Below, one piece after another: positions 1 through 64,000 of a DNA stretch of 64,000 nt (positions are counted from its first letter, which is position 1; each line of letters starts with the position of its first letter). Source of the stretch: Chitinophagales bacterium. GTDB taxonomy: Bacteria > Bacteroidota > Bacteroidia > Chitinophagales > Saprospiraceae. Under the pieces are notes generated by a model. That model was given only the letters and a program-made list of their open reading frames with translations. It was not told the origin of the DNA and did no database searches. The translations under genes were made by a program, and so were the position numbers. The stretch covers positions 1 to 64,000 of the forward strand of contig JAFLBP010000025.1 of NCBI GenBank assembly GCA_017303875.1, given 5' to 3'.

Positions 1-93
1 ATTCCGCATTCCGCATTCCGCATTCCGCATTCCGCATTCCGCATTCCGCATTCCGCATTCCGCATTCCGCATTCCGCATTCCGCATTCCGCAT
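1..93. repeat. Perfect heptamer tandem array (ATTCCGC)n
   Basis: About 13 uninterrupted copies of the 7-nt unit ATTCCGC run from the window edge to the base before the stop codon of the transglycosylase gene. No mismatches are seen, unlike the degenerate repeat islands elsewhere, which suggests recent expansion. The array continues off the left edge, so an inverted second arm cannot be tested. A two-copy trace of the same unit occurs near 29,244. Confidence 0.95.
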
Positions 94-1581
94 TTAATTC
101 GCTCTCACCTTAATCCGCATGCCGAATTTAATAGCGGAGAGGTTGTTCAGGCGGCGCAGATTGTCTACGTTGGTGGCGTACTGGCGGGCGATATCCTCCA
201 GGGATTCGTTGCGCTTGACGGTGTGGTACTGATAGGTTGGAGCGGCGGCTTCTTCGCGGCGGATGATGATGGGCTGCTGCGAAGCCGTGATGGCGCTGCT
301 GCCCTGTGGCTGGCCGTTGCCGCCCGGTTTTACGGCGCCGGGAGCGGCGGCGTTGGTGCGGGAGCCGGGGCTTTGAATTTTCAGCTTATCGTGTTTGTGG
401 ATGTACACGGGGCGCCAGATGCGCAGCACCTGACCGGGGTATACATAATTGGATTTCAGGTTGTTCCACTCTTTGAGGTGGTCGCCCGTAACGCCGAGGC
501 GCTGACCGAGATAGTCCAAGCTTTCGGCCTGCTGCACTTTTACGGTGCTTTCGTAGTAGTTGCCGTCGCCGCCGTAGCCACTGCTGTTGTAGTCGCCTTC
601 CAATGTGTAGGTATGGCTGCCGATGCTGTTCATGTAGCGGATGAAAGCGGGCAGTACGCGTTCGGGGATCACGACGAAATGACCGTCTTTGCTGGGCGGA
701 ATGTAGTCGCGGCGGAAGCCGGGATTGAGGTTTTTGATGGCGCTGTAAGGTACGCCGGTGGCGTCGCTGATGTCGCGGAAAGAGATGCCTTCGTATACTT
801 TAAGGTGAGCGGTCAATTGCTCATCCATGGCGGGTAGGGTCGCGTCGAGGCCGTGTTCGTGGTAGTAGTTGCAGATGTAGGAGGCGGCGATAAAGGCCGG
901 CACGTAGTTGCGGGTTTCTTCGGGCAGGAATCGCTGGAGCACCCAGAAATTGCGGCTGCCGGAGCGTTTGATGGCGCTGTTGACGCGGTTGGGGCCGCTG
1001 TTGTAGGCGGCGAGCGCCAGCGACCAGTCGTTGAACTGCTTGTACAGGTCGCGCAAATAGCGGGCAGCAGCATCGGTACTTTTTACCGGGTTGCTGCGGT
1101 CTTCCACGGCGCTGTTGGTGCGCAGGCCGTAGTCGGAGCCGGTAGCGGGCATAAACTGCCAGAGTCCGGTGGCGCCAACGCGGGAAACGGCTTTAGGTTC
1201 GAGCGCGGATTCCACGACGGAGAGGTATTTCAGATCGGCGGGAAGGCCGTATTCTTTCAGTTTGGCTTCAAAAAGCGGGAAGTAGGTGAGGCGGCGGCCC
1301 AGCATTTTGCGGGTTTTGTCGGTTTTGACCAATACATAGGTCTTGACATAGCTTTTCACCACAGGATTGGTGCGCAGCTCTAAGCAGCCATTGAGATAGG
1401 AAAGGCGCTCCTTTAGTTGGGCGTCGGTGAGGGCCAGCACGGGGCCGCCCTTGGGAGTAAGGACCTCAAGCGTGTCCGGGTTTTCCAGGTCGGCGAGTTC
1501 TTGCTCTTGTGCGAAGAAGGGGATGCTCCACAACATCATGCCAACAATCATCCAGCCGGCGATGGATTTTTTAAACTGCAT
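94..1581 (-). CDS. mltD: Membrane-bound lytic murein transglycosylase D-like, with LysM domains
   Basis: A 495-residue exported enzyme expected to cleave the glycan strand of peptidoglycan in the periplasm. The start at 1581 opens with a signal peptide (MQFKKSIAGW, hydrophobic to about residue 25, ending FFAQ); the frame runs upstream to 1623 but that extension lacks a signal. The SLT domain spans about residues 105-230, with the catalytic Glu near residue 124 in SVVESALEP, followed by GATGLWQFMPATG and the AAYNSGPNRVNSA motif. A LysM-like segment (about 260-308) and two clear LysM modules (about 350-395 and 450-495) follow and would bind peptidoglycan. Domain order fits MltD. The stop codon abuts the heptamer array. 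Confidence 0.9.
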   Translation of the reverse strand: MQFKKSIAGWMIVGMMLWSIPFFAQEQELADLENPDTLEVLTPKGGPVLALTDAQLKERLSYLNGCLELRTNPVVKSYVKTYVLVKTDKTRKMLGRRLTYFPLFEAKLKEYGLPADLKYLSVVESALEPKAVSRVGATGLWQFMPATGSDYGLRTNSAVEDRSNPVKSTDAAARYLRDLYKQFNDWSLALAAYNSGPNRVNSAIKRSGSRNFWVLQRFLPEETRNYVPAFIAASYICNYYHEHGLDATLPAMDEQLTAHLKVYEGISFRDISDATGVPYSAIKNLNPGFRRDYIPPSKDGHFVVIPERVLPAFIRYMNSIGSHTYTLEGDYNSSGYGGDGNYYESTVKVQQAESLDYLGQRLGVTGDHLKEWNNLKSNYVYPGQVLRIWRPVYIHKHDKLKIQSPGSRTNAAAPGAVKPGGNGQPQGSSAITASQQPIIIRREEAAAPTYQYHTVKRNESLEDIARQYATNVDNLRRLNNLSAIKFGMRIKVRAN

Positions 1582-1933
1582 CGTAATAATTGAAGTAAGG
1601 GTTAAAAATAAGTCGCAACACAACGGGTTTTATCAGGGTTTAGTGTCTGGAACTACGTTAAATAGATGAAAAGGCCCGATTCTTAACGCAATTGCACCGA
1701 AATCTGAAACTTCGGGTTTGCTCAGAAAAAATACTTCAGGGTTGAATAAGGGGAAATGAAAATAGGCGGCTCTAAAAATTCGCGGGCAAAAATCCGGCAA
1801 TACTTTGGTATCTCAAGGCTTTTAAATGTTAAAGTATTCAATTGTCAAGAACACGCCATTCCGGCAGCCGGTAAGCCCGCGTCTTTTTTTCAAAATTTCC
1901 CGACAAAATAAAATTTTTTCAGATGCTGCTTCG

Positions 1934-1941
1934 TACCTTTG
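1934..1941 (+). promoter_or_regulatory. Candidate -7 box upstream of atpD
   Basis: TACCTTTG matches the Bacteroidota -7 consensus TAnnTTTG and lies 84 nt before the atpD start. The whole gap 1582-2024 holds no gene I can support. It contains an 8-bp inverted repeat (AATACTTT near 1800 / AAAGTATT near 1830) and a GC-rich 5' leader between the box and the gene. No clear -33 element was found at standard spacing. Confidence 0.6.
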
Positions 1942-1979
1942 CGGCGCTTTTTAAAGCGGTATGTCAATGCCGGCGGTGA

Positions 1980-3542
<1,563 letters not shown>

Positions 3543-3556
3543 ATCTCAGCTCGATC

Positions 3557-3805
3557 ATGAACTTAGTCATTCTCAGTCCTGAAAAGGAAATATTCTCCGG
3601 CGCGGTGAAATCCGTGCAGGTGCCAGGCGCCGACGGCTCTTTCCAGATGCTGAATAATCACGCACCCATTGTTGCTGCCCTCGGCAAAGGCAATGTCAAC
3701 GTGGTGACCAGCACCGGCGAAAAGGTAAGCTTCGTAGTGGAAGGCGGTTTCGTAGAAATGCTGAACAACGAAGTCGCCCTGCTCGTTTCGGGCGTCAAAG
3801 CTTAA
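3557..3805 (+). CDS. atpC: F1Fo ATP synthase subunit epsilon, short form
   Basis: An 82-residue epsilon subunit of the F1 central stalk. It begins MNLVILSPEKEIFSGAVKSV and covers only the N-terminal beta-sandwich domain, including the conserved PGADGSFQMLNNHAPIVAAL segment. The C-terminal two-helix domain, which in longer homologues inhibits ATP hydrolysis, is absent. The protein ends naturally at a stop codon followed by an intrinsic terminator, so this is not a truncation by sequence error. Short epsilon subunits are common in this phylum. It is co-transcribed with atpD. Confidence 0.95.
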   Translation: MNLVILSPEKEIFSGAVKSVQVPGADGSFQMLNNHAPIVAALGKGNVNVVTSTGEKVSFVVEGGFVEMLNNEVALLVSGVKA

Positions 3806-3831
3806 TATTGGTTTAATCAAACCCTTACTTT

Positions 3832-3873
3832 TCCCGGATTGCAGGTACTTCCTTCAATCCGGGATTTTTTTTT
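3832..3873 (+). terminator. Intrinsic terminator after atpDC
   Basis: A perfect 10-bp stem (TCCCGGATTG / CAATCCGGGA) with a 13-nt loop is followed by nine T residues. It ends the atpD-atpC unit. Confidence 0.9.
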
Positions 3874-3886
3874 CTGAGATTCCTGT

Positions 3887-3894
3887 TAATTTTG
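3887..3894 (+). promoter_or_regulatory. Candidate -7 box for ffh
   Basis: TAATTTTG fits TAnnTTTG. It lies 24 nt before the ffh ATG and just after the atpC terminator, so ffh is probably transcribed on its own. Confidence 0.55.
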
Positions 3895-3917
3895 CGCCTC
3901 AATCAATTTGATCCAGC

Positions 3918-5270
3918 ATGTTTGAAAGTTTAAGTGATCGTTTAGAGTCAGCGTTTAAACTCCTCAGCGGAAGCAACCGCCTCACCGAACTCAATGTTGC
4001 CGAAAGCATCAAAGAAATACGCCGCGCCCTCGTATCGGCCGACGTAAACTATAAAATTGCCAAAGACTTCACCGACCGGGTGCGGGACAAGGCGATGGGT
4101 ACCGAAAATGTACTCAAAAACGTCAATCCCGGCCAGTTGATGGTCAAGATCGTCATGGACGAACTGACCGAACTCATGGGTGGACAAAGCGTCGGGATCA
4201 ACGTTAAAGGCAATCCCGGCGTGGTGCTGGTAGCCGGTCTGCAAGGTAGTGGTAAAACGACCTTCAGCGGCAAATTAGCCAAAATGCTCAAGGAAAAACG
4301 CCAGCTCAAGCCGCTGCTTGTCGCCTGCGACGTGTACCGCCCGGCGGCTATTGATCAATTGACCGTTCTGGCTGATAGCATCGGCGTGGCTATTTACAAG
4401 GAACCGGAAAATAAAAATCCGGTAGAAATAGCCCAAAACGCCATCAAATTCGCCAAGGCCAACGGCATTAATGTCGTGATCGTGGATACCGCCGGCCGTC
4501 TGGCCGTCGATGAAGCGATGATGGACGAGGTGGAGCGCATCCGCGATACCATCAGCCCGACGGAAACTTTGTTCGTCGTGGACTCCATGACCGGTCAGGA
4601 TGCCGTGAACACTGCCGAAGCCTTCAACCAACGCATCAATTACGACGGGGTGGTGCTCACCAAGCTCGACGGTGATACCCGCGGTGGTGCAGCCCTTTCC
4701 ATTAAATATACGGTTGGCAAACCCATCAAGTTTGTGTCGCTGGGCGAAAAGCTCGACACCCTGGATGTGTTTTATCCCGATCGCATGGCCCAGCGTATTC
4801 TTGGCATGGGCGACATTGTGTCGCTCGTCGAGAAAGCGCAAATGGAGATGGACGAAGAGGAGGCCAAGCGCATGGAGAAGCGCATCAAACAAAACAAGTT
4901 TGATTTCAACGACTTCATGAGCCAGATGCAGCAGATCAAAAAAATGGGCGACCTGCGCAGCCTGCTCGGTATGATTCCGGGCGTGGGCAAGGCCATGAAA
5001 GATATTCAGATAGACGACAAGGCGCTTTTACGCGTAGAAGCCATTATTCAAAGTATGACGCCGGCTGAGCGCTCCAACCCGGATCTGATTAACCTGAACC
5101 GCAAAAAGCGTATTGCGCGCGGCTGTGGCCAGTCAATTGATCAGATCAACATGTTTATGAAAAATTTCGATCAGATGCGTAAAATGATGCATCAGATGGC
5201 TAATATGGGTGGAAAAATGCCCGGAATGCCGCCCGGAATGGGCGGTATGCCGAAGGGTTTCCGCAAATAA
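3918..5270 (+). CDS. ffh: Signal recognition particle protein Ffh (SRP54)
   Basis: A 450-residue GTPase that binds signal sequences of nascent inner-membrane proteins together with SRP RNA and docks on FtsY. The N domain covers residues 1-90. The G domain follows: G1 GLQGSGKTT near residue 107, DVYRPAA, DTAGRLAVDE, and TKLDGDTRGGAAL. The methionine-rich M domain starts near residue 325 and ends in a Met/Gly/Pro-rich tail (MPGMPPGMGGMPKGF). Length and motif order are standard. A hairpin terminator follows. Confidence 0.98.
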   Translation: MFESLSDRLESAFKLLSGSNRLTELNVAESIKEIRRALVSADVNYKIAKDFTDRVRDKAMGTENVLKNVNPGQLMVKIVMDELTELMGGQSVGINVKGNPGVVLVAGLQGSGKTTFSGKLAKMLKEKRQLKPLLVACDVYRPAAIDQLTVLADSIGVAIYKEPENKNPVEIAQNAIKFAKANGINVVIVDTAGRLAVDEAMMDEVERIRDTISPTETLFVVDSMTGQDAVNTAEAFNQRINYDGVVLTKLDGDTRGGAALSIKYTVGKPIKFVSLGEKLDTLDVFYPDRMAQRILGMGDIVSLVEKAQMEMDEEEAKRMEKRIKQNKFDFNDFMSQMQQIKKMGDLRSLLGMIPGVGKAMKDIQIDDKALLRVEAIIQSMTPAERSNPDLINLNRKKRIARGCGQSIDQINMFMKNFDQMRKMMHQMANMGGKMPGMPPGMGGMPKGFRK

Positions 5271-5300
5271 ACGCGGCAGAATTTATATCCATAAGGAAAT

Positions 5301-5344
5301 TACAAGGCAATGCAGTAGCTGATTACTGCGTTGCTTTGTAGTTT
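5301..5344 (+). terminator. Intrinsic terminator after ffh
   Basis: Two 17-nt arms (5301-5317 and 5324-5340) pair along their full length with two G-U wobbles and a 6-nt loop, followed by GTTTT. It lies in the 96-bp gap between ffh and the next gene. Confidence 0.7.
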
Positions 5345-5366
5345 TACGACCTAAAATTAAACCCAC

Positions 5367-6038
5367 ATGAAAAAATTATTGGAACTCAAGCATTGGCAAT
5401 TGTTCGTGCTTGTTTTTGTTGGGCCCGTCCTGATTGGCAGTATTTACGTGTTCAATTTTTTCCGGCTGATTGCTTCAATTAATGAGCATACCTATATGTC
5501 GCCGGATGAGCTGTTTAATCAGATGTTTTCCGGTATGGGCTGGATGATTGGCGGCTCTATGTTATTTACCTTTATTCTTTACGCCTGGATGTGGGCAATT
5601 GCTCATACCCTGCATCCGATGCTGCCGCGCGGGGTGCGGATGAACCTCAGGATGTTTAAGGCCAGTATCATTATTCTGGCGGTAATGAGTATTGCGCTGG
5701 TTTTCCTGATGCAGTACTATTTTCAATTTATCATTCATACGTTGGAGGATATAGGCCCTGGCGACGGCCCTCCGCCCGGCTTTTTTGTTATTTTTCTGAT
5801 GTTCCCGATTCAGATCATTATGCTGATCTGCAATTTTTATTGCTTCTGGTTTTGTGCAAAATCCATCAAAACCGTTGAAATGCAGCGGGAAACCGGTATC
5901 GGGGATTTTCTTGCGGAAATTTTCCTGATGTGGTTCAATGTTGTGGGAATCTGGTTTTTACAACCCCGCCTGAACAAAATTGTCAGCAATCGTCCGCCAC
6001 CATTGCCTTACGACCCGGTGGATCACCTGATTTCCTGA
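5367..6038 (+). CDS. Four-helix integral membrane protein, unknown function
   Basis: A 223-residue protein I do not recognise. Four hydrophobic stretches are visible at about residues 12-35, 57-80, 95-117 and 135-165. A further hydrophobic segment (FLMWFNVVGIWFLQPRLNKI) lies near the C-terminus, before a proline-rich tail. The Phe/Trp-rich segments and the NKIV end resemble small inner-membrane proteins often found alone in Bacteroidota. It stands alone between the ffh terminator and a terminator at 6141, so the context gives no functional clue. Confidence 0.75.
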   Translation: MKKLLELKHWQLFVLVFVGPVLIGSIYVFNFFRLIASINEHTYMSPDELFNQMFSGMGWMIGGSMLFTFILYAWMWAIAHTLHPMLPRGVRMNLRMFKASIIILAVMSIALVFLMQYYFQFIIHTLEDIGPGDGPPPGFFVIFLMFPIQIIMLICNFYCFWFCAKSIKTVEMQRETGIGDFLAEIFLMWFNVVGIWFLQPRLNKIVSNRPPPLPYDPVDHLIS

Positions 6039-6140
6039 ACGGGTATATGTGACGGATTGTAATATGTCCGTATAAAGAACAAATACAGGCCAAGCGAGAC
6101 CTGATCATTATCCCAACCGATTGTATCCCGATTTTATTAG

Positions 6141-6172
6141 AAGCCGCTCCCGCAAGGGGGCGGCTTTTTTTT
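6141..6172 (+). terminator. Intrinsic terminator after the membrane protein
   Basis: A 10-bp GC-rich stem (AGCCGCTCCC / GGGGGCGGCT, one G-U pair) with loop GCAA is followed by eight T residues. Confidence 0.9.
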
Positions 6173-6302
6173 GTTCGCCGAGTATTTCCTGCTGTTCACC
6201 TGTTAAAATTTGTCGTATTCGCCTGCGCGTGCAACTTGTGCCGTCTTCGTTCGTCTTTGTCCACGAATACTATTCCTGCAAAACGAACGAATCAGCTTTT
6301 TC

Positions 6303-8759
6303 ATGAAATCATTTGCCATCTGGTGCTGCCTTTGCCTGCTGCCCGCGCTTCTAACGGCGCAAACACAGGTCGGCTTAGCCCCGAAAAAATCGATGGACGC
6401 TTTGCGTATTACAGACAAAATAAAAATTGACGGGGTACTCGATGAAAGCATCTGGTCGCAGGCAGCTGCGGTAGAGGGCTTTGTGCATCGCTGGCCTACA
6501 CCCGGCAAACCCGCCACGGAACGCACCGTGGTGCGGGTACTGTACGACGACAATGCCATCTACGTTGGCGCTTATTGTTACGACCGCAATCCGGATTCTA
6601 TTTTCCACCGCATTACCAAACGCGATGAACTGGAAAATACCGACTTGTTTTCGGTCATTTTTGATACTTACCGCGACGGGCAAAATGCGCTGCAATTCGG
6701 CGTGACACCCGATAATGTACAATTCGACTCCAAATTCTCCTTGGCCAACGCCAATGCCGACAACGGCAACGCCGATGGCGAAGATCCGGCCTGGGATGCC
6801 GTCTGGACTTCTTCGGCGCGCATTACGGCCGACGGCTGGGTCGCAGAACTCAAAATACCGTATGCCGCCCTGCGTTTTCCCAAAAAGCAGGTGCAGCAAT
6901 GGAGCGTCAATTTTGAACGTGTTGTAAAGCGCCGCAATGAAACAGATACCTGGAATGAGGTGAAAGCGGAAATGACCGGCTCTTTGAATCAAATGGGTAT
7001 TCTTAATGGCATTACCAATATTAAAGCGCCCATTCGCCTGAGCGCCACGCCTTTTGTGGCTGCTTATGCCAACAATACCTATAATCAGACCGACGGCCCG
7101 CGCAGCACCTGGTCATTTCCCTACTCTTTCGGGATGGACATCAAGTACGGTCTGAACGAAGCTTTTACCCTGGATGCCACCATTATCCCCGATTTCGGGC
7201 AGGTGCGCTCCGACCGGAACGTGCTCAACCTGTCGCCTTTTGAGGTGCGATTTCAGGAAAACCGACCGTTTTTTACCGAAGGCACTGAATTGTTTAATAA
7301 AGGTGGCTTGTTTTATTCCCGGCGGGTTGGCGCCAATCAGCAATTGCTGAATGCAACAAAAATATCGGGACGTACCAAAAAAGGTCTCGGCGTGGGTATA
7401 TTTAATGCAGTGGCCGCGGCCGAGTACGAAGAGAACAGCGAAGGGCTGCGCGAGCAGGTGGCGCCATTGACCAATAACAGCATTTTAGTGTTGGATCAGA
7501 ATTTGCCGAACAACTCCTCCCTGACCTTTATCTCTACCAATGTTCTGCGTTCCGGCTCGGCGCTGGATGCCAACGTGAGCGGATTGCTTTTCTCCCTGAA
7601 GAACAAAGCGCAGCGTTACGCTTTGAGTGGGAAAGCAGTGATGAGTAATCGTATCGGTAGTGTGGAGGAAACCGAGCGGGGATTTACCGCCTCGTTGGAT
7701 GTGAGCAAGACGAGCGGCAACTTCCTTTGGGGCGCCAGCACGAACATAGAAAGCGACCGCTATAACCCGAATGATTTGGGCTTTTTGTACAGTCCGAATG
7801 AAATATCGGGTTTGGTTTGGGTGAATTATAACCGCTATAAGCCCTGGTGGAAGCTCAATAATTTCTGGGTAAGCACCTGGCACTGGCAGGGTGGCCTGTA
7901 CAAGCCTTTTGCGGAGTGGACCGAGCGTTTGTTTGGCTTCAATTTTGGGGGCAACACCAAAAGTTTCCACAATTTCGGTACCAATATCAATTACGCACCC
8001 TGGGGTGAACGCGATTATTTTGAACCGCGCACCTTTGATTTCAAGCATTATTATCACGTGCCGGCTTACGCCAATTTCAGGGCCTGGTACAATTCCGATA
8101 ACCGCAAAAAATTGATTTATTATGCCAACGGTGGTGTCCGGGTATTCAATGAGACCGGCCGGAAAAGCACCTCCCTGTATACCGGTTTGCGCTGGCGGGT
8201 TTCGGATAAATTTACCGTCGGACTGGAAATCGGGAACGAAGAAGCCTGGAACAATGTTGGAGGCATCGGCGATGGCTTACTGGAAACGGCGCAGGGCTAT
8301 AATGAGATTTCTGAAAATGACATTATCATGGGGCGCCGCCGGATCAATGGCTTTGACAATTCCGTGAATGCAACCTATGCATTTACCCCAACCATGAACA
8401 TTACCGTGTATAGTCGCCATTACTGGCAAAAGGTGCGTTACAGCCAGTTTTATAAACTCGGCGACGACGGCCAGCTGATAGAATGCCCGTATACAGGTCA
8501 GGACAATACCCTTGCCGGATTACACAATGTATCAGCCAACTATTTCAACATTGACCTCGTCTACACCTGGCGATTTGCACCCGGCAGTGATTTGTTGATT
8601 GTGTATAAAAACGGCATCGGACATATTGATGAAGCGCGTGCATCCGAACGCAATTATTTCTATAACGTAGGCCATTTGCCCGATTACAGCGGCAGCAATA
8701 ATTTCTCTGTTAAATTATTGTATTTTCTGGACTACGCATCGGTGAAAAAGAAAAGATAA
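6303..8759 (+). CDS. DUF5916 outer-membrane protein with N-terminal CBM9-like domain
   Basis: An 818-residue exported protein. The start at 6303 (MKSFAIWCCLCLLPALLTAQ) gives a clean signal peptide; the open frame back to 6210 is not preferred. Residues about 35-230 match the carbohydrate-binding family 9-like domain that opens DUF5916 proteins: KIDGVLDESIWSQA, then VRVLYDDNAIYVGAYCYD, and later WVAELKIPYAALRFP. The rest is rich in alternating aromatic strands expected of an outer-membrane beta-barrel (FGMDIKYGLNEAFTLDATI, DFGQV). The family's substrate is not known; binding or uptake of a sugar-like ligand is an inference. It is monocistronic, with a palindromic repeat island after it. Confidence 0.85.
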   Translation: MKSFAIWCCLCLLPALLTAQTQVGLAPKKSMDALRITDKIKIDGVLDESIWSQAAAVEGFVHRWPTPGKPATERTVVRVLYDDNAIYVGAYCYDRNPDSIFHRITKRDELENTDLFSVIFDTYRDGQNALQFGVTPDNVQFDSKFSLANANADNGNADGEDPAWDAVWTSSARITADGWVAELKIPYAALRFPKKQVQQWSVNFERVVKRRNETDTWNEVKAEMTGSLNQMGILNGITNIKAPIRLSATPFVAAYANNTYNQTDGPRSTWSFPYSFGMDIKYGLNEAFTLDATIIPDFGQVRSDRNVLNLSPFEVRFQENRPFFTEGTELFNKGGLFYSRRVGANQQLLNATKISGRTKKGLGVGIFNAVAAAEYEENSEGLREQVAPLTNNSILVLDQNLPNNSSLTFISTNVLRSGSALDANVSGLLFSLKNKAQRYALSGKAVMSNRIGSVEETERGFTASLDVSKTSGNFLWGASTNIESDRYNPNDLGFLYSPNEISGLVWVNYNRYKPWWKLNNFWVSTWHWQGGLYKPFAEWTERLFGFNFGGNTKSFHNFGTNINYAPWGERDYFEPRTFDFKHYYHVPAYANFRAWYNSDNRKKLIYYANGGVRVFNETGRKSTSLYTGLRWRVSDKFTVGLEIGNEEAWNNVGGIGDGLLETAQGYNEISENDIIMGRRRINGFDNSVNATYAFTPTMNITVYSRHYWQKVRYSQFYKLGDDGQLIECPYTGQDNTLAGLHNVSANYFNIDLVYTWRFAPGSDLLIVYKNGIGHIDEARASERNYFYNVGHLPDYSGSNNFSVKLLYFLDYASVKKKR

Positions 8760-8760
8760 G

Positions 8761-8930
8761 TGTTTTAGTGTTTATGTATTGAAGTGTTTTAGTGTTTATG
8801 TGTTTTAGTGTTTTAGAATATAGGTGAGTTTGAGCAAGTACATCTAAAACACATAAACACTAAAACACATAAACACTAAAACACATAAACACTAAAACAC
8901 ATAAACACTAAAACACTAAAACACTAAAAT
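8761..8930. repeat. Palindromic short-tandem-repeat island (TGTTTTAG/TGTTTATG units)
   Basis: The left arm (8761-8816) is built of 8-nt units TGTTTTAG and TGTTTATG. After a 27-nt core, the right arm (8844-8929) repeats the reverse complements CTAAAACA and CATAAACA about ten times. The arms can form a long hairpin directly after the DUF5916 stop codon. No coding capacity is seen. Confidence 0.9.
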
Positions 8931-8984
8931 TCGTAAACCCCCCGATAAAGATAAACTTCGCAGAAAGTTTGATTTGGTTAACGG

Positions 8985-9012
8985 CCCCGGCAAAAGAGTC
9001 GGGGTTTTTTTT
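8985..9012 (+). terminator. Intrinsic terminator-like hairpin
   Basis: A 5-bp GC stem (CCCCG / CGGGG) with a 10-nt loop is followed by eight T residues. It lies downstream of the repeat island in the 366-bp gap before the head-GIN gene. The rest of this gap shows no gene. Confidence 0.6.
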
Positions 9013-9125
9013 GTCCTGTCGGGAAGGGGTATTTTAGTGTAAAACACAAAATGCTGCAACCTTCCGGGAGATATGTAGTCATTGAGGACACACATTATTA
9101 CTAACAATTCAAACCAACTTTGAAC

Positions 9126-9764
9126 ATGCAACGTATTGCTTTTTTATTCCTGGCCTGTTTCTTTACATTGAGTCTACAGGCACAGCAGGCAATGGCCACC
9201 CGCACCCTTACTGCTTTTGATGGTATTTCCATTTCAGGCGGTTTTGACAAGATCACCTTGATCGCAGGTAGTGACGAGCGTGTTATCATTGACGCCAAAG
9301 GCATTAATGTAGATAAAATCACCACAACCGTAAAAGATGGTGTCTTGCAGCTCGGTTATGAAAATAATTCTGGCTCCTGGGGGTATAGCAACGCTAAGGT
9401 GTCGATGACCATTTACTATAAAAATCTGAGCAGCATCACCTCCAGCGGCTCTTCGGATATTATTACTGAGGGCACTATAAAGTCGGATAATTTCAGAATC
9501 CGCACCAGCGGTTCCGGCGATTTAAAGGCTTCGCTGAATGTTGAAAATCTTGAAATCAGCATCTCGGGTTCCAGCGATATGCGCTTAGAAGGCCGTGCAA
9601 CCAACCAGAAAATCCGCATCAGTGGCTCCGGCGACGTGGATGCTTCCCGCCTCGAAGGTCAGACCGGTGATGTAAGTGTAAGCGGTAGCGGCGATGTAAA
9701 AACACATATCAAAGGCCCGTTGAAAACGGCTGTCAGCGGCAGCGGCGACGTGGATAATAATTGA
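9126..9764 (+). CDS. Head-GIN domain protein (DUF2807 family)
   Basis: A 212-residue exported protein. The ATG at 9126 gives a signal peptide (MQRIAFLFLACFFTLSLQAQQ). From about residue 30 it follows the DUF2807/head-GIN pattern: an FDGISISGGFDKITLIAGSDE opening strand, then a right-handed beta-helix built from short repeats of the form SGSGD or SGSSD (at least seven are visible). The family is a putative cell-surface adhesin, but the function is unproven. There is no lipobox and no visible sorting signal at the C-terminus, so a periplasmic location is also possible. Confidence 0.85.
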   Translation: MQRIAFLFLACFFTLSLQAQQAMATRTLTAFDGISISGGFDKITLIAGSDERVIIDAKGINVDKITTTVKDGVLQLGYENNSGSWGYSNAKVSMTIYYKNLSSITSSGSSDIITEGTIKSDNFRIRTSGSGDLKASLNVENLEISISGSSDMRLEGRATNQKIRISGSGDVDASRLEGQTGDVSVSGSGDVKTHIKGPLKTAVSGSGDVDNN

Positions 9765-9905
9765 TTTTGAATTTTTAATTTTGGATGCTTGATTTTTAAT
9801 TCTTGATGTTGAATGTTTGATTATTAAATCAAGCATTCAACATTAAACATTCAAAATCAAAAATCAAGCATCCAAAATTAATTATCAAGCATCCAAAATT
9901 AAAAA
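9763..9905. repeat. Palindromic AT-rich repeat island
   Basis: The left half carries degenerate units of the type GATTTTTAATTTTGGATGCTT. After a short centre near 9820, the right half carries their reverse complements (AAGCATTCAACATT, AAAATCAAAAATCAAGCATCC). It separates two convergent genes and could act as a bidirectional hairpin. A closely related repeat occurs at 50,665-50,808. Confidence 0.8.
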
Positions 9906-11140
9906 TTAATCATCAATCTGTTTAGTGCTTTTGCTACTTTTTCGTGTTGCTCTTTTAATGAAAATTGTAATTTATCCAACTCAAAATCAGCGATTTGTTC
10001 CTGTACGGCTGATTTATAGGCGGGATCTTCTACGCCGTGCAGGGTTTCGGCAAGTGTATTTAAAATTTGTGCAACAATAATATGATCGTGTTTGCCCCAT
10101 TGATATATCTGATCAAAGGCGGCATTGAGCAAAATCCTGCTGTTAAATTCCCGATACTGAATATTGGAGGGCGCCGCTCTCAACGGCAAAGAAGGCTTAC
10201 GTGCAATGGCATAACGCCTGACAATTACGCCCAGATAATGCAGGCAATTGATACAAGTAGTCGGATCATTAACTGCCGGGGAAATGGCTTTAATGCCCAC
10301 ATCTACCAACTGCCTGACGCCATACAGCACATCCTGTTCGTAGCTGCGGTATTTGTGCAGCACAAAAGCGGTTTCCAATTGTTGTAATAATATTGGGTCA
10401 GGAAGCTGATTATCAGGTGTTTGTACGTGAACCAGTATTTCGCCGGGGGTGATGAAATTCCCCATCATCACTTCCACAAAAAAAGCGTGATTCGGGTGTT
10501 GTCCGGCAATCCGGGCAAGCGCATCGTAGCGAATATGCTCCAGAAAACCGTAGTTTTTGCTGCCCACCTCATAGAGCACACCGGAGGGTTTGGGTTTGTT
10601 TTCCCATTCCCGATCGCCGTTTTTCCAGGGTTCTTTTCCATAAAACTGTTCGATTTCCGCCACACTGCGCAGCGCAATTTCACGCGTCAGCGTCGCACTG
10701 TTGATTGAATCAGCAATATAAAAGACAAAGCGCGGCAAGACAAAGGAAATCAGGAAAAAGCCAAAAATGGCGCCGCTGACCGGCAGTCCCGGATACCTGA
10801 AGGCGCCACTCCCGGTAGAAAAGGTAAATTTGATGGCTAAACAATAGGCAATGCCTGCGAGAAACAGATAAAATGCGAGCTGAACCAGCTTGTTTTGAAT
10901 AAAAAATGCCCGTGTCACACGCGGTGAAAACTGTGCAGAGGCCAGCTGAAGCGCTACCAATACCGCCGAGAACATGATGGTAACAATCGTTACCAATGCC
11001 CCGATCAGAACGGAAAGCACATCGTTGTAATCCGGGTCTGGATTTTCAAAAAGAAAAAACCAGCTCAGTGCCGAAAACAGCAGTATTGAAAAAAAACTGT
11101 GCAGCAGGGGCACGAGATTCTGTCTTAGCAAGGTCAACAT
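9899..11140 (-). CDS. DUF2254 family membrane protein
   Basis: A 413-residue inner-membrane protein of the DUF2254 family. The N-terminal half has four hydrophobic segments (about residues 15-32, 42-67, 88-110 and 120-145). Between the second and third is the conserved run VALQLASAQFSPRVTRAFF, which identifies the family. The C-terminal half is soluble and carries the family motif DVGIKAISPAVNDPTTCINCLHYLG (in part). The biochemical role is not established. Its start codon overlaps the stop of the upstream phosphorylase gene (TAATG), so the two are probably translationally coupled. Confidence 0.9.
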   Translation of the reverse strand: MLTLLRQNLVPLLHSFFSILLFSALSWFFLFENPDPDYNDVLSVLIGALVTIVTIMFSAVLVALQLASAQFSPRVTRAFFIQNKLVQLAFYLFLAGIAYCLAIKFTFSTGSGAFRYPGLPVSGAIFGFFLISFVLPRFVFYIADSINSATLTREIALRSVAEIEQFYGKEPWKNGDREWENKPKPSGVLYEVGSKNYGFLEHIRYDALARIAGQHPNHAFFVEVMMGNFITPGEILVHVQTPDNQLPDPILLQQLETAFVLHKYRSYEQDVLYGVRQLVDVGIKAISPAVNDPTTCINCLHYLGVIVRRYAIARKPSLPLRAAPSNIQYREFNSRILLNAAFDQIYQWGKHDHIIVAQILNTLAETLHGVEDPAYKSAVQEQIADFELDKLQFSLKEQHEKVAKALNRLMINF

Positions 11141-12009
11141 TACAATCCGCTTGAGATTTTATCTAATGCTGTTTCAATCAGTTTGCTCACTCCTTTTTCC
11201 GGATTCGACGAAAAAGTGCCGGAGGCGCGGTTGGCCAAAATGACACTCAGTGAAATGGCGCGATGCCCCAGCAGGCGCGACAGGCCATAGATGGCAGCTG
11301 TTTCCATTTCCAGGTTGAGAATTTTACGGCCATCAAACGCAAAACTTTGCAAATAATCGAGGTAATTGGGCAACCTGACAGCTGCGCGCAGCTGCCGTCC
11401 CTGTGGCCCGTAAAAGCCTGGATTAGTGGCGGTTATGCCCTGATGGAAGCCTTCTTTAAATACATCCAGCAATGCGGCGTCGCCTTCGGAAAAATAGGGT
11501 GCGAGCGGAAAATCCCAGTCTTCCCCGAAATGTTCGCGCAGGGCAGCCAGCAGGGAATGATTCTGTTGTTCGGGCGCTTTGTAAAACTGCAACAGCCCGT
11601 CGAGGCCCAGTCCGCCCGTGGAGGCCACAAGGCTGTCGACCGGCACGTCGGCGTGGAGGCAGCCAGCCGTGCCGAGGCGAATGATACTGAGGGAAATGGG
11701 ATCGCTTTTGGGTAGCCGGGTCGTCAGATCAATATTGACGGCAGCGTCGAGTTCATTTACAACAATATCAATGTTATCGGGGCCGATACCAGAGGAAATG
11801 ACGCTCAGGCGTTGCTTGCCGAGGCGGCCGGTATGCGTAACAAACTCGCGTTTTTGCAGGCGATACTCTATGGTGTCAAAGTAGCGGCTGACCATAGGCA
11901 CGCGGTCGGGGTCGCCAACGGTAATGACAACAGGGGCTATCTGTTCGGGCAGCAGGTGCAGGTGGTAAATACTGCCATCGGGGTTAAGGATCAGTTCTGA
12001 AGGTTTCAT
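11140..12009 (-). CDS. Nucleoside phosphorylase, uridine-phosphorylase-like
   Basis: A 289-residue cytosolic enzyme of the purine/uridine phosphorylase superfamily, which splits nucleosides with phosphate for salvage. Residues about 25-35 hold the phosphate-binding VITVGDPDRVP motif, followed by SSGIGPDNIDIVVNEL (GIG element). LNLEMETAAIYGLSRLLGH near residue 240 contains the conserved ribose-binding Met-Glu pair. The long insert (YKAPEQQNHSLLAAL) differs from E. coli Udp, so the exact base preference is uncertain. It shares an operon with the DUF2254 gene through a 1-base overlap. A palindromic repeat island lies upstream. Confidence 0.85.
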   Translation of the reverse strand: MKPSELILNPDGSIYHLHLLPEQIAPVVITVGDPDRVPMVSRYFDTIEYRLQKREFVTHTGRLGKQRLSVISSGIGPDNIDIVVNELDAAVNIDLTTRLPKSDPISLSIIRLGTAGCLHADVPVDSLVASTGGLGLDGLLQFYKAPEQQNHSLLAALREHFGEDWDFPLAPYFSEGDAALLDVFKEGFHQGITATNPGFYGPQGRQLRAAVRLPNYLDYLQSFAFDGRKILNLEMETAAIYGLSRLLGHRAISLSVILANRASGTFSSNPEKGVSKLIETALDKISSGL

Positions 12010-12126
12010 TTTTTTTAGTGTTTAAGCGTTTAAGAGTTTTAGTATTTAAGTGTTTTAGTTTTTAAGTGTTTTGGTAATTTGGTGCCTTACTCAAACACGC
12101 ACACACTAAAACACTCAAACACAGTT
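12010..12126. repeat. Palindromic repeat island (TTTTAGTGTTTAAG units)
   Basis: Degenerate octamers around GTGTTTTAG/TTTAAGTG occupy 12,018-12,080. Reverse-complement units (AAACACGC, CACTAAAACACTC) occupy 12,095-12,123. It lies between divergent genes and is related to the islands at 8761 and 13122. Confidence 0.8.
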
Positions 12127-12160
12127 TTAGTGCCGGGTAGGAATGCTGCAAATTCTGATC

Positions 12161-12168
12161 TATCTTTG
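12161..12168 (+). promoter_or_regulatory. Candidate -7 box for hemF
   Basis: TATCTTTG, an exact TAnnTTTG match, lies 54 nt before the hemF ATG. I see no convincing -33 element, because the repeat island begins just upstream. Confidence 0.6.
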
Positions 12169-12221
12169 CAGGCCATCTCCTTATAAACACGAAAATACAA
12201 CTCAAACACACATCGCAGGAC

Positions 12222-13121
12222 ATGACAAAGGAACAAATTTCCGAACGATTCCGCACCTTACAGGATGATATTTGCCGCCAATTAGAGGCAGCCGATGGGG
12301 GAGGGCGTTTTACGGAAGATAACTGGACCCGCGCAGAAGGCGGTGGCGGACGCAGCCGCGTACTCCAGGGCCAGAGCATTGAAAAGGGCGGTGTCATGTT
12401 TTCGGCTGTACACGGGCCTTTGCCGGCGCCCATCGCCAAAAGTATGCAATTGCAGGAGGGTGTGGAATTTTTTGCCACCGGCGTTTCGATTGTCTTGCAT
12501 CCGCACAGCCCGATGGCGCCGATCATTCACATGAACGTGCGGTATTTTGAAACCAGTAGCGGCCGTTGGTGGTTTGGCGGTGGTATCGACCTGACGCCGC
12601 ATTATGTGGTCCGGGAAGATGCGGCTTTTTTTCACCAGCAACTGAAGCAGGTTTGCGATCAACATCACCCCGATTTTTACCCTAAATTCAAGGTTCAGGC
12701 CGACGATTATTTTTTCCTGAAACACCGCCAGGAAACCCGCGGCATCGGCGGTATTTTCTTTGATTATTTGGATGAGCAGAGTACCTCCTTAAGCCAGGAG
12801 CAGCTCTTCAATTATGTCGTTGCGGTAGGCGAAACCTTTGCGCCCACCTACACGGAGCTGCTCGCGCGCTCCCGCACACGCACCTGGGGCGAGCGCGAGC
12901 AACGCTGGCAAATGTTGCGCCGCGGCCGCTATGTGGAGTTTAACTTAGTTTGGGATCGCGGTACTAAATTCGGCCTCGAAACCAATGGCCGCACCGAGTC
13001 TATTCTGATGAGTATGCCCCCGCAAGCCGAATGGGTATATAATTTTCAGCCCGAAGCCAACAGCCCCGAAGCAGAAACCTTATCTTTGCTTCGTAAAGGA
13101 ATTGATTTTTTAGGTGTTTGA
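12222..13121 (+). CDS. hemF: Oxygen-dependent coproporphyrinogen III oxidase
   Basis: A 299-residue cytosolic enzyme that oxidatively decarboxylates coproporphyrinogen III to protoporphyrinogen IX in haem synthesis, using O2. Conserved segments include the MNVRYFE start of the active-site region, WWFGGGIDLTPHYV near residue 112, the RGIGGIFFDYLDE loop, and RRGRYVEFNLVWDRGTKFGLETNGRTESILMS (in part) towards the C-terminus. The last of these contains the family signature. Length is standard. Presence of the aerobic form suggests growth with oxygen. The gene appears monocistronic, with a repeat island after its stop. Confidence 0.97.
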   Translation: MTKEQISERFRTLQDDICRQLEAADGGGRFTEDNWTRAEGGGGRSRVLQGQSIEKGGVMFSAVHGPLPAPIAKSMQLQEGVEFFATGVSIVLHPHSPMAPIIHMNVRYFETSSGRWWFGGGIDLTPHYVVREDAAFFHQQLKQVCDQHHPDFYPKFKVQADDYFFLKHRQETRGIGGIFFDYLDEQSTSLSQEQLFNYVVAVGETFAPTYTELLARSRTRTWGEREQRWQMLRRGRYVEFNLVWDRGTKFGLETNGRTESILMSMPPQAEWVYNFQPEANSPEAETLSLLRKGIDFLGV

Positions 13122-13195
13122 GTGTTTTAGTGTTTAGGTGTTTTAGTATTTAAACACAAAAACACAAAAACACAAAAACACAAAAACACTCAACT
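13122..13195. repeat. Palindromic repeat island (TGTTTTAG / AACACAAA units)
   Basis: Units GTGTTTGA, GTGTTTTA and GTGTTTAG run to about 13,153. They are followed by AAACACAA units, the approximate reverse complement, up to 13,190. It fills most of the hemF to DUF721 gap and probably contains the 5' end of the next gene's transcript. Confidence 0.8.
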
Positions 13196-13197
13196 CG

Positions 13198-13491
13198 TTG
13201 TTGAATAATAAAAACGACTACACGATCAAGGAAGCCCTTCAGGCGATGCTGAAGGAGTTTCGGCTTTCCTCGCAGCTCAATGAGGCGCGGGTGAAACAGT
13301 TGTGGCGTGAAAAAATGGGAAAAACGATCAATACGTACACGTCTGAAATTCACGTTCGGAAAAACGTGTTGTACCTGACCATTCTGTCCGCACCTTTGCG
13401 GCACGAATTGTCTTATTCCAAAGATAAAATCCGCAAACTCCTCAATCAGGAATTGGGCGAGGAGTATATTCAGGATGTTGTAGTCAGATAA
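13198..13491 (+). CDS. DUF721 family protein (DciA-like)
   Basis: A 97-residue small basic protein of the DUF721 family, which includes DciA, the loader of replicative helicase in many bacteria lacking DnaC. The [15 protein letters not shown] opening, the [13 protein letters not shown] segment and [19 protein letters not shown] are typical. No ATG precedes the conserved start. The first in-frame codons are TTG TTG at 13,198-13,203, so a TTG start is the best call. The gene converges on selD and their 3' ends overlap by 8 nt. A role in replication is inferred from family membership only. Confidence 0.8.
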
Positions 13492-14521
13492 CCGTAACCA
13501 AAGGCCCTTGCCGGTCAGTCATAAAACCCAGTGGTTTTAGCTGAAAACCTGCTGCTGCGGCAAAAGTTTCAAATTCTGTACAATTTTCTGCTTTAACGGC
13601 CACCAAAAGCCCGCCACTCGTCTGTGGGTCGGCTAAGATATTGCGTTGGTAATCGCTGACGCCGGCAATTTTATGCCCGTAGCTGCTCCAGTTGCGCAGG
13701 GTTCCGCCGGGCACACATTTTAAATCTAAGTAATAATTCAGGAGCTGGCGATCAAGGGTAGGCACTTCGTCGAAATGTACAATGGCGCTGGTATTACTGG
13801 CTTCACACATTTCAGAAAGGTGCCCCAGCAGCCCGAAGCCGGTAACATCAGTCATGGCTTCCAGGTAAGGGAGTTCACCGAATTTAGCGCCGATTTTATT
13901 CAAGCGCATCATGCTTTCGGGCGCAATATGGGCGTGTTCGGGCAGTAAATGCCCTTTTTTCTGGGCGGTCGTCAGGATACCAACCCCCAGCGGTTTACTG
14001 AGGTAGAGTCGGCTGCCCGGACTGGCGCCTCCATTTTTTTTCAAATTGGACAGGGCAACCCGTCCGCTGACGGCAAGGCCAAAAATCGGCTCCGGGCTAT
14101 CAATGCTGTGTCCGCCGGCAAGTGGAATACCTGCGTCGGCGCAGGCACTGCGGGCGCCTTCCACGACGAGGTTGGCGACTTCAGCCGGAATTTTATCAAT
14201 CGGCCAGCCGAGAATGGCGATGGCCAAAACGGGTGTTCCGCCCATTGCGTACACATCACTGATGGCATTGACGGACGCGATACGCCCAAAGGCAACCGGG
14301 TCATCCACGATGGGCATAAAAAAGTCGGTGGTACTGATGAGTCCGGTGCCGTCGCCCAGATCCAGCACGGCGGCATCATCGCGCTCTTCATTCCCAACCA
14401 GCAGGCCCGGAAACGGTGTTTTCGGCGTTGTGCTGTGCAGTATTTTATCCAACACGGCCGGGGCTATCTTGCAGCCGCAACCGGCGCCATGTGAATATTG
14501 CGTAAGCTTGTATTCAGTCAT
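13484..14521 (-). CDS. selD: Selenide, water dikinase (selenophosphate synthetase)
   Basis: A 345-residue cytosolic enzyme that makes selenophosphate from selenide and ATP. The N-terminal glycine-rich segment [12 protein letters not shown] holds the catalytic Cys (residue 15 or 17) and is followed by the essential Lys. [23 protein letters not shown] (in part) is the ATP/Mg-binding region. [18 protein letters not shown] and [11 protein letters not shown] follow in the expected order. The catalytic residue is Cys, not selenocysteine. No other selenium gene (selA, selB, selU) is in the window, so whether the product feeds selenocysteine or selenouridine is unknown. Confidence 0.95.
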
Positions 14522-14800
14522 CAGTTATCAGTTATCAGTCAGCAGTTATCAGTCATCAGTTATCAGTTATCAGTCAGCAGTTATCAGTCAACAGTCAACA
14601 GTGAGCAGTTATCAGTCAGCAGTCAACAGTGAGCAGTCATCAGTGAGCAGTTATCAGTCATCAGTTATCAGTCAGCAGTTATCAGTGGTTAGTTAACAGT
14701 AAGCAGTTAACAGAAGTAAATATCAACTGCTCACTGCTGACTGATAACTGCTCACTGAAAACTGCTCACTGATAACTGTTGACTGATAACTGATAACTGA
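14522..14800. repeat. Palindromic heptamer island (CAGTNNN units)
   Basis: The left arm (about 14,527-14,711) holds some 26 heptamers of the form CAGTNNN, mostly CAGTTAT, CAGTCAG, CAGTCAT, CAGTCAA and CAGTGAG. After a 20-nt core, the right arm (about 14,732-14,798) carries the reverse complements (ATAACTG, CTGACTG, CTCACTG). It fills the gap between selD and the TonB receptor. One frame through it is open and would encode a Ser/Val/Gln/Tyr repeat, which is taken as an artefact. Confidence 0.95.
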
Positions 14801-17089
14801 TTAAAATTGCATGGTGAAGCTAAGGCTTGGCAGGATGGGCAACTGGTTGACCCGCTCGTATTGTACACGATCGAAGTAGAAAATATTCTTGCGATCGTAC
14901 ATATTGGTGCAGGACGCCGTGACATCGCCTTTGATGTGTTTGGTAAATTCAAAGGTGCGTTTGAGCGAAATATCGAGGCGGTGGTAGTAGGGGAGTCGGC
15001 CGCCGTTGCGAATATTATCGTAAACAATACCGATATCGCCGTTACCGCCCAGAATATCCGTTCCGATACCGTTATTGAAATCAATGGTCTGGTAGAAACC
15101 TTGTGTCAGGGTGAAGGGGAATCCGGAACCGAAGTTCCAGCGGGCGCCCAATTCCCACTGGCGTTTTTTACCCATCTGATAAGTCGTCACAAGGTTGAGG
15201 TTGTGGCGACGGTCGAACACCGGCGGATACACTTGTGTGCCGTCGTTTCGGGTTACCCAGGCAAGGGAGTATGCCCCCCAGATATAGGCGCGTTTAGCTT
15301 CAAATTTTACAGAAAGGTCGATCCCGTATGCTTCGCCGGTTTCGGTGACGAAATTGGGCTGCGTGAGCTGGGTTTTGTTGCGGTTCAAGGCCAGCAATTG
15401 CGTGAAGTCCTTGTAATATCCTTCCACATTGAGGTCAAGATTGGGCAGCAGGTCGAATTCAAAACCGCTGACCGCATGCCAGGATTTTTGCAGGCGGTGA
15501 TCAACCGGGTCGGTGGTACCGGATTTATACACCAGCTCTTCAGGGCCGGAAAGGAAGCCGACGAAGAGGTTCACCACGTCGCGCTCGTTGACGGTGGCCA
15601 ACAGGTTTTGGGAGTAAATACCACCCGCCGCCTTGAAGCGGATATTGTTGGTCACGTTGTACTTGAGGCCAATGCGCGGCTCCAGCGAAAGGTCATTCAG
15701 CGACTGGTAGTATTGCAGGCGCAGACCCGGCTCAATTACCAATGGCCCCCATTTGCGTTTGCCACGCAGAAAACCACCGATTTCAGTAGTGAATTCGCGC
15801 TGGGTGATTTCAATGCCTTTATAGTTGGTAAAGGTGAAATCCGTTTCAAAGCCATTCAGCTCAAGCCCGTATTTAAATTCAAAATCATCGCCGTAGTTAG
15901 TGAAATTCAGTCCGGCAAAAAAGCCGTTGATACCGCTCGAACGGGGCAGGCGGTCGGCCTCTTCAATCCGGGATTTGTAGCCGGAATAGGTAAAGACGCC
16001 GCCGATAATGGTGTTGGAGTTCGGTGGAATAAGGGTAAAATCAAGTCCGCCGCCGCTGCTTTCCCAGCCAAAATCGGCAATTCGGAAATTCACGCGATCA
16101 GTGTAGTTGAAGCCGAACACGTTCATTTTGCTACCGTTGCCGGTCATCAGCGATATTTTTCCGTAAAAATCCTGGTAGTTGAACGGAATGCCCGAAGAAT
16201 CGGACTCATTGACATAAGGGTAAATCTGGTCGTCGAGCTGATCAATCAGCGCGCGTTTGCCGGTCAGTACAAAGGAAACGCTGGGGCCGCCTTCTGCTCT
16301 GAGCGGAATGATCGGGCCTTCAATGATGGCGCGGCCCTGGAAGGGGCTTGCAGAAACGAGGCCGGAGAGGCGTTTTCTGTTGCCTTCGCGGGTTTTGACA
16401 TCCACAATGGCCGAGATGCGGCCGCCATAATCGGCGTTGAAGCCGCCCGTCAGGACGTCGGCGTTGCGGATGAGTTCGGTTTCAAAAACCGAGAAAAAAC
16501 CGATGCTGTGGAAGGGGTTGTAAATGGTCATCCCGTCGAGCAGGATACGGTTCTGTACGGGCGAGCCGCCGCGGATGTAGAGCTGACCGCCCTGGTCGCC
16601 GGTAAAAATTACACCGGGTAAAACGGTGAGGTATTGTGCAATATCGGCCTGGCCGCCGGTGGAGGGCAGCGAGCGGATCTGGCGGGGCGTCACGCTGAGT
16701 TTGGAGATTTGTACCTCCGATTGCGCCTGCTGTTTTTTGCCGCTGATGGTCACTTCTTCCAGTTGTCCGGAAGACTCTACGAGGTAGATGTTTTCAAACA
16801 GGATTTCGCCGCCTTTCACCACAACGCTGCGGGTATCTGCGTCGTAGCCGAGGTAGGTAACCGTGAGGGTGTACTCGCCGGGCGTTACGTTGGCGATGGT
16901 GAAAAAGCCGTTGATATCGGAAGTAGCGCCGGTTTGGGTGGCGCCTTGCAGTACAACAGTGGCAAAGCCAATGGGCTGCGCCGTTTCTTTGTCGTAGATA
17001 TTCCCGCGTACGATGCCTTTATCGGTTTTTTGCGCCAACATCAGGGCAGGCAGGAGCAAGAGGGTAAAAATGCTTAAAAATCGCAACAT
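14801..17089 (-). CDS. TonB-dependent outer-membrane receptor with carboxypeptidase-regulatory domain
   Basis: A 762-residue outer-membrane receptor. A signal peptide (to ALMLAQ, residue 19) is followed by a CarboxypepD_reg-like domain (about 25-110: GNIYDKETAQPIGFATVVLQG). The plug domain is at about 125-225 (LPSTGGQADIAQYLTVLPGV, LYIRGGSPVQNRILLDGMTIYNPFH in part), then a beta-barrel ending in LPSLSFTMQF with the C-terminal Phe typical of barrel proteins. There is no SusD partner, so it is not a SusCD pair. The ligand is unknown, and no metal or siderophore genes adjoin. It appears monocistronic. Confidence 0.92.
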   Translation of the reverse strand: MLRFLSIFTLLLLPALMLAQKTDKGIVRGNIYDKETAQPIGFATVVLQGATQTGATSDINGFFTIANVTPGEYTLTVTYLGYDADTRSVVVKGGEILFENIYLVESSGQLEEVTISGKKQQAQSEVQISKLSVTPRQIRSLPSTGGQADIAQYLTVLPGVIFTGDQGGQLYIRGGSPVQNRILLDGMTIYNPFHSIGFFSVFETELIRNADVLTGGFNADYGGRISAIVDVKTREGNRKRLSGLVSASPFQGRAIIEGPIIPLRAEGGPSVSFVLTGKRALIDQLDDQIYPYVNESDSSGIPFNYQDFYGKISLMTGNGSKMNVFGFNYTDRVNFRIADFGWESSGGGLDFTLIPPNSNTIIGGVFTYSGYKSRIEEADRLPRSSGINGFFAGLNFTNYGDDFEFKYGLELNGFETDFTFTNYKGIEITQREFTTEIGGFLRGKRKWGPLVIEPGLRLQYYQSLNDLSLEPRIGLKYNVTNNIRFKAAGGIYSQNLLATVNERDVVNLFVGFLSGPEELVYKSGTTDPVDHRLQKSWHAVSGFEFDLLPNLDLNVEGYYKDFTQLLALNRNKTQLTQPNFVTETGEAYGIDLSVKFEAKRAYIWGAYSLAWVTRNDGTQVYPPVFDRRHNLNLVTTYQMGKKRQWELGARWNFGSGFPFTLTQGFYQTIDFNNGIGTDILGGNGDIGIVYDNIRNGGRLPYYHRLDISLKRTFEFTKHIKGDVTASCTNMYDRKNIFYFDRVQYERVNQLPILPSLSFTMQF

Positions 17090-17125
17090 ATTTTTGATTT
17101 AGGGCCTTCGGGAGGCTATGCGGCG

Positions 17126-17133
17126 CAAAGATA
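17126..17133 (-). promoter_or_regulatory. Candidate -7 box for the TonB receptor
   Basis: On the minus strand TATCTTTG matches TAnnTTTG, 37 nt before the receptor ATG. The region 17,090-17,281 holds no gene. Confidence 0.55.
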
Positions 17134-17281
17134 GCAGGAAGCAACGGAAAAAAAGGGCCGGGAAAAAGATTATGGGAGACAAAAGAGCGGGTAGGGTGGC
17201 AGGGACTTCGGAAATTCCGGCAGGGGATGGTTTTTCAAAAATTCCTTTTTATATATTAACTGCCGACCACCAAGCGCAATA

Positions 17282-17704
17282 TTATTGAACCTGGTATCCT
17301 TCCAGCGTTTGGCGGGCCGCAGCCGACAAAGGGGCACTTCGACCGCTGACGCTATCCACCTGTACAATCACGGTTTCGGCAGCTGCCACGGCTTGTCCGT
17401 TTTGAAACAGTTTTTGGTAAATGGTGATGGAGCTGTTCCCCGTTTTCAGAATACCGGTTCCGATGTCTACCTGCCCGGGCCATTTGATTTCTTTAATAAA
17501 ATCCAGTTTCAGCGAGGCAATGACAAAGCTGTTGCCCTCTGTGAGCAGGGGGGGCGCGGGGTTGTACAACAATTCCACCCGCCCGGTTTCCAGAAAGGTG
17601 GAGAACACGGCGTTGTTGACATGCCCTTGCCGGTCGGTGTCGGCATAACGCAGTTTGTCGTAGGTTTTTAAAGGAAATTGTTCAAGGGTGTAAGCCGTCA
17701 TCAT
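17282..17704 (-). CDS. Acyl-CoA thioesterase, 4HBT/YbgC-type hotdog fold
   Basis: A 140-residue single-hotdog protein. The motif YADTDRQGHVNNAVFSTFLETGRVELL (in part, residues about 20-46) is the active-site signature of 4-hydroxybenzoyl-CoA thioesterase-like enzymes, with the catalytic Asp at the start. It is expected to hydrolyse acyl-CoA thioesters in the cytosol; the acyl chain is unknown. Two Met codons open the frame (17,704 and 17,701). The next gene upstream, a DinB-like protein on the same strand, ends 23 nt before it, so the two may be co-transcribed. Confidence 0.88.
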   Translation of the reverse strand: MMTAYTLEQFPLKTYDKLRYADTDRQGHVNNAVFSTFLETGRVELLYNPAPPLLTEGNSFVIASLKLDFIKEIKWPGQVDIGTGILKTGNSSITIYQKLFQNGQAVAAAETVIVQVDSVSGRSAPLSAAARQTLEGYQVQ

Positions 17705-17726
17705 CCATTGTTGAGCGGTAAAAAAT

Positions 17727-18200
17727 CTAACCAGCCTGTTGGGTCAATTTCCGCAACAGCGACACCTGGCCCAGGTGGTAATAGCTGTGCTCAATCATGG
17801 CTTCAATGTTGCGGCGAAACGTGCCATAGGCTTCCTTGACAAACACCGCATCGAGCTGTTCGGGCGACAGGCGCTCCACATGCGCGGCAAATTTTTCCGC
17901 ATTCGTATACAGCGTTGTTTTCATTTGTTCCCAATCGCCTTCAGTTTCAGGGGGCGGCATATCAAAGCTGAATTTATCCCGGATTTCCAGTTCGCCGCCT
18001 TCGAATACATTAAGGATACCCGCCACATAATAATTGATGTGGAAAGTAAGCAGGGCGATGCTGTTGTGCGGCCCGATAAGTTGCGTGGCCTGCGCCAGCG
18101 CGGTCTGATCGAGCTGGTCTTTAAAATTGGTGTTGGCAATCCATTTGCCGTTCAGGATGACTTCGCGGAAGCGATTGGCGAGTGCGGTGGCGTTTTCCAT
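17727..18200 (-). CDS. DinB-like four-helix protein
   Basis: A 157-residue putative metal-binding protein of the DinB/YfiT superfamily. The ATG at 18,200 (MENATALANRFREVIL) is preferred; an upstream TTG at 18,230 falls inside the promoter box. Three His residues spaced as in DinB proteins are seen: LIGPHNSIALLTFHINYY near residue 55-70 and IEHSYYHLGQVSLLRKL near the C-terminus. Members often act as thiol-dependent S-transferases or are uncharacterised, so the substrate is not predicted. It probably shares a transcript with the downstream thioesterase. Confidence 0.8.
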   Translation of the reverse strand: MENATALANRFREVILNGKWIANTNFKDQLDQTALAQATQLIGPHNSIALLTFHINYYVAGILNVFEGGELEIRDKFSFDMPPPETEGDWEQMKTTLYTNAEKFAAHVERLSPEQLDAVFVKEAYGTFRRNIEAMIEHSYYHLGQVSLLRKLTQQAG

Positions 18201-18227
18201 GTGCGTGTGCTTGGTAACTTTGGAGGC

Positions 18228-18235
18228 CAAAGGTA
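18228..18235 (-). promoter_or_regulatory. Candidate -7 box for the DinB-thioesterase unit
   Basis: TACCTTTG on the minus strand lies 28 nt before the ATG at 18,200. Confidence 0.55.
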
Positions 18236-18239
18236 CAAC

Positions 18240-18614
18240 TCAGACACAAACAAATTCCATCGTATAATCGGCATATTCCGGCTGCGAGATACCAATGGCA
18301 TAAGGGCGGCTTGCCTCCGTTGTATAGCGTTGCAGGTAGGCTTCGTCAATTTGACGGTTCAAGTTCGGGTCTTCGCATTTTACACCCCTGATATTCAGTA
18401 CTTTATCGCCGTATTGAATTTGTCCGAAAGGTTCTTGTTGTAGCGTGGTGAACCAGCTTTTTTCGCTTTTGCCCCAACTGCGGGCAAAAATGCGGCCTTC
18501 TACATTAACCATCCAGATGTCTAAAAAAGTACTTCTGTTTTGTCCGGCTTTGATACCTGTCAGGCTGTTTATTTGCAGGTGTTCGTAAAAATCGGGCGGA
18601 AAGGTGCGTTGCAT
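18240..18614 (-). CDS. DUF2255 family protein
   Basis: A 124-residue protein resembling DUF2255, a family with a split-barrel flavin-reductase-like fold. Visible features are an FPPDFYEHLQINSLTG opening, RSTFLDIWMVNVEGRIFARSW, and KSWFTTLQQEPFGQIQYGDK. Start at 18,614 (MQRTFPPDFYEH): the frame extends upstream into the repeat island, but that segment encodes only repeat-derived peptide. No cofactor or activity is established for the family. Its promoter may be the TATCTTTG at the outer edge of the repeat. Confidence 0.65.
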   Translation of the reverse strand: MQRTFPPDFYEHLQINSLTGIKAGQNRSTFLDIWMVNVEGRIFARSWGKSEKSWFTTLQQEPFGQIQYGDKVLNIRGVKCEDPNLNRQIDEAYLQRYTTEASRPYAIGISQPEYADYTMEFVCV

Positions 18615-18641
18615 GGTGTTGAAAAAGTGTAACTGCTTAGC

Positions 18642-18740
18642 CTTTGCGTCCTTTGCGTGAATGCTCTGCGCACTTTGCGTGAAAGCGTGTTGTTTTTCAC
18701 GCAAAGGACGCAAAGCATTCACGCAAAGTGCGCAAAGATA
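18642..18740. repeat. Inverted CGCAAAG repeat carrying a promoter-like edge
   Basis: The left arm (18,642-18,685) contains CTTTGCG units. An 11-nt spacer follows, and the right arm (18,696-18,740) contains the reverse complements CGCAAAG, with the AATGC and GCAC spacers also mirrored. The outer end reads TATCTTTG on the minus strand (18,740-18,733), an exact TAnnTTTG box oriented towards the DUF2255 gene. Confidence 0.85.
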
Positions 18741-18767
18741 AGGGAACCTAAGCGGTTACGAAAAAGT

Positions 18768-19184
18768 TTAGGATCGCGGCTTTTCGGCTTTCCACAGCGG
18801 ACCGACGGCAAGCAGCAACACGATCAGGTTAAAGAAGACGTTGGAGGCGTTTCCGGAGGCATAGGAGCCGGAGCTGTCGAGTACAAACCATGCGATCAAC
18901 CCGGCCAGCACTGCTTTTCGGGTGCCTTCCGGGGCCAGGTCATACACCCAACGGCGCAGGCCGAGCACCATCACACCCCAGCCCAGCAAAAAGCCGCCGG
19001 TGAGCGCCGAGAGAAAACGTGTGGTCGGGGCGTCGTATTGTTGTGCGCCGTCGAGCGGCCAGCTTAGGAAATCCAGCGTCCAGCGGGCGGGTTCGGAAGT
19101 GGCCAGCATGGTGCCCAGAAAGAAAACGGGACCGAAAGAAGCGATGACAAAAGCGGTAACGAGGAGATAGTTTTTGTGCGACAT
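18768..19184 (-). CDS. Small four-helix membrane protein, unknown function
   Basis: A 138-residue integral membrane protein. Four hydrophobic segments are visible at about residues 6-27, 56-77, 90-107 and 113-128. Start at 19,184 (MSHKNYLLVTAFVIAS): it begins directly with the first membrane segment, and a candidate TACTTTTG box lies at 19,219-19,212 (28 nt upstream). I do not recognise a family. The TetR-type regulator gene upstream lies on the same strand, but the intervening promoter suggests separate transcription. Confidence 0.7.
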   Translation of the reverse strand: MSHKNYLLVTAFVIASFGPVFFLGTMLATSEPARWTLDFLSWPLDGAQQYDAPTTRFLSALTGGFLLGWGVMVLGLRRWVYDLAPEGTRKAVLAGLIAWFVLDSSGSYASGNASNVFFNLIVLLLAVGPLWKAEKPRS

Positions 19185-19265
19185 AGCAGCGTTTTTTTGT
19201 GAAATGCGCTGCAAAAGTATTTTGTGGCTGGAGGGGATTGTAGACGGTGGCGTACAAAGGGGGGC

Positions 19266-19799
19266 TCACCCAAAATTCCCCGCAATCCGCTTCAAATTTT
19301 CAAAGTATTCCTCTAACCAGGCCTGCGTCAAGCGCTCGGCACTGATTTGCAGGAAAAAATTCTCCAGCGCCAACTCAAAAATGGCTTCCAGCTGCGCCGG
19401 GGAAAGCCTGAGGTTTAACTCCCTGACCCACAAATTCACAAAACTGTTGCCCACCAAGACGCCGGATTTCAGCAGCACATCGGCAAAAAGCGGATTACTC
19501 CGATGTACGCGCAGCTCGCGGTTGAAAAGCAAATCAAGCTTGTGCTCCAGCAGGACCTGCACCAGCTCCGGTGTGATGCTGCGCGCCTGCTGCTCTTTTT
19601 CCGCCAACACAATAACCTGCTGAATGTGATACCCCAAAAGCTGTTCGAGGTAATTGTCCAGATCGGCAAAATGATGGTAAAACGAGGACTTGCTGATGCC
19701 AACTTTTTTGGCAACGCGTTCCACTTTTAAAGCGCTAAGGCCCTCCAAAGCCAGGATTTTATATCCCCTTTTTATCCAGTCTTCTTTTTCGACAAGCAT
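19266..19799 (-). CDS. TetR/AcrR family transcriptional regulator
   Basis: A 177-residue DNA-binding regulator. Residues about 5-50 form the TetR helix-turn-helix: GLSALKVERVAKKVGISKSSFYHHFADLD (in part), with the conserved SSFYHHF recognition-helix end. The remaining helices form a ligand-binding and dimerisation domain without recognisable specificity. The nearest genes are a small membrane protein downstream and an AT-rich secreted lipase upstream, both on the same strand. Either could be a target, but no operator could be identified by eye. Confidence 0.88.
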   Translation of the reverse strand: MLVEKEDWIKRGYKILALEGLSALKVERVAKKVGISKSSFYHHFADLDNYLEQLLGYHIQQVIVLAEKEQQARSITPELVQVLLEHKLDLLFNRELRVHRSNPLFADVLLKSGVLVGNSFVNLWVRELNLRLSPAQLEAIFELALENFFLQISAERLTQAWLEEYFENLKRIAGNFG

Positions 19800-19826
19800 G
19801 ATTTAATATTGATCACTCAGGTCATT

Positions 19827-22403
19827 TTATTCAATCATGATTATCCTGGATGTTACACCCCCTGAATGATGAATTGTCAAATGATAAGCGCCATTTAATC
19901 CTGACGGAATTTCAATTTTAGTATTGTATTGGCTTTGAGTCAACCAGTTTTCCAATATCAATTTGCCTCTTAAATCAAATAGTCTTATCTGATAGATTGG
20001 ACTATTAGCATTTATTGAGATTTGCCGGCTGGCTGGATTGGGGAATACTGTTATATTGGATACGTCTTTATTTATAATAGAAATACTTGTCGTCTGTTGG
20101 CTCATAAAAAAGGTAAGCGTATCTACATCAGCGGCGCCGATTCCATTTGTTCCCATAGCCACCAAATGTACTTTACCACTGTATGATTCCGTCAATGGGA
20201 TTTTAAAGGCATGTGTATTAGTATTGATGGTATCAAATATAATCGTATCCAATGCCACAAATTTATACATCAGCATAATTCCATTGACATCCTTAGCACC
20301 TTCAATATTTATTGTTGGTTTGTTTTGTGCAAAAAGTGTGTCTCCTGATGCTACATTGAGTATAATAATTTCAACATTATTGGTATCAGCTGTAATATCT
20401 TCATTCAGCGCCATATCCTGCTTGAGTGGAGGAGGAAGCAAAACAGGAGAAAATCCGTATGCAAATGCGCTACTTTGTGTATCGTCACCGAGTAAGGTTG
20501 GCAGTAAATCCTCCACGATATCTTCGGCTTCTACAATGCCAGTATGGGAATAGGAAGGGGAGATGCCCTGGTAAAAATTCAATGCAGCCCCGCCTAAACC
20601 ACCTTGCTGACTGCTAAGTCTAACAACACCATCGTTTTGTTCACCGATATGCGATTCCAAAAAATAGCAGGCGGAGGCTGCAATACCACGTACGGAGAAG
20701 TCGAAAAAGGCTTCCAGAGCCGCTGTGTAATTGGTAACGTCATCATCGCCTATATAATCACATAGTTCAAAATCAGAAGAAATAGCATGCACCGGAACGT
20801 TTCCGGAGGGTTGTGTATTCAAACTCAGGATTTCAGGGCTATTGACACGCAGGCTGCTCAATGCTCCACTCATGATGTTGAAACTACCACTTGAGTTGTT
20901 GTAAGTACCACCAAATACGAAGTCCGCAATGGCAATGCCCAAACCATCAATTTCACTTTCTAATACAAAATTTGCAATTTCCGATCCGGAATGCGGTGTA
21001 TTGATGGTAATAAGCCGGGAAATATTTTTAGCTTCCGGGTTTTGTTGTAAATAATGCCTGGACAATAATCCGCCCATACTATGCCCGACCAAACTCGCTT
21101 TATTTGTAAGTTTGTTTTGAGCGCGCGCTGTATTAATAATACTTTCCACATAATCACCAACCTCTGGGGAGGATGCTGCGAAAGAGGCATCATTTGCATA
21201 ACTTGGCGCCTCAACTTCGTCAAAATCCCACCCGTTTGAAACCAAAGCATTCATTATGCCGCCCCATACTGAACCGTTACTCGCCAATCCATGAAATAGT
21301 ACAACCGGTACCGGATGCACCTGTAGCACTAAGGTAAAGTCGGGCGACTCGATTGCCGGATCGTGTTTATAATCAAGAAATATGACATTGTCTCTGACAA
21401 AGGTGCGCGGCGCTGTATACTTGATTGTCAGTTTTTCACCACTTGTTCCTGAAACCTCCAACGCACCCGACGTTGCACTGCCTGCATCATCTCTTATGCT
21501 GACAGCGCCCCTATTTACTTCCAGTTTGAAGAGATTTGTGCCATCAGCCGTTATATGGTACTCATATTCGGTTTGCGTTTCCTTGTTTAATTCTTCAATC
21601 AGAGTAGACTCCCCTGTTTCGATGAAGGTGGAGAAAATCTTCATCTTAATTTTTGTAGTAAATTTTCTAATTTCAGACCATTCGGATTTGCATTCACCCT
21701 TCACAGCACGTACCCGCCAATAATAGGTGGTATTGTTTTTTAGGTTGTTGACACTCTTACTAAGGCCACTTACTGTAAATTGTTGTAGCGGATTTTCTTC
21801 TGAAATTTCTCGTAATGTATCAATTTGAAGTTCATACTTTGATGCATTGATTGTTTGTTCCCAGAAAAAAGTTACATTGTTTTCTTCGTGTTCTTTTTCA
21901 TCATCGGGCGAAATGAGTACGGGCTTACTTAAATTGCATTGTTTAAAGTAAATGCGTATTTGCATCGTTGAGAACGGCGGAAGAGTTGTTGGAGCCGTTA
22001 CAATCAGACTTCCGTTGATGTTTGTCGGTGGGGTAAAATATAGAAGGTCATTGTTGCATTCAAATGTTGTAATGCACTGCGTACCATTACTGCTGTTATT
22101 AATATTTAACGAACGGCAGACTGTCAGAAATACAAGACTTTCAACGGAATCAATATCAATCGTATCCGTATGGGTTTGCCCTGGTAATATATCAGCCAGA
22201 TTAATAATCGTTCCATCCGTATTGCGCTTTGCTAACAAAGCACTGTTCAGAACTGGTGCTCCGGGTGGCTGATTAGTGGCCGACCAGTTGGTAAAATCCG
22301 GCAGCCATTCCCCGCATGGGTTTTGGGATATTCCGGAAATAGAACTCGCTAAAAAGATGATAAATGGTACAAAAAAAATGCTCAATGAAGATTGCTTCTG
22401 CAT
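19827..22403 (-). CDS. Secreted lipase/esterase with fibronectin-like domain and T9SS sorting domain
   Basis: An 858-residue secreted protein. The start at 22,403 (MQKQSSLSIFFVPFIIFLASS) gives a signal peptide; the frame extends upstream to 22,529 without one. A fibronectin-type III-like segment (about residues 170-250) holds FFWEQTINASKYELQI and TTYYWRVRAVKGECKSEW. An alpha/beta-hydrolase domain follows, with the nucleophile motif GHSMGG near residue 440 preceded by VVLFHGLASNGSVWGG. The C-terminus (VFPNPASRQISI, LFDLRGKLIL, GAYHLTIHHSGG) is a Por-type T9SS signal. By eye the gene is clearly richer in A+T than its neighbours, which suggests acquisition. The substrate is unknown. Confidence 0.85.
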   Translation of the reverse strand: MQKQSSLSIFFVPFIIFLASSISGISQNPCGEWLPDFTNWSATNQPPGAPVLNSALLAKRNTDGTIINLADILPGQTHTDTIDIDSVESLVFLTVCRSLNINNSSNGTQCITTFECNNDLLYFTPPTNINGSLIVTAPTTLPPFSTMQIRIYFKQCNLSKPVLISPDDEKEHEENNVTFFWEQTINASKYELQIDTLREISEENPLQQFTVSGLSKSVNNLKNNTTYYWRVRAVKGECKSEWSEIRKFTTKIKMKIFSTFIETGESTLIEELNKETQTEYEYHITADGTNLFKLEVNRGAVSIRDDAGSATSGALEVSGTSGEKLTIKYTAPRTFVRDNVIFLDYKHDPAIESPDFTLVLQVHPVPVVLFHGLASNGSVWGGIMNALVSNGWDFDEVEAPSYANDASFAASSPEVGDYVESIINTARAQNKLTNKASLVGHSMGGLLSRHYLQQNPEAKNISRLITINTPHSGSEIANFVLESEIDGLGIAIADFVFGGTYNNSSGSFNIMSGALSSLRVNSPEILSLNTQPSGNVPVHAISSDFELCDYIGDDDVTNYTAALEAFFDFSVRGIAASACYFLESHIGEQNDGVVRLSSQQGGLGGAALNFYQGISPSYSHTGIVEAEDIVEDLLPTLLGDDTQSSAFAYGFSPVLLPPPLKQDMALNEDITADTNNVEIIILNVASGDTLFAQNKPTINIEGAKDVNGIMLMYKFVALDTIIFDTINTNTHAFKIPLTESYSGKVHLVAMGTNGIGAADVDTLTFFMSQQTTSISIINKDVSNITVFPNPASRQISINANSPIYQIRLFDLRGKLILENWLTQSQYNTKIEIPSGLNGAYHLTIHHSGGVTSRIIMIE

Positions 22404-22526
22404 GACAGTTTCAGTTTGGTTTGAAAAAAACGTACATTCTATCCTCTTGTTGATCGAGATAATCGGCATTATTTCCACATAGCAGGCTTTTAGAACGCAC
22501 GCAAAATGACGTAATTCAAAAGTCCT

Positions 22527-22534
22527 CAAAGGTA
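22527..22534 (-). promoter_or_regulatory. Candidate -7 box for the T9SS lipase
   Basis: TACCTTTG on the minus strand lies 124 nt upstream of the lipase start. It sits in the short gap after the end of the sulfur gene train. Confidence 0.5.
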
Positions 22535-22574
22535 ATAACTATTTTAACCTTAGGTGCCTCTCTTTTAAATTTCC

Positions 22575-24083
22575 TCAAAACAACAATACCTTCAAGCTCC
22601 ACAACATAATCATTACACCCACCAGTACCGACATCGTTTTTACCGGCAAGCGACCGGCCAAACGCGCCCCAATGGGCGCACCCAATACCCCGCCAATCAC
22701 CAAACCCGCAATCACAAGCCAGTGCGATAAACCAATGACGCTGAAAAACGTGAGCGCCGCTGCAAGGGTGACGAAAAACTCGGTCAGGCTCACCGAACCG
22801 ATCACGTATTGCGGTGTTTTGCCCTTCGACAACAAGGTACTGGTCACCAATGGCCCCCAGCCGCCGCCGCCAAAGGAATCCAGAAAACCGCCGGCCACAG
22901 CCAGCCAACCCACGTTGCGCACTTTGCTGCGTTGCCGGGCTTTCCACAAGGCCCGATACAATATCCGCAAGCCCAGCAGCATGGCGTACACCGCAATCAC
23001 GGGTTTTACCCAACCTGCATATCGCGTGCCCAGAAAACTGAGCAGCGCAGCGCCGGCAATAGCGCCCAATACGCCGGGCAGCAGCATGGCTTTTACCAAT
23101 CGCCGGTTCACATTACCAAAACGATAATGCGAAAACCCGCTGGCGCCCGCCGCAAATACCTCGGCCGTGTGTATGCTCGAACTGATGGCCGCCAGCGGTA
23201 CGCCCGTGCCCATGAGGAAAATCTGGGTGGTCAGGCCATAGCCCATACCGAGCAGACTATCAACCAATTGCGCACCAAAACCCACGGCGATGTATTGCCA
23301 GAATTGCGGGTCAATGCGACTGATTTCTTCCGCCCAGGTGTGCGGCGGAATGTAAAACCCGATGACATTCCCGATCAACAAAAGCGCAAAGGCTGCCATC
23401 GAAAAAGTCGCCAGCCGACGCCACTTGCGGTCGCCGATCCGATCGAGATTTTGGTGGGGCACCACACTGGTGAGGGTCTGTTCCCCGGCGGCAATGGAGG
23501 CGGTTAGTGCGTCCAGTGTTCGGATTTTATGCGCAAAATCGCCTTGAAGCTGCGCGCGGATCTGCGGCATTTGTTGCAGCAGGTCGTGCAACTGATCGGG
23601 CAGGGCTTCCTGCAAATTTTCTTTGAGGCGCTTGGCAATGGTGGGCGATTTGCCATTGGTGGAAATAGCAATTTTTAAATCGCCTTTTTGCACAATGGAA
23701 CCTAAGTAAAAATCGCATTCCTCGGGCGTGTCGGCTACATTGACGAGCAGGTTGCGGGCATGCGCGAGGGTACGTATTTCGTGGTGCAGGGCCGGGTTGT
23801 CGGTCGCGCAAAGCACCAGTTGCGCCGTTTCCAGATCAGTCGCTTCAAAGGGCCGTTCGTGCAGCACCACGCTGGCATGCCGGGCCGCCAGTTCCCTGAT
23901 TTCTGCCCTGATTTCTCGTCCAACCAGGGTCACGCGGGCTTCCGGACTGTTTCTGAGAATAGCCGATAATTTCTCCAAACCCACATTGCCGCCACCCACC
24001 ACTAAGGTGTGCAGGTGCTCCAGTTTCAGGAAAACCGGAAATAAAGGATTTTGGTTTTTTGAAACAAAATTGTACTCAGACAT
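22575..24083 (-). CDS. Siroheme-synthase N-domain fused to a TauE/SafE (TSUP) transporter
   Basis: A 502-residue two-part protein. Residues about 10-210 resemble the CysG/Met8 module that oxidises precorrin-2 and inserts iron to make siroheme: the NAD motif VVGGGNVGLEKLSAIL, CATDNPALHHEI, the NVADTPEECDFYLGSIVQKGDL active-site region, and AISTNGKSPTIAKRLKENL. Residues about 225-502 form a TSUP transporter with around eight hydrophobic segments, including AAISSSIHTAEVF and the second half-repeat GGFLDSFGGGGWGPLV. The fusion couples cofactor supply for sulfite reductase to sulfite or sulfate transport, the latter inferred from family and context. It is the last gene of the sulfur train, 10 nt after cysI. 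Confidence 0.93.
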   Translation of the reverse strand: MSEYNFVSKNQNPLFPVFLKLEHLHTLVVGGGNVGLEKLSAILRNSPEARVTLVGREIRAEIRELAARHASVVLHERPFEATDLETAQLVLCATDNPALHHEIRTLAHARNLLVNVADTPEECDFYLGSIVQKGDLKIAISTNGKSPTIAKRLKENLQEALPDQLHDLLQQMPQIRAQLQGDFAHKIRTLDALTASIAAGEQTLTSVVPHQNLDRIGDRKWRRLATFSMAAFALLLIGNVIGFYIPPHTWAEEISRIDPQFWQYIAVGFGAQLVDSLLGMGYGLTTQIFLMGTGVPLAAISSSIHTAEVFAAGASGFSHYRFGNVNRRLVKAMLLPGVLGAIAGAALLSFLGTRYAGWVKPVIAVYAMLLGLRILYRALWKARQRSKVRNVGWLAVAGGFLDSFGGGGWGPLVTSTLLSKGKTPQYVIGSVSLTEFFVTLAAALTFFSVIGLSHWLVIAGLVIGGVLGAPIGARLAGRLPVKTMSVLVGVMIMLWSLKVLLF

Positions 24084-24093
24084 CGTTTGCTTT

Positions 24094-25782
24094 TCAATGG
24101 TTTAAAATACCCTTCCGAAGTACAAAATCTCCAAATGTCTCTCCTTTTTGCCGGTTTCGGGCATAATCCTCAAAGATAGGCGCCAGCTCGCGAATAATCG
24201 CAGCCTCATCGAGCATTTCGCGGTAGAGTTGATTGAGCCGTTCGCCATTATGCGCCGCGCCGAGGTAAAGGTTATAGTAGCCCGGCGATTTACCCACCAA
24301 CCCAATTTCACCTAAATAAGGCCGTGCGCAGCCGTTCGGGCAGCCGGTCATGCGGATGTTGATGGCGGCATTTTCCAATCCATAGCCGCGCAGCAGGGTT
24401 TCTAATTTGTCAATCAGCGAAGGCAGGTAGCGCTCGGCTTCGGCGAAGGCCTGGGAGCAGGTGTTGAGGGCAACGCAGGCCAGCGAATTTTGCCGAAGGC
24501 CGGTTAATTTGAACGTATGCTCCAGGATGCCGAATTTCTCCAGCAGCGCCTCAATGGCTAATCGTTTGGAGGCGGCAATGTTGCCAATGATGAGATTTTG
24601 GTTGCCAGTCAGGCGAAAATCGCCGTCGTGAATGCTCGCCACCGCGCGCAGGGCCGTGCGCAGGGGCAGTTCCGGGGTATCCACAATGCGGCCGCCTTCC
24701 ACGAAAAGGGTGAAATGAAAACGCCCGTCGGCCGTGGGTGTCCAGCCGTACTGATCGGAAGAATGGGCAAACTGGTAGGGCAGGGGAGCGGCAAAGCGAA
24801 TGCCGGCACGGCGTTCCACTTCCGCCTTGAAGGCCTCCAGGCCCATGCGGTCTATGGTATATTTCAGCCGGCTCAGCTTGCGGTTTTCGCGGTTGCCGTT
24901 GTCGCGCTGGGTAGTGATGATGGCTTCGCAAACGTTTTGCACCTGTTCGGTGGGCACAAAACCCAGTATGTCGGCTAAGCGCGGGTAAGTTTCGGGCATG
25001 CCGAAAGTCATGCCCAGTCCGCCGCCGGCAGCCACGTTGAAGCCTTTGAGGACGCCGTTTTCTTCAATGGCGATCAGGCCAATGTCGTTGGCAAAAATAT
25101 CGGTGTCGTTATAGGGCGGAACGGCCAGCGCGATCTTGAATTTGCGGGGCAAATAGGTTTTCCCGTAAATGGGTTCCTCGTCTTTTCCGTCTTTTTTATG
25201 TCGGGAAAAGGGCTGCGATTCGTCCACGGCCTCACCGTCGAGCCAGATGTCGTAATACGCCGTTGTTTTCGGGGTAAAAGCGTCGCTGAGTTGGCGACTC
25301 AAGGCCCAAACGGCCTCATGCACGCTGCTTTGCTCCGGGTTGGGCGTACACATGACATTGCGGTTCACGTCGCCGCAACCGGCAATGCTGTCGAGAAATA
25401 CTTCATTAAATCCCCGAATGGTGGCTTTGAGGTGTCGCTTGCGGACACCGTGCAGCTGAAAAGCCTGACGCGTGGTGAGTTTGATCGTACCGTTGCCGTA
25501 TTTGTCGGCCAGTTCATCCATACGCAGCCATTGCGCCGGAGTGGCCACGCCGCCCGGCACGCGGATACGAATCATCAGCGAGTACAGCGGCTCTAATTTT
25601 TGCGCCTTGCGCTCGGCGTCAATATCGCGGTCGGTTTGCTGGTACGCGCCGTGGAATTTGATCAGTTGCGTATCCTGTGGGTACAGGGCGCCGGTGATCT
25701 GGTTGTCTAAGCTCTGCTCCAGCGTGCCGCGCAGGTAATCGCTGTTGATTTTAATGTGTTCGACTTCGGACAGGTTTTGCAT
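24094..25782 (-). CDS. cysI: Assimilatory sulfite reductase, hemoprotein subunit
   Basis: A 562-residue siroheme/4Fe-4S enzyme reducing sulfite to sulfide. The substrate-binding arginine and lysine region is recognisable in RQAFQLHGVRKRHLKATI and GCGDVNRNVMCTPNP. The cluster ligands are present as CVALNTC (C-x5-C) in the LACVALNTCSQAFAEAER run, and as CPNGC (C-x3-C) about 40 residues later in MTGCPNGCARPYLGEIG. Length and motif order match CysI rather than nitrite reductase, supported by cysJ in the same gene train. The stop is 10 nt before the siroheme/TauE fusion gene, and a DUF2490 gene precedes it by 32 nt. Confidence 0.95.
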   Translation of the reverse strand: MQNLSEVEHIKINSDYLRGTLEQSLDNQITGALYPQDTQLIKFHGAYQQTDRDIDAERKAQKLEPLYSLMIRIRVPGGVATPAQWLRMDELADKYGNGTIKLTTRQAFQLHGVRKRHLKATIRGFNEVFLDSIAGCGDVNRNVMCTPNPEQSSVHEAVWALSRQLSDAFTPKTTAYYDIWLDGEAVDESQPFSRHKKDGKDEEPIYGKTYLPRKFKIALAVPPYNDTDIFANDIGLIAIEENGVLKGFNVAAGGGLGMTFGMPETYPRLADILGFVPTEQVQNVCEAIITTQRDNGNRENRKLSRLKYTIDRMGLEAFKAEVERRAGIRFAAPLPYQFAHSSDQYGWTPTADGRFHFTLFVEGGRIVDTPELPLRTALRAVASIHDGDFRLTGNQNLIIGNIAASKRLAIEALLEKFGILEHTFKLTGLRQNSLACVALNTCSQAFAEAERYLPSLIDKLETLLRGYGLENAAINIRMTGCPNGCARPYLGEIGLVGKSPGYYNLYLGAAHNGERLNQLYREMLDEAAIIRELAPIFEDYARNRQKGETFGDFVLRKGILNH

Positions 25783-25814
25783 ATTCAGGATAAGTCAGCT
25801 TTTGCCGGGACTGA

Positions 25815-26561
25815 TTAATGTTTGAAAAAATCAAAGTTGTGGAAGTAAAAGCAACGGATTGAATGCTGGTTGCGGAAAATATTCCCGGCAGCGCCCTGTT
25901 GATAGAGGTTCATGTAGCCGAGGTGTACTTGCGCGTGTTTGGAGGCTTGGTACACCATTCCCACGAACAGGCGGTTTTGGTCGAAATGGTTGTACACAAT
26001 GTTTTTTCCAAAATTGACAAATATTTCATCGTTTAGCAGCACATGGAATCCGCCTTTTTCAAACCGTTTTTTCGTAATCGGAATAAAAAAAGCGAAATTA
26101 TACCGGATGCGCCAGTTGAAATTATACCCGTCTGCAAGCTCGTCATCATTCAATACCTTTCTGCGAAAGCGTTCTTCCAGGCGAATCCATTGCATAAGCC
26201 GGGTTCGCGGACTTCTAATGAACCACTGCACCTGTTGCCAGGGCCGATGTTCCGGTATCGAGACATTGGCATGGCCGGGCGCCGGATAGGTATGTACGTA
26301 GGCATAACTGGCAGTCAGGCGTACGTCATCATTAATGTAGAACATGGGCCCGACGCGAATGATGCCCTGCGAGGGTTCGCCCACAAAGTTATCTTTTAGG
26401 CGGAAGTGTGCATCGGCCCAAATACCCCAGTGCTGGCTGAGGCGTGTTTGGGTAAACACGCCCAGCCAAAGCTGTTCTTCGGTATTGATAGTCTTTTGGG
26501 CAAACGCAAAGTTGCTCAGGCCAGCCTGTAACAGCAACATCAGCAACAGCAGTTTTTTCAT
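25815..26561 (-). CDS. DUF2490 family outer-membrane protein
   Basis: A 248-residue exported protein. Start at 26,561 (MKKLLLLMLLLQAGLSNFAFAQ) gives a signal peptide; an ATG at 26,573 in the same frame would overlap the end of the TonB receptor. The mature part begins TINTEEQLWLGVFTQTRLSQHWGIWADAHFRL, the DUF2490 pattern, and consists of alternating strands typical of a small beta-barrel. Function is unknown. It sits within the sulfur-assimilation train directly after a TonB receptor and before cysI, so a role in outer-membrane handling of a sulfur compound is possible but only inferred. Confidence 0.8.
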   Translation of the reverse strand: MKKLLLLMLLLQAGLSNFAFAQKTINTEEQLWLGVFTQTRLSQHWGIWADAHFRLKDNFVGEPSQGIIRVGPMFYINDDVRLTASYAYVHTYPAPGHANVSIPEHRPWQQVQWFIRSPRTRLMQWIRLEERFRRKVLNDDELADGYNFNWRIRYNFAFFIPITKKRFEKGGFHVLLNDEIFVNFGKNIVYNHFDQNRLFVGMVYQASKHAQVHLGYMNLYQQGAAGNIFRNQHSIRCFYFHNFDFFKH

Positions 26562-26562
26562 A

Positions 26563-29130
26563 TTAATAGGCATATCTTAAAGTGATACCAAAGGTTCTCG
26601 GGTCGCCCAGAACACCGGCATAATGCCCGGCATTTCCGGCTGCGGGGAGCAGTTGCTCATAGTAATCCGTGTTCAACACGTTGCGCGACCAGAGGAAAAC
26701 CGAAAGCCCGTTGTTGGAGCGGAAACCCAAACGTGCATTCAGCAACGTGTATCCTTCAATATTCAGGTAGGCAGAAGGCGAAGGGCTGGAAGAAAACTCG
26801 GAGCGGTAAAAAGCCTCCGAAGCCAGGAAAAATTTGCCGCTTTCGCCCACAAACACCCCGGGCAATGTCAGTTCGCCGCCCACAGAACCAGCCCATTTGG
26901 AAAGGCCGGGCAATCGTCCGCCGGAAATGTCTTTGAAGGCCGACGCGCCGCCTGTTTCCTCCAGCGGCACGGGCGCATTGGTGAAGGACACATATTTACC
27001 GTCGGTGTAAGCCAGCGCGCCGTTGAAGGCAAAGAATTTCCCGAACTTGATGTTGCCGTCTAATTCAAGTCCCCAAACCCTTACCTGCTCGGCATTGGCG
27101 AGGTAACCTCGGTTGACACCCACCTCGGCTGTTTGCACCTGCGTCTGGAAATCATAGATATCCGTGTGGTGGAAAACGAGGTTCAATGTTGAATAGGTTG
27201 TCGGAGTAGTTTTTATGCCGGCCTCCCAGTGAATTACCCGTTCCGGCTTGATGCGCGCCAGATCAAGCAGCACTTGTCCGTTTGCTGTCGGCAAACCGCC
27301 GAGGTTGACACCAACCGGTTTAAAACTGCTGGAAATGGTTGCAAAGGCATTGATGCGGGTGCCTGGTCGGTACGCCAGGGTGAACTGACCTGAGAAATTC
27401 CCTTCCTCCACATTAGCCGTAAATGTCTGATCGGTGTAAACGGCGCGTTTGATGGCTAAGAGTTGCGGATCGCTTGTTTCTAATCCGCCGTAGGTTTGCC
27501 GATTAAACGTTACGTCTTTGCGGTCGGTATTATAGCGCAAGCCGGGTAAGGCGTGGAAATCGGGAAGGAATTCCCAATCTACCTGCCCAAATACTGCGCC
27601 ACTGAAAGTGTTAAGCTCAGAAGTAGTGCGAATACCGTAACCATCGAGCAGCCCGGGGGTACGCCACAAATCGCTGGTAGAGCTTTGAGAAAAACGCCAT
27701 TGCGCGCTGCCCGATTCTTCGGTGTGGTAGGGGTCTGTGTTCAGGTTTTGGCCGATGACAAAAACACCCAGGACGCCGTTGATTTTAGGCGATATCTGAC
27801 CGGCATAACGAATTTCCTGCGATAGCTGCCGGTGCTTCGAAGGCGCCTGCGAGAGGCTCAAAACCGGCAGACCCGTGAAGTCGCGGTCGTTCGACGGCCC
27901 CCAGATCCAGTACCGCCAGGCGGAGGTGAGGGTCAGGGTGCCCGGACCAAGTTTTATATCGGCGTTCAGCGAAGCGCCCCCCTGGTCGTTGTTGGAGCGC
28001 CAGGGCGTATCGTGGTCTACAATGCGATCAAAAGCATTGGTGCTGGGCAGTCGATATTCCAGGTCGGAAATGATCTGGTCAAATTGCCGGTAAGCGGCGC
28101 GTTTGGTTGGCGCCACGCCAGCCACCACCTGTGCGTAGCCATCGGGGCGCTGCGTCGCAAAATCGCCCGCCAGGGTGATGTTGACTTTATCGTTCGGCGT
28201 GTAACGCAGCTGTCCGCGCAGCCCGATATTGTTCTGGTCGTTGATGTATTTGTCGGTGCGTTGGTTGTAAATAAGCCCGTCGCGCTGGGTGCCGGAAAAC
28301 GAAAAACGTGCAGCCAGCTTTTTACCCAAAGGCCCGGTGACAGACGCTTTTGCCTGTATGAAGCCGTAATTGCCGTAGCTGAGTTCCAATGTAGCACCGG
28401 GTTTGGCGCTTGGCGCCCGCGTGGTAATATTGAAAGCACCGGCCGTTGTATTTTTACCAAACAGCGTACCCTGCGGACCACGCAAGACTTCAATTTGCTC
28501 AATATCTACAAAATCAAATGCCGTAACAGCCGGTCGGGCATAGTAAACGCCGTCAATGTAGAACCCGACACCGGGGTCAATACCGTCATTGGTCAGTCCA
28601 AACGTTGATCCCAAGCCTCTGATATTCAGCGTTGTATTGCGCGGATTGGAGGAGTAAAGCTGTACCGTCGGCACTAATTCTTTCACGCGGTTGACGTTGA
28701 AGGAGCCGGACTCTTCCACCGCCCTGCCGCCAATCACGGAGATGGGGATGGGTACCGCCTGCGCCGATTCTTTACGCCGCCGTGAGGTAATGACGATTTC
28801 AGAAAGCACGTTGTCTTCGGCCAGTACAATGGACAGGGCGGTATTCAACTGGCTTTCCTGCACCACAATTTCCTGCGGGATATAACCGATGTAATTGACA
28901 TTAAGCGTCAGCGGAAACTTTTTGATACCGCCGATTTTGAAGCCTCCGGTGGTGTCTGAGACCACAAAGGTGTTCGTACCTTTCAGCGCAACCGTTGCTC
29001 CGGTCAGCGGAAGCCCCGAAAGGTCTTTGACCGTACCGCTAAGGGTAGTCTGTGCCAAAACCGTTTTCATTCCCAAAAGGAATAAAGCAAAGAAAAAAGG
29101 CGCTTTAAGCGTAAAATTTCTGATGCTCAT
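26563..29130 (-). CDS. TonB-dependent receptor within the sulfur-assimilation train
   Basis: An 855-residue outer-membrane receptor. It has a signal peptide to VLAQ (residue 27) and a CarboxypepD_reg-like domain at about 30-110. The plug is at about 125-240 (SAQAVPIPISVIGGRAVEE, IEQIEVLRGPQGTLFGKNTTAGAFNI in part), and the barrel ends YAGVLGDPRTFGITLRYAY with a terminal aromatic. It resembles receptors of the type often annotated for siderophores or aromatic compounds rather than SusC. Position between cysJ and a DUF2490 gene, all on one strand, suggests uptake of a sulfur-containing ligand; nothing in the sequence proves this. Confidence 0.92.
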   Translation of the reverse strand: MSIRNFTLKAPFFFALFLLGMKTVLAQTTLSGTVKDLSGLPLTGATVALKGTNTFVVSDTTGGFKIGGIKKFPLTLNVNYIGYIPQEIVVQESQLNTALSIVLAEDNVLSEIVITSRRRKESAQAVPIPISVIGGRAVEESGSFNVNRVKELVPTVQLYSSNPRNTTLNIRGLGSTFGLTNDGIDPGVGFYIDGVYYARPAVTAFDFVDIEQIEVLRGPQGTLFGKNTTAGAFNITTRAPSAKPGATLELSYGNYGFIQAKASVTGPLGKKLAARFSFSGTQRDGLIYNQRTDKYINDQNNIGLRGQLRYTPNDKVNITLAGDFATQRPDGYAQVVAGVAPTKRAAYRQFDQIISDLEYRLPSTNAFDRIVDHDTPWRSNNDQGGASLNADIKLGPGTLTLTSAWRYWIWGPSNDRDFTGLPVLSLSQAPSKHRQLSQEIRYAGQISPKINGVLGVFVIGQNLNTDPYHTEESGSAQWRFSQSSTSDLWRTPGLLDGYGIRTTSELNTFSGAVFGQVDWEFLPDFHALPGLRYNTDRKDVTFNRQTYGGLETSDPQLLAIKRAVYTDQTFTANVEEGNFSGQFTLAYRPGTRINAFATISSSFKPVGVNLGGLPTANGQVLLDLARIKPERVIHWEAGIKTTPTTYSTLNLVFHHTDIYDFQTQVQTAEVGVNRGYLANAEQVRVWGLELDGNIKFGKFFAFNGALAYTDGKYVSFTNAPVPLEETGGASAFKDISGGRLPGLSKWAGSVGGELTLPGVFVGESGKFFLASEAFYRSEFSSSPSPSAYLNIEGYTLLNARLGFRSNNGLSVFLWSRNVLNTDYYEQLLPAAGNAGHYAGVLGDPRTFGITLRYAY

Positions 29131-29189
29131 GTCTTGAAATTTTTGTGTTTAAAAGATGGTTTTGTGATTTGTTTGGGCCTCTATATTCC

Positions 29190-29256
29190 ACACTCGAAAC
29201 ATTCCACAACCCACCCCGGCCCTCCCTGGGAAGGAGGGAGATTCCGCATTCCGCAC
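29190..29256. repeat. Short hairpin and ATTCCGC trace
   Basis: The gap between cysJ and the TonB receptor holds a small inverted repeat (CCTCCC / GGGAGG around 29,220-29,240) followed by two ATTCCGC units identical to the array at position 1. No promoter box was recognised here. Confidence 0.6.
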
Positions 29257-31068
29257 TCAATACACGTCCTCCAAATACCTTCTTTGTTTTTTCAGGTTTT
29301 TCAAATATTCCTCGCCATATGCTTCGCCTTTGCCACTTTCACGGGCTACCAATTGTGCAAATGCCTGTTGTACATCGTGGGCCATGTGGTTTTTGTCGCC
29401 GCAGACGTACACATAGGCGCCGTTTTCGAGGCGCTCATACAATTGGCGACTGCGTTCCAGCAGGCGATGCTGCACGTATATTTTTTGTGCCTGATCTCTT
29501 GAAAAAGCGACGTCCAAACGATCCAGCGTACCTTTTTTCAGGTGTTGCAGCCATTCGGTTTGATATAAAAAATCGCTTTCAAAATGCGGGTTGCCAAAGA
29601 AAAGCCAGTTTCGGCCCTGCGCCCCGCGTTCGGCACGTTCCTCCACGAAGGCGCGGAAAGGCGCCACACCGGTGCCCGGCCCGATCATCAGTATATCCGC
29701 CTCGTCGGCAGGCAACTTGAAATATTCATTGCGTTCTACAAACACGGGCAAGCCCTCGCCAATAGCCAACTGATCGGCTAAGAAAGTAGAGGCCACGCCC
29801 TGATGCGGACGCCCGTTGTACTGGTAGCGCACCGCTCCAACGGTCAGGTGTACTTCCTCCGCATGGGCGCTCAGGCTCGATGCGATGGAGTACAGGCGCG
29901 GCGGCATTTTGCGCAGGAAACTGAGCAAGGTCGCTTCCGACATCGCCGCCGGATATTCGCGCAGCAGGTCGGCCACATTGCGTCCCCACACAAAGGCGCG
30001 CAGTGCTTCCGGGTCCTGAAGGATGTTTTTCAGCGGCGCCGAGCCGGTCCAGGCGGCGTATTTTTCCAGCAGTTCCCGGTTCAGTACGGTCAGCTCCACC
30101 GACTCCAGCAGGATTTGCCGGAAAGGTTTTTCCACGCCTTCAAAAGCAACTAGTTTGTTGCCGTTCAACATGGCAGCATACAGAATTTCCTTCACCAGAG
30201 ATTCGGGATTCCGCGCGTACACGCCCAGCGAATCGCCGGGTTCATAGTGCAGTCCGGAGCCTTCCAGCGACAGTTCCAGGTGCCAGGTTTCTTTGGCTGA
30301 GCCTTTGCCGTTGAGCTGAATTTTCTCCAATAAAGGCGCTTCAAACGGGTTTTTGCGGTTAAATTGGCTTTCAGTCGCTACGCCCTTGCTTGCAGCTTTA
30401 GACAAAACCGCAGCGTTGGCCGCAGCAGGAACGGATTGCGGCAATTGGGCAAGCACCGCATTGATCCATTCCTCTGCTGCTGCCTCATAGTCCACGTCGC
30501 AATCCACGCGAGCGCTGAGGCGTTTGGCGCCAAGGGCTTCCAGCCGTGCGTCGAAATCCTGGCCGGTTTGGCAAAATTGCAGATAGGATTTGTCGCCAAG
30601 CGCGCAAACGGAAAATTGTAATTCAGGTAATTGTGGTGCGCGCGGACCGTGCAGCCATTTGTAAAACTCCTCGGCAGCGACGGGGGGATCGCCCTCTCCG
30701 TGGGTGCTCACGATCAACAGGAGTATTTTTTCCTGTTTTAAATTTTTGGAAGGGTATTCGTTCATATCGGCCAGCGTCGCTTCCCGGCCGCTTTGCCGCA
30801 GACGTTCCAGCAGGCGCTGCGCTACTTTTTTGCTGTTGCCGGTATGCGAGCCGTACAGCACGGTGATGGCTGTCGCTGCCTGCGTAGCCGCAGGAATTGC
30901 CGCAAACGTCGTTTTGGGCGTTGCGGCACTCAGGCCTTCGCGCTGCGCCAGTCCGTACAAATAACCGCTCAGCCAGAGCTGCTGGGCATGGGTATATTGG
31001 CCGGCTAATGCGTGCAACAATTGCTGGTCGATGTCGGGGCCGTTGAGGAGTTCAGGCAAATTGGACAT
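29257..31068 (-). CDS. cysJ: Assimilatory sulfite reductase, flavoprotein subunit
   Basis: A 603-residue NADPH-dependent diflavin reductase that passes electrons to CysI. A helical N-terminal region (about 1-50) precedes a flavodoxin domain with the FMN motif VLYGSHTGNSKKVAQRL (about 70-90) and STHGEGDPP. The FAD-binding domain shows PRLYSIASS and the variant VHLTVGAVRY. The NADPH domain shows GPGTGVAPFRAFVEER, and the C-terminus ends YLEDVY. The start chosen (MSNLPELLNG, 31,068) overlaps the 3' end of the SUMT gene by 17 nt, consistent with coupled translation; the frame extends to 31,107. Confidence 0.95.
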   Translation of the reverse strand: MSNLPELLNGPDIDQQLLHALAGQYTHAQQLWLSGYLYGLAQREGLSAATPKTTFAAIPAATQAATAITVLYGSHTGNSKKVAQRLLERLRQSGREATLADMNEYPSKNLKQEKILLLIVSTHGEGDPPVAAEEFYKWLHGPRAPQLPELQFSVCALGDKSYLQFCQTGQDFDARLEALGAKRLSARVDCDVDYEAAAEEWINAVLAQLPQSVPAAANAAVLSKAASKGVATESQFNRKNPFEAPLLEKIQLNGKGSAKETWHLELSLEGSGLHYEPGDSLGVYARNPESLVKEILYAAMLNGNKLVAFEGVEKPFRQILLESVELTVLNRELLEKYAAWTGSAPLKNILQDPEALRAFVWGRNVADLLREYPAAMSEATLLSFLRKMPPRLYSIASSLSAHAEEVHLTVGAVRYQYNGRPHQGVASTFLADQLAIGEGLPVFVERNEYFKLPADEADILMIGPGTGVAPFRAFVEERAERGAQGRNWLFFGNPHFESDFLYQTEWLQHLKKGTLDRLDVAFSRDQAQKIYVQHRLLERSRQLYERLENGAYVYVCGDKNHMAHDVQQAFAQLVARESGKGEAYGEEYLKNLKKQRRYLEDVY

Positions 31069-31864
31069 AGGAAGCTGCTGTTTGTGGTTCAAGGCTTGAA
31101 ATATCAAAATTCATTTGGCGGGAGGCGACTTCGCCCACGACGATTACGCCGGGAAGTTTTACATCAAAGCTCAAGGCTGGATCAAGTGCTGCTGCGACAT
31201 TGCCCTGCCAATAGCGCTGATCGGGCAAACCGGCATTCTGAATGACAGCAAGGGGCAGGGCCGTTTTGCCTGCTCCGGCATAGGCAGCGGCAATTTCCGG
31301 GAGTTTACTCAGGCCCATCAGCACCACTAAGGTGGCATCAGTGGCTGCCGCCTGCCGGATTTCCGGATTCAGGTCGCCGCTTTCGGTGGTGGCCGTGAGC
31401 ACCCAAAAACTGCGACTGACCCCGCGCAAAGTCACCGGAATACCGGCCGCAGCCGGCGCAGCAATGGCGCTGGAAATACCGGGAATGTAGTTCACAGCAA
31501 TGCCCTGATCACGGGCATAATCCATTTCTTCCCAGCCACGACCAAAAACAAAAGGATCGCCTCCTTTCAGGCGCACTACATGACCATATTGCCGGGCGTA
31601 TTCCACGATCATGGTATTGATCTCCGGCTGACTGAATGCCTTGTGGTTGCGGCGTTTCCCAACGTAGAGGCGGATGGCCTGCTTCGGCGCATAGTCGAGC
31701 AGGACTTCGTTGGCGAGCGCATCATACAGCACCACATCAGCGCTGCGCAGGGCCTTGACGGCCTTGAGCGTAATCAGCTCCGGATCGCCGATGCCGGCGC
31801 CGACAACGCTCAGTAAAGGCATGGCTGTGGCTTTTCGCCGCTGTTGTTCAGGCAAAATAGTCAT
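31052..31864 (-). CDS. cobA: Uroporphyrinogen-III C-methyltransferase (SUMT)
   Basis: A 270-residue enzyme that methylates uroporphyrinogen III at C-2 and C-7 to give precorrin-2, the branch to siroheme. The motifs VGAGIGDPELITLKAVKAL (residues about 20-38), VVRLKGGDPFVFGRGWEE and the YIPGISSAIAAPAAAGIPVTLRG run (in part) are diagnostic of SUMT. Two starts are possible: 31,864 (MTILPEQQ) and 31,822 (MPLLSVVGAG); the latter begins closer to the fold. It supplies the siroheme precursor for the CysG-like domain encoded at the end of the same gene train. Confidence 0.95.
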   Translation of the reverse strand: MTILPEQQRRKATAMPLLSVVGAGIGDPELITLKAVKALRSADVVLYDALANEVLLDYAPKQAIRLYVGKRRNHKAFSQPEINTMIVEYARQYGHVVRLKGGDPFVFGRGWEEMDYARDQGIAVNYIPGISSAIAAPAAAGIPVTLRGVSRSFWVLTATTESGDLNPEIRQAAATDATLVVLMGLSKLPEIAAAYAGAGKTALPLAVIQNAGLPDQRYWQGNVAAALDPALSFDVKLPGVIVVGEVASRQMNFDISSLEPQTAASYVQFA

Positions 31865-31990
31865 GTTTGTAAATGCTGGTTTGAAATATACTTTTCCTGG
31901 TTTTTCGCAGGTTTTAAGCAGATGATGAATGCATCTATTTCAGCGAAAGCTGCGCTTTAATCTGCGTAATCTGCGGGAAATGCCTTTGTT

Positions 31991-33280
31991 TTAAATCGCA
32001 AAATCGGCCTGTGCGAGTGGTTCTGCGATCCACTCATGCAGCATTCCCGCAGCTACGGTATCAAAAGAAGTTTCGTTGACGAGTATGAATCCGCCCGTGG
32101 CGCGGTTGCGCTGATAGGCATCAAAAACGATGGGCTTGGACGTGCGCAAGCGCACCTGCGCAATGTCGTTAAGCCCCAGAGATTCCACCTGTTCGTGTTC
32201 AAAAGTATGCACATTGACACGATGGCGGATCTCTTTCACCACCGCCCGAACGCTGGTGCTGTTGTGGCGCAGCAGGTAGCGGTCGCCTACGCGCAGGTCG
32301 CGCTCATGCATCCAGCAGAGGTCGGCTTCGAGGTCTTGTGTAACAGCCGGTGAATAATCCTGCGCCAGCACTAAGGTATCGCCCCGTGAAATGTCAATAT
32401 CGTCTTCTAATTGAACCACTACGGCTTGCGGCGCATGCGCTTCCGGGATTTCCTGCTGCCCGATTTCGATACTTTTGATGCTGGAAATTTGTCCACCCGG
32501 CAGTACACGGATACGGTCGCCGGTTTTCAGGGAGCCGCTGCGCAGGCTGCCGGCATAGCCCCGGTAGTCGTGCAGTTCATCCGTGCCGGGCCGAATGACC
32601 CATTGCACCGGGAGGCGGGCATCCAGCTCCGGATGTTCCTGACTGTTTTCCACTTCCACGGTTTCGAGGTGTTGCAGGATGGTCGGGCCTTCGTACCACA
32701 GCATATTGGCCGAGGTCTCCACGATGTTATCGCCGTTTAGCGCGCTGATGGGGATAAATGTGGCATTTTCGATCCCAAGTTTTTCCATAAGCCGTTGATA
32801 GTCAGCAGCAATTCGGTAGTATGTTTGTTCGTCGAAACCAAGCAGATCCATTTTATTGATGGCCACCACGAGGTGCGGAATGCCCATCAGTTTGGCCACC
32901 AAGCTGTGACGATGCGTTTGTTCCACTACGCCCTGGCGCGCATCAATCAGGATGATGATGAGGTCGGAATTGGAAGCGCCGGTCACCATATTGCGGGTGT
33001 ACTGGATATGGCCGGGCGCGTCGGCGATGATGAATTTGCGTTTTGGCGTATGGAAATATTTGTACGCAACATCAATCGTGATGCCTTGCTCGCGTTCGGC
33101 GCGCAGGCCGTCGGTGAGCAGCGAGAGGTCAATTTCGCCGTTCGCTTTGTTGCGGGTCTGGCGTTCTATGGCGTGCAGGATGTCGTGCGAAACGGCTTTG
33201 GAATCGTACAACAAGCGGCCGATGAGCGTGCTTTTGCCATCGTCAACAGAACCTGCGGTAAGAAATCGAAGTAAGTGCAT
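31991..33280 (-). CDS. cysN: Sulfate adenylyltransferase GTPase subunit
   Basis: A 429-residue EF-Tu-like GTPase that drives formation of adenosine 5'-phosphosulfate by CysD. The P-loop GSVDDGKSTLIGRLLYD is near residue 10. DAPGHIQYTRNMVTGAS and AINKMDL follow, then the beta-barrel domains. The protein stops after domain 3; there is no C-terminal APS kinase (CysC) domain as found in CysNC fusions. That fits a pathway using APS directly. A G-rich/C-rich repeat island separates it from cysD upstream. Confidence 0.96.
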   Translation of the reverse strand: MHLLRFLTAGSVDDGKSTLIGRLLYDSKAVSHDILHAIERQTRNKANGEIDLSLLTDGLRAEREQGITIDVAYKYFHTPKRKFIIADAPGHIQYTRNMVTGASNSDLIIILIDARQGVVEQTHRHSLVAKLMGIPHLVVAINKMDLLGFDEQTYYRIAADYQRLMEKLGIENATFIPISALNGDNIVETSANMLWYEGPTILQHLETVEVENSQEHPELDARLPVQWVIRPGTDELHDYRGYAGSLRSGSLKTGDRIRVLPGGQISSIKSIEIGQQEIPEAHAPQAVVVQLEDDIDISRGDTLVLAQDYSPAVTQDLEADLCWMHERDLRVGDRYLLRHNSTSVRAVVKEIRHRVNVHTFEHEQVESLGLNDIAQVRLRTSKPIVFDAYQRNRATGGFILVNETSFDTVAAGMLHEWIAEPLAQADFAI

Positions 33281-33289
33281 GGTGTTGAT

Positions 33290-33530
33290 GTTTAAGGTTC
33301 GGAGGTTCGGGGTTCAGGGTTCGGAGGTTCGGGGGTTGGAGTTCGGGGGTTGGAGTTCGGAGGTTTGGGGTTCGGAGGTTTGGGGTTTGGAGGTTCGGGG
33401 TTTAGGGTTCGGAGGTTCGGGGTTTGGAGGTAATTACTCTAAGGTCAGAATATTAATTAAGGAAGTTCTATCCAACCCTGAGCCCCGAACCTCCGAACCT
33501 GGAACCTCCAAACCCCGAACCTCCGAACCT
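33290..33530. repeat. Palindromic G-rich/C-rich island with 46-bp core (copy 1)
   Basis: On the plus strand a G-rich arm (33,297-33,430) of 6-8-nt units ending in GGTT or GGGTT is followed by a core (33,431-33,476) containing CAGAATATTAATTAAGGAAG. A C-rich arm of CCGAACCT/CCCCGAACC units follows to 33,530. It lies between cysD and cysN. The runs of three to five Gs separated by short loops could form a G-quadruplex as well as a hairpin with the C-rich arm. Confidence 0.9.
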
Positions 33531-34427
33531 TTAAAAGTATCCGTTCTTTTTACGGTCTTCCATGGCTGCTTCCGAGGCGCGGTCGTCGAGACGGGTAGCG
33601 CCGCGTTCGCTGATTTTCGTCTGGATGATTTCCTGAATAATATCTTCCAGCGAGGTGGCGGGACTTTCCACCGCGGCCGTACAGGTAGCATCGCCGACGG
33701 TTCGGAAACGCACGCTGCGGTTTACCCGCGTATCCGTGTCATCGAGGTGAATATGTTCGGTGACGGCCAGCAGTTGTCCGCCCGGCGTCAGCACGCATTC
33801 GCGCTCGTGGGAGAAATAGATGGAGGGCAGTTCAATTTTTTCGCGGCGGATGTAGTTCCAGACATCCAGCTCCGTCCAGTTGGAAATTGGGAACACGCGT
33901 ACGTTTTCGCCTTTCCTGATGGCGCCATTGTACAGGTCCCAGAGTTCGGGGCGCTGGCGTTTAGGATCCCAGGCGCCAAATTCATCGCGGATGCTGAAAA
34001 TGCGTTCTTTGGCACGGGCCTTTTCTTCGTCGCGGCGGGCGCCGCCGATGCAGGCGTCAAATTCAAACTCTTCGATGGTTTCCAGCAGGGTATAGGTTTG
34101 CAGGGCATTGCGGCTCGGAAACTTGCCCGTGCCATCCTGCAAACGCTGTCGTTTGATGGTGTCTTCCACTTTGCGGACAATCAGTTTTTCGCCCAGTTGT
34201 GCTGCAAGTTGATCGCGGTATTCCAGCACTTCCCGGAAATTATGCCCGGTATCAATATGTACCAGCGGAAAGGGAAATTTGCCCGGACGGAAAGCTTTTT
34301 CCGCCAGTTTAACTAAGGTAATCGAATCTTTACCGCCCGAAAACAACAAGGCAGGGCGCTCAAACTGACCGGCTACTTCGCGCAGGATATGTATGGCCTG
34401 CGCCTCCAAATGATCCAGATAATCCAT
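33531..34427 (-). CDS. cysD: Sulfate adenylyltransferase catalytic subunit
   Basis: A 298-residue PP-loop ATP pyrophosphatase that forms APS from sulfate and ATP with CysN. The PP-loop FSGGKDSITLVKLAEKAF is near residue 30. HIDTGHNFREVLEYRD follows, then the CIGGARRDEEKARAKERIFS and WDPKRQRPELW segments typical of CysD, and the NWTELDVWNYI motif. Length is standard. The gene is bracketed by two repeat islands whose cores are in opposite orientation. It precedes cysN, as in most cysDN operons. Confidence 0.97.
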   Translation of the reverse strand: MDYLDHLEAQAIHILREVAGQFERPALLFSGGKDSITLVKLAEKAFRPGKFPFPLVHIDTGHNFREVLEYRDQLAAQLGEKLIVRKVEDTIKRQRLQDGTGKFPSRNALQTYTLLETIEEFEFDACIGGARRDEEKARAKERIFSIRDEFGAWDPKRQRPELWDLYNGAIRKGENVRVFPISNWTELDVWNYIRREKIELPSIYFSHERECVLTPGGQLLAVTEHIHLDDTDTRVNRSVRFRTVGDATCTAAVESPATSLEDIIQEIIQTKISERGATRLDDRASEAAMEDRKKNGYF

Positions 34428-34449
34428 TATTAATCAGGTGTTTGTGTTG

Positions 34450-34593
34450 ATTTAAAGGTTTGGGGTTCAGGGTTTGGGGTTCGGAGGTTGGGGTTTGGAG
34501 GTTTGGGGTTGGATAGAACTTCCTTAATTAATATTCTGACCTTAAAGTAATTCTCTCCGAACCCTGAACCTCCGAACCCCGAACCCCGAACCG
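34450..34593. repeat. Palindromic G-rich/C-rich island with inverted 46-bp core (copy 2)
   Basis: A G-rich arm (34,456-34,509) of TTTGGGG/GGTTCGG units is followed by the same core as copy 1 but in reverse complement (34,510-34,555, about two mismatches). A C-rich arm runs to 34,592. It lies between cysH and cysD. Confidence 0.9.
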
Positions 34594-35295
34594 TTATCTT
34601 ACATGCAATCCGCATTCTTTTTTCGACTGGTCTTCCCACCACCAGCGGCCGGCGCGGAAATCTTCGTCCGGACGAATGGCGCGGGTACAGGGCGCACAGC
34701 CGATGCTTACAAAACCGCGGTCGTGCAGGGCATTGTACGGAATTTGCAGGCTTTGTACCTCGGCTTTCACGGCTTCAAATGACCAATCGAATAAAGGGTG
34801 AAATTTATAGAGCTGATGCGCATCGTCCCATTCCAGATTGTTGAGGTTGGCGCGCTCCGGCGACTGATCGGCGCGGATGCCGGTGATCCAGAGGGCCTGG
34901 CCGGCGAGGGCGCGGCGCAGCGGCTCCACTTTGCGGATAAAACAGCATTCTTTGCGGTTTTCTACCGATTCGTAGAAGCTGTTCGGCCCCTTGGCTTCGA
35001 GCAGCTGTTGCAGGGCATCTGCCTGCGGGGCATATACGGCGATGGTTTTTCCGTATTGCTCCAGCGTGCGCTGCCAGACCGAATAGGTTTCCTGAAAATT
35101 GCGTCCGGTATCCAGCGTAAAAACCTGCACCGGCAGGTTTTGTGAGAAGATCCAGTGTGTAATCAACTGATCTTCAATGCCAAAGCTGGTGCTGAATACA
35201 ATGCGTCCTTCAAATGCCTGTGCGAGGTGACGCAGTCGTGCCTCCGGCGTGGGGAAGGCATTTAAGGTTTGCTGAAGCGTGTTGATGTCGGACAT
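34594..35295 (-). CDS. cysH: Adenylylsulfate reductase, Fe-S type (CysH family)
   Basis: A 233-residue PP-loop enzyme that reduces activated sulfate to sulfite using thioredoxin. The catalytic C-terminus ECGLHVR is intact. Two pairs of cluster cysteines are present, ECCFIRKVEPL near residue 115 and GCAPCTR near 200. These bind a 4Fe-4S cluster in enzymes that use APS and are missing in PAPS-specific CysH. No APS kinase gene is in the train, which agrees. Start at 35,295 (MSDINTLQQ); the frame stays open upstream through the terminator hairpin to an ATG at 35,397, judged not to be the normal start. First gene of the sulfur train. Confidence 0.93.
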   Translation of the reverse strand: MSDINTLQQTLNAFPTPEARLRHLAQAFEGRIVFSTSFGIEDQLITHWIFSQNLPVQVFTLDTGRNFQETYSVWQRTLEQYGKTIAVYAPQADALQQLLEAKGPNSFYESVENRKECCFIRKVEPLRRALAGQALWITGIRADQSPERANLNNLEWDDAHQLYKFHPLFDWSFEAVKAEVQSLQIPYNALHDRGFVSIGCAPCTRAIRPDEDFRAGRWWWEDQSKKECGLHVR

Positions 35296-35320
35296 AAAAG
35301 GTGTGCAGTTGATGGAAAAC

Positions 35321-35356
35321 AAAAAGCCCTTCGGTGGTTTATCCGAAGGGCTTTTT
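35321..35356 (-). terminator. Attenuator terminator upstream of cysH
   Basis: On the minus strand a perfect 14-bp stem (AAAAAGCCCTTCGG / CCGAAGGGCTTTTT) with an 8-nt loop is followed by GTTTT. It ends 26 nt before the cysH ATG and begins 45 nt after the stop of the poly-cysteine leader. It is an intrinsic terminator placed before, not after, a gene. Its 5' arm can also pair with 35,421-35,430 (CCGAAG, one bulged C, GGC), giving a 9-bp alternative helix that would prevent termination. Confidence 0.9.
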
Positions 35357-35401
35357 GTGCGAATCTGGCGTGCTGCTGAATGCGCGGTGGTGGTCATTTT
35401 T

Positions 35402-35491
35402 TCAGCATACGAATCGATTTGCCGCTTCGGTTTTACGCGAACAACAGCAACAACAACAATCCGTATTGGCGAGCATAATGACTTCAATCAT
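35402..35491 (-). CDS. Poly-cysteine leader peptide of the sulfur operon
   Basis: A 29-codon open frame beginning ATG ATT GAA at 35,491 and ending TGC TGA at 35,402. Residues 12-17 are six consecutive Cys (codons TGT TGT TGT TGC TGT TGT at 35,458-35,441), and the last residue is also Cys. The peptide reads MIEVIMLANTD, then C6, then SRKTEAANRFVC. Its position between a promoter box and the terminator ahead of cysH marks it as a regulatory leader, not a functional protein. Low charged-Cys-tRNA would stall the ribosome on the Cys run and leave the antiterminator segment (35,421-35,430) free. A second in-frame ATG is at codon 6. Expression is inferred, not shown. Confidence 0.88.
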   Translation of the reverse strand: MIEVIMLANTDCCCCCCSRKTEAANRFVC

Positions 35492-35495
35492 GCTG

Positions 35496-35527
35496 CAAAG
35501 GTAGGCGTACTTATTTCATTCATGCAA
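35496..35527 (-). promoter_or_regulatory. Promoter of the poly-Cys leader and sulfur train
   Basis: On the minus strand a TTG (35,527-35,525) and a TACCTTTG box (35,503-35,496) are separated by 21 nt, matching the Bacteroidota -33 TTG / -7 TAnnTTTG arrangement. The A of the leader ATG is only 5 nt past the box, so transcription may begin at or next to the start codon. The gap 35,528-35,745 to the divergent winged-helix gene is AT-rich and holds no other gene. Confidence 0.75.
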
Positions 35528-35745
35528 GTTAAAATTCCACTTTCGCCAAAAAAAATATTTTATTTTGCCTAATCAGTTTTTAATTTTAAATTTTTAAATG
35601 AACGGACAAAATAAAAAATTATTGTCTATTGAAATGGTGGACTAAAAGATGGGCGCGTAAAAATCGGGCTTTTCGGCATTTTGCCTGTTTAGGTTTATGC
35701 ATCTACTTTTTACGAATCGCCTTATCTTTACCCAAAATTGAAACA

Positions 35746-36813
35746 ATGTCTGATATTCCCCGCTTGCGCTTGTACCAACACCAACTCCTGCACAACAAAC
35801 ATACCACGCCACAGGCGTTGGTGGCGTACTTGGGTGCGGTACAGGCGCAGGACTACCCCATGTCGAAATGGGCGATTGGCTTGCGTATTGCCGGCCTGCA
35901 TACCGACCACAGTATCGAAGCGGCGCTGGATGCGGGTGAATTGGTCAGGACGCATGTATTGCGCCCGACCTGGCATATCGTTGCTGCGAGCGATGTGCGC
36001 TGGATGCTTGCCCTCACTGCCAAACAGATTAAATCCGCTTCCGCTGCCCGCGACCGGGATCTGGGAATAGATCAGGCACTTTACACACGCTGCAATGATC
36101 TCATTGCGAGGGCTTTGGAAGGCGGTCGCGAGCTGACCCGGGAAGCTGTCATGCTGGAACTGGAAAAGGCTGGCATTGAAACCAACCCTAGTCGGGCGGT
36201 GCATTTTATGATGAATGCCGAAGTGGATGGCATTGTTTGTAACGGTAAAATGCAGGGGAAATCTATCTCATACGCACTTATGGATGAGAAAATTGCCAAA
36301 GGCCCCTTGTACCCTCGTGAAGAAGCGCTGGCGCTGCTCGCCCGCCGCTATTTCAACAGCCACGGCCCGGCTACGCTGCCCGATTTTCACTGGTGGTCGG
36401 GATTGTCTATGCCGGATGCGCGTTTGGGGCTGGAAAGTATTAAAAGCGAACTGGAATCTTTTGAGTCGGAGGGTAAAACCTACTGGCTCAGGGATCCTTC
36501 AGCGCCGGCAGCCGCCGATTCGGTGTTTTTTCTGCCGGCTTTTGATGAATATACCGTGGCATATAAAGATCGCAGCGCGGTTTTTAGTCCGCAATGGCAT
36601 AAAGACGCCATCACGAGCAATGGTATTTTTAAACCGATTATTGTGGTGAATGGTCAGGTGAAGGGCATTTGGAAGCGCACGGTACAGAAAAACCGGGTAC
36701 TGATTGAGCCTTTCTTCTTTGCTGCTTCCGACCTGCTCCCGATGGAAGTGATGGAAAGGGCTGTTGCGCCGTTTGCGGCGTTTTTGGGGGCTGAGCCGGT
36801 AATTAAATTGTAG
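35746..36813 (+). CDS. Winged-helix DNA-binding domain protein (DUF1006/AlkZ-like)
   Basis: A 355-residue protein of the winged-helix family that includes the interstrand-crosslink glycosylase AlkZ/YcaQ and many uncharacterised proteins. Start at 35,746 (MSDIPRLRLYQHQLL), preceded by TATCTTTA near 35,722; the frame upstream to 35,629 is not supported. Diagnostic segments are LGAVQAQDYPMSKWAIGLR, VRTHVLRPTWHIVAASDVRWM, RRYFNSHGPATLPDFHWWSGL and FLPAFDEYTVAYKDR. The catalytic QxQ-like motif of AlkZ may correspond to VQAQD near residue 30. DNA repair activity is therefore possible but unproven. It is divergent from the sulfur train. Confidence 0.85.
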   Translation: MSDIPRLRLYQHQLLHNKHTTPQALVAYLGAVQAQDYPMSKWAIGLRIAGLHTDHSIEAALDAGELVRTHVLRPTWHIVAASDVRWMLALTAKQIKSASAARDRDLGIDQALYTRCNDLIARALEGGRELTREAVMLELEKAGIETNPSRAVHFMMNAEVDGIVCNGKMQGKSISYALMDEKIAKGPLYPREEALALLARRYFNSHGPATLPDFHWWSGLSMPDARLGLESIKSELESFESEGKTYWLRDPSAPAAADSVFFLPAFDEYTVAYKDRSAVFSPQWHKDAITSNGIFKPIIVVNGQVKGIWKRTVQKNRVLIEPFFFAASDLLPMEVMERAVAPFAAFLGAEPVIKL

Positions 36814-36960
36814 CTTGCTTGCATGGTTAATTTGTTGCTTATCAATTGTTTATAATATTGAGGTCGCACCGCACCTAAAATATTATACCCGGAGGCGAAC
36901 AATCCGTGTTTGAGGAAATCGGAACCGCATTTGAAAAACGCTACCTGATTTGCCGTAAAA

Positions 36961-38388
36961 CTACTGCTTCACCAATTTTCGGCAAATACGTTTCCCGTTT
37001 TCCGTCGTGTAGGTGAGTACATAAACGCCCGCCGACTGCGTAGTTAAATCAATTTCAACCAATTGATTATTAATTGATTGTACAGAATAAATGCGTCGCC
37101 CCTGCAAATCCGAAACCTCAATTTGCCCATACAATCCCGTTTCGTGGTAAACCGAAATCGCCCCGGAAAACGGATTGGGGAAAATATGCAGTCCGGCGGC
37201 ATTTTCCGGAACCTCTACGCTGCTGGTCGTACAAGTGGGCGGCGTGCTGATTAAAGGCGCAAAAAACTGCGCCACTTGTAATTCCCGCAAGGCCCGGTTG
37301 TCGTAGGCATGGCAAGGCGTATTTACCTGATCTAAACAGGAACCCTGGCCAAAAACAAAACTGTATGGGAAATTTATGGCTGTAAACTCAGTCCTGATAT
37401 TGTACCCGTAATTGCCACTGGTATTCCAGTTTCGGATAACGCGGCTGCCATAAATCTTTGGTGTATTGCCAATGCCATAGCAATTGTAACCATTGGTAAA
37501 GCACCAGCTCAGCCCCCACATGACCTGGTTGCTGTCTATGGGTACAATAATATCGCAGGGCTGGTGAAAGGAATAAATGGCCGGCTTGGGTTTACCTTGC
37601 GGAATCAAGCGCAGCAGGTTGCTCAACATCGCCCCGTAAATATTAGCGACTCCTTTAATGGTATATTTTACCTGCGTAGGTTCGATATTGCCCTCCAGAT
37701 CACCCAGATCGGGCCGCGGAATGCTGTTGGCAAAAAACTCCCCTGCGTTATAAGTACAATTCGCCGTATTGCTTGAGGGTTTGTTGGCGTCGTTGATGGC
37801 GTAAGTTTGGGCCGGACGTTCGGGCAAAGTATCCAGCAGGGCCAAACCCAGCGCCAGAAACGCGCCTGCGCTTTCGCCGCCCACAAACACATTGGCTGTG
37901 TCAATGCGGTATTGCGCATGTCGGTTGATCAGGTAGCGCAGCGCGCCTTTGCCATCCTGCACCGCGCGATAATAGGCGCGGTACCACTCGGCCGAGTCGG
38001 TGGCAAACACACAATTGTAATTTGGGTAATTGCAGTTCCAGGCGCTTTCATCGCCGATCATGCCCAGCCGATAACCGATACTGGCCGTCACATAACCCCG
38101 TTTCGCGAATTCCCGGCAGAGGGCATGAATGCTCTGGTCGTTTTTATTGCCTTCCAGAAAAGCGCCACCGTGCGCAAGCAGGAGCAGCGGGCGTCGGGCC
38201 GAGCTGTCGGTACAAACAGGCAAATACAAATCCAGCTGAAGGGTTTCTGTACTGCCGTTGAAATTGACCGCCGAGCCATAACTGAGGTTGTAGATGCTGT
38301 CGTAGCTGTATTGCTTCGTCACCCATTGTTGGGCCTGCGTCTGTTGAAGCAGCGCAAAAAAGCAAAAAATAATGCTGAGATGGCGCAT
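36961..38388 (-). CDS. Secreted alpha/beta-hydrolase esterase with T9SS sorting domain
   Basis: A 475-residue secreted protein. Start at 38,388 (MRHLSIIFCFFALLQQTQAQ) gives a signal peptide. The hydrolase domain shows the oxyanion motif LLLAHGGAFLEGNKND near residue 75 and the nucleophile motif FVGGESAGAFLALGLALLD near 170, as in carboxylesterases of the hormone-sensitive-lipase or feruloyl-esterase type. The C-terminus (LHIFPNPFSGAISVYHETG, VSDLQGRRIYSVQ, GVYVLTYTTENGKRICRKLVKQ in part) is a Por-type T9SS signal that targets it to the cell surface or medium. The 147-bp gap before the divergent-strand neighbour holds nothing recognisable. Confidence 0.88.
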   Translation of the reverse strand: MRHLSIIFCFFALLQQTQAQQWVTKQYSYDSIYNLSYGSAVNFNGSTETLQLDLYLPVCTDSSARRPLLLLAHGGAFLEGNKNDQSIHALCREFAKRGYVTASIGYRLGMIGDESAWNCNYPNYNCVFATDSAEWYRAYYRAVQDGKGALRYLINRHAQYRIDTANVFVGGESAGAFLALGLALLDTLPERPAQTYAINDANKPSSNTANCTYNAGEFFANSIPRPDLGDLEGNIEPTQVKYTIKGVANIYGAMLSNLLRLIPQGKPKPAIYSFHQPCDIIVPIDSNQVMWGLSWCFTNGYNCYGIGNTPKIYGSRVIRNWNTSGNYGYNIRTEFTAINFPYSFVFGQGSCLDQVNTPCHAYDNRALRELQVAQFFAPLISTPPTCTTSSVEVPENAAGLHIFPNPFSGAISVYHETGLYGQIEVSDLQGRRIYSVQSINNQLVEIDLTTQSAGVYVLTYTTENGKRICRKLVKQ

Positions 38389-38411
38389 AAGCAAAATTGG
38401 TTTAAACCAGA

Positions 38412-39905
38412 TTATTCTGCGAAAACAGCCTTCGGCGCACCGTATTTTTTTATCCAGGTGCTTGTCGGGATTTCGTCGGTGCCGATGTTATAAATCAGCA
38501 TTTTCCAGGCGCCGTTTTCGTATTTCAGCAGGCCATTGGCGCGTTCTACGAGTTTGCCGGAGTTGTACAGCGATGCATAAGGGCCGTAGCTGTAATTCAC
38601 CGGCGCACCGTTGGGTTGCAAGGGACGGGTGCGCAGCAGCGCGTAGTTGCCGTTAGTTTTGTAGCTGACTACTTCTAATTTAGTCGGGGTAGACAGCTTG
38701 CTGCTCACAGCGTTATTCAGTACTTCTAATGCGGCTTTTTTGCGCAGCCATTTTGCACCTGCAAGTGCTTCATCTATAAGGGTTTGCACTTCGTGGCGCG
38801 TGCCCATACCCACTTCTCCGATACTTTTTGCGGTGATACTTTCCGGCAGGGTATTGTAAGTAAGGAGGGTGCTTTGCAGGCCTTTTTTCAACTGATCGAA
38901 CGGGATGGTTTTACCGGAAATTTTGACGGTTCCGTTTTTATCCACGGTCACGCTGGGCAGGGGTTTGGCAGCCGGTGCTTTGGGTTTTGCAGGTGGTGGT
39001 GGCGCCACGGTTTTTTTGCTTTTAAAAATATCGGGAATTGGCGGCGCTACTTTATTCAGCGTAACAAATTTGGCGTCGCACTCTTTAAAATAAACAAAGT
39101 CGTTCATGCTGTTACCTGTGTTCTGGAAGGTAATGGCGTCGTCTTTGATCGTAAATTCCAGATCACTTTTGGTATTTCCTTTAATGCCCTTGAGCGTAAA
39201 ATAGGGGTCCGGATCGCCGGGTTTCAGTTCGATGCGGCCCTTTTGGCTGCGGGTAGCCGTGCGCAGGCTAAAATAGTATTGGCCGTCGGTCTTGCTGACC
39301 TCAATCTGCATGGGGCAGGCCGTTTCGGAACTTTGATAAACGCCGGTATCGTCAACAGGCACATAACCGCAATCAATTTTGGAGATCAGCCATTTGCCGT
39401 TTTCTTTTTTGAGTTCAAACTTCGGGTTGCGGGCCGCCGCCGCGCTGGTGTCAGCATAAACGGCATTGGCGCGATCAAGGCCTTGCATTTCCACCAGCAG
39501 GGGCGTGGTGGTCATGTATTTTCCATTCCAGTCCTGTGCGTTGAACACCCGGTCGAAATCCAGTCCAGCCAGCGGGCCTTCCATGCCGTCTTGTTTCCAG
39601 ATGGGTTCGCAGGCTTCCAGATAAGCCCTGTCGTTGGCAAAATATTCCTCGCTGAGCAACTGGCTTTCGCGCAACTGGTCGTAATATTTTTCCAGTTTGG
39701 CGCTGTCGAGTACGGCGTATTTGCCACTGAGGTCGACATATAAGTGTTGTTTGGTGGTGTCCATGACAAACTTTTCATACCAGCCATAAAACTGGTGAAC
39801 GGTTTGTGCGATGGCCTCCGGATCGGCGTTTGCGGTTGTGGAAGGATTGTTTTTGCAGGCAAAAAAAGCAAGCAGCAGGAAGCTCAGTAAGGTTAGTTGT
39901 TTCAT
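38412..39905 (-). CDS. Lipoprotein with DUF3828-like and ExbD-like segments
   Basis: A 497-residue predicted lipoprotein. Start at 39,905 gives MKQLTLLSFLLLAFFACKNN with a lipobox Cys at residue 17. The N-terminal part (about 30-195) resembles DUF3828 proteins (VHQFYGWYEKF, LVEMQGLDRANAVY). A linker of Pro/Ala/Lys (about 305-325) leads to a segment resembling the periplasmic domain of ExbD/TolR (SVTVDKNGTVKISGKTIPFDQLKKGL). The last part (LEVVSYKTNGNYALLRTRPLQP onwards) is unfamiliar. This order of domains is unusual. Function is unknown; it is anchored either in the inner or outer membrane. Confidence 0.7.
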   Translation of the reverse strand: MKQLTLLSFLLLAFFACKNNPSTTANADPEAIAQTVHQFYGWYEKFVMDTTKQHLYVDLSGKYAVLDSAKLEKYYDQLRESQLLSEEYFANDRAYLEACEPIWKQDGMEGPLAGLDFDRVFNAQDWNGKYMTTTPLLVEMQGLDRANAVYADTSAAAARNPKFELKKENGKWLISKIDCGYVPVDDTGVYQSSETACPMQIEVSKTDGQYYFSLRTATRSQKGRIELKPGDPDPYFTLKGIKGNTKSDLEFTIKDDAITFQNTGNSMNDFVYFKECDAKFVTLNKVAPPIPDIFKSKKTVAPPPPAKPKAPAAKPLPSVTVDKNGTVKISGKTIPFDQLKKGLQSTLLTYNTLPESITAKSIGEVGMGTRHEVQTLIDEALAGAKWLRKKAALEVLNNAVSSKLSTPTKLEVVSYKTNGNYALLRTRPLQPNGAPVNYSYGPYASLYNSGKLVERANGLLKYENGAWKMLIYNIGTDEIPTSTWIKKYGAPKAVFAE

Positions 39906-39934
39906 TTTGTGTGGATGCTGTTTTGTTTCAGTAC

Positions 39935-39982
39935 AATTCCTGCGCCTGACTCGGCGCAGGAATTGGTTGGCGGACAAAGGTA
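39935..39982 (-). promoter_or_regulatory. -7 box and 12-bp leader hairpin before the lipoprotein gene
   Basis: On the minus strand a TACCTTTG box (39,982-39,975) is followed by a perfect 12-bp inverted repeat AATTCCTGCGCC / GGCGCAGGAATT with a 6-nt loop (39,964-39,935), ending 30 nt before the ATG. The hairpin has no T-run, so it is more likely an RNA-stabilising or regulatory stem than a terminator. Confidence 0.6.
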
Positions 39983-40002
39983 ACTGGAAAACTTGTTGAA
40001 AA

Positions 40003-40641
40003 TCAATCTTTTTGCGCTGGTTTCCAGATTGTGGCGTCCGGTCGTTTGCCGGTAATCATTTCAAGCATATTGAACAGAAAATCATTTTCTGTTTCTTCGC
40101 TTTCTTCAATCATTTTTTTAAAACCGGTACTCGACAGTGCAAAGAGGGCGGTCAGGTCAAGTTTCCACTGTTTATCTTCTTTGTAAAAATGAAAATAAAG
40201 CGGTGCGGGTTTTCCCCGTGAAACCAGTTGCGCCTTGGCGAAGTTGTCCTCAATAATTACCTCGCCGATGGTATTGTTGGCCACGCTGTTTTTGCCAACC
40301 ATACCGTTGTTAATGGCATAAATGAGCAGGGATTTGCCATTAAAAGCTAATTGTTCTTCCTGTGTGGAGCGATGCCGGGTGGTAAAAACCATAAACTTAT
40401 CGAGGAGTGAAAGGCTTTCGACCTTGGCGGAATCAGCGTTGCGCACCCAATCCGAAACGTCCTGATAATACTTGATGGTGCGGCTGTCGACAAATTTTAC
40501 GGCCTCGGAGCCTTTGTCGTTAAGGATGGCCGATTTGTAATTTTCAAAAGCTTTTTTGACAGCCTCCGCTTCTTTTTTTTGTGCAAAAACGGGTTGGAAA
40601 AACGCTACAAGTAGTAGCAATACACTGAGGTTTTTAAACAT
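40003..40641 (-). CDS. Exported protein of unknown function
   Basis: A 212-residue protein starting at 40,641 with a signal peptide (MFKNLSVLLLLVAFFQPVFAQ). The mature part begins EAEAVKKAFENYKSAILNDKGSEAVKFVDSRTIKYYQDV. This pattern is common in NTF2-like exported proteins that open with a helix and a Ser/Thr-rich loop. Segments VIIEDNFAKAQLVSRGKPAPLYFHFYKEDKQWKLDL are consistent with an NTF2-like or SnoaL-like fold. No catalytic residues are recognisable. A TACATTTG box (40,672-40,665) lies 24 nt before the ATG. Confidence 0.7.
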   Translation of the reverse strand: MFKNLSVLLLLVAFFQPVFAQKKEAEAVKKAFENYKSAILNDKGSEAVKFVDSRTIKYYQDVSDWVRNADSAKVESLSLLDKFMVFTTRHRSTQEEQLAFNGKSLLIYAINNGMVGKNSVANNTIGEVIIEDNFAKAQLVSRGKPAPLYFHFYKEDKQWKLDLTALFALSSTGFKKMIEESEETENDFLFNMLEMITGKRPDATIWKPAQKD

Positions 40642-40733
40642 GATTTGTATAATTTGGTGATCTGCAAATGTACGGAAAAATCGCATTGCCGGAGCGGGTA
40701 GCAACGATAAACGATAAGTGATGAACGATGAAT

Positions 40734-40927
40734 GGGCTTGTCATGCTGAATGGCATGACAAGCCCGCTCATCGTTACAAAAGTTGCCACGAATGCACGAA
40801 TGGCTTCGCGCTTGAATACACACGAAAACAGGCAAACACCAACCCATTCATCGTTACAAAAGTTGCCACGAATGCACGAATGGCTTCGCGCTTGAATACA
40901 CACGAAAACAGGCAAACACCAACCCAT
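40734..40927. repeat. Hairpin plus two tandem copies of an 80-bp repeat upstream of the first paralogue
   Basis: A perfect 12-bp inverted repeat (GGGCTTGTCATG / CATGACAAGCCC, 40,734-40,765) is followed by two near-identical 80-bp units, 40,768-40,847 and 40,848-40,927. Each starts TCATCGTTACAAAAGTTGCC and contains CACGAATGCACGAATGG. A single copy of the same unit precedes the second paralogue at 41,992-42,071. Confidence 0.95.
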
Positions 40928-40958
40928 TCATCGTTCATCACTTATGATTCATCGTTAT

Positions 40959-40966
40959 TATCTTTG
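40959..40966 (+). promoter_or_regulatory. Candidate -7 box for the first paralogue
   Basis: TATCTTTG ends 4 nt before the ATG at 40,971. The identical box and spacing recur before the second paralogue (42,103-42,110). The geometry matches that of the poly-Cys leader and suggests a leaderless or nearly leaderless mRNA. Confidence 0.65.
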
Positions 40967-40970
40967 CTGC

Positions 40971-41609
40971 ATGACACAAAAAGAACTTTTACAGCTTATT
41001 GGACAGGAACTTTTTCCCGACTGGAAAAAGATTTCTGGTTTGGGAGGTGGTTTTGTTTATCGATTATCACGTATGGATGGAATCACAGATACAGTACGTA
41101 TAGCCACATCCACTCTACGTGACGGTTTTAGTATTGGGATATGGCTGTCAGGTGATCGTACATTTAATGAAGTTGAAGACATTATGGAATTTTTTTGTAG
41201 AAAATATAATAAAACTCAACTATTTGCAACAATAAAGCTTAATGCGATTTCGCCAATGGACTGGTCTTCCACCCCCATCGAAAGCGCAGAAGACCTGACG
41301 CCAATCTACGCGCCGATGCGGGAGGTGGTGTTCGATCAGATACTGCCATTTCTGGAGCGTTTCAACACTTTAGAGGCCGTTTATGAACATGCAATGGAGA
41401 TGCACAGGATAAGAGATACAGATCTATTTGCATTATCACGATTCATACATAGTCCTGTCAACTACAGATTATTAATCTTAAAAAGATTGATTGCTGTACC
41501 GGATTTTATTGAATATGGTGAGCGAGAAGCTGAATTTTATAGAAAAGATCCACACTTTGATACTCTAGGATTCTATATTGAACTCTTCGAATACCTCAAA
41601 AAAATGTAA
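40971..41609 (+). CDS. Duplicated protein of unknown function, copy 1
   Basis: A 212-residue soluble protein I do not recognise. It begins MTQKELLQLIGQELFPDWKK and ends GFYIELFEYLKKM. The N-terminal 27 residues and the segment from IESAEDLTPIYAPMREVVFDQ (about residue 103) to the end are nearly identical to the second copy at 42,115. Residues about 28-100 differ strongly. There is no signal peptide or membrane segment. The central part is AT-rich compared with the ends. It is followed directly by a truncated fragment of the gene that follows the second copy, so the pair duplicated as a unit. An immunity-protein-like role is conceivable from the divergence pattern but unproven. Confidence 0.7.
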   Translation: MTQKELLQLIGQELFPDWKKISGLGGGFVYRLSRMDGITDTVRIATSTLRDGFSIGIWLSGDRTFNEVEDIMEFFCRKYNKTQLFATIKLNAISPMDWSSTPIESAEDLTPIYAPMREVVFDQILPFLERFNTLEAVYEHAMEMHRIRDTDLFALSRFIHSPVNYRLLILKRLIAVPDFIEYGEREAEFYRKDPHFDTLGFYIELFEYLKKM

Positions 41610-41615
41610 CCCGCC

Positions 41616-41687
41616 ATGAGTATTGTTATTTATTCGAGTGCAGTATCCTCGGGCCGGATTGCCGGGGCGGGTAGTAGCGATGAATGA
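41616..41687 (+). pseudogene. 5' fragment of the 42,760 gene at a duplication junction
   Basis: The first 17 codons (MSIVIYSSAVSSGRIAG) match the start of the intact gene at 42,760 almost base for base, including the 6 nt before the ATG. Immediately after ATTGCCGGGGC the sequence switches to GGGTAGTAGCGATGAATG, which matches 40,694 onward (GGGTAGCAACGAT). The frame then stops. This is a remnant left by a tandem duplication, not a functional gene. Confidence 0.9.
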
Positions 41688-41768
41688 TGAATGATGAATG
41701 GGCTTGTCATCCTGAGCAGAGTGTGCCTGCAGGATGCTAAACCCTGATAACTGTTCACTGCTTCCTTC

Positions 41769-41912
41769 GTCTGAACCGGGATTTGGGGATTCAGGGGGGC
41801 GCAGATTGGATTTATCGTGATCATTTGGATTGCGCTACGATGACTAATCCGGTTTATCGCAATAAAATCCAATCTGCGAAATCCCTGAATCCCCCCAAAT
41901 CCCGGTTCAGAC
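41769..41912. repeat. 144-bp palindromic element (GTCTGAACC...GGTTCAGAC)
   Basis: Inverted arms of about 45-50 nt start GTCTGAACCGGGATTTGGGG and end CCCCAAATCCCGGTTCAGAC. They contain a GCAGATTGGATTT / AAATCCAATCTGC internal match and a central segment of about 40 nt. Elements of this general form are scattered in Bacteroidota genomes. Here it lies inside a roughly 265-bp segment that interrupts the loop of the GGGCTTGTCAT hairpin in the second copy of the duplication. The surrounding gap 41,688-42,114 has no gene. Confidence 0.9.
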
Positions 41913-41991
41913 AAAAAGCGCAGGCGCTAAAGCCGCGCACCCTGCTCACCCCCGGCCAGATACTTCGCTTCGCTGAGCATGACAAGCCCGC

Positions 41992-42110
41992 TCATCGTTA
42001 CAAAAGTTGCCACGAATGCACGAATGGCTTCGCGCTTGAATACACACGAAAACAGGCAAACACCAACCCATTCATCGTTCATCACTTATCATTCATCGTT
42101 ATTATCTTTG
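41992..42110. repeat. Single 80-bp repeat and promoter box upstream of the second paralogue
   Basis: One copy of the 80-bp unit (41,992-42,071) is followed by TTCATCGTTCATCACTTATC and a TATCTTTG box at 42,103-42,110. The box ends 4 nt before the ATG, as at the first copy. Confidence 0.9.
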
Positions 42111-42114
42111 CTGC

Positions 42115-42753
42115 ATGACACAAAAAGAACTTTTACAGCTTGTCGGTCAGGAGCTATTTCCCGACTGGAAAAAGATTTCTGGTTTGGGAGGTGGTCTCAT
42201 ATATCGGAAGAAAGCATTAGAAGGAGTTGACGATATAATTATTTTTCCATCAGGAACACTAAGGGATGGACTCTACGTGGGTACTTCACTTGTTGGTGCT
42301 CGATCGTTTGATGTCGTCGAGAATATTCTGGAGAGTTTCTTTCGGAAAAAAAATCTTAATGATTTACTTATCACAATAAAATATATACTTGATGTAAAGA
42401 ACGATTGGTCATCAGTTTCCATCGAAAGCGCAGAGGACCTGACGCCAATCTACGCGCCGATGCGGGAGGTGGTGTTCGATCAGATACTGCCATTTCTGGA
42501 GCGTTTTAATACTTTAGAGGCCGTTTATGAACATGCAATGGAGATGCACAGGATAAGAGATACAGATGAGTTTGCATTATCACGCTTCATACATAGTCCT
42601 GTTGAGTACAGGTTATTGATCTTAAAAAGATTGATTGTTGCGCCTGATTTTATTGAATATGGAGAACGGTTCGCAGAGGCTTACAAGGATAACCCTCATT
42701 GGGATTCAAAAGGATTCTATATTGAACTCTTCGAATACCTCAAAAAAATGTAA
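42115..42753 (+). CDS. Duplicated protein of unknown function, copy 2
   Basis: A 212-residue soluble protein, paralogue of the gene at 40,971. Ends are conserved (MTQKELLQLVGQELFPDWKK; IESAEDLTPIYAPMREVVF to GFYIELFEYLKKM). The central region differs (LIYRKKALEGVDDIIIFPSG against VYRLSRMDGITDTVRIATST), although both keep a TLRDG motif, so they align without gaps. It overlaps no other gene and ends 6 nt before the intact partner gene at 42,760, suggesting one transcript and a functional link. Family unknown. Confidence 0.7.
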   Translation: MTQKELLQLVGQELFPDWKKISGLGGGLIYRKKALEGVDDIIIFPSGTLRDGLYVGTSLVGARSFDVVENILESFFRKKNLNDLLITIKYILDVKNDWSSVSIESAEDLTPIYAPMREVVFDQILPFLERFNTLEAVYEHAMEMHRIRDTDEFALSRFIHSPVEYRLLILKRLIVAPDFIEYGERFAEAYKDNPHWDSKGFYIELFEYLKKM

Positions 42754-42759
42754 CCCGCC

Positions 42760-43371
42760 ATGAGTATTGTTATTTATTCGAGTGCGGTATCCTCGGGCCG
42801 CATTGCCGGGGCCATAGGCAGCAAGGATGCGGCGCTGGCAGCAGCTGTCGGGCAGCAGGCTTTATACCTTGAGGCCCTGGAGCGGGATCCCGTAGGAACA
42901 CCGCAAGTGTTGGCTGCCCTGCTTGCCGGCACCCCGCCGCCACCGGCACAGCGGGAGGCATCGGCGTATATGTTCATCAGCCTTTGCCAGACCCTTCAAA
43001 CCCCCATGCCACATGCCTGGCATTGGTATCTGGGCATAGATACGGATCCAATTGCAGAATACCTGGAGGAGGATTTCGGAATCAGTGGGTTCAGTATCCG
43101 GGAACAATTTTTCAGTGCATACAGTCATCAGTGTCCGTTTGAATTACCCAATTATGGCGGTTTTCCCTTGGTGGGGTATGTGCCTGCGGCTGCCTTTCCG
43201 GCGCTTGCCGCGCAAATGGCGCATATCCGAATCAGCGAAGACGACCTGTGGGCCTTGAAACGGGAAATGGATTACCTGCGTGCGGAAGCGCACCGGCATA
43301 TCCGGGCGCTGGCGGAAAACATGACTTTTTGCGCTGAACAAGGCCTGGATTTGTTTTCATTTTGTCATTAA
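42760..43371 (+). CDS. Partner protein of the duplicated pair (possibly DUF7691-like)
   Basis: A 203-residue soluble protein starting MSIVIYSSAVSSGRIAGAIGSKDAALAAAV. The opening, with a short strand, a Gly-Ser-Lys-Asp step and an alanine-rich helix, recalls the DUF7691/DUF1877-type proteins, but I cannot confirm the family. Further features are HAWHWYLGIDTDPIAEYLEEDFGISGF and a C-terminal helical part (DDLWALKREMDYLRAEAHRHIRALAEN) that is likely a coiled segment. It lies 6 nt after the second paralogue, and a truncated copy of its start follows the first paralogue. Function is unknown. Confidence 0.7.
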   Translation: MSIVIYSSAVSSGRIAGAIGSKDAALAAAVGQQALYLEALERDPVGTPQVLAALLAGTPPPPAQREASAYMFISLCQTLQTPMPHAWHWYLGIDTDPIAEYLEEDFGISGFSIREQFFSAYSHQCPFELPNYGGFPLVGYVPAAAFPALAAQMAHIRISEDDLWALKREMDYLRAEAHRHIRALAENMTFCAEQGLDLFSFCH

Positions 43372-43407
43372 GCGCTTGCAGCCGGTTGATGGATTTTCGA
43401 ACATGCG

Positions 43408-44058
43408 CTAAAACCGCGTAGACACACCCCCGCGCAGCAAGCTGTTGAAACCAATACCGATTTCAGTGAAAAACGCTGTTTTTTTGCCAAAACGCAGGCC
43501 AATCAGGTTAAAATGAAAGGGAACACCATCGCCATTCAGTTCCCAGGGGGAAATGCGCTCCTCCACCACATTTCCTGAGGCATCATAGTCTAAGGAACGT
43601 GATTTTCCAAACATCAGGCCCACCGCAGCGCCACTGTACATCTGAAATTTCGGTTTGGAAATATAGCGAAAATCGGCGCGCAACTGCGGTTGCAATACGT
43701 GCACCCGGTAGGAGTATTCCCGCTCGCCGCCACTGGTCAGGCCGTCAACTACCCAGCGGTTGTACTGCATTTCCAGTCCCATGCTGAATCGCTTGCCAAA
43801 ATGTCGGTTATACCCGATATGCGCGGTGCCGAAACTGTGGTATTTTTCATCATCTACGCTGCCGAAAGAAGCATCTATCAGGCCCTCCAGAATAGCGTAC
43901 GTAAGGCTTAAGCCAATCTCGGTGCCGGAAACAAAGGGCGGACTGTAAGAGGCGTACAGTTCGTTTTTGCGCAAGCGGTAATCGTCGGGATCCAGCCCGG
44001 ATTGCGCATTCAAGGTAAGGGTGCAAAAAAGCAGGACGAAAAAAATCAAAGATTTCAT
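43408..44058 (-). CDS. Small outer-membrane beta-barrel protein
   Basis: A 216-residue exported protein. Start at 44,058 (MKSLIFFVLLFCTLTLNAQ) gives a signal peptide; another Met lies two codons upstream. The mature protein is a series of alternating strands (HSFGTAHIGYNRHFGKRFSMGLEMQYNRW in part, PKFQMYSGAAVGLMFGKSR, FHFNLIGLRFGKKTAFFTEIGIG) and ends in LLRGGVSTRF with a terminal Phe, all typical of an OmpW/OmpX-sized outer-membrane barrel. No ligand is suggested. Monocistronic. Confidence 0.8.
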   Translation of the reverse strand: MKSLIFFVLLFCTLTLNAQSGLDPDDYRLRKNELYASYSPPFVSGTEIGLSLTYAILEGLIDASFGSVDDEKYHSFGTAHIGYNRHFGKRFSMGLEMQYNRWVVDGLTSGGEREYSYRVHVLQPQLRADFRYISKPKFQMYSGAAVGLMFGKSRSLDYDASGNVVEERISPWELNGDGVPFHFNLIGLRFGKKTAFFTEIGIGFNSLLRGGVSTRF

Positions 44059-44131
44059 GTGCATCGTTTTGGTGATTGTAATATAGAAATAGTCGATGCC
44101 CTGCTGTAGTGTTAATTGTTACGGACAAGCG

Positions 44132-44638
44132 CTATGCGCCATCACGCTCGCGCACGTAAGCGATGTAATCGCTTTGCGGCGCTTTGCCCAAGCCCACCTG
44201 CCGACCCAGGGTGATCAGTTGCCCGCGGTGGTAAGTACTGTGGTTCATGCAGTGCTGAATCATCTCCTGCGCAGCGCTTCGGAATGCCTCGCCTGCCAGG
44301 TTTTTATATTCAAATGTTTGCTGGAAAAAGGCGTCTTCCTGCACAACGACAAAGCTTGTAAAATCCGCAGAGGCCTTGATCCAATGCTGCAAAACCTCCT
44401 GGCTGCTACCCTGAAATTGCAGGCTGACAAAAGTGGTCGGGGAATTACCGCGCAGGCGCTCTAACCAGATGGCCTCTGCGCCCCAGAGGTGCTGTACGGT
44501 GGCGCGAATACTCGGAAAGCTGGACTCCAGCGGCTGTTCCAGCTGGGCTTCCGTGGCCTGTGCAAGCCAGTTAACCAAGCGGGTATTGGCCCAGAGGTTG
44601 TAACGCGTATATTCTTTGAGCAGCGTGTAGAAAACCAT
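44132..44638 (-). CDS. DinB family protein
   Basis: A 168-residue four-helix protein of the DinB superfamily. Start at 44,638 (MVFYTLLKEYTRYNLWANTRLVNWL) gives the conserved YNLWAN opening. The metal-ligand histidines are at VQHLWGAEAIWLERL (about residue 50) and MIQHCMNHSTYHRGQLITLGRQVG (about 130-150), with the NHSTYHRGQ signature. It probably binds a divalent metal; activity is unknown. It is distinct from the DinB-like protein at 17,727. A TACCTTTG box (44,721-44,714) lies 76 nt upstream. Confidence 0.88.
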   Translation of the reverse strand: MVFYTLLKEYTRYNLWANTRLVNWLAQATEAQLEQPLESSFPSIRATVQHLWGAEAIWLERLRGNSPTTFVSLQFQGSSQEVLQHWIKASADFTSFVVVQEDAFFQQTFEYKNLAGEAFRSAAQEMIQHCMNHSTYHRGQLITLGRQVGLGKAPQSDYIAYVRERDGA

Positions 44639-44713
44639 TTTTACAGATTTTATCGGTTTGAAAGATCGGTTGCAGGCGTCAAAAAGTCGACTGTTCCGAC
44701 AAATTGGACGGAA

Positions 44714-44721
44714 CAAAGGTA
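44714..44721 (-). promoter_or_regulatory. Candidate -7 box for the DinB gene
   Basis: TACCTTTG on the minus strand lies 76 nt before the ATG at 44,638, in the gap shared with the divergent ppk1 gene. Confidence 0.5.
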
Positions 44722-44798
44722 ACGTTTACCTATTTTTAACGGTACAGGTTTCCTTATTTCGGTGTAAACCCGCACATTTGCCCACCTAATTGATAATC

Positions 44799-46874
44799 AT
44801 GAGCGAATATCCCTTCGTACATCGCGATATTTCCTGGCTTTCTTTCAACTATCGCGTTTTGCAGGAAGCCAAAGATCCTTCAGTGCCATTGCTGGAACGG
44901 GTCAAGTTTTTAGCCATTTATTCTTCCAACCTCGATGAGTTTTTCCGCATCCGGGTTGCCGGTATCCGCAAGCTCAAAAAAGTGGGCAAAAAGACCAAAG
45001 CGCGCCTGGATTTTGTGCCGGGCGATGTGCTGCGTACCATTCAGGCCACAGTGAAGCAGCACCAGGAAGAAATTTCGCATGTCTTTGAAAATCAGATTGT
45101 TCCGGAATTACGCAAGCATCAGGTTTACCTGTTGCGCCGCCTGGATTTGAATGAGGAGCAAAAGCATTTTGTAGAAAATTATTTCCACGAAAACCTGCTT
45201 CCTTATGTAATGCCGGTCTTGTTGGTCAAGCACCGCATCCGGCCTTTCTTAGCCAACGCGCACCTGTATTTGGTGGTGAGTTTGGCCCTTAAACGCCGCC
45301 CCCTGGCTGAAGCCGAATACGCCATTGTGCGCATTCCTTCCGATCAGTTTCCGCGTTTGGTACAGCTGCCGCCCGGCGCACCCGGCCGGCATGACCTGAT
45401 CCTGCTCGACGACATCATCCGGCACTCGGTTTCCTGGCTTTTTCCCGGATACGACATTCAGGACACCTATTCCATCAAGCTGACCCGCGACGCCGAGTTG
45501 TATATTGAAGATGAATATTCCGGCGATTTGGTGCAAAAAATAAAATCCAGTCTGCAAAAACGACAGGTGGGCGCCACCAGCCGTTTTGTGTACGACCGGG
45601 AAATGCCCACGGCCCTCCTCGGCTATTTGCAGGAAATGTTCGATCTGAAAAAGAACGACATGCTGCCCGAAGGGCGCTACCATAACAATTTCGACTTTTT
45701 CAAATTTCCGGATTTCGGAATGCATCACCTGCGCTACAAACCGCTGCCGCCCTTGCAGCATCCAGTGTTGAGCCATGCACCCGACCTGTTTGATCGTATC
45801 CGCGAAAAAGATCAGCTCCTGTGTATGCCTTTCCAGACCTTTGATCCGGTCGTGGAGTTTTTTGAACGCGCAGCCCAGGACCCGAACGTGACGCACATCA
45901 AGGTGATCCAATACCGCGTCAATAAAAACAGCCGCATCCTGCGCGCCATGATGGACGCCGTGCAGCGCGGCAAACAGGTGTCGGCTTTTGTGGAAATTAA
46001 AGCCCGCTTTGATGAACTGACCAACCTCGAATGGGGCGAACGCCTCGATAAAGCCGGCGTGCGGGTACATTATTCTTTTCCCGGTCTGAAAGTGCATTCC
46101 AAACTCGCCCTGATCCGGCGTATTGAAGACGGACAGGCGCGCCTGTACGCTTACCTCGGAACCGGCAACTTCCACGAGGATACCGCTAAAATTTACACCG
46201 ATCTGGGGCTGTTTACAGCCGATGCACGCCTCACCTCGGAAGTAAGCGCCGTCTTTTCATTTTTGGAAAATATCAAACCGCCCAAAGAAGCCTTTAAACA
46301 CCTGAAAGTAGGACAATTCAACCTGCGACCGGGCTTTTATGCCCTGATCGACCGTGAAATAGCCCATGCGCGGCATAAAAAGCCGGCGTCTATGATCATC
46401 AAGGTCAATAGTCTGGAAGACAAAGAGATGATTATCAAGCTCTACAAAGCTTCACAGGCGGGTGTAAAAATCAAGCTTATTGTACGCGGTATTTGCTGCC
46501 TTGTGCCCGGTATCAAGGGCGTGAGCGACAATATTGAGGTGATCAGTATTGTCGATCGTTTTCTGGAGCATGCCCGGGTGTTCATTTTTCACAATGCCGG
46601 CGCCGAAGAGATCTTTTTGTCCAGTGCCGACTGGATGGAGCGCAACCTTACTTACCGGATAGAAACGGCGTTTCCGGTATACGATGCCGATCTGAAACAG
46701 GAGATCAAAGCACTCATCGATCTGCAACTCAACGACAATGTAAAAGCGCGGATCATTGATGCACAGGATGAAAATATTTACCGCCGGGAAAACACCGATA
46801 TTCCGGTGCGTTCTCAACTGGAGACTTACTTTTTTTACAAGCGAAAGCTGGAGCGCATTTTTGGGAATGCATGA
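44799..46874 (+). CDS. ppk1: Polyphosphate kinase 1
   Basis: A 691-residue enzyme that polymerises the terminal phosphate of ATP into polyphosphate. The start at 44,799 (MSEYPFVHRDISWLSFNYRVLQEA) matches the family N-terminus; the N domain continues with SSNLDEFFRIRVAGI. The catalytic HKD-like region shows KVIQYRVNKNSRI, and the conserved His is in LKVHSKLALI near residue 425. EHARVFIFHNAG and SSADWMERNLTYRIE in the second phospholipase-D-like half are also standard. Length is normal. Neighbours give no operon partner; exopolyphosphatase is not adjacent. Confidence 0.96.
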   Translation: MSEYPFVHRDISWLSFNYRVLQEAKDPSVPLLERVKFLAIYSSNLDEFFRIRVAGIRKLKKVGKKTKARLDFVPGDVLRTIQATVKQHQEEISHVFENQIVPELRKHQVYLLRRLDLNEEQKHFVENYFHENLLPYVMPVLLVKHRIRPFLANAHLYLVVSLALKRRPLAEAEYAIVRIPSDQFPRLVQLPPGAPGRHDLILLDDIIRHSVSWLFPGYDIQDTYSIKLTRDAELYIEDEYSGDLVQKIKSSLQKRQVGATSRFVYDREMPTALLGYLQEMFDLKKNDMLPEGRYHNNFDFFKFPDFGMHHLRYKPLPPLQHPVLSHAPDLFDRIREKDQLLCMPFQTFDPVVEFFERAAQDPNVTHIKVIQYRVNKNSRILRAMMDAVQRGKQVSAFVEIKARFDELTNLEWGERLDKAGVRVHYSFPGLKVHSKLALIRRIEDGQARLYAYLGTGNFHEDTAKIYTDLGLFTADARLTSEVSAVFSFLENIKPPKEAFKHLKVGQFNLRPGFYALIDREIAHARHKKPASMIIKVNSLEDKEMIIKLYKASQAGVKIKLIVRGICCLVPGIKGVSDNIEVISIVDRFLEHARVFIFHNAGAEEIFLSSADWMERNLTYRIETAFPVYDADLKQEIKALIDLQLNDNVKARIIDAQDENIYRRENTDIPVRSQLETYFFYKRKLERIFGNA

Positions 46875-46935
46875 TCGTTGCTAACCGATTGATGAATTTC
46901 CAACTATGCCCTGAAAACTGACCAAACGTTTTTTC

Positions 46936-47301
46936 ATGAAAAAGATCCTTAACCTTTGCTTGCTGATTTCATCTTTGTTCGGTTTGTTGGAGTGGGGGGG
47001 AGGAAACAAGAGTTTTTTATTTCAGGCCGAATGGGAAATTATCCAAAAAGCGGCTGAAAACCCGCAATCTGTGTTACATCCGTTTACAGTTTTGCCCATG
47101 CTCGGGCAACTGTTACTGCTCATTACACTGTTCCAGAAAACGCCGGGCAAATGGCTGACCTATATCGGTATGGGGATGCTCAGCCTTATCATGCTTATGG
47201 TTTTGCTGATCGGTTTGCTTGAAATGAACTGGAAAATGATCCTTTCTGCAATGCCTTTTCTGGTTGTTTCAGTCATGATTATTCGTAACCGGCGGAAATA
47301 A
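46936..47301 (+). CDS. Small membrane protein, unknown function
   Basis: A 121-residue protein starting MKKILNLCLLISSLFGLLEWGGG. Four hydrophobic segments are visible (about residues 4-20, 47-65, 72-90 and 98-113) and the end is basic (RNRRK), which suggests an inner-membrane protein. The N-terminal LEWGGGNKSFLFQAEWEII pattern looks conserved, but I do not recognise a family. It lies 61 nt after ppk1 on the same strand. Confidence 0.7.
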   Translation: MKKILNLCLLISSLFGLLEWGGGNKSFLFQAEWEIIQKAAENPQSVLHPFTVLPMLGQLLLLITLFQKTPGKWLTYIGMGMLSLIMLMVLLIGLLEMNWKMILSAMPFLVVSVMIIRNRRK

Positions 47302-47413
47302 CGAGATAAACAAGACAGCTGAGCGCCGACGCAATATTCAGGTATTTCTACCCTTGCAGTCCGCTGTGTGGAGATTGTACATTTGCCTGACAGCAAACAA
47401 AACAATCTTTCCG

Positions 47414-48285
47414 ATGACTGCATTCAAAAACCTCGTTTTCAAAGGCGGCGGCGTATTGGGTATTGCCTATGCCGGCGCCATCAAAGTGCTCGAAACCAAC
47501 AATGTTTTACAAGGGATAGAGCGGGTAGCAGGCACCTCCGCGGGCGCCATCACGGCCATGCTGGTGAGCCTGCGCTACAATGCCGATGAAATCAAAAGCA
47601 TTGTCAACGCGACCAGTTTCAAGTCTTTTGAAGACGGGAAAAACGTATTTCGCATCATCCCAAATACGGCTTGTATTCCGGGGATGCTGCCCTGAGCTGG
47701 ATTCAGGGAAATATCACCCAAAAAGGCTTTGCCGCCAACGCTACATTCCGCGATTTTAAAAACAAGGGCTGCCGCGACTTGCGGGTTTTTGCCACCGACC
47801 TGAACGAAATGGGCCTGCGTACATTCAGTTTTGAAACCTCGCCGGATGTGCCGGTCGCTGAGGCCGTGCGGGCTTCCATGTCCATTCCCATGTTTTTTAA
47901 AGCCTGGCGTTTCAGCAACAACAATCCCGACAATCATATTTACGTAGACGGGGGCATGATTTACAATTACCCGATTGACACCTTCGATCAGGGCGGTGTA
48001 CCCAACCCGGAAACCATCGGCTGCTATCTGGCCAATCTGAACAAGGTTTCCAAGGCCGACGACCTGGGATACAATGAGTTACTGACTTATGTCAAACTGA
48101 CCTTTGAAACCATACTCGATGCGCAGGTCATTAATTTTCAGAACGATCCGGAGCAGCAAAAACGCTCTATTGTCATCGACGACCTGGGTATTTCCGCCAC
48201 CGATTTCGACCTGAGCAAAGATCAGGAAGACGCCCTGTATAATTCCGGAATCAAATATGCCACGCAGTATCTGAGTGCCCATTAA
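47414..48285 (+). pseudogene. Patatin-like phospholipase gene interrupted by a -1 frameshift at a slippery heptamer
   Basis: Frame 1 (47,414-47,695) encodes the glycine-rich oxyanion loop FKGGGVLGIAYAGAI and the nucleophile motif GTSAG, then stops at TGA. The -1 frame continues the same protein from about 47,662: KYGLYSGDAALSWI to a stop at 48,285, including the catalytic Asp motif VDGGMIYNYP. The combined product would be about 290 residues, normal for the family. At 47,659-47,665 the sequence is C CCA AAT in the first frame, an exact X XXY YYZ slippery heptamer at the point where the frames must join. Programmed frameshifting, a true inactivating deletion, or a base-calling error are all possible. 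Confidence 0.85.
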
Positions 48286-48294
48286 TCATGCGCC

Positions 48295-49353
48295 TCAACG
48301 ATACGGATTGGCGTTGGGCGTCCGGCTCAACACCGTACTGTCCATCGTAACCATAGTCTGGTCGTTTTCCTGCTTCAGCCCCCTGGCGATTTGCACGATT
48401 TTGCCGCTTTTATAGATATTTATAATGGAATATCCGTAAAAAAAGCGGGAAACATAGCTGTTGTCGGGAGGGCTGCCGCCGTTGCCGGCAATAATCTGGT
48501 AAGGGCCGCTGCCGCTTGGTTGCGCCCGCTGGTAGTTGTGCACATGCGCGGAGAGGAGCGCTACGCCTTGGTGTTGCGTCAGGGTATTGAAAAAGGTGGC
48601 CGACAAGGGAAAACCGCTGTGCCCAAATTGAAAACTGCCGGAGGCATAGGCCGGTTTATGGCTGAATACGAATACTTTGCGACTTGTGTCGGCGCAGTAA
48701 TCCGCAATTTTGGCAAATACCCAATCCTGCGCAATCTTGCCCTCTGTGCCGTCTGTTCCGCCCGGGCCTTCGTTATACGTATCGGTATTCATCACAATAA
48801 AACCGAGTTGCCCTCTTTTAAAGGCAAATGTCATTTTATTAAGGTAGGCACTGTCGCCCGGCACCGTGTCGCGTATGGCGGGCATAAATGGCGACATATA
48901 TTTCAACCATACTTCGGTAGCGCCATTAAGCGGGCGTTCGGGGTTGTGGTGGTGCAGCATTTCATGGTTGCCCGGAACAGCTACCATTTCGATGCCGGCT
49001 TTTGCAATCGCACTTTTTTGGTAGTAATTTACCCATGCTTGCAGTTCGGTGTTGAGCATTTTGGTGTCCTTTTCTCCGAGTACCAGGTCGCCGAGAAAAA
49101 AGAACAGGTTAGGGCGTTGTGGCTGCTGCATGACATCCGCGCAGATTTTGTCGAAAATCGGTTTATTAATGGTTGACGGATTGTCGGAGCTGAATTGGTC
49201 AACGCGGTTACAACCCACATAAGCAAAACTGTACACAATCGAGTCTTGCGTCGCCCCTGTATTAATAAGAACGGCATTGGCGGCAGGGGAACTTGCAGGG
49301 GTATCGCAGGCTGCCAGCACTACCAGCAGCAGCATCGGGAAGAAAATTTTCAT
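48295..49353 (-). CDS. Calcineurin-like metallophosphoesterase lipoprotein
   Basis: A 352-residue predicted lipoprotein. Start at 49,353 gives MKIFFPMLLLVVLAACDTPASS with a lipobox Cys at residue 16. The metallophosphoesterase motifs are in order: YVGCNRVD for the first metal site (variant of DxH), FFLGDLVLGEKD, VAVPGNHEML, VFSHKP and LLSAHVHNYQRAQP, resembling purple acid phosphatase-type enzymes. It should hydrolyse phosphate esters in the periplasm or at the surface; the substrate is unknown. It converges on the patatin gene, 9 nt apart. A TATCTTTG box (49,401-49,394) lies upstream. Confidence 0.88.
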   Translation of the reverse strand: MKIFFPMLLLVVLAACDTPASSPAANAVLINTGATQDSIVYSFAYVGCNRVDQFSSDNPSTINKPIFDKICADVMQQPQRPNLFFFLGDLVLGEKDTKMLNTELQAWVNYYQKSAIAKAGIEMVAVPGNHEMLHHHNPERPLNGATEVWLKYMSPFMPAIRDTVPGDSAYLNKMTFAFKRGQLGFIVMNTDTYNEGPGGTDGTEGKIAQDWVFAKIADYCADTSRKVFVFSHKPAYASGSFQFGHSGFPLSATFFNTLTQHQGVALLSAHVHNYQRAQPSGSGPYQIIAGNGGSPPDNSYVSRFFYGYSIINIYKSGKIVQIARGLKQENDQTMVTMDSTVLSRTPNANPYR

Positions 49354-49393
49354 TGTATCCTTGGTATTGGTAAGTGAATTGCACAAACAGTTC

Positions 49394-49401
49394 CAAAGAT
49401 A
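49394..49401 (-). promoter_or_regulatory. Candidate -7 box for the metallophosphoesterase gene
   Basis: TATCTTTG on the minus strand lies 41 nt before the ATG. Just beyond it (49,405-49,460) is a short series of ATTCATCGTT/CATCACT-like repeats related to those at 40.7 and 50.7 kb. Confidence 0.55.
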
Positions 49402-49476
49402 CAAATATTATTCATCACTCATCACTAACATTCATCGTTCATCGTTTATCGTTAAGATTCCTCGTTAATAAAGTTT

Positions 49477-49484
49477 TATCTTTG
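49477..49484 (+). promoter_or_regulatory. Candidate -7 box for the tyrosine catabolism genes
   Basis: TATCTTTG lies 45 nt before the hppD start codon and after the short repeat at 49,405-49,460. Confidence 0.6.
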
Positions 49485-49528
49485 CACCGCCCCTTTCGCC
49501 CTATCCATGTCAGCTAAATCAAATTGCA

Positions 49529-50659
49529 ATGACCGCATCCAACGCAGTATTGACCAACCCGCAAGCCACCACCGATTTTCTGCCACTTAATGGCACCGAC
49601 TTTGTGGAGTTGTACGTCTCCAATGCCAAGCAGGCAGCTCATTATTTTCAAACGGCTTTTGGTTTTCAGCCCCTCGCCTTTGCAGGGCTTGAAACCGGAC
49701 TGCGCGACCGCGAAAGTTATGTGCTGGTACAAGACAAAATCCGCCTCGTACTCACGGCGCCCCTGTTCAAAGACTCCGAAATCGGTCGGCATATCGACCG
49801 TCATGGCGATGGGGTAAAAGTGGTTGCCATCTGGGTGGATGATGCTACCAAATCCTTTGAAGAAACCACTCAACGCGGCGCCAAAGGCTGTCTCCAGCCC
49901 GAAACCCTCAGCGATGAACACGGTACCGTGGTGCGCTCCGGTATCCATACCTACGGCGATACCATACACCTATTCATTGAGCGCAAAAACTATACCGGCG
50001 TCTTTATGCCGGGCTTCAAACCCTGGACGCCCAAATACCAGCCGCCTGTTGTGGGCCTTAAATACATCGACCACATGGTGGGTAATGTAGGCTGGAATGA
50101 AATGAATACCTGGGTGAATTTTTACGCCGAAGTGATGGGATTCAGCCAATTGGTCTCCTTCGACGATAAAGATATTTCTACCGACTACACGGCCCTGATG
50201 AGCAAGGTGATGAGCAACGGCAATGGCCGCATCAAATTCCCCATCAACGAGCCGGCGGAGGGTAAAAAGAAATCGCAGGTGGAAGAATACCTCGATTTTT
50301 ACGATGGCGCCGGGGTGCAGCATATCGCCGTAGCAACTGATAATATTATCGAAACCGTTACGGCCCTCCAGAGTCGTGGCGTGGAGTTCCTGCGTGTGCC
50401 TGCCACCTACTATGAAACAGTACTCGACCGTGTGGGTCAGATTGATGAAGACCTCGCGCCCCTGAGCGAACTCGGTATCCTCATCGACCGCGACGACGAA
50501 GGTTACCTGCTCCAGATTTTTACCAAGCCGATCGTTTCGCGGCCAACCCTTTTCTTTGAAATTATTCAGCGAAAAGGCGCCAAATCCTTCGGGAAAGGTA
50601 ATTTCCAAGCCCTCTTCGAAGCCATCGAACGCGAACAAATGCTGCGCGGAACACTGTAA
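49529..50659 (+). CDS. hppD: 4-hydroxyphenylpyruvate dioxygenase
   Basis: A 376-residue non-haem iron enzyme that converts 4-hydroxyphenylpyruvate to homogentisate in tyrosine breakdown. Two vicinal-oxygen-chelate halves are visible: FVELYVSNAKQAAHYFQTAFGF at residue about 28 and IDHMVGNVGWNEMNTWVNFY near 185. Iron ligands fit His in IDHMVGNV, His in GVQHIAVATDNI and Glu near the end (LFFEIIQRKGAKSFGKGNF). The Gly-Asn-Phe C-terminal helix region is conserved. It heads the hmgA-fahA gene set, although a palindromic repeat of about 140 bp separates it from hmgA. Confidence 0.97.
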   Translation: MTASNAVLTNPQATTDFLPLNGTDFVELYVSNAKQAAHYFQTAFGFQPLAFAGLETGLRDRESYVLVQDKIRLVLTAPLFKDSEIGRHIDRHGDGVKVVAIWVDDATKSFEETTQRGAKGCLQPETLSDEHGTVVRSGIHTYGDTIHLFIERKNYTGVFMPGFKPWTPKYQPPVVGLKYIDHMVGNVGWNEMNTWVNFYAEVMGFSQLVSFDDKDISTDYTALMSKVMSNGNGRIKFPINEPAEGKKKSQVEEYLDFYDGAGVQHIAVATDNIIETVTALQSRGVEFLRVPATYYETVLDRVGQIDEDLAPLSELGILIDRDDEGYLLQIFTKPIVSRPTLFFEIIQRKGAKSFGKGNFQALFEAIEREQMLRGTL

Positions 50660-50664
50660 ACTAA

Positions 50665-50808
50665 TGTTAAATTATGAATGATGAATTGATTTTGGATTTT
50701 TAATTTTTGATGCTTGATTTTTCAAGTGATTGATAATCAATCAAAAATTCAACATTAAAAATCCAAAATCAATTCATCGTTCATCATTCAACATTCATCA
50801 TTAAAAAA
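50665..50808. repeat. Palindromic AT-rich repeat island between hppD and hmgA
   Basis: The left arm (ATGAATGATGAATTGATTTTGGATTTTTAATTTTTGATGC in part) and right arm (AACATTAAAAATCCAAAATCAATTCATCGTTCATCATTC in part) are close reverse complements around a centre near 50,735. It is related to the island at 9763. It lies within an otherwise compact catabolic gene set. Confidence 0.85.
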
Positions 50809-50809
50809 A

Positions 50810-51967
50810 ATGCCTTTATACCATAAACTCGGACAAATACCCCCCAAGCGGCATACGCAGTTTGAAAAGCCGGATGGTGGGTTATATTATGAGCAATTGT
50901 TCGGCACTATCGGGTTTGATGGGATGTCGTCGCTCCTGTATCATGTGCACCGCCCGACAATGGTGCGCGAAATTCTGGGTGTGAAAGACATGACACCCAA
51001 AATTGCGGTGGCGAAAAATATGAAATCGCGGATGTTGCATGGTTTCAAGGTGCAGCCGAAGGACGATTTTCTGGAATCCCGCGAGACCCTCTTAGTCAAT
51101 AAGGATATTCACATTGGCGTAGCCGCGCCGCGTCGTTCTTTGAGCGATTATTTTTATAAAAATGCCGACGCCGATGAGCTGTTGTTCATCCACGAAGGCA
51201 GCGGTACCCTGCGCACCTTGTTGGGCAATATCGACTTTGAATACGGGGATTACCTCGTGATTCCGCGCGGAATGATTTACCAGATTGAATTCAGCTCGGA
51301 GCAAAACCGCATCCTGTATGCCGAATCGTTTCACCCCATTTACACGCCCAAGCGCTACCGCAACTGGTTCGGGCAATTGCTGGAGCATTCGCCCTTCTGC
51401 GAGCGCGATTACAAGCTCCCGCAAACCCTGGAAACTTTTGATGAGCGCGGCGATTTTCTGATTAAAATCAAGAAGGAAGGCCAGTTGCACGAGATGGTCT
51501 ACGCCAGCCACCCTTTTGATGTCATCGGCTGGGACGGTTATAATTTTCCTTACGGTTTTTCCATCCACAACTTCGAGCCAATTACCGGCCGCGTACACCA
51601 GCCCCCGCCGGTGCACCAGACCTTCGAGACCTCCGCGTTCGTGGTTTGCTCATTTTGTCCGCGCTTGTACGACTACCATCCCAAGGCCATTCCGGCGCCG
51701 TACAACCACTCCAACATTGATTCCGACGAGATGCTGTACTACGTTGACGGCGATTTTATGAGCCGCAACAACGTCGAAAAAGGGTATATTTCCCTGCATC
51801 CGGGCGGCATTCCGCACGGCCCGCATCCCGGTGCTTACGAACGCTCCATCGGGAAAAAAGAAACCATCGAACTGGCCGTGATGATCGATACCTTTAAACC
51901 CTTACAGGTAACTGAAAATGCGCTGCGTATTGATGATGGCGTATACTACCAATCATGGATAGAATAA
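50810..51967 (+). CDS. hmgA: Homogentisate 1,2-dioxygenase
   Basis: A 385-residue iron enzyme opening the homogentisate ring to maleylacetoacetate. It starts MPLYHKLGQIPPKRHTQFEK, a shorter N-terminus than the mammalian form but normal for Bacteroidota. Cupin segments include LLFIHEGSGTLRTLLGNIDFEYGDYLVIPRGMIYQIEF (in part) near residue 125-160. The iron-binding region near the C-terminus reads SLHPGGIPHGPHPGAYE, with the expected His and Glu ligands. Followed after 4 nt by fahA, so they are co-transcribed. Confidence 0.96.
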   Translation: MPLYHKLGQIPPKRHTQFEKPDGGLYYEQLFGTIGFDGMSSLLYHVHRPTMVREILGVKDMTPKIAVAKNMKSRMLHGFKVQPKDDFLESRETLLVNKDIHIGVAAPRRSLSDYFYKNADADELLFIHEGSGTLRTLLGNIDFEYGDYLVIPRGMIYQIEFSSEQNRILYAESFHPIYTPKRYRNWFGQLLEHSPFCERDYKLPQTLETFDERGDFLIKIKKEGQLHEMVYASHPFDVIGWDGYNFPYGFSIHNFEPITGRVHQPPPVHQTFETSAFVVCSFCPRLYDYHPKAIPAPYNHSNIDSDEMLYYVDGDFMSRNNVEKGYISLHPGGIPHGPHPGAYERSIGKKETIELAVMIDTFKPLQVTENALRIDDGVYYQSWIE

Positions 51968-51971
51968 AACA

Positions 51972-53165
51972 ATGACGGATTTCTCCATACACAACCTCCC
52001 CTTCGGCATTTTTTCAACTGCCGGAACCAGCCCGCGTGCGGGTATTGCTTTTGAAGATAAAATTGTTGACCTGCCGGCCTTGGCTGCGCTTGGTTTTTTT
52101 GAAGGCATCTTGTCAGATGCTTCGACGCTGGCACAGCCGGTGCTGAATGATTTTATTCGTTTGGGTAAAAAAACGACCGGCGCACTGCGCCTGCGCGTTC
52201 AGGAATTGCTGCGTGCAGGTGAAATGCCGGAAAGCGCCTGGGTGGCACAGGCAACGGCGCAGATGCACCTGCCGGTAGCCATCGGCGATTATACCGACTT
52301 TTATTCCAGCATCGAACACGCCACCAATGTGGGTAAAATGTTCCGCGATCCGGACAATGCCCTGCTGCCCAACTGGCGCCACCTCCCGGTGGGCTACCAC
52401 GGCCGCGCCTCCTCCATTGTGGTGAGCGGCACCCCGGTGAAACGCCCCTTTGGTCAGGTAAAGCCCAAGGACAGCGAACTGCCGGTTTACCAGGCCTCCG
52501 CACGCCTCGATTTTGAGCTGGAAATGGCCTTTATCATTGGCAAAGACTCTGAAATGGGGCAGCAGATCAGTACCGCCGAAGCTGAGGATTACATTTTCGG
52601 AATGGTGCTGTTCAACGACTGGTCGGCACGCGATATACAAAACTGGGAATATGTGCCGCTGGGGCCTTTTTTGGGAAAAAATTTTGCGTCCAGCATCTCG
52701 CCCTGGATCGTGACGATGGAAGCGCTGGAGCCGTTCCGGGTTGCCGGCCCCGAACAACAGCCCGCCGTGTTGCCTTACCTGCAATACGAAGGTTTGAAAA
52801 ATTACGATATCCGGCTTGAAGTCAGCCTTCAGCCCGAAGGCGCTGCGGAGAGCGTAATTTGTCGCAGTAATTTCCGTTACATGTACTGGAATATGTGCCA
52901 ACAACTGGCCCACCATACGGTCAATGGCTGCAATGTACGGGTCGGCGATATGATGGCCTCCGGCACCATCAGCGGCCACGAACCCGATTCCTATGGTTCC
53001 ATGCTGGAATTGTCGTGGTCGGGCACCAAACCGATTGCACTTGAAGGCGGCGATACGCGCACCTTTATTCAGAACAACGATACCATCATTATGCGCGGAT
53101 ACGCCGAAAAGGGCGAAGTGCAGCTGGGCTTCGGAGCCGTGAGCGGGAAAGTTGTTCCTGCGTAA
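51972..53165 (+). CDS. fahA: Fumarylacetoacetase
   Basis: A 397-residue hydrolase that splits fumarylacetoacetate into fumarate and acetoacetate, the last step of tyrosine catabolism. The N-terminal SH3-like domain is followed by the catalytic FAH domain: DYTDFYSSIEHATNVGKMFR near residue 105, HLPVGYHGRASSIVVSGT, and LDFELEMAFIIGKDSEMG with the metal-ligand Glu residues. FNDWSARDIQNWEYVPLGPFLGKNF (in part) follows. No maleylacetoacetate isomerase gene is in the set, so that step is either encoded elsewhere or handled non-enzymatically with glutathione. The stop overlaps an upstream Met of the next gene. Confidence 0.97.
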   Translation: MTDFSIHNLPFGIFSTAGTSPRAGIAFEDKIVDLPALAALGFFEGILSDASTLAQPVLNDFIRLGKKTTGALRLRVQELLRAGEMPESAWVAQATAQMHLPVAIGDYTDFYSSIEHATNVGKMFRDPDNALLPNWRHLPVGYHGRASSIVVSGTPVKRPFGQVKPKDSELPVYQASARLDFELEMAFIIGKDSEMGQQISTAEAEDYIFGMVLFNDWSARDIQNWEYVPLGPFLGKNFASSISPWIVTMEALEPFRVAGPEQQPAVLPYLQYEGLKNYDIRLEVSLQPEGAAESVICRSNFRYMYWNMCQQLAHHTVNGCNVRVGDMMASGTISGHEPDSYGSMLELSWSGTKPIALEGGDTRTFIQNNDTIIMRGYAEKGEVQLGFGAVSGKVVPA

Positions 53166-53188
53166 TGGGTACTGACAATCAATATATT

Positions 53189-53677
53189 ATGTCGAAATAT
53201 CTTTTCTTTTTCGCTGCTGCGCTGCTATTGTTGAGCGCATGCAACGATGAAAAAAAATGCAAATTCAAACCCGAGCCTATTTTTGAAAACGGTCTGGCGC
53301 ACATTCAGGCTTACAATTTTGAGCGCGAAGGCAACCAGTCGCTGGAGAGTATGCTCACCGACCGGGGAGTGCTGGTAGAGATTTTTCAGGATATTTGTAC
53401 GGAAACCCGGCAAGAGTATCGCTTTACGGTGGAAGGCAATTTCCAGACCATGCCCGATTCGATGTGGCTGCGCGAAGCGCCACGGCAGTTTGTTTACCTC
53501 GCCGGTCTTTCCCCCAAGCAGGAAGGTTTAAAAGCCTGGGCCGATGTGATCGAAACCAATCGCGATGCTTTTAAATTAGGCCAGGAACTGGAAGTGCAGC
53601 AAGGTATTTTTGTTAAAGTGGATAAAGTGGTGGGTCCGGATAAAGCCACCCTGCTCGTTACCTTTTATCAACCCTGA
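53189..53677 (+). CDS. Small lipoprotein of unknown function
   Basis: A 162-residue predicted lipoprotein. The start at 53,189 (MSKYLFFFAAALLLLSACNDEKK) gives a lipobox with Cys at residue 18. An ATG at 53,165 overlaps the fahA stop (TAATG) and would add 8 residues before the signal. The mature protein holds FNLR-like alternating strands (GLAHIQAYNFEREGNQSLESML, TRQEYRFTVEGNFQTMP) with no recognised domain. It lies between fahA and hutI with gaps of 23 nt and 4 nt, so it is probably co-expressed with them. Confidence 0.75.
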   Translation: MSKYLFFFAAALLLLSACNDEKKCKFKPEPIFENGLAHIQAYNFEREGNQSLESMLTDRGVLVEIFQDICTETRQEYRFTVEGNFQTMPDSMWLREAPRQFVYLAGLSPKQEGLKAWADVIETNRDAFKLGQELEVQQGIFVKVDKVVGPDKATLLVTFYQP

Positions 53678-53681
53678 TGTT

Positions 53682-54935
53682 ATGGCATCGCTTTTAGTGC
53701 GCAATATACACCTGCTTGCGCAGGTTCATGCTTCCGCTCCGGCCCTCGTGCGCGGCCGCGCAATGGCACATATCCCAAGTCTGGAAAACGCCTGGTTACT
53801 TTGTGAAAACGGACGTATCCACAGTTTTGGCGCAATGGATACTTGTCCGGAACGCGCCGACACCATACTCGATGCTACGGGGCGCATGGTATTGCCCGGC
53901 TGGTGCGACTCGCATACGCATATCGTGTTTGCGGCCCCGCGCGATGAAGAATTTGTTGACCGCATTCGCGGATTGTCGTATGAAGAAATAGCCGAAAGGG
54001 GAGGGGGGATACTCAACTCCGCCCGGCGCTTGCAGGCCATGTCGGAAGAAGCGCTGTTTACTGCTGCGCTGGGCCGATTGGAGGAAGTGATCGGGTTTGG
54101 TACCGGCGCCATTGAAATAAAAAGTGGTTATGGCCTGAGTGTGGAGAGTGAGTTGAAAATGCTGCGTGTTATCCGTCGGCTGAAAGCAGTAAGTCCCATT
54201 CCGATCAAGGCGACCTTTCTGGGTGCGCATGCGGTGCCACAGGCATACAAGCAAGATCGGGAGGCGTATATTCGTCTGGTAATCGAAGAGATGTTGCCGC
54301 AGGTTGCCGCAGAAGGTTTGGCCGATTATTGCGACGTTTTTTGCGACAAAGGTTTTTATACACCTGAAGAAACCGACCGGATACTGGAAGCCGGTTTGAA
54401 ATATGGATTAAAACCCAAAATTCACGCCAATGAATTGGATTACTCCGGTGGTGTTCAGGCGGGTATTGCCAGGGGCGCCATCTCGGTGGATCATTTGGAG
54501 TATTGCGGGCCTGAGGAGATAGCCGCCTTGCAGAACAGTCAAACCCTGCCAACCCTGTTGCCTTCCTGTGCATTTTTTCTGGGCATTCCCTATGGCCCGG
54601 CACGCGACATTATTGATGCCGATTTGCCGCTGGTACTGGCCAGCGATTATAACCCGGGTTCGAGTCCTTCCGGCCGAATGTCGTTTGTGGTGGCATTGGC
54701 TTGTATTCGCATGAAAATTTTACCGGAAGAAGCCATTAATGCAGCCACTATCAATGGTGCACATGCGATGGAACTGGGCGATCAATGCGGCAGTATCAGC
54801 CCCGGAATGGCTGCAAATTTCTTTGTTAGCCGCCCGATGAAGCAACTTTCGGAGCTTCCTTACTGGTTTGGGAGCGACCCGGTGGAGCAAATGGTCGTGC
54901 AAGGCGCGGTTTGGAGCCGCAATAAAACCAGTTAA
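53682..54935 (+). CDS. hutI: Imidazolonepropionase
   Basis: A 417-residue amidohydrolase acting on 4-imidazolone-5-propanoate in histidine breakdown. Start at 53,682 (MASLLVRNIHLLAQVHAS), 4 nt after the previous stop. Metal ligands are in WCDSHTHIVFAAPRDEE near residue 76 and the later HANELDYSGGVQAGI near 250; ISVDHLEYCGPEEIA and VLASDYNPGSSPSGRM complete the active site. Length is normal. No other hut genes are nearby. It is the last gene of the tyrosine catabolism transcript, so amino-acid degradation genes are grouped here. Confidence 0.95.
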   Translation: MASLLVRNIHLLAQVHASAPALVRGRAMAHIPSLENAWLLCENGRIHSFGAMDTCPERADTILDATGRMVLPGWCDSHTHIVFAAPRDEEFVDRIRGLSYEEIAERGGGILNSARRLQAMSEEALFTAALGRLEEVIGFGTGAIEIKSGYGLSVESELKMLRVIRRLKAVSPIPIKATFLGAHAVPQAYKQDREAYIRLVIEEMLPQVAAEGLADYCDVFCDKGFYTPEETDRILEAGLKYGLKPKIHANELDYSGGVQAGIARGAISVDHLEYCGPEEIAALQNSQTLPTLLPSCAFFLGIPYGPARDIIDADLPLVLASDYNPGSSPSGRMSFVVALACIRMKILPEEAINAATINGAHAMELGDQCGSISPGMAANFFVSRPMKQLSELPYWFGSDPVEQMVVQGAVWSRNKTS

Positions 54936-55121
54936 GCCCTCGTTTTGTCGCGGTTTTGTTAAAACCTGCGGGTTTTACAAACATTTGTTTTAAAGAGATA
55001 TGTCATGCGGACGGCATTGTCTACTTTTGCGCCCACTACGCCAAAAGCGGCGTGTTAATCCTTTTTTCTACCTCAAAACCGGTAATTTAAGCCTGAAATA
55101 CAGCGACGGCACGACGGGTTG

Positions 55122-55129
55122 TATCTTTG
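55122..55129 (+). promoter_or_regulatory. Candidate -7 box for the giant surface protein
   Basis: TATCTTTG lies 66 nt before the ATG at 55,195. A second possible box, TACTTTTG, is at 55,022-55,029. The 259-bp gap 54,936-55,194 holds no other gene. Confidence 0.5.
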
Positions 55130-55194
55130 TAGCGCAATTTCAATCCCGCTTTCGAACATATCTCTATTCCACAGTCAAAAACAAGGTTATACAC

Positions 55195-58100
55195 ATGTAC
55201 CGACTTCTAATCCCGCTTGTTCTTGGCCTCTTTGGCTCAGCAACACTTCTCGCTCAGGTACCCAAGAGTATCCAGTTTAACCAGCCGCTCAAACCGGCCA
55301 AGTTTAATACGCAAGCCGATATGCCCTGCAATGCAGCCGGTACGTATACACTTGGCGCTTTTATGGGGCAAAGTAATGATACTGGTTTTGGCCCTGGAGA
55401 CACCACCATTTATCTATGTGGTGGCGACCAGATTTTCGTTGATCACAATGGCGATTTTGACCTCTCCGGAGATCCCCAGAACTTTACCGCACCGGGTATT
55501 GGCTGGGCCTTTTATACCTGCCCGCCCACAATTGGAGGCGATAATCTGAATGCCGTTTTGGCTGATCCCTGTATTTGGCCGGGAGCCTCCAACGGCCTGT
55601 TTGTCGCCACCGATCAGATCAACGGTGATATTCAGTTTAATAATACCGGCGCACTTCAAAACAACGCGGTATTTAACCCCAGCCCGGGCGCTCCGCTTTG
55701 TGTGTATTTTGCACCCATTACACTCGATAATTTTGCTACGCAAGGATATGAGCTTAATGGCCCCTGCGTAAATGTCAATGTAGCAGCCGCTTTCAAGGTA
55801 GTCTACCTGAACCCGATTACGGCTGATGGCATTACGCCCAATGCTGGCGATGATTGCCTCGGCCGCTTCCGTATTTCCGGAGGTTTGCCCGAATTTGAAA
55901 AAAATGTCGCCACGTACGATATTAAAATTTATCTGACTTCTGACCCCAGCGTAAAAGCCATCGTACATACGCCCAAAGCACAACTCTTTGACGATGCGGT
56001 TGTCTTTTTCTCCGCGCCACAAGGCGGTACTTATACCGTAGAAATTGAAGATGGTAAAAGCTGCGGTCATATTTTTCAGGTAGATATGACGGGTTGTAAT
56101 CCAAGCGATAACGTGGTGCTTAATGCATCTGACACAATTGTTCCGCCCGGCGGAACAATCTGCGTACCGATCACGGTAGATAATTTCAGTGCCGTTTCTG
56201 CTGCGTTTTCTCTCCAATGGGATCCGGCAGTGCTTGGATATGGCTCCGTTCAGAACATTCGCCCGCCGTTTAATGCCGGCATGGGCAATAACTTCTCCCT
56301 GAACCTCAGCGAGGTCAATAGCGGTCTTTTAGGGGTGGTAGCAGCCGACCTTACCGGAACCGGCGTAAATTATCCCGACGGCACTGTGCTTTTTGAAGTG
56401 TGCTTTGCCGCACTCGGGGCTTTAGGCGATTGCTCTCCGCTGCTCTTCACCAACGACCTCACTCAGGTTCAGATTGAAGATGTAATGGGTAATATCGCTG
56501 CCGTAACCGGCGATACCGGCAGCGTTTGTATCGACTTTTTACCCCTCGAAATTCAGGTTTTCCTCAGTGATACCACTTGTATTGGCAGTGCAACCCTGAA
56601 TGTGGTGGCGGAAGGCGGACAAGCGCCTTACGAGGTGATTATTTCCACCCTTCCGGCTTCCGTCAATATCCTGGGCACGATCGCTGCCAATGGCGGCTCT
56701 TACACACGCTCTGTACAAAGTAATACGTATGTTGTTTGTGTAACCGATGAAAATGGTATCGGAACCGAAGTTTGTGATACCATAACGGTCGATTTGTCTA
56801 CCCTTGGTGCATTCCTGCAGGTGAACCAGTTGCCACAGTGTTTTGGCGACAGCACTGGTAATATTCAGGTTAATGTGTTCAACGGTTCCACGCAGGTACC
56901 GCCAGCGGGCTACAGCTTTGCCTGGTCGCCTGCAAGTGTTCCCAGCCCGACCGGCTTTCAGCAGGTCGGTGTTTCTGCCGGTACATATACCGTTACTGTA
57001 ACCGATCCCAATGGATGTACGGCAGTTGCGGCCGGTACCCTCGGCCAACCCACGCGCCTGAACCGCCAGAATGTATCTGTTATTCCGGCTACCTGTTCCG
57101 GTGTAGAAGATGGACAAATCACCTATACTGCTATTGGCGGCACACCGTTCTCCGGTAACCAATACGCCTTTACCTGGGGCTATCGCGGCCCGGGTAGTAC
57201 TTCTATCACTCCACAAGGTACCTATTCTGCTAACCCGCACGTGTTTGCGGCGCGCGCAGGCGGTACTTACTTTGTAACCGTAACCGATTCGCTCGGCTGT
57301 ACCTTTATGGACAGCGTGGAAGTAAATAACCTGCGTACCCTTGAGATTGATTTAGTGAGCGAAATCAGACCAACCTGCTTCGGTCTGAGCGACGGCTCTC
57401 TTAGCATCGAGGTTGTGGAAACACCCGCTTTCCCGACACCGCAATACGCCTTTTTCTGGTTCCCCTCCGTGGGTACACAAACCACCGGTACCGATACCGA
57501 CTTGCTTGAAGACCTTCCTGCCGGTCAGTATATCGTACTGGCTACGGAGGTCAACACAGGCTGCGGTGTTGCAGATACTTTCAACCTGACGCAACCCGCT
57601 GAGTTACTGCTGAATACAGGTTTTGCCAACCCGACTTGCCCACAACCCAACGGTGGCAGTATCTCTGCTACAGCAACTGGCGGAACAGGGGCCATCAATA
57701 ACTTTATTTTTGAATGGGAAAATGCTGCCGGCCCGCTGCTGCCCAATGGCAACAGCAAGATTAACCTCGTTGCCGGTACCTACACGGTTAGTGTAACCGA
57801 CATTAATGGTTGTCAGGACTCTGCAACCATTACGCTTGTCCTTCCACCGCCTCCAGCCATCAATGGCGCCGACATTACGCCAGTAGTATGTGGTGGCGAT
57901 GGTTGTCTGGATGTACTGGCGCCTACCGGTGTTTCTTTTATCTGGTCGGATACCCTTGGAAATATCCTGAATTCTACAACTACTTCCAATCCGGAAATTT
58001 GTAACCTCGACGGTGGCACTTACATCGTACTCGTTACGGATGCTGATCAGTGCGTTGCCATTGATACCTTCACGCTGGCGCCCGTAGTGCCGCTTTCTAT

Positions 58101-59832
58101 CAGCGATACCACGCTTATCAATCCATCTTGTTTTGGTAGCGCCGACGGTACCATTTCTATCGGCATACAAGGTGGCTTGCCCGGTTATACCGTGACCTGG
58201 ACGCCCGCCGGTACCGGTACGGTAATAACAGGCCGAAGCGCAGGACCGCATATTGTACGTATCCAGGATCTACAGGGTTGTGTATTAGTTGACACTTTTG
58301 CTCTTGTAAATCCGCCTTCCATTTCCATTACATCAACCAATTATATGGTTCCGACTTGCCCGGACTCCTGCAACGGCGGTATCGAACTTCAGGTGCTTTA
58401 TGTGCCCGGCGGCGGTAATCCGCCTTTCCCTGGCGATTTCTCTTTCAGCTGGAGCCAGGATAGCAGCACCGATTCTTTGCGCAATGACCTTTGCCCCGGC
58501 ACTTACACTGTAACTGTCCGTGACGCTAATAACTGTTTCAACACCACTGAGATACAGATTATCAGTCCGCCGGAGATTGACACCCTTTCACTGACGATCA
58601 ACGGGGTTTCCTGTTTCGGGGATGACGATGGTTCTGCGGTAATTGTTGCAACTGCCGGTAATGGCGCGCCATTTACGTATCTGTGGAGCACTGGCTCTTC
58701 AACGGGCACCGCCACCAACCTCTCAGCGCAAGCGTATAATGTATCGGTAACCGACCGCCTCGGCTGCCGTAAAGTTTATACCGTAGATATTCCGACACCC
58801 GATCAGATACTGGTGAGTTCGGATCCGGCTACTTCCGCAGAAATTACCTGTTTCGGCGGAAGCGACGGCGCTATCGGAGTATTGGTAAATGGAGGCATCC
58901 CGCCGTATGATTATATCTGGAATCCGGTGGCTGGTAATACCAGTCCAAATACCGGATTGACTGCCGGCAACTATGCCCTCACCGTGCGCGACGCCAACGG
59001 ATGTACATCGACCTATACCGAAACATTGGACAATCCGGCTCCGGTTCTGGGCGACTTTGCCGATCCGGCACCAATTCTTTGTAATGGTGGGACCACCAGC
59101 ATTATCATTGAAAGTATCAGCGGTGGCGCGGGCGCTCCTTACACGTACAGCGTAAACGGAGGTGTGCCGCAAGAACCGAACTTCTCGACTACTGTAAATG
59201 CCGGCCTGATCGAAATTACCTATTTCGATTTTAAAGGCTGCGCTTACTCGGATACGATCAATATTCCGCAGCCCGACCCGATTATCATCACTTTCCCTGC
59301 AGCCTTGATTGAGCTGGAGCTCGGCGACTCCGTGCGCCTGATTCCAACCATCACCGGCGGAAATTTGATTGATCAGTACCTGTGGTCGCCATTAGAAAAC
59401 CTGACCCTTTCGGCAGACAGCAGCGAAGCCCTCCTGTACACCTTTGAAAGCGGCACTTACACCCTCACGGTTGTAGATGCTGCCGGCTGTACGGCCGTTC
59501 AAAGTATCCGGGTGGAAATTGATCCAAACCGCAACGTATACATTCCGAACATTTTCAAACCGCATAATCCGGGCGGCACCAACGACTTCTTCAAACCGTT
59601 CATTGGTTTGGGCGTTGAAAAAGTCAACTTTATGCGGGTGTACGATCGCTGGGGCGAGCAGCTTTTCAATCAGGAAGACTTTGTTCCGAACAATGATGTA
59701 CTCAGCGAAGGCTGGGATGGTCGTTATAAGGGCAAATTGGTCAATCCGGGCGTATATATTTACGTCATTGAGGTTAAATTCCTGGATGAACGCGTGCTGA
59801 TCTATCGCGGCGACATTACGGTTGTGCGATAA
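55195..59832 (+). CDS. Giant secreted protein: cohesin-like domain, SprB repeats, CHU_C domain
   Basis: A 1545-residue surface protein. Start at 55,195 (MYRLLIPLVLGLFGSATLLAQ) gives a signal peptide. Residues about 305-445 resemble a cohesin domain (VVLNASDTIVPPGGTICVPITVDNF, FSLQWDPAVLGYGSV). Residues about 540-1390 hold at least eight SprB-type repeats, each with a Cys-Phe-Gly-Asp/Ser-Asp-Gly core (SCFGSADGTISI, SCFGDDDGSAVI, TCFGGSDGAIGV) and a Gly-Thr-Tyr-x-Val-x-Val-Thr-Asp ending. Residues 1447-1545 are the gliding-motility-associated C-terminal domain (NVYIPNIFKPHNPGGTNDFF, YDRWGEQLF, GVYIYVIEV), a type-B T9SS signal. It probably acts as an adhesin. Confidence 0.9.
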   Translation: MYRLLIPLVLGLFGSATLLAQVPKSIQFNQPLKPAKFNTQADMPCNAAGTYTLGAFMGQSNDTGFGPGDTTIYLCGGDQIFVDHNGDFDLSGDPQNFTAPGIGWAFYTCPPTIGGDNLNAVLADPCIWPGASNGLFVATDQINGDIQFNNTGALQNNAVFNPSPGAPLCVYFAPITLDNFATQGYELNGPCVNVNVAAAFKVVYLNPITADGITPNAGDDCLGRFRISGGLPEFEKNVATYDIKIYLTSDPSVKAIVHTPKAQLFDDAVVFFSAPQGGTYTVEIEDGKSCGHIFQVDMTGCNPSDNVVLNASDTIVPPGGTICVPITVDNFSAVSAAFSLQWDPAVLGYGSVQNIRPPFNAGMGNNFSLNLSEVNSGLLGVVAADLTGTGVNYPDGTVLFEVCFAALGALGDCSPLLFTNDLTQVQIEDVMGNIAAVTGDTGSVCIDFLPLEIQVFLSDTTCIGSATLNVVAEGGQAPYEVIISTLPASVNILGTIAANGGSYTRSVQSNTYVVCVTDENGIGTEVCDTITVDLSTLGAFLQVNQLPQCFGDSTGNIQVNVFNGSTQVPPAGYSFAWSPASVPSPTGFQQVGVSAGTYTVTVTDPNGCTAVAAGTLGQPTRLNRQNVSVIPATCSGVEDGQITYTAIGGTPFSGNQYAFTWGYRGPGSTSITPQGTYSANPHVFAARAGGTYFVTVTDSLGCTFMDSVEVNNLRTLEIDLVSEIRPTCFGLSDGSLSIEVVETPAFPTPQYAFFWFPSVGTQTTGTDTDLLEDLPAGQYIVLATEVNTGCGVADTFNLTQPAELLLNTGFANPTCPQPNGGSISATATGGTGAINNFIFEWENAAGPLLPNGNSKINLVAGTYTVSVTDINGCQDSATITLVLPPPPAINGADITPVVCGGDGCLDVLAPTGVSFIWSDTLGNILNSTTTSNPEICNLDGGTYIVLVTDADQCVAIDTFTLAPVVPLSISDTTLINPSCFGSADGTISIGIQGGLPGYTVTWTPAGTGTVITGRSAGPHIVRIQDLQGCVLVDTFALVNPPSISITSTNYMVPTCPDSCNGGIELQVLYVPGGGNPPFPGDFSFSWSQDSSTDSLRNDLCPGTYTVTVRDANNCFNTTEIQIISPPEIDTLSLTINGVSCFGDDDGSAVIVATAGNGAPFTYLWSTGSSTGTATNLSAQAYNVSVTDRLGCRKVYTVDIPTPDQILVSSDPATSAEITCFGGSDGAIGVLVNGGIPPYDYIWNPVAGNTSPNTGLTAGNYALTVRDANGCTSTYTETLDNPAPVLGDFADPAPILCNGGTTSIIIESISGGAGAPYTYSVNGGVPQEPNFSTTVNAGLIEITYFDFKGCAYSDTINIPQPDPIIITFPAALIELELGDSVRLIPTITGGNLIDQYLWSPLENLTLSADSSEALLYTFESGTYTLTVVDAAGCTAVQSIRVEIDPNRNVYIPNIFKPHNPGGTNDFFKPFIGLGVEKVNFMRVYDRWGEQLFNQEDFVPNNDVLSEGWDGRYKGKLVNPGVYIYVIEVKFLDERVLIYRGDITVVR

Positions 59833-59890
59833 GTTGAACCGACTTGTTGTACGTGTTCAGGAATTCCTGAATACGTACGGAGACAATAAA

Positions 59891-59928
59891 AAAAGAGTCA
59901 TTCCGAGCAATTTCGGGATGACTCTTTT
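59891..59928. terminator. Bidirectional intrinsic terminator
   Basis: A 16-bp inverted repeat (AAAAGAGTCATTCCGA / TCGGGATGACTCTTTT, one G-U pair) with a 6-nt loop lies between two convergent genes and has T-runs on both strands. Confidence 0.85.
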
Positions 59929-59950
59929 ACTTTGCAGGTATTACAAGCGC

Positions 59951-60928
59951 TTAGTTCGACTTTGTTTTCTGTTTTTTTGCTTTTGGCCCTTTTCCCATAA
60001 TATCAGCGCCGCCGCGTCCTTGTAAAATTGGTTCCGGGAAAGGCGGCTTTTCCATGCTGTCATTGAATACTTTTTCAATGTAAGTCCAACGTTTTTTCTC
60101 ATATTTCAACGCATCATAGGAGCCGTCGGGCACGTTGGTAATACCGCGATTGTAGGGGCTACCCATGGGGATCAGGTGATCCATCAGCACCATTTGATAT
60201 TGTTCATCCCAGTTGATGCGCACTTTTGCTTCAGCAGAATATTCCCAGATCAGGCGTTTTTCCTTGCGGAGCGCCCCCTCCGGTGTGTAGAAAACATTGG
60301 CACCAAAAACAGGTTTTTTAGCTTTATCAAAAGAAAGCACATCAATCACTTTTCTTTTATCAAAAAAGCCAAAACCATCAAAGCCAATGAGCAGGTACTG
60401 ACGCCCGGCATTACTTTCAAATTGCCGGATGGTATAATACAGCGCGCCATACCAGTTGTCGTGGTGCAGCGTATCTTCCACGGGCATAGGGTATTCCATG
60501 TCCATGCTGTGATCCATCAGGGGAAATAACTCTAATTTGGGTTTATTCATCTGGATGGCGCCATAATAGCGATAGGACGAGTCGTGTACAAACAATTGCC
60601 AGGTGAAAATCCGGAAACTGCTGTCGGGCGGGGCAATGATGGAAATACTTTTAAGCCGCTCAAAGGGATAGTGGAACGAGTTTTCCGTTTTCAGGGCGCG
60701 TACGAGGGTAGGGATAAACACCCGGCAGGCAGCGAAACGCGCCTGTTCCAGCGAATCATTCACAATGGCAAAGGCCAGAATGGCCAGGGTGTCTTCCATC
60801 CCTTTGAGCTGAGCGAGCTGCGCTTCGCTGATAGGCGACTTGTTTTTGGACTGTGCGGCAAGTGGTTGGGCAATTAGCAATGCTGATAAACATCCGATCA
60901 GCACGAAATACAAGGCTTTTACGCGCAT
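59951..60928 (-). CDS. Exported protein of unknown function
   Basis: A 325-residue protein with a signal peptide (to QPLAAQS, about residue 26). The mature part includes a helical start (EAQLAQLKGMEDTLAILAFAIVNDSLEQARFAACRVFIP in part). Strands follow, such as FSHRYYGAIQMNKPKLELFPLMDHS and RQYLLIGFDGFGFFDKRKVIDVLSFDKAKKPVFGANVFYT (in part), and a Lys/Gln-rich tail (KAKKQKTKSN). I do not recognise the family. The regular GFDGFGFFDKRKVIDVL section looks like a beta-propeller-like or eight-bladed fragment. Convergent with the giant surface protein. Confidence 0.7.
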   Translation of the reverse strand: MRVKALYFVLIGCLSALLIAQPLAAQSKNKSPISEAQLAQLKGMEDTLAILAFAIVNDSLEQARFAACRVFIPTLVRALKTENSFHYPFERLKSISIIAPPDSSFRIFTWQLFVHDSSYRYYGAIQMNKPKLELFPLMDHSMDMEYPMPVEDTLHHDNWYGALYYTIRQFESNAGRQYLLIGFDGFGFFDKRKVIDVLSFDKAKKPVFGANVFYTPEGALRKEKRLIWEYSAEAKVRINWDEQYQMVLMDHLIPMGSPYNRGITNVPDGSYDALKYEKKRWTYIEKVFNDSMEKPPFPEPILQGRGGADIMGKGPKAKKQKTKSN

Positions 60929-61078
60929 TTTGAATCAAAATTTCTGGTGCGTGAGAAAATGAAGGGGCGAAACAGGCGTCGTCGCCGTACGGTGCTATAA
61001 AACGAGGGACGGGGCAGCAAATTGTATTTTGATATAGTATTGACATTGCCTTTCATGGCATATTCGCAGGGACTTTTT

Positions 61079-61086
61079 TAATTTTG
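61079..61086 (+). promoter_or_regulatory. Candidate -7 box for the LysE gene
   Basis: TAATTTTG lies 21 nt before the ATG at 61,107. Confidence 0.5.
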
Positions 61087-61106
61087 CATCCAATTCTAAA
61101 ACCTTC

Positions 61107-61748
61107 ATGTCAATTGCGCAAACCATTTTACAGGCGTTACTGACCGGCTTGGCCTACGGTTGCCTGCTTGGGCCTTTGTTTTTTTTAGTACTGAATACAG
61201 TGCTGAAGAAAAGTTTCAAACACGCTTTAGCGCTGGTTGCCGGCGCTTTTTTCAGCGATCAGATCCTGATGTGGTCGAGCTGGCTTTTTTCTGCGCAGAT
61301 TAGCACACTGGTTAGTTCCGATTGGTTCAGGCAGGGTTTTGGCGTTGCCGGCGGCCTGATTCTGATCTCTTTTGGCCTGCCGCCGTTTTTGTTGCGTCAG
61401 CACGATGGCGGCGCCGGCAAACTTAAGTTGCCGGGCAAGGACAAGTACTCGCTGTTCTTCGTGCAGGGTTTTTTACTCAATTTGCTCAATCCTTCCAATT
61501 GGCTTTTCTGGATCGGGTTATCCGCTACGGTGGTTAGCGGAACCGAAAGCGCTCAACTCAGTACTGGCGTTTTTTTACTCACCGTAGCGCTGATGATGTT
61601 GCTTACTGATTTTGTGAAATTGCTGATTGTCAATAAATTAAAAAAGAGGATCTCCGGTGCGCTTATCCGGACGATCTCCCGCGGCGCTGGCCTGATTCTG
61701 ATTGGCCTGGGCGCCTGGGCACTCATTAAAACGCTGCTGGCAGCATGA
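61107..61748 (+). CDS. LysE/RhtB family exporter
   Basis: A 213-residue inner-membrane exporter of the LysE superfamily, which exports amino acids or related small molecules. Six hydrophobic segments are visible. The N-terminal LLTGLAYGCLLGPLFFLVLNTVLKKSFKHALALVAGAFFSD (in part) has the family's first two helices and the conserved Gly-Pro in GPLFF. KYSLFFVQGFLLNLLNPSNWLFWIGLS (in part) carries the typical Asn-Pro-x-x-x-x-x-Trp motif. Substrate unknown. Followed after 10 nt by the sterol-desaturase-like gene, probably co-transcribed. Confidence 0.88.
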   Translation: MSIAQTILQALLTGLAYGCLLGPLFFLVLNTVLKKSFKHALALVAGAFFSDQILMWSSWLFSAQISTLVSSDWFRQGFGVAGGLILISFGLPPFLLRQHDGGAGKLKLPGKDKYSLFFVQGFLLNLLNPSNWLFWIGLSATVVSGTESAQLSTGVFLLTVALMMLLTDFVKLLIVNKLKKRISGALIRTISRGAGLILIGLGAWALIKTLLAA

Positions 61749-61757
61749 TTTCAAACT

Positions 61758-62663
61758 ATGGAAGAGGCACTCATACTATTCACGACGCCCTTGTACACGG
61801 CTGTAATTTTACTTGAAATTGCACTCAGCCATTTCCGGCACTGGAAGGCATATACGGTTAAGGATACCGTTTCCAACATGTACCTGATGTTGGCCAATGC
61901 AGGGGTGGATTTGCTTTTCAGAAGCGTTTATGTGGTGTTTCTGAACTGGGTTTTTCAATTTCGTTTTTTTGAAATCGCTTCCCCCTTCTGGTATTGGGCT
62001 GCATTGCTGATCGCAGAAGATTTTGTGTTCTACTGGCTGCACCGATTCGATCACCACAGCCGTTTTTTCTGGGCCGTACACGTTACCCACCACTCTTCGG
62101 AAAAATATAACCTGACAGTGGGCTTCCGTTCATCCGTTTTTCAGCCACTTTACCGTTTTGTCTACTTCATTCCCCTGGCACTGATGGGTTTCAAGCCCAT
62201 CGATATGATTTTTATTTTTGCGGTCACACAAATCTGGGGTATTCTGGTGCATACCGAACACGTGGGCAAGCTCGGATGGCTGGAATACATCCTCGTGACG
62301 CCATCTCACCACCGTGTGCACCACGCCTCTAATGCCCTGTATTTAGATAAAAATTTGGGAATGTTCCTGATCATCTGGGACAAACTGTTTGGCACTTTTC
62401 AGGCGGAACTGCCCGCCGAAAAATATGAAGCCCTGCGCTACGGCCTGACCAGTAAGGCCGACAACAACAATCCATTTACGTTAATCTTTCATGAATGGAT
62501 ACAAATTGCCAAAGACCTCGGGCGTTCCGGGAAATGGCGCGACAAGCTGTACTATATTTTCGGGCCTCCCGGGTGGAGTCACGACGGTTCGCGCAAAACC
62601 AGTGAAGAACTGCGAAAATACGACCCCAAAGTACAGCAAATCTTACACGAACAAGAATCCTGA
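61758..62663 (+). CDS. Sterol desaturase / fatty acid hydroxylase family protein
   Basis: A 301-residue integral membrane di-iron enzyme. Histidine boxes are in order: HRFDHHSRFFWAVHVTHHSSE (in part, near residue 94-114) and HTEHVGKLGWLEYILVTPSHHRVHHASN (in part) near 172-200. Four hydrophobic segments surround them. This pattern is shared by sterol desaturases, fatty acid hydroxylases and alkylglycerol monooxygenases, so the lipid substrate is not fixed by the sequence. The gene shares a transcript with the LysE exporter and is followed by a convergent gene. Confidence 0.9.
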   Translation: MEEALILFTTPLYTAVILLEIALSHFRHWKAYTVKDTVSNMYLMLANAGVDLLFRSVYVVFLNWVFQFRFFEIASPFWYWAALLIAEDFVFYWLHRFDHHSRFFWAVHVTHHSSEKYNLTVGFRSSVFQPLYRFVYFIPLALMGFKPIDMIFIFAVTQIWGILVHTEHVGKLGWLEYILVTPSHHRVHHASNALYLDKNLGMFLIIWDKLFGTFQAELPAEKYEALRYGLTSKADNNNPFTLIFHEWIQIAKDLGRSGKWRDKLYYIFGPPGWSHDGSRKTSEELRKYDPKVQQILHEQES

Positions 62664-62664
62664 G

Positions 62665-64000
62665 TTATTCGAGTTCTTCTAATTTTTGCACCAGCCATTC
62701 ATAATTGACCGTCACTTCTTTGTCGCGTTCGAGGTCGGCCCGGATTTGTGCCACCCCGGCTTTGTCGCCGGGCATGATGCGCAGTATACGGCGCATGTAT
62801 TTGATCAGGTTGAGGTGGTTGGTGCGATAGGGCGCATTTTTGTTGCGGTTCAGAAATACGCGGAAAGATTCGAGGAAGGAGTCTAATGCATCGAGTTCAT
62901 CTAATTCGTAGTAAGAAATAATCAGCATGGCCTTGCTGATAAAATTATATATAATATCCTCGTATTCAACGCTTTGAAGAAGCGTAAGTACTTTGTGATA
63001 TTTTTTCTGATAGCGGTAAACCCGTGCGAGGTTAAAAGTGTAGGTGTTTTCGCGGGTTGTCGGATTGAGGTAGTCTTTATGGTTTTCGACAAATTTTTCG
63101 GCCCAGTCGAGTTTGCCCAGACGCAGCGCTGCACCAATGATATTGTTGAAGCGCCACTGCGCCAATTCACCGTTTTGGATAAAAATTTGCCGGCGCATGG
63201 CTTCATTAAACAGATCAAAGTAGTCTTGCAGGAATTCCCGACCGCCTTTATTTACTTTGCCGGTGCAGTAATTGAGCGCGGCGTCATAAATTTCCTGTGC
63301 TTCGCGTTTGGGAATCACATTGCCGAACTGCTCAATCAGCGCCCGCAGTTTAAAATAGTGCTCCAGCTCTTCTTCTTCGCGGAGAATACGATAAAAATAG
63401 TAGTAGATGGCTAATTCCGGATGTGATTCCAGCGGGTATGTTTCCAGGTGCCGGATGACCTCCTGAATGAGTGCAATCTCGTAATTGAAGGTTGCTGTTC
63501 TTTTTTGGCTGAGTACGGAACAATACAATTGCAGCTTTTCGATCAGGAAAAAGACATCCAAATTTCCGGAAATGGCTTCCAGATTGGTCTCCACATTCAC
63601 CTTCACATCATAATCCATCATGGAAAAATAATGCCGTTCCAGTTCATATTTGGCAAAGTAATACGCCGATGAACGAAAAGGCATGGCATCGAGCCGGCTG
63701 CGGGCCAATCGGAGGGCCGCATTGTAGCGCGGCTCTATTTTGCGCTCCGCAATAAAAGCCAGCGTCTGAAGGGCCTCTTCTTCCGGGCGGTTGGAAAGGC
63801 GCTCATGCGCCATAAAACGCTCGACCAGTGCCAGCAGGTCGGAGCAATATTTTCTGAAATTTACATCGTCGTAGGGATTGTCATCAAACAATTTTATCCA
63901 GATTTCTACACGTGAAAACCCGCTTTTCCCTTTTTCCAGCTGCGCGATCAGGAGGTGACAAAGTCGTGAAAGGGTAGGGCTGACGTTGAAATACGGCGCA
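62665..64000 (-). CDS. Helical repeat protein of unknown function, 5' end off the window
   Basis: At least 444 codons, with the frame open to the right edge. An internal TTG at 63,891 could be read as a start, but the frame continues upstream without a stop (FNVSPTLSRLCHLLIAQLEKGKSGFSRVEIWIKLFDDN in part), so the true start lies beyond 64,000. The protein is all-helical, with TPR-like pairs (YTFNLARVYRYQKKYHKVLTLLQSVE in part, and ISYYELDELDALDSFLESFRVF). It has no signal in the visible part. No family is recognised; a scaffold role is likely for this type of structure. Confidence 0.7.
   Translation of the reverse strand, partial: APYFNVSPTLSRLCHLLIAQLEKGKSGFSRVEIWIKLFDDNPYDDVNFRKYCSDLLALVERFMAHERLSNRPEEEALQTLAFIAERKIEPRYNAALRLARSRLDAMPFRSSAYYFAKYELERHYFSMMDYDVKVNVETNLEAISGNLDVFFLIEKLQLYCSVLSQKRTATFNYEIALIQEVIRHLETYPLESHPELAIYYYFYRILREEEELEHYFKLRALIEQFGNVIPKREAQEIYDAALNYCTGKVNKGGREFLQDYFDLFNEAMRRQIFIQNGELAQWRFNNIIGAALRLGKLDWAEKFVENHKDYLNPTTRENTYTFNLARVYRYQKKYHKVLTLLQSVEYEDIIYNFISKAMLIISYYELDELDALDSFLESFRVFLNRNKNAPYRTNHLNLIKYMRRILRIMPGDKAGVAQIRADLERDKEVTVNYEWLVQKLEELE

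What the first reader, a model, noticed from the sequence alone, without database searches (positions are those of the whole stretch)
40971..42753. Paralogues identical at both ends but strongly diverged in the middle
The first 27 and last about 110 residues are almost identical even at the DNA level, while residues 28-100 share little beyond TLRDG and framework positions. Uniform drift after duplication cannot give this. Either the middle was replaced by recombination, or gene conversion keeps the ends alike while the middle is under diversifying selection, as in immunity or recognition proteins.
Basis: partly seen in the sequence, partly recalled or inferred. Interest (0 to 1): 0.6.

Follow-up and report, generated by a model that had tools for sequence, protein, structure and literature searches.

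The report
Mosaic tandem immunity-like gene pair
Two neighbouring bacterial genes, probably antidotes to rival bacteria's toxins, share near-identical DNA at their start, centre and end but carry two very different pieces between, the footprint of a duplication combined with swapping of gene parts, as already known for other antidote genes.

Summary
X1 (40971-41609) and X2 (42115-42753) are 212-aa, 73%-identical tandem paralogues that align without gaps. Divergence is strongly mosaic, with a 1.7% and a 48% state. There are two main divergent blocks, not one: codons 28-102 and 184-200, with silent sites saturated in both, so the 'last 110 residues' are not uniformly near-identical. Silent codons also differ where the amino acid is kept (18/29 in the middle, 6/74 in the like tracts, p=4e-8), so selection on the protein alone cannot explain the pattern. 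A head-to-tail duplication junction, unique in the genome, leaves a 23-codon remnant of the next gene (DUF7691) after X1, with a 13/14-nt microhomology at the break. Best reading: duplication or stacking of two alleles, with part-gene recombination. The family is unnamed, distantly like DUF4304. Relatives lie directly behind a polymorphic-toxin gene (G059) and inside a toxin/immunity cassette array (G737), so these are probably orphan toxin-immunity genes; the main swapped block is the predicted beta-sheet. Closest precedents: tandem immunity genes esaG and tipC. No diversifying selection is demonstrated. A new member of a known kind, of modest interest.

The parts
40688..40749 (.). distal 5' flank of the duplicated unit (unit 1); its first 21 nt recur only at 41661
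   Evidence: pattern search of the whole genome: exact matches only at 40688 and 41661; 6/55 mismatches plus a 7-nt indel against the second copy
40848..40970 (.). 5' non-coding flank of X1, matched at 41992-42114 before X2 (1 difference in 123 nt)
40971..41609 (+). X1, 212-aa immunity-like protein, intact ORF
   Evidence: ORF and alignment
41052..41275 (+). divergent block 1 of X1 (codons 28-102; 112/224 nt differ from X2); predicted beta-sheet region
   Evidence: HMM segmentation, model
41276..41422 (+). central conserved tract (codons 102-151; 3/147 nt differ)
41519..41567 (+). divergent block 2 of X1 (codons 184-200; 25/49 nt differ)
41616..41687 (+). truncated remnant of the DUF7691 gene behind X1 (23 codons), running into the duplication junction at about 41657-41681
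   Evidence: sequence, junction alignment, unique 21-mer
42115..42753 (+). X2, 212-aa immunity-like protein, intact ORF
42196..42419 (+). divergent block 1 of X2
   Evidence: offset 1144
42663..42711 (+). divergent block 2 of X2
   Evidence: offset 1144
42760..43371 (+). intact DUF7691 gene downstream of X2; the same X-DUF7691 pair occurs once more in the genome (contig C56)
   Evidence: Pfam PF24740 E 3.9e-19

Best explanation
X1 and X2 are two alleles of one toxin-immunity-like gene stacked head to tail. A unit made of 5' flank, X and the start of DUF7691 was joined in front of X-DUF7691 by recombination at a 13/14-nt microhomology. The two copies then became (or already were, if the second unit came from another strain) a recombinational mosaic: a shared scaffold in three main tracts (start, centre, end) around an anciently diverged cassette (codons 28-102) and a smaller one (codons 184-200). 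Shown: the mosaic, the saturated silent divergence in the blocks, the junction and the truncated DUF7691. Inferred: that the proteins bind and neutralise polymorphic toxins; that the beta-sheet block sets toxin specificity; that they are orphan immunity genes giving protection against non-self toxins; and whether the cassette arrived by gene-part replacement after duplication or by stacking of two pre-existing alleles.
For: Mosaic with sharp edges: two-state segmentation 1.7% versus 48%. Silent sites: pS 0.82 and 0.99 in the blocks versus 0.11-0.25 elsewhere, with ML dS saturated versus 0.15. Conserved residues in the middle have changed codons (18/29 versus 6/74, p=4e-8). The junction 21-mer exists only at 40688 and 41661 in the 5.8-Mb genome, with microhomology GCATTGCCGG[A/G]GC at both parents. 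The distal flank differs by only about 11%, so the duplication is far younger than the middle's divergence, unless the flank has itself been homogenised. Other family pairs lack the alternation. Immunity role: the relative in G059 starts 4 nt before the end of the gene of an 1869-aa SprB-repeat protein whose C-terminus carries a D...ExK motif read by eye; the relative in G737 lies inside an array of short toxin cassettes, one a WHH nuclease hit at E 2.5e-10. Distant profile match to DUF4304 members (hhalign, probability 83%). Confident model (pLDDT 88) in which block 1 covers the whole beta-sheet. Precedent: esaG and tipC tandem immunity genes with conserved blocks (PMC9484751).
Against: No toxin gene stands next to X1/X2 or their C56 homologue, and the G059 toxin end has no match in this genome (an empty search, so weak). 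Only two of the other loci read have clear toxin neighbours. Nothing shows binding or expression. The donor of the divergent cassette was not found, so replacement is inferred from divergence, not from a matched source.
Confidence: 0.6

Rival explanations
1. Old duplicates with concerted evolution: the pair is ancient, the divergent blocks show its true age, and repeated gene conversion keeps the start, centre, end and flanks alike.
For: Several alternating tracts and patches, and flanks more alike than the like codons (1/123 and 2/59 nt differences), as patchy conversion would leave.
Against: The distal flank and the junction are still about 89% alike; conversion would have to have reached them too, without crossing the two blocks. 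No further copies were available to detect donors.
Confidence: 0.25
2. Diversifying selection alone drove amino-acid change in the middle after a recent duplication.
For: The divergent block is the predicted beta-sheet, a plausible binding face.
Against: Silent sites are saturated in the same blocks and conserved residues have changed codons there; selection on protein sequence does not raise silent divergence. Another family pair (G737 and G491) is not more divergent in the middle.
Confidence: 0.04
3. Assembly artefact: two strain haplotypes of a single locus were joined by the assembler at a short repeat.
For: The genome is in 61 contigs; a 4-kb contig of a Burkholderiales MAG carries 129 nt matching X2 at one end, apparently a chimeric join.
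Against: The shared 14 nt is shorter than usual assembly overlaps; the junction is followed by sequence absent from unit 1 (an insertion of about 250 nt) within one contig.
Confidence: 0.1

Closest known systems
EsaG tandem immunity genes of the Staphylococcus aureus type VII secretion system (PMC9484751)
   Same: Tandem paralogous immunity genes with three nucleotide-conserved blocks (about 55 nt at each end, about 100 nt in the centre) around variable regions; recombination between paralogues produces mosaics; variable regions proposed to set toxin specificity.
   Different: Many copies and several strains show the events directly there; here there are two copies in one genome, a different protein family, an environmental Bacteroidota-like host, and no adjacent toxin.
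TipC immunity genes of Streptococcus (PMC9484751)
   Same: Conserved 5' and 3' ends, diverged beta-sheet toxin-binding face between helical termini; recombination at the ends.
   Different: No relationship of the proteins was detected; the binding face is shown by mutagenesis there, only predicted here.
Orphan immunity gene arrays of Vibrio cholerae T6SS (PMC5361080)
   Same: Stacking of immunity genes with homologous recombination, orphan genes kept after effector loss.
   Different: Linked to T6SS clusters and shown across strains; no such cluster is seen next to X1/X2.
Homogeneous polyimmunity loci of polymorphic toxin systems (PMC3482391)
   Same: Tandem paralogous immunity genes in one orientation without a neighbouring toxin gene.
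   Different: Only two paralogues plus DUF7691, a family with no paper in the searched library.
DUF4304 (PF14137)
   Same: Collinear near full-length profile match, hhalign probability 83%, E 9.6e-6 for a single comparison.
   Different: No match by hmmscan to Pfam at E up to 1 nor in this genome by family search; relationship remote and unproven.

Membership tests
Polymorphic-toxin immunity genes | encoded directly downstream of a toxin gene or cassette | tested here: inconclusive
   met for the relative in G059 (ATGA overlap) and near-met in G737 (inside a cassette array); not met for X1, X2 and the C56 copy
Polymorphic-toxin immunity genes | protein neutralises a cognate toxin | not testable with these tools
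   needs a co-expression or binding assay
Homogeneous polyimmunity locus | tandem paralogous genes, same strand, no toxin in the operon | tested here: met
   X1, X2, DUF7691 all on + strand, no toxin ORF nearby; the immunity role itself is inferred
esaG/tipC-like recombining tandem immunity paralogues | blocks of near-identical DNA alternating with strongly diverged blocks between tandem paralogues | tested here: met
esaG/tipC-like recombining tandem immunity paralogues | variable regions of different copies cluster differently in trees | not tested
   only two close copies in the genomes searched; no further alleles found
DUF4304 (PF14137) | score above the Pfam gathering threshold | tested here: not met
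   no hit at E up to 1; G000 without a match
Diversity-generating retroelement target | adenine-directed changes with a nearby template repeat and reverse transcriptase | tested here: inconclusive
   the middle-segment search finds only the three X genes, no template copy; a reverse transcriptase was not searched for

The most novel reading that the evidence does not exclude
An unrecognised family of immunity proteins in environmental Bacteroidota, distantly related to DUF4304, whose near-identical start, centre and end act as recombination handles, so that the toxin-binding beta-sheet is exchanged as a cassette between alleles of different strains.
Probability: 0.25. Interest if true: 0.5.

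Novelty: new member of a known kind. Interest (0 to 1): 0.35.

Why it matters
It extends the part-swapping evolution described for Gram-positive type VII immunity genes to what looks like an unnamed immunity family in an environmental bacterium, and it points to the beta-sheet as the part that decides which toxin is neutralised. It also suggests DUF7691 as a companion gene whose role in these loci could be tested.

Tried and rejected
Diversifying selection as sole cause: rejected by silent sites. Dispersed repeat as source of the junction homology: the 21-mer is unique to the two sites, although a different dispersed repeat (73 matches) lies in the 5' flanks. Another copy of the X1 middle segment in the genome: none beyond X1, X2 and a weak hit in the C56 copy. 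Relatives in plasmids, phages and viral contigs: none. Pfam, NCBIfam and PADLOC for X1/X2: no hits. Solved structures: no confident fold match; the best Z is 6.4, with 4.0 for a CDI immunity protein and 4-6 for type III secretion chaperones and YbjN, all within the range the tool warns about. Folding the G059 toxin end alone gave a useless model (pLDDT 37), so its nuclease nature rests on the motif only. The ORF upstream of the G491 relative does not match the G059 toxin. The relatives in L025 and G633 gave no clear toxin context. DUF7691 loci in other genomes gave no clear toxin context either.

Full report
Observation. Two ORFs on the + strand, X1 (40971-41609) and X2 (42115-42753), encode 212-residue proteins that align without gaps at 73% identity. 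Residues 1-27, 28-101, 102-142, 143-175, 176-197 and 198-212 are 96, 41, 98, 91, 68 and 87% identical. A two-state hidden Markov segmentation of the aligned DNA from 40848 to 41668 finds a low state with 1.7% and a high state with 48% differences (log-likelihood -305 against -406 for one rate). It places high blocks at 41052-41275 (112/224) and 41519-41567 (25/49), plus short patches. The pattern is thus start, block, centre, patches, block, end, not a single middle between two uniform ends.

Silent divergence. Nei-Gojobori pS is 0.23, 0.82, 0.11, 0.25, 0.99 and 0.12 along the same segments. Maximum-likelihood dS is 0.15 for the like tracts pooled and saturated for the two blocks. Where the amino acid is the same in both copies, 18 of 29 codons differ in the middle against 6 of 74 in the like tracts (Fisher p 4e-8). 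Selection for new amino acids does not change codons of unchanged residues, so the blocks are old sequence rather than recently selected sequence. Codon-column permutation never reproduced the contrast (0/20000). Control pairs of the same family (X2 against the C56 copy, G737 against G491) are flat along the gene.

How the pair arose. X1 is followed by the first codons of DUF7691 (41616-41687, 23 codons to a stop), which then runs into sequence matching the region left of X1. The 21-mer GCCGGRGCGGGTAGYARCGAT is found, without mismatch, only at 40688 and 41661 in the whole genome. The left side of the junction equals the DUF7691 start behind X2, the right side equals the flank of X1, and both parents carry GCATTGCCGG[A/G]GC at the break. 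This is the signature of a head-to-tail duplication by short-homology recombination. The distal flank differs by 6/55 (4-22% confidence limits), the proximal 5' non-coding flank by 1/123 and the 3' flank by 2/59, all far below the saturated middle. So the middle alleles are most simply older than the duplication: either a divergent allele replaced part of one copy, or the duplication joined units from two strains carrying different alleles. Homogenisation of an old pair remains possible (rival 1).

What the genes are. No Pfam, NCBIfam or PADLOC family matches X1/X2. The genome has one more copy, on contig C56, 32% identical and again followed by DUF7691. Relatives are rare: G059 is the only other matching genome among 100 relatives, and larger samples of the family and order add a handful. 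In G059 the relative overlaps by ATGA the end of an 1869-aa protein with SprB repeats (PF13573) whose C-terminus carries a D...ExK pattern typical of PD-(D/E)xK nucleases (read by eye). In G737 it lies in an array of short ORFs with a shared start (MxDKVERVKAWE or similar) and different C-terminal parts, one a WHH/colicin-DNase match. This layout is that of polymorphic toxin and immunity cassettes (PMC3482391). A profile of the family aligns nearly end to end with DUF4304 members (probability 83%), although Pfam's own threshold is not met. The AlphaFold2 model (pLDDT 88) has an N-terminal alpha/beta part and a C-terminal helical part; block 1 covers the beta-sheet (25 of 46 strand residues differ against 14 of 109 helical ones). 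Fold searches gave no confident match.

Comparison. Garrett and colleagues (PMC9484751) describe esaG immunity genes with three near-identical DNA blocks, one central and two terminal, through which tandem paralogues recombine, and tipC genes with like ends and a divergent beta-sheet that binds the toxin. X1/X2 match that anatomy closely. Kirchberger and colleagues (PMC5361080) report stacking of immunity genes with frequent homologous recombination. The case is therefore a new member of a known kind in an unnamed family, with the immunity role inferred from two relatives.

Limits. Two copies in one genome cannot show the direction of transfer; no donor was found; no toxin is adjacent in this genome; and the tandem arrangement rests on one assembly.

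Noticed in passing
window 40753-40935 and 41977-42079: A dispersed repeat (GTTACAAAAGTTGCCACGAATGCACGAATGG...) stands before both X genes, tandemly doubled (80 nt) before X1; about 73 related matches in the genome. A similar stretch lies beside the C56 X-DUF7691 pair (L003:745-815).
   Followed up: partly
window 41716-41974: An insertion of about 250 nt with inverted ends (41766-41788 / 41893-41915, 96% complementary) splits the hairpin GGGCTTGTCAT...ATGACAAGCCC in the second unit.
   Followed up: partly
window 41271-41360: The central like tract has GC about 0.58, while the rest of the gene and the relatives are AT-rich (90-nt windows 0.22-0.47); origin unexplained.
   Followed up: no
L006:3925-4054: The end of a Burkholderiales MAG contig (JAFLDI010000353.1) carries about 129 nt matching X2, breaking into a MutM/Fpg-like gene: probably a chimeric contig.
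   Followed up: partly
L015:1635-9222: A contig of G737 holds at least four toxin-like cassettes with a shared N-terminus (MxDKVERVKAWE or similar) and different C-terminal ends, several followed by beta-propeller-like candidate immunity genes.
   Followed up: no
window 40959-40966 and 42103-42110: TATCTTTG, like the Bacteroidota -7 element TAnnTTTG, lies 4 nt before both start codons, so the messages may be leaderless (read by eye).
   Followed up: no
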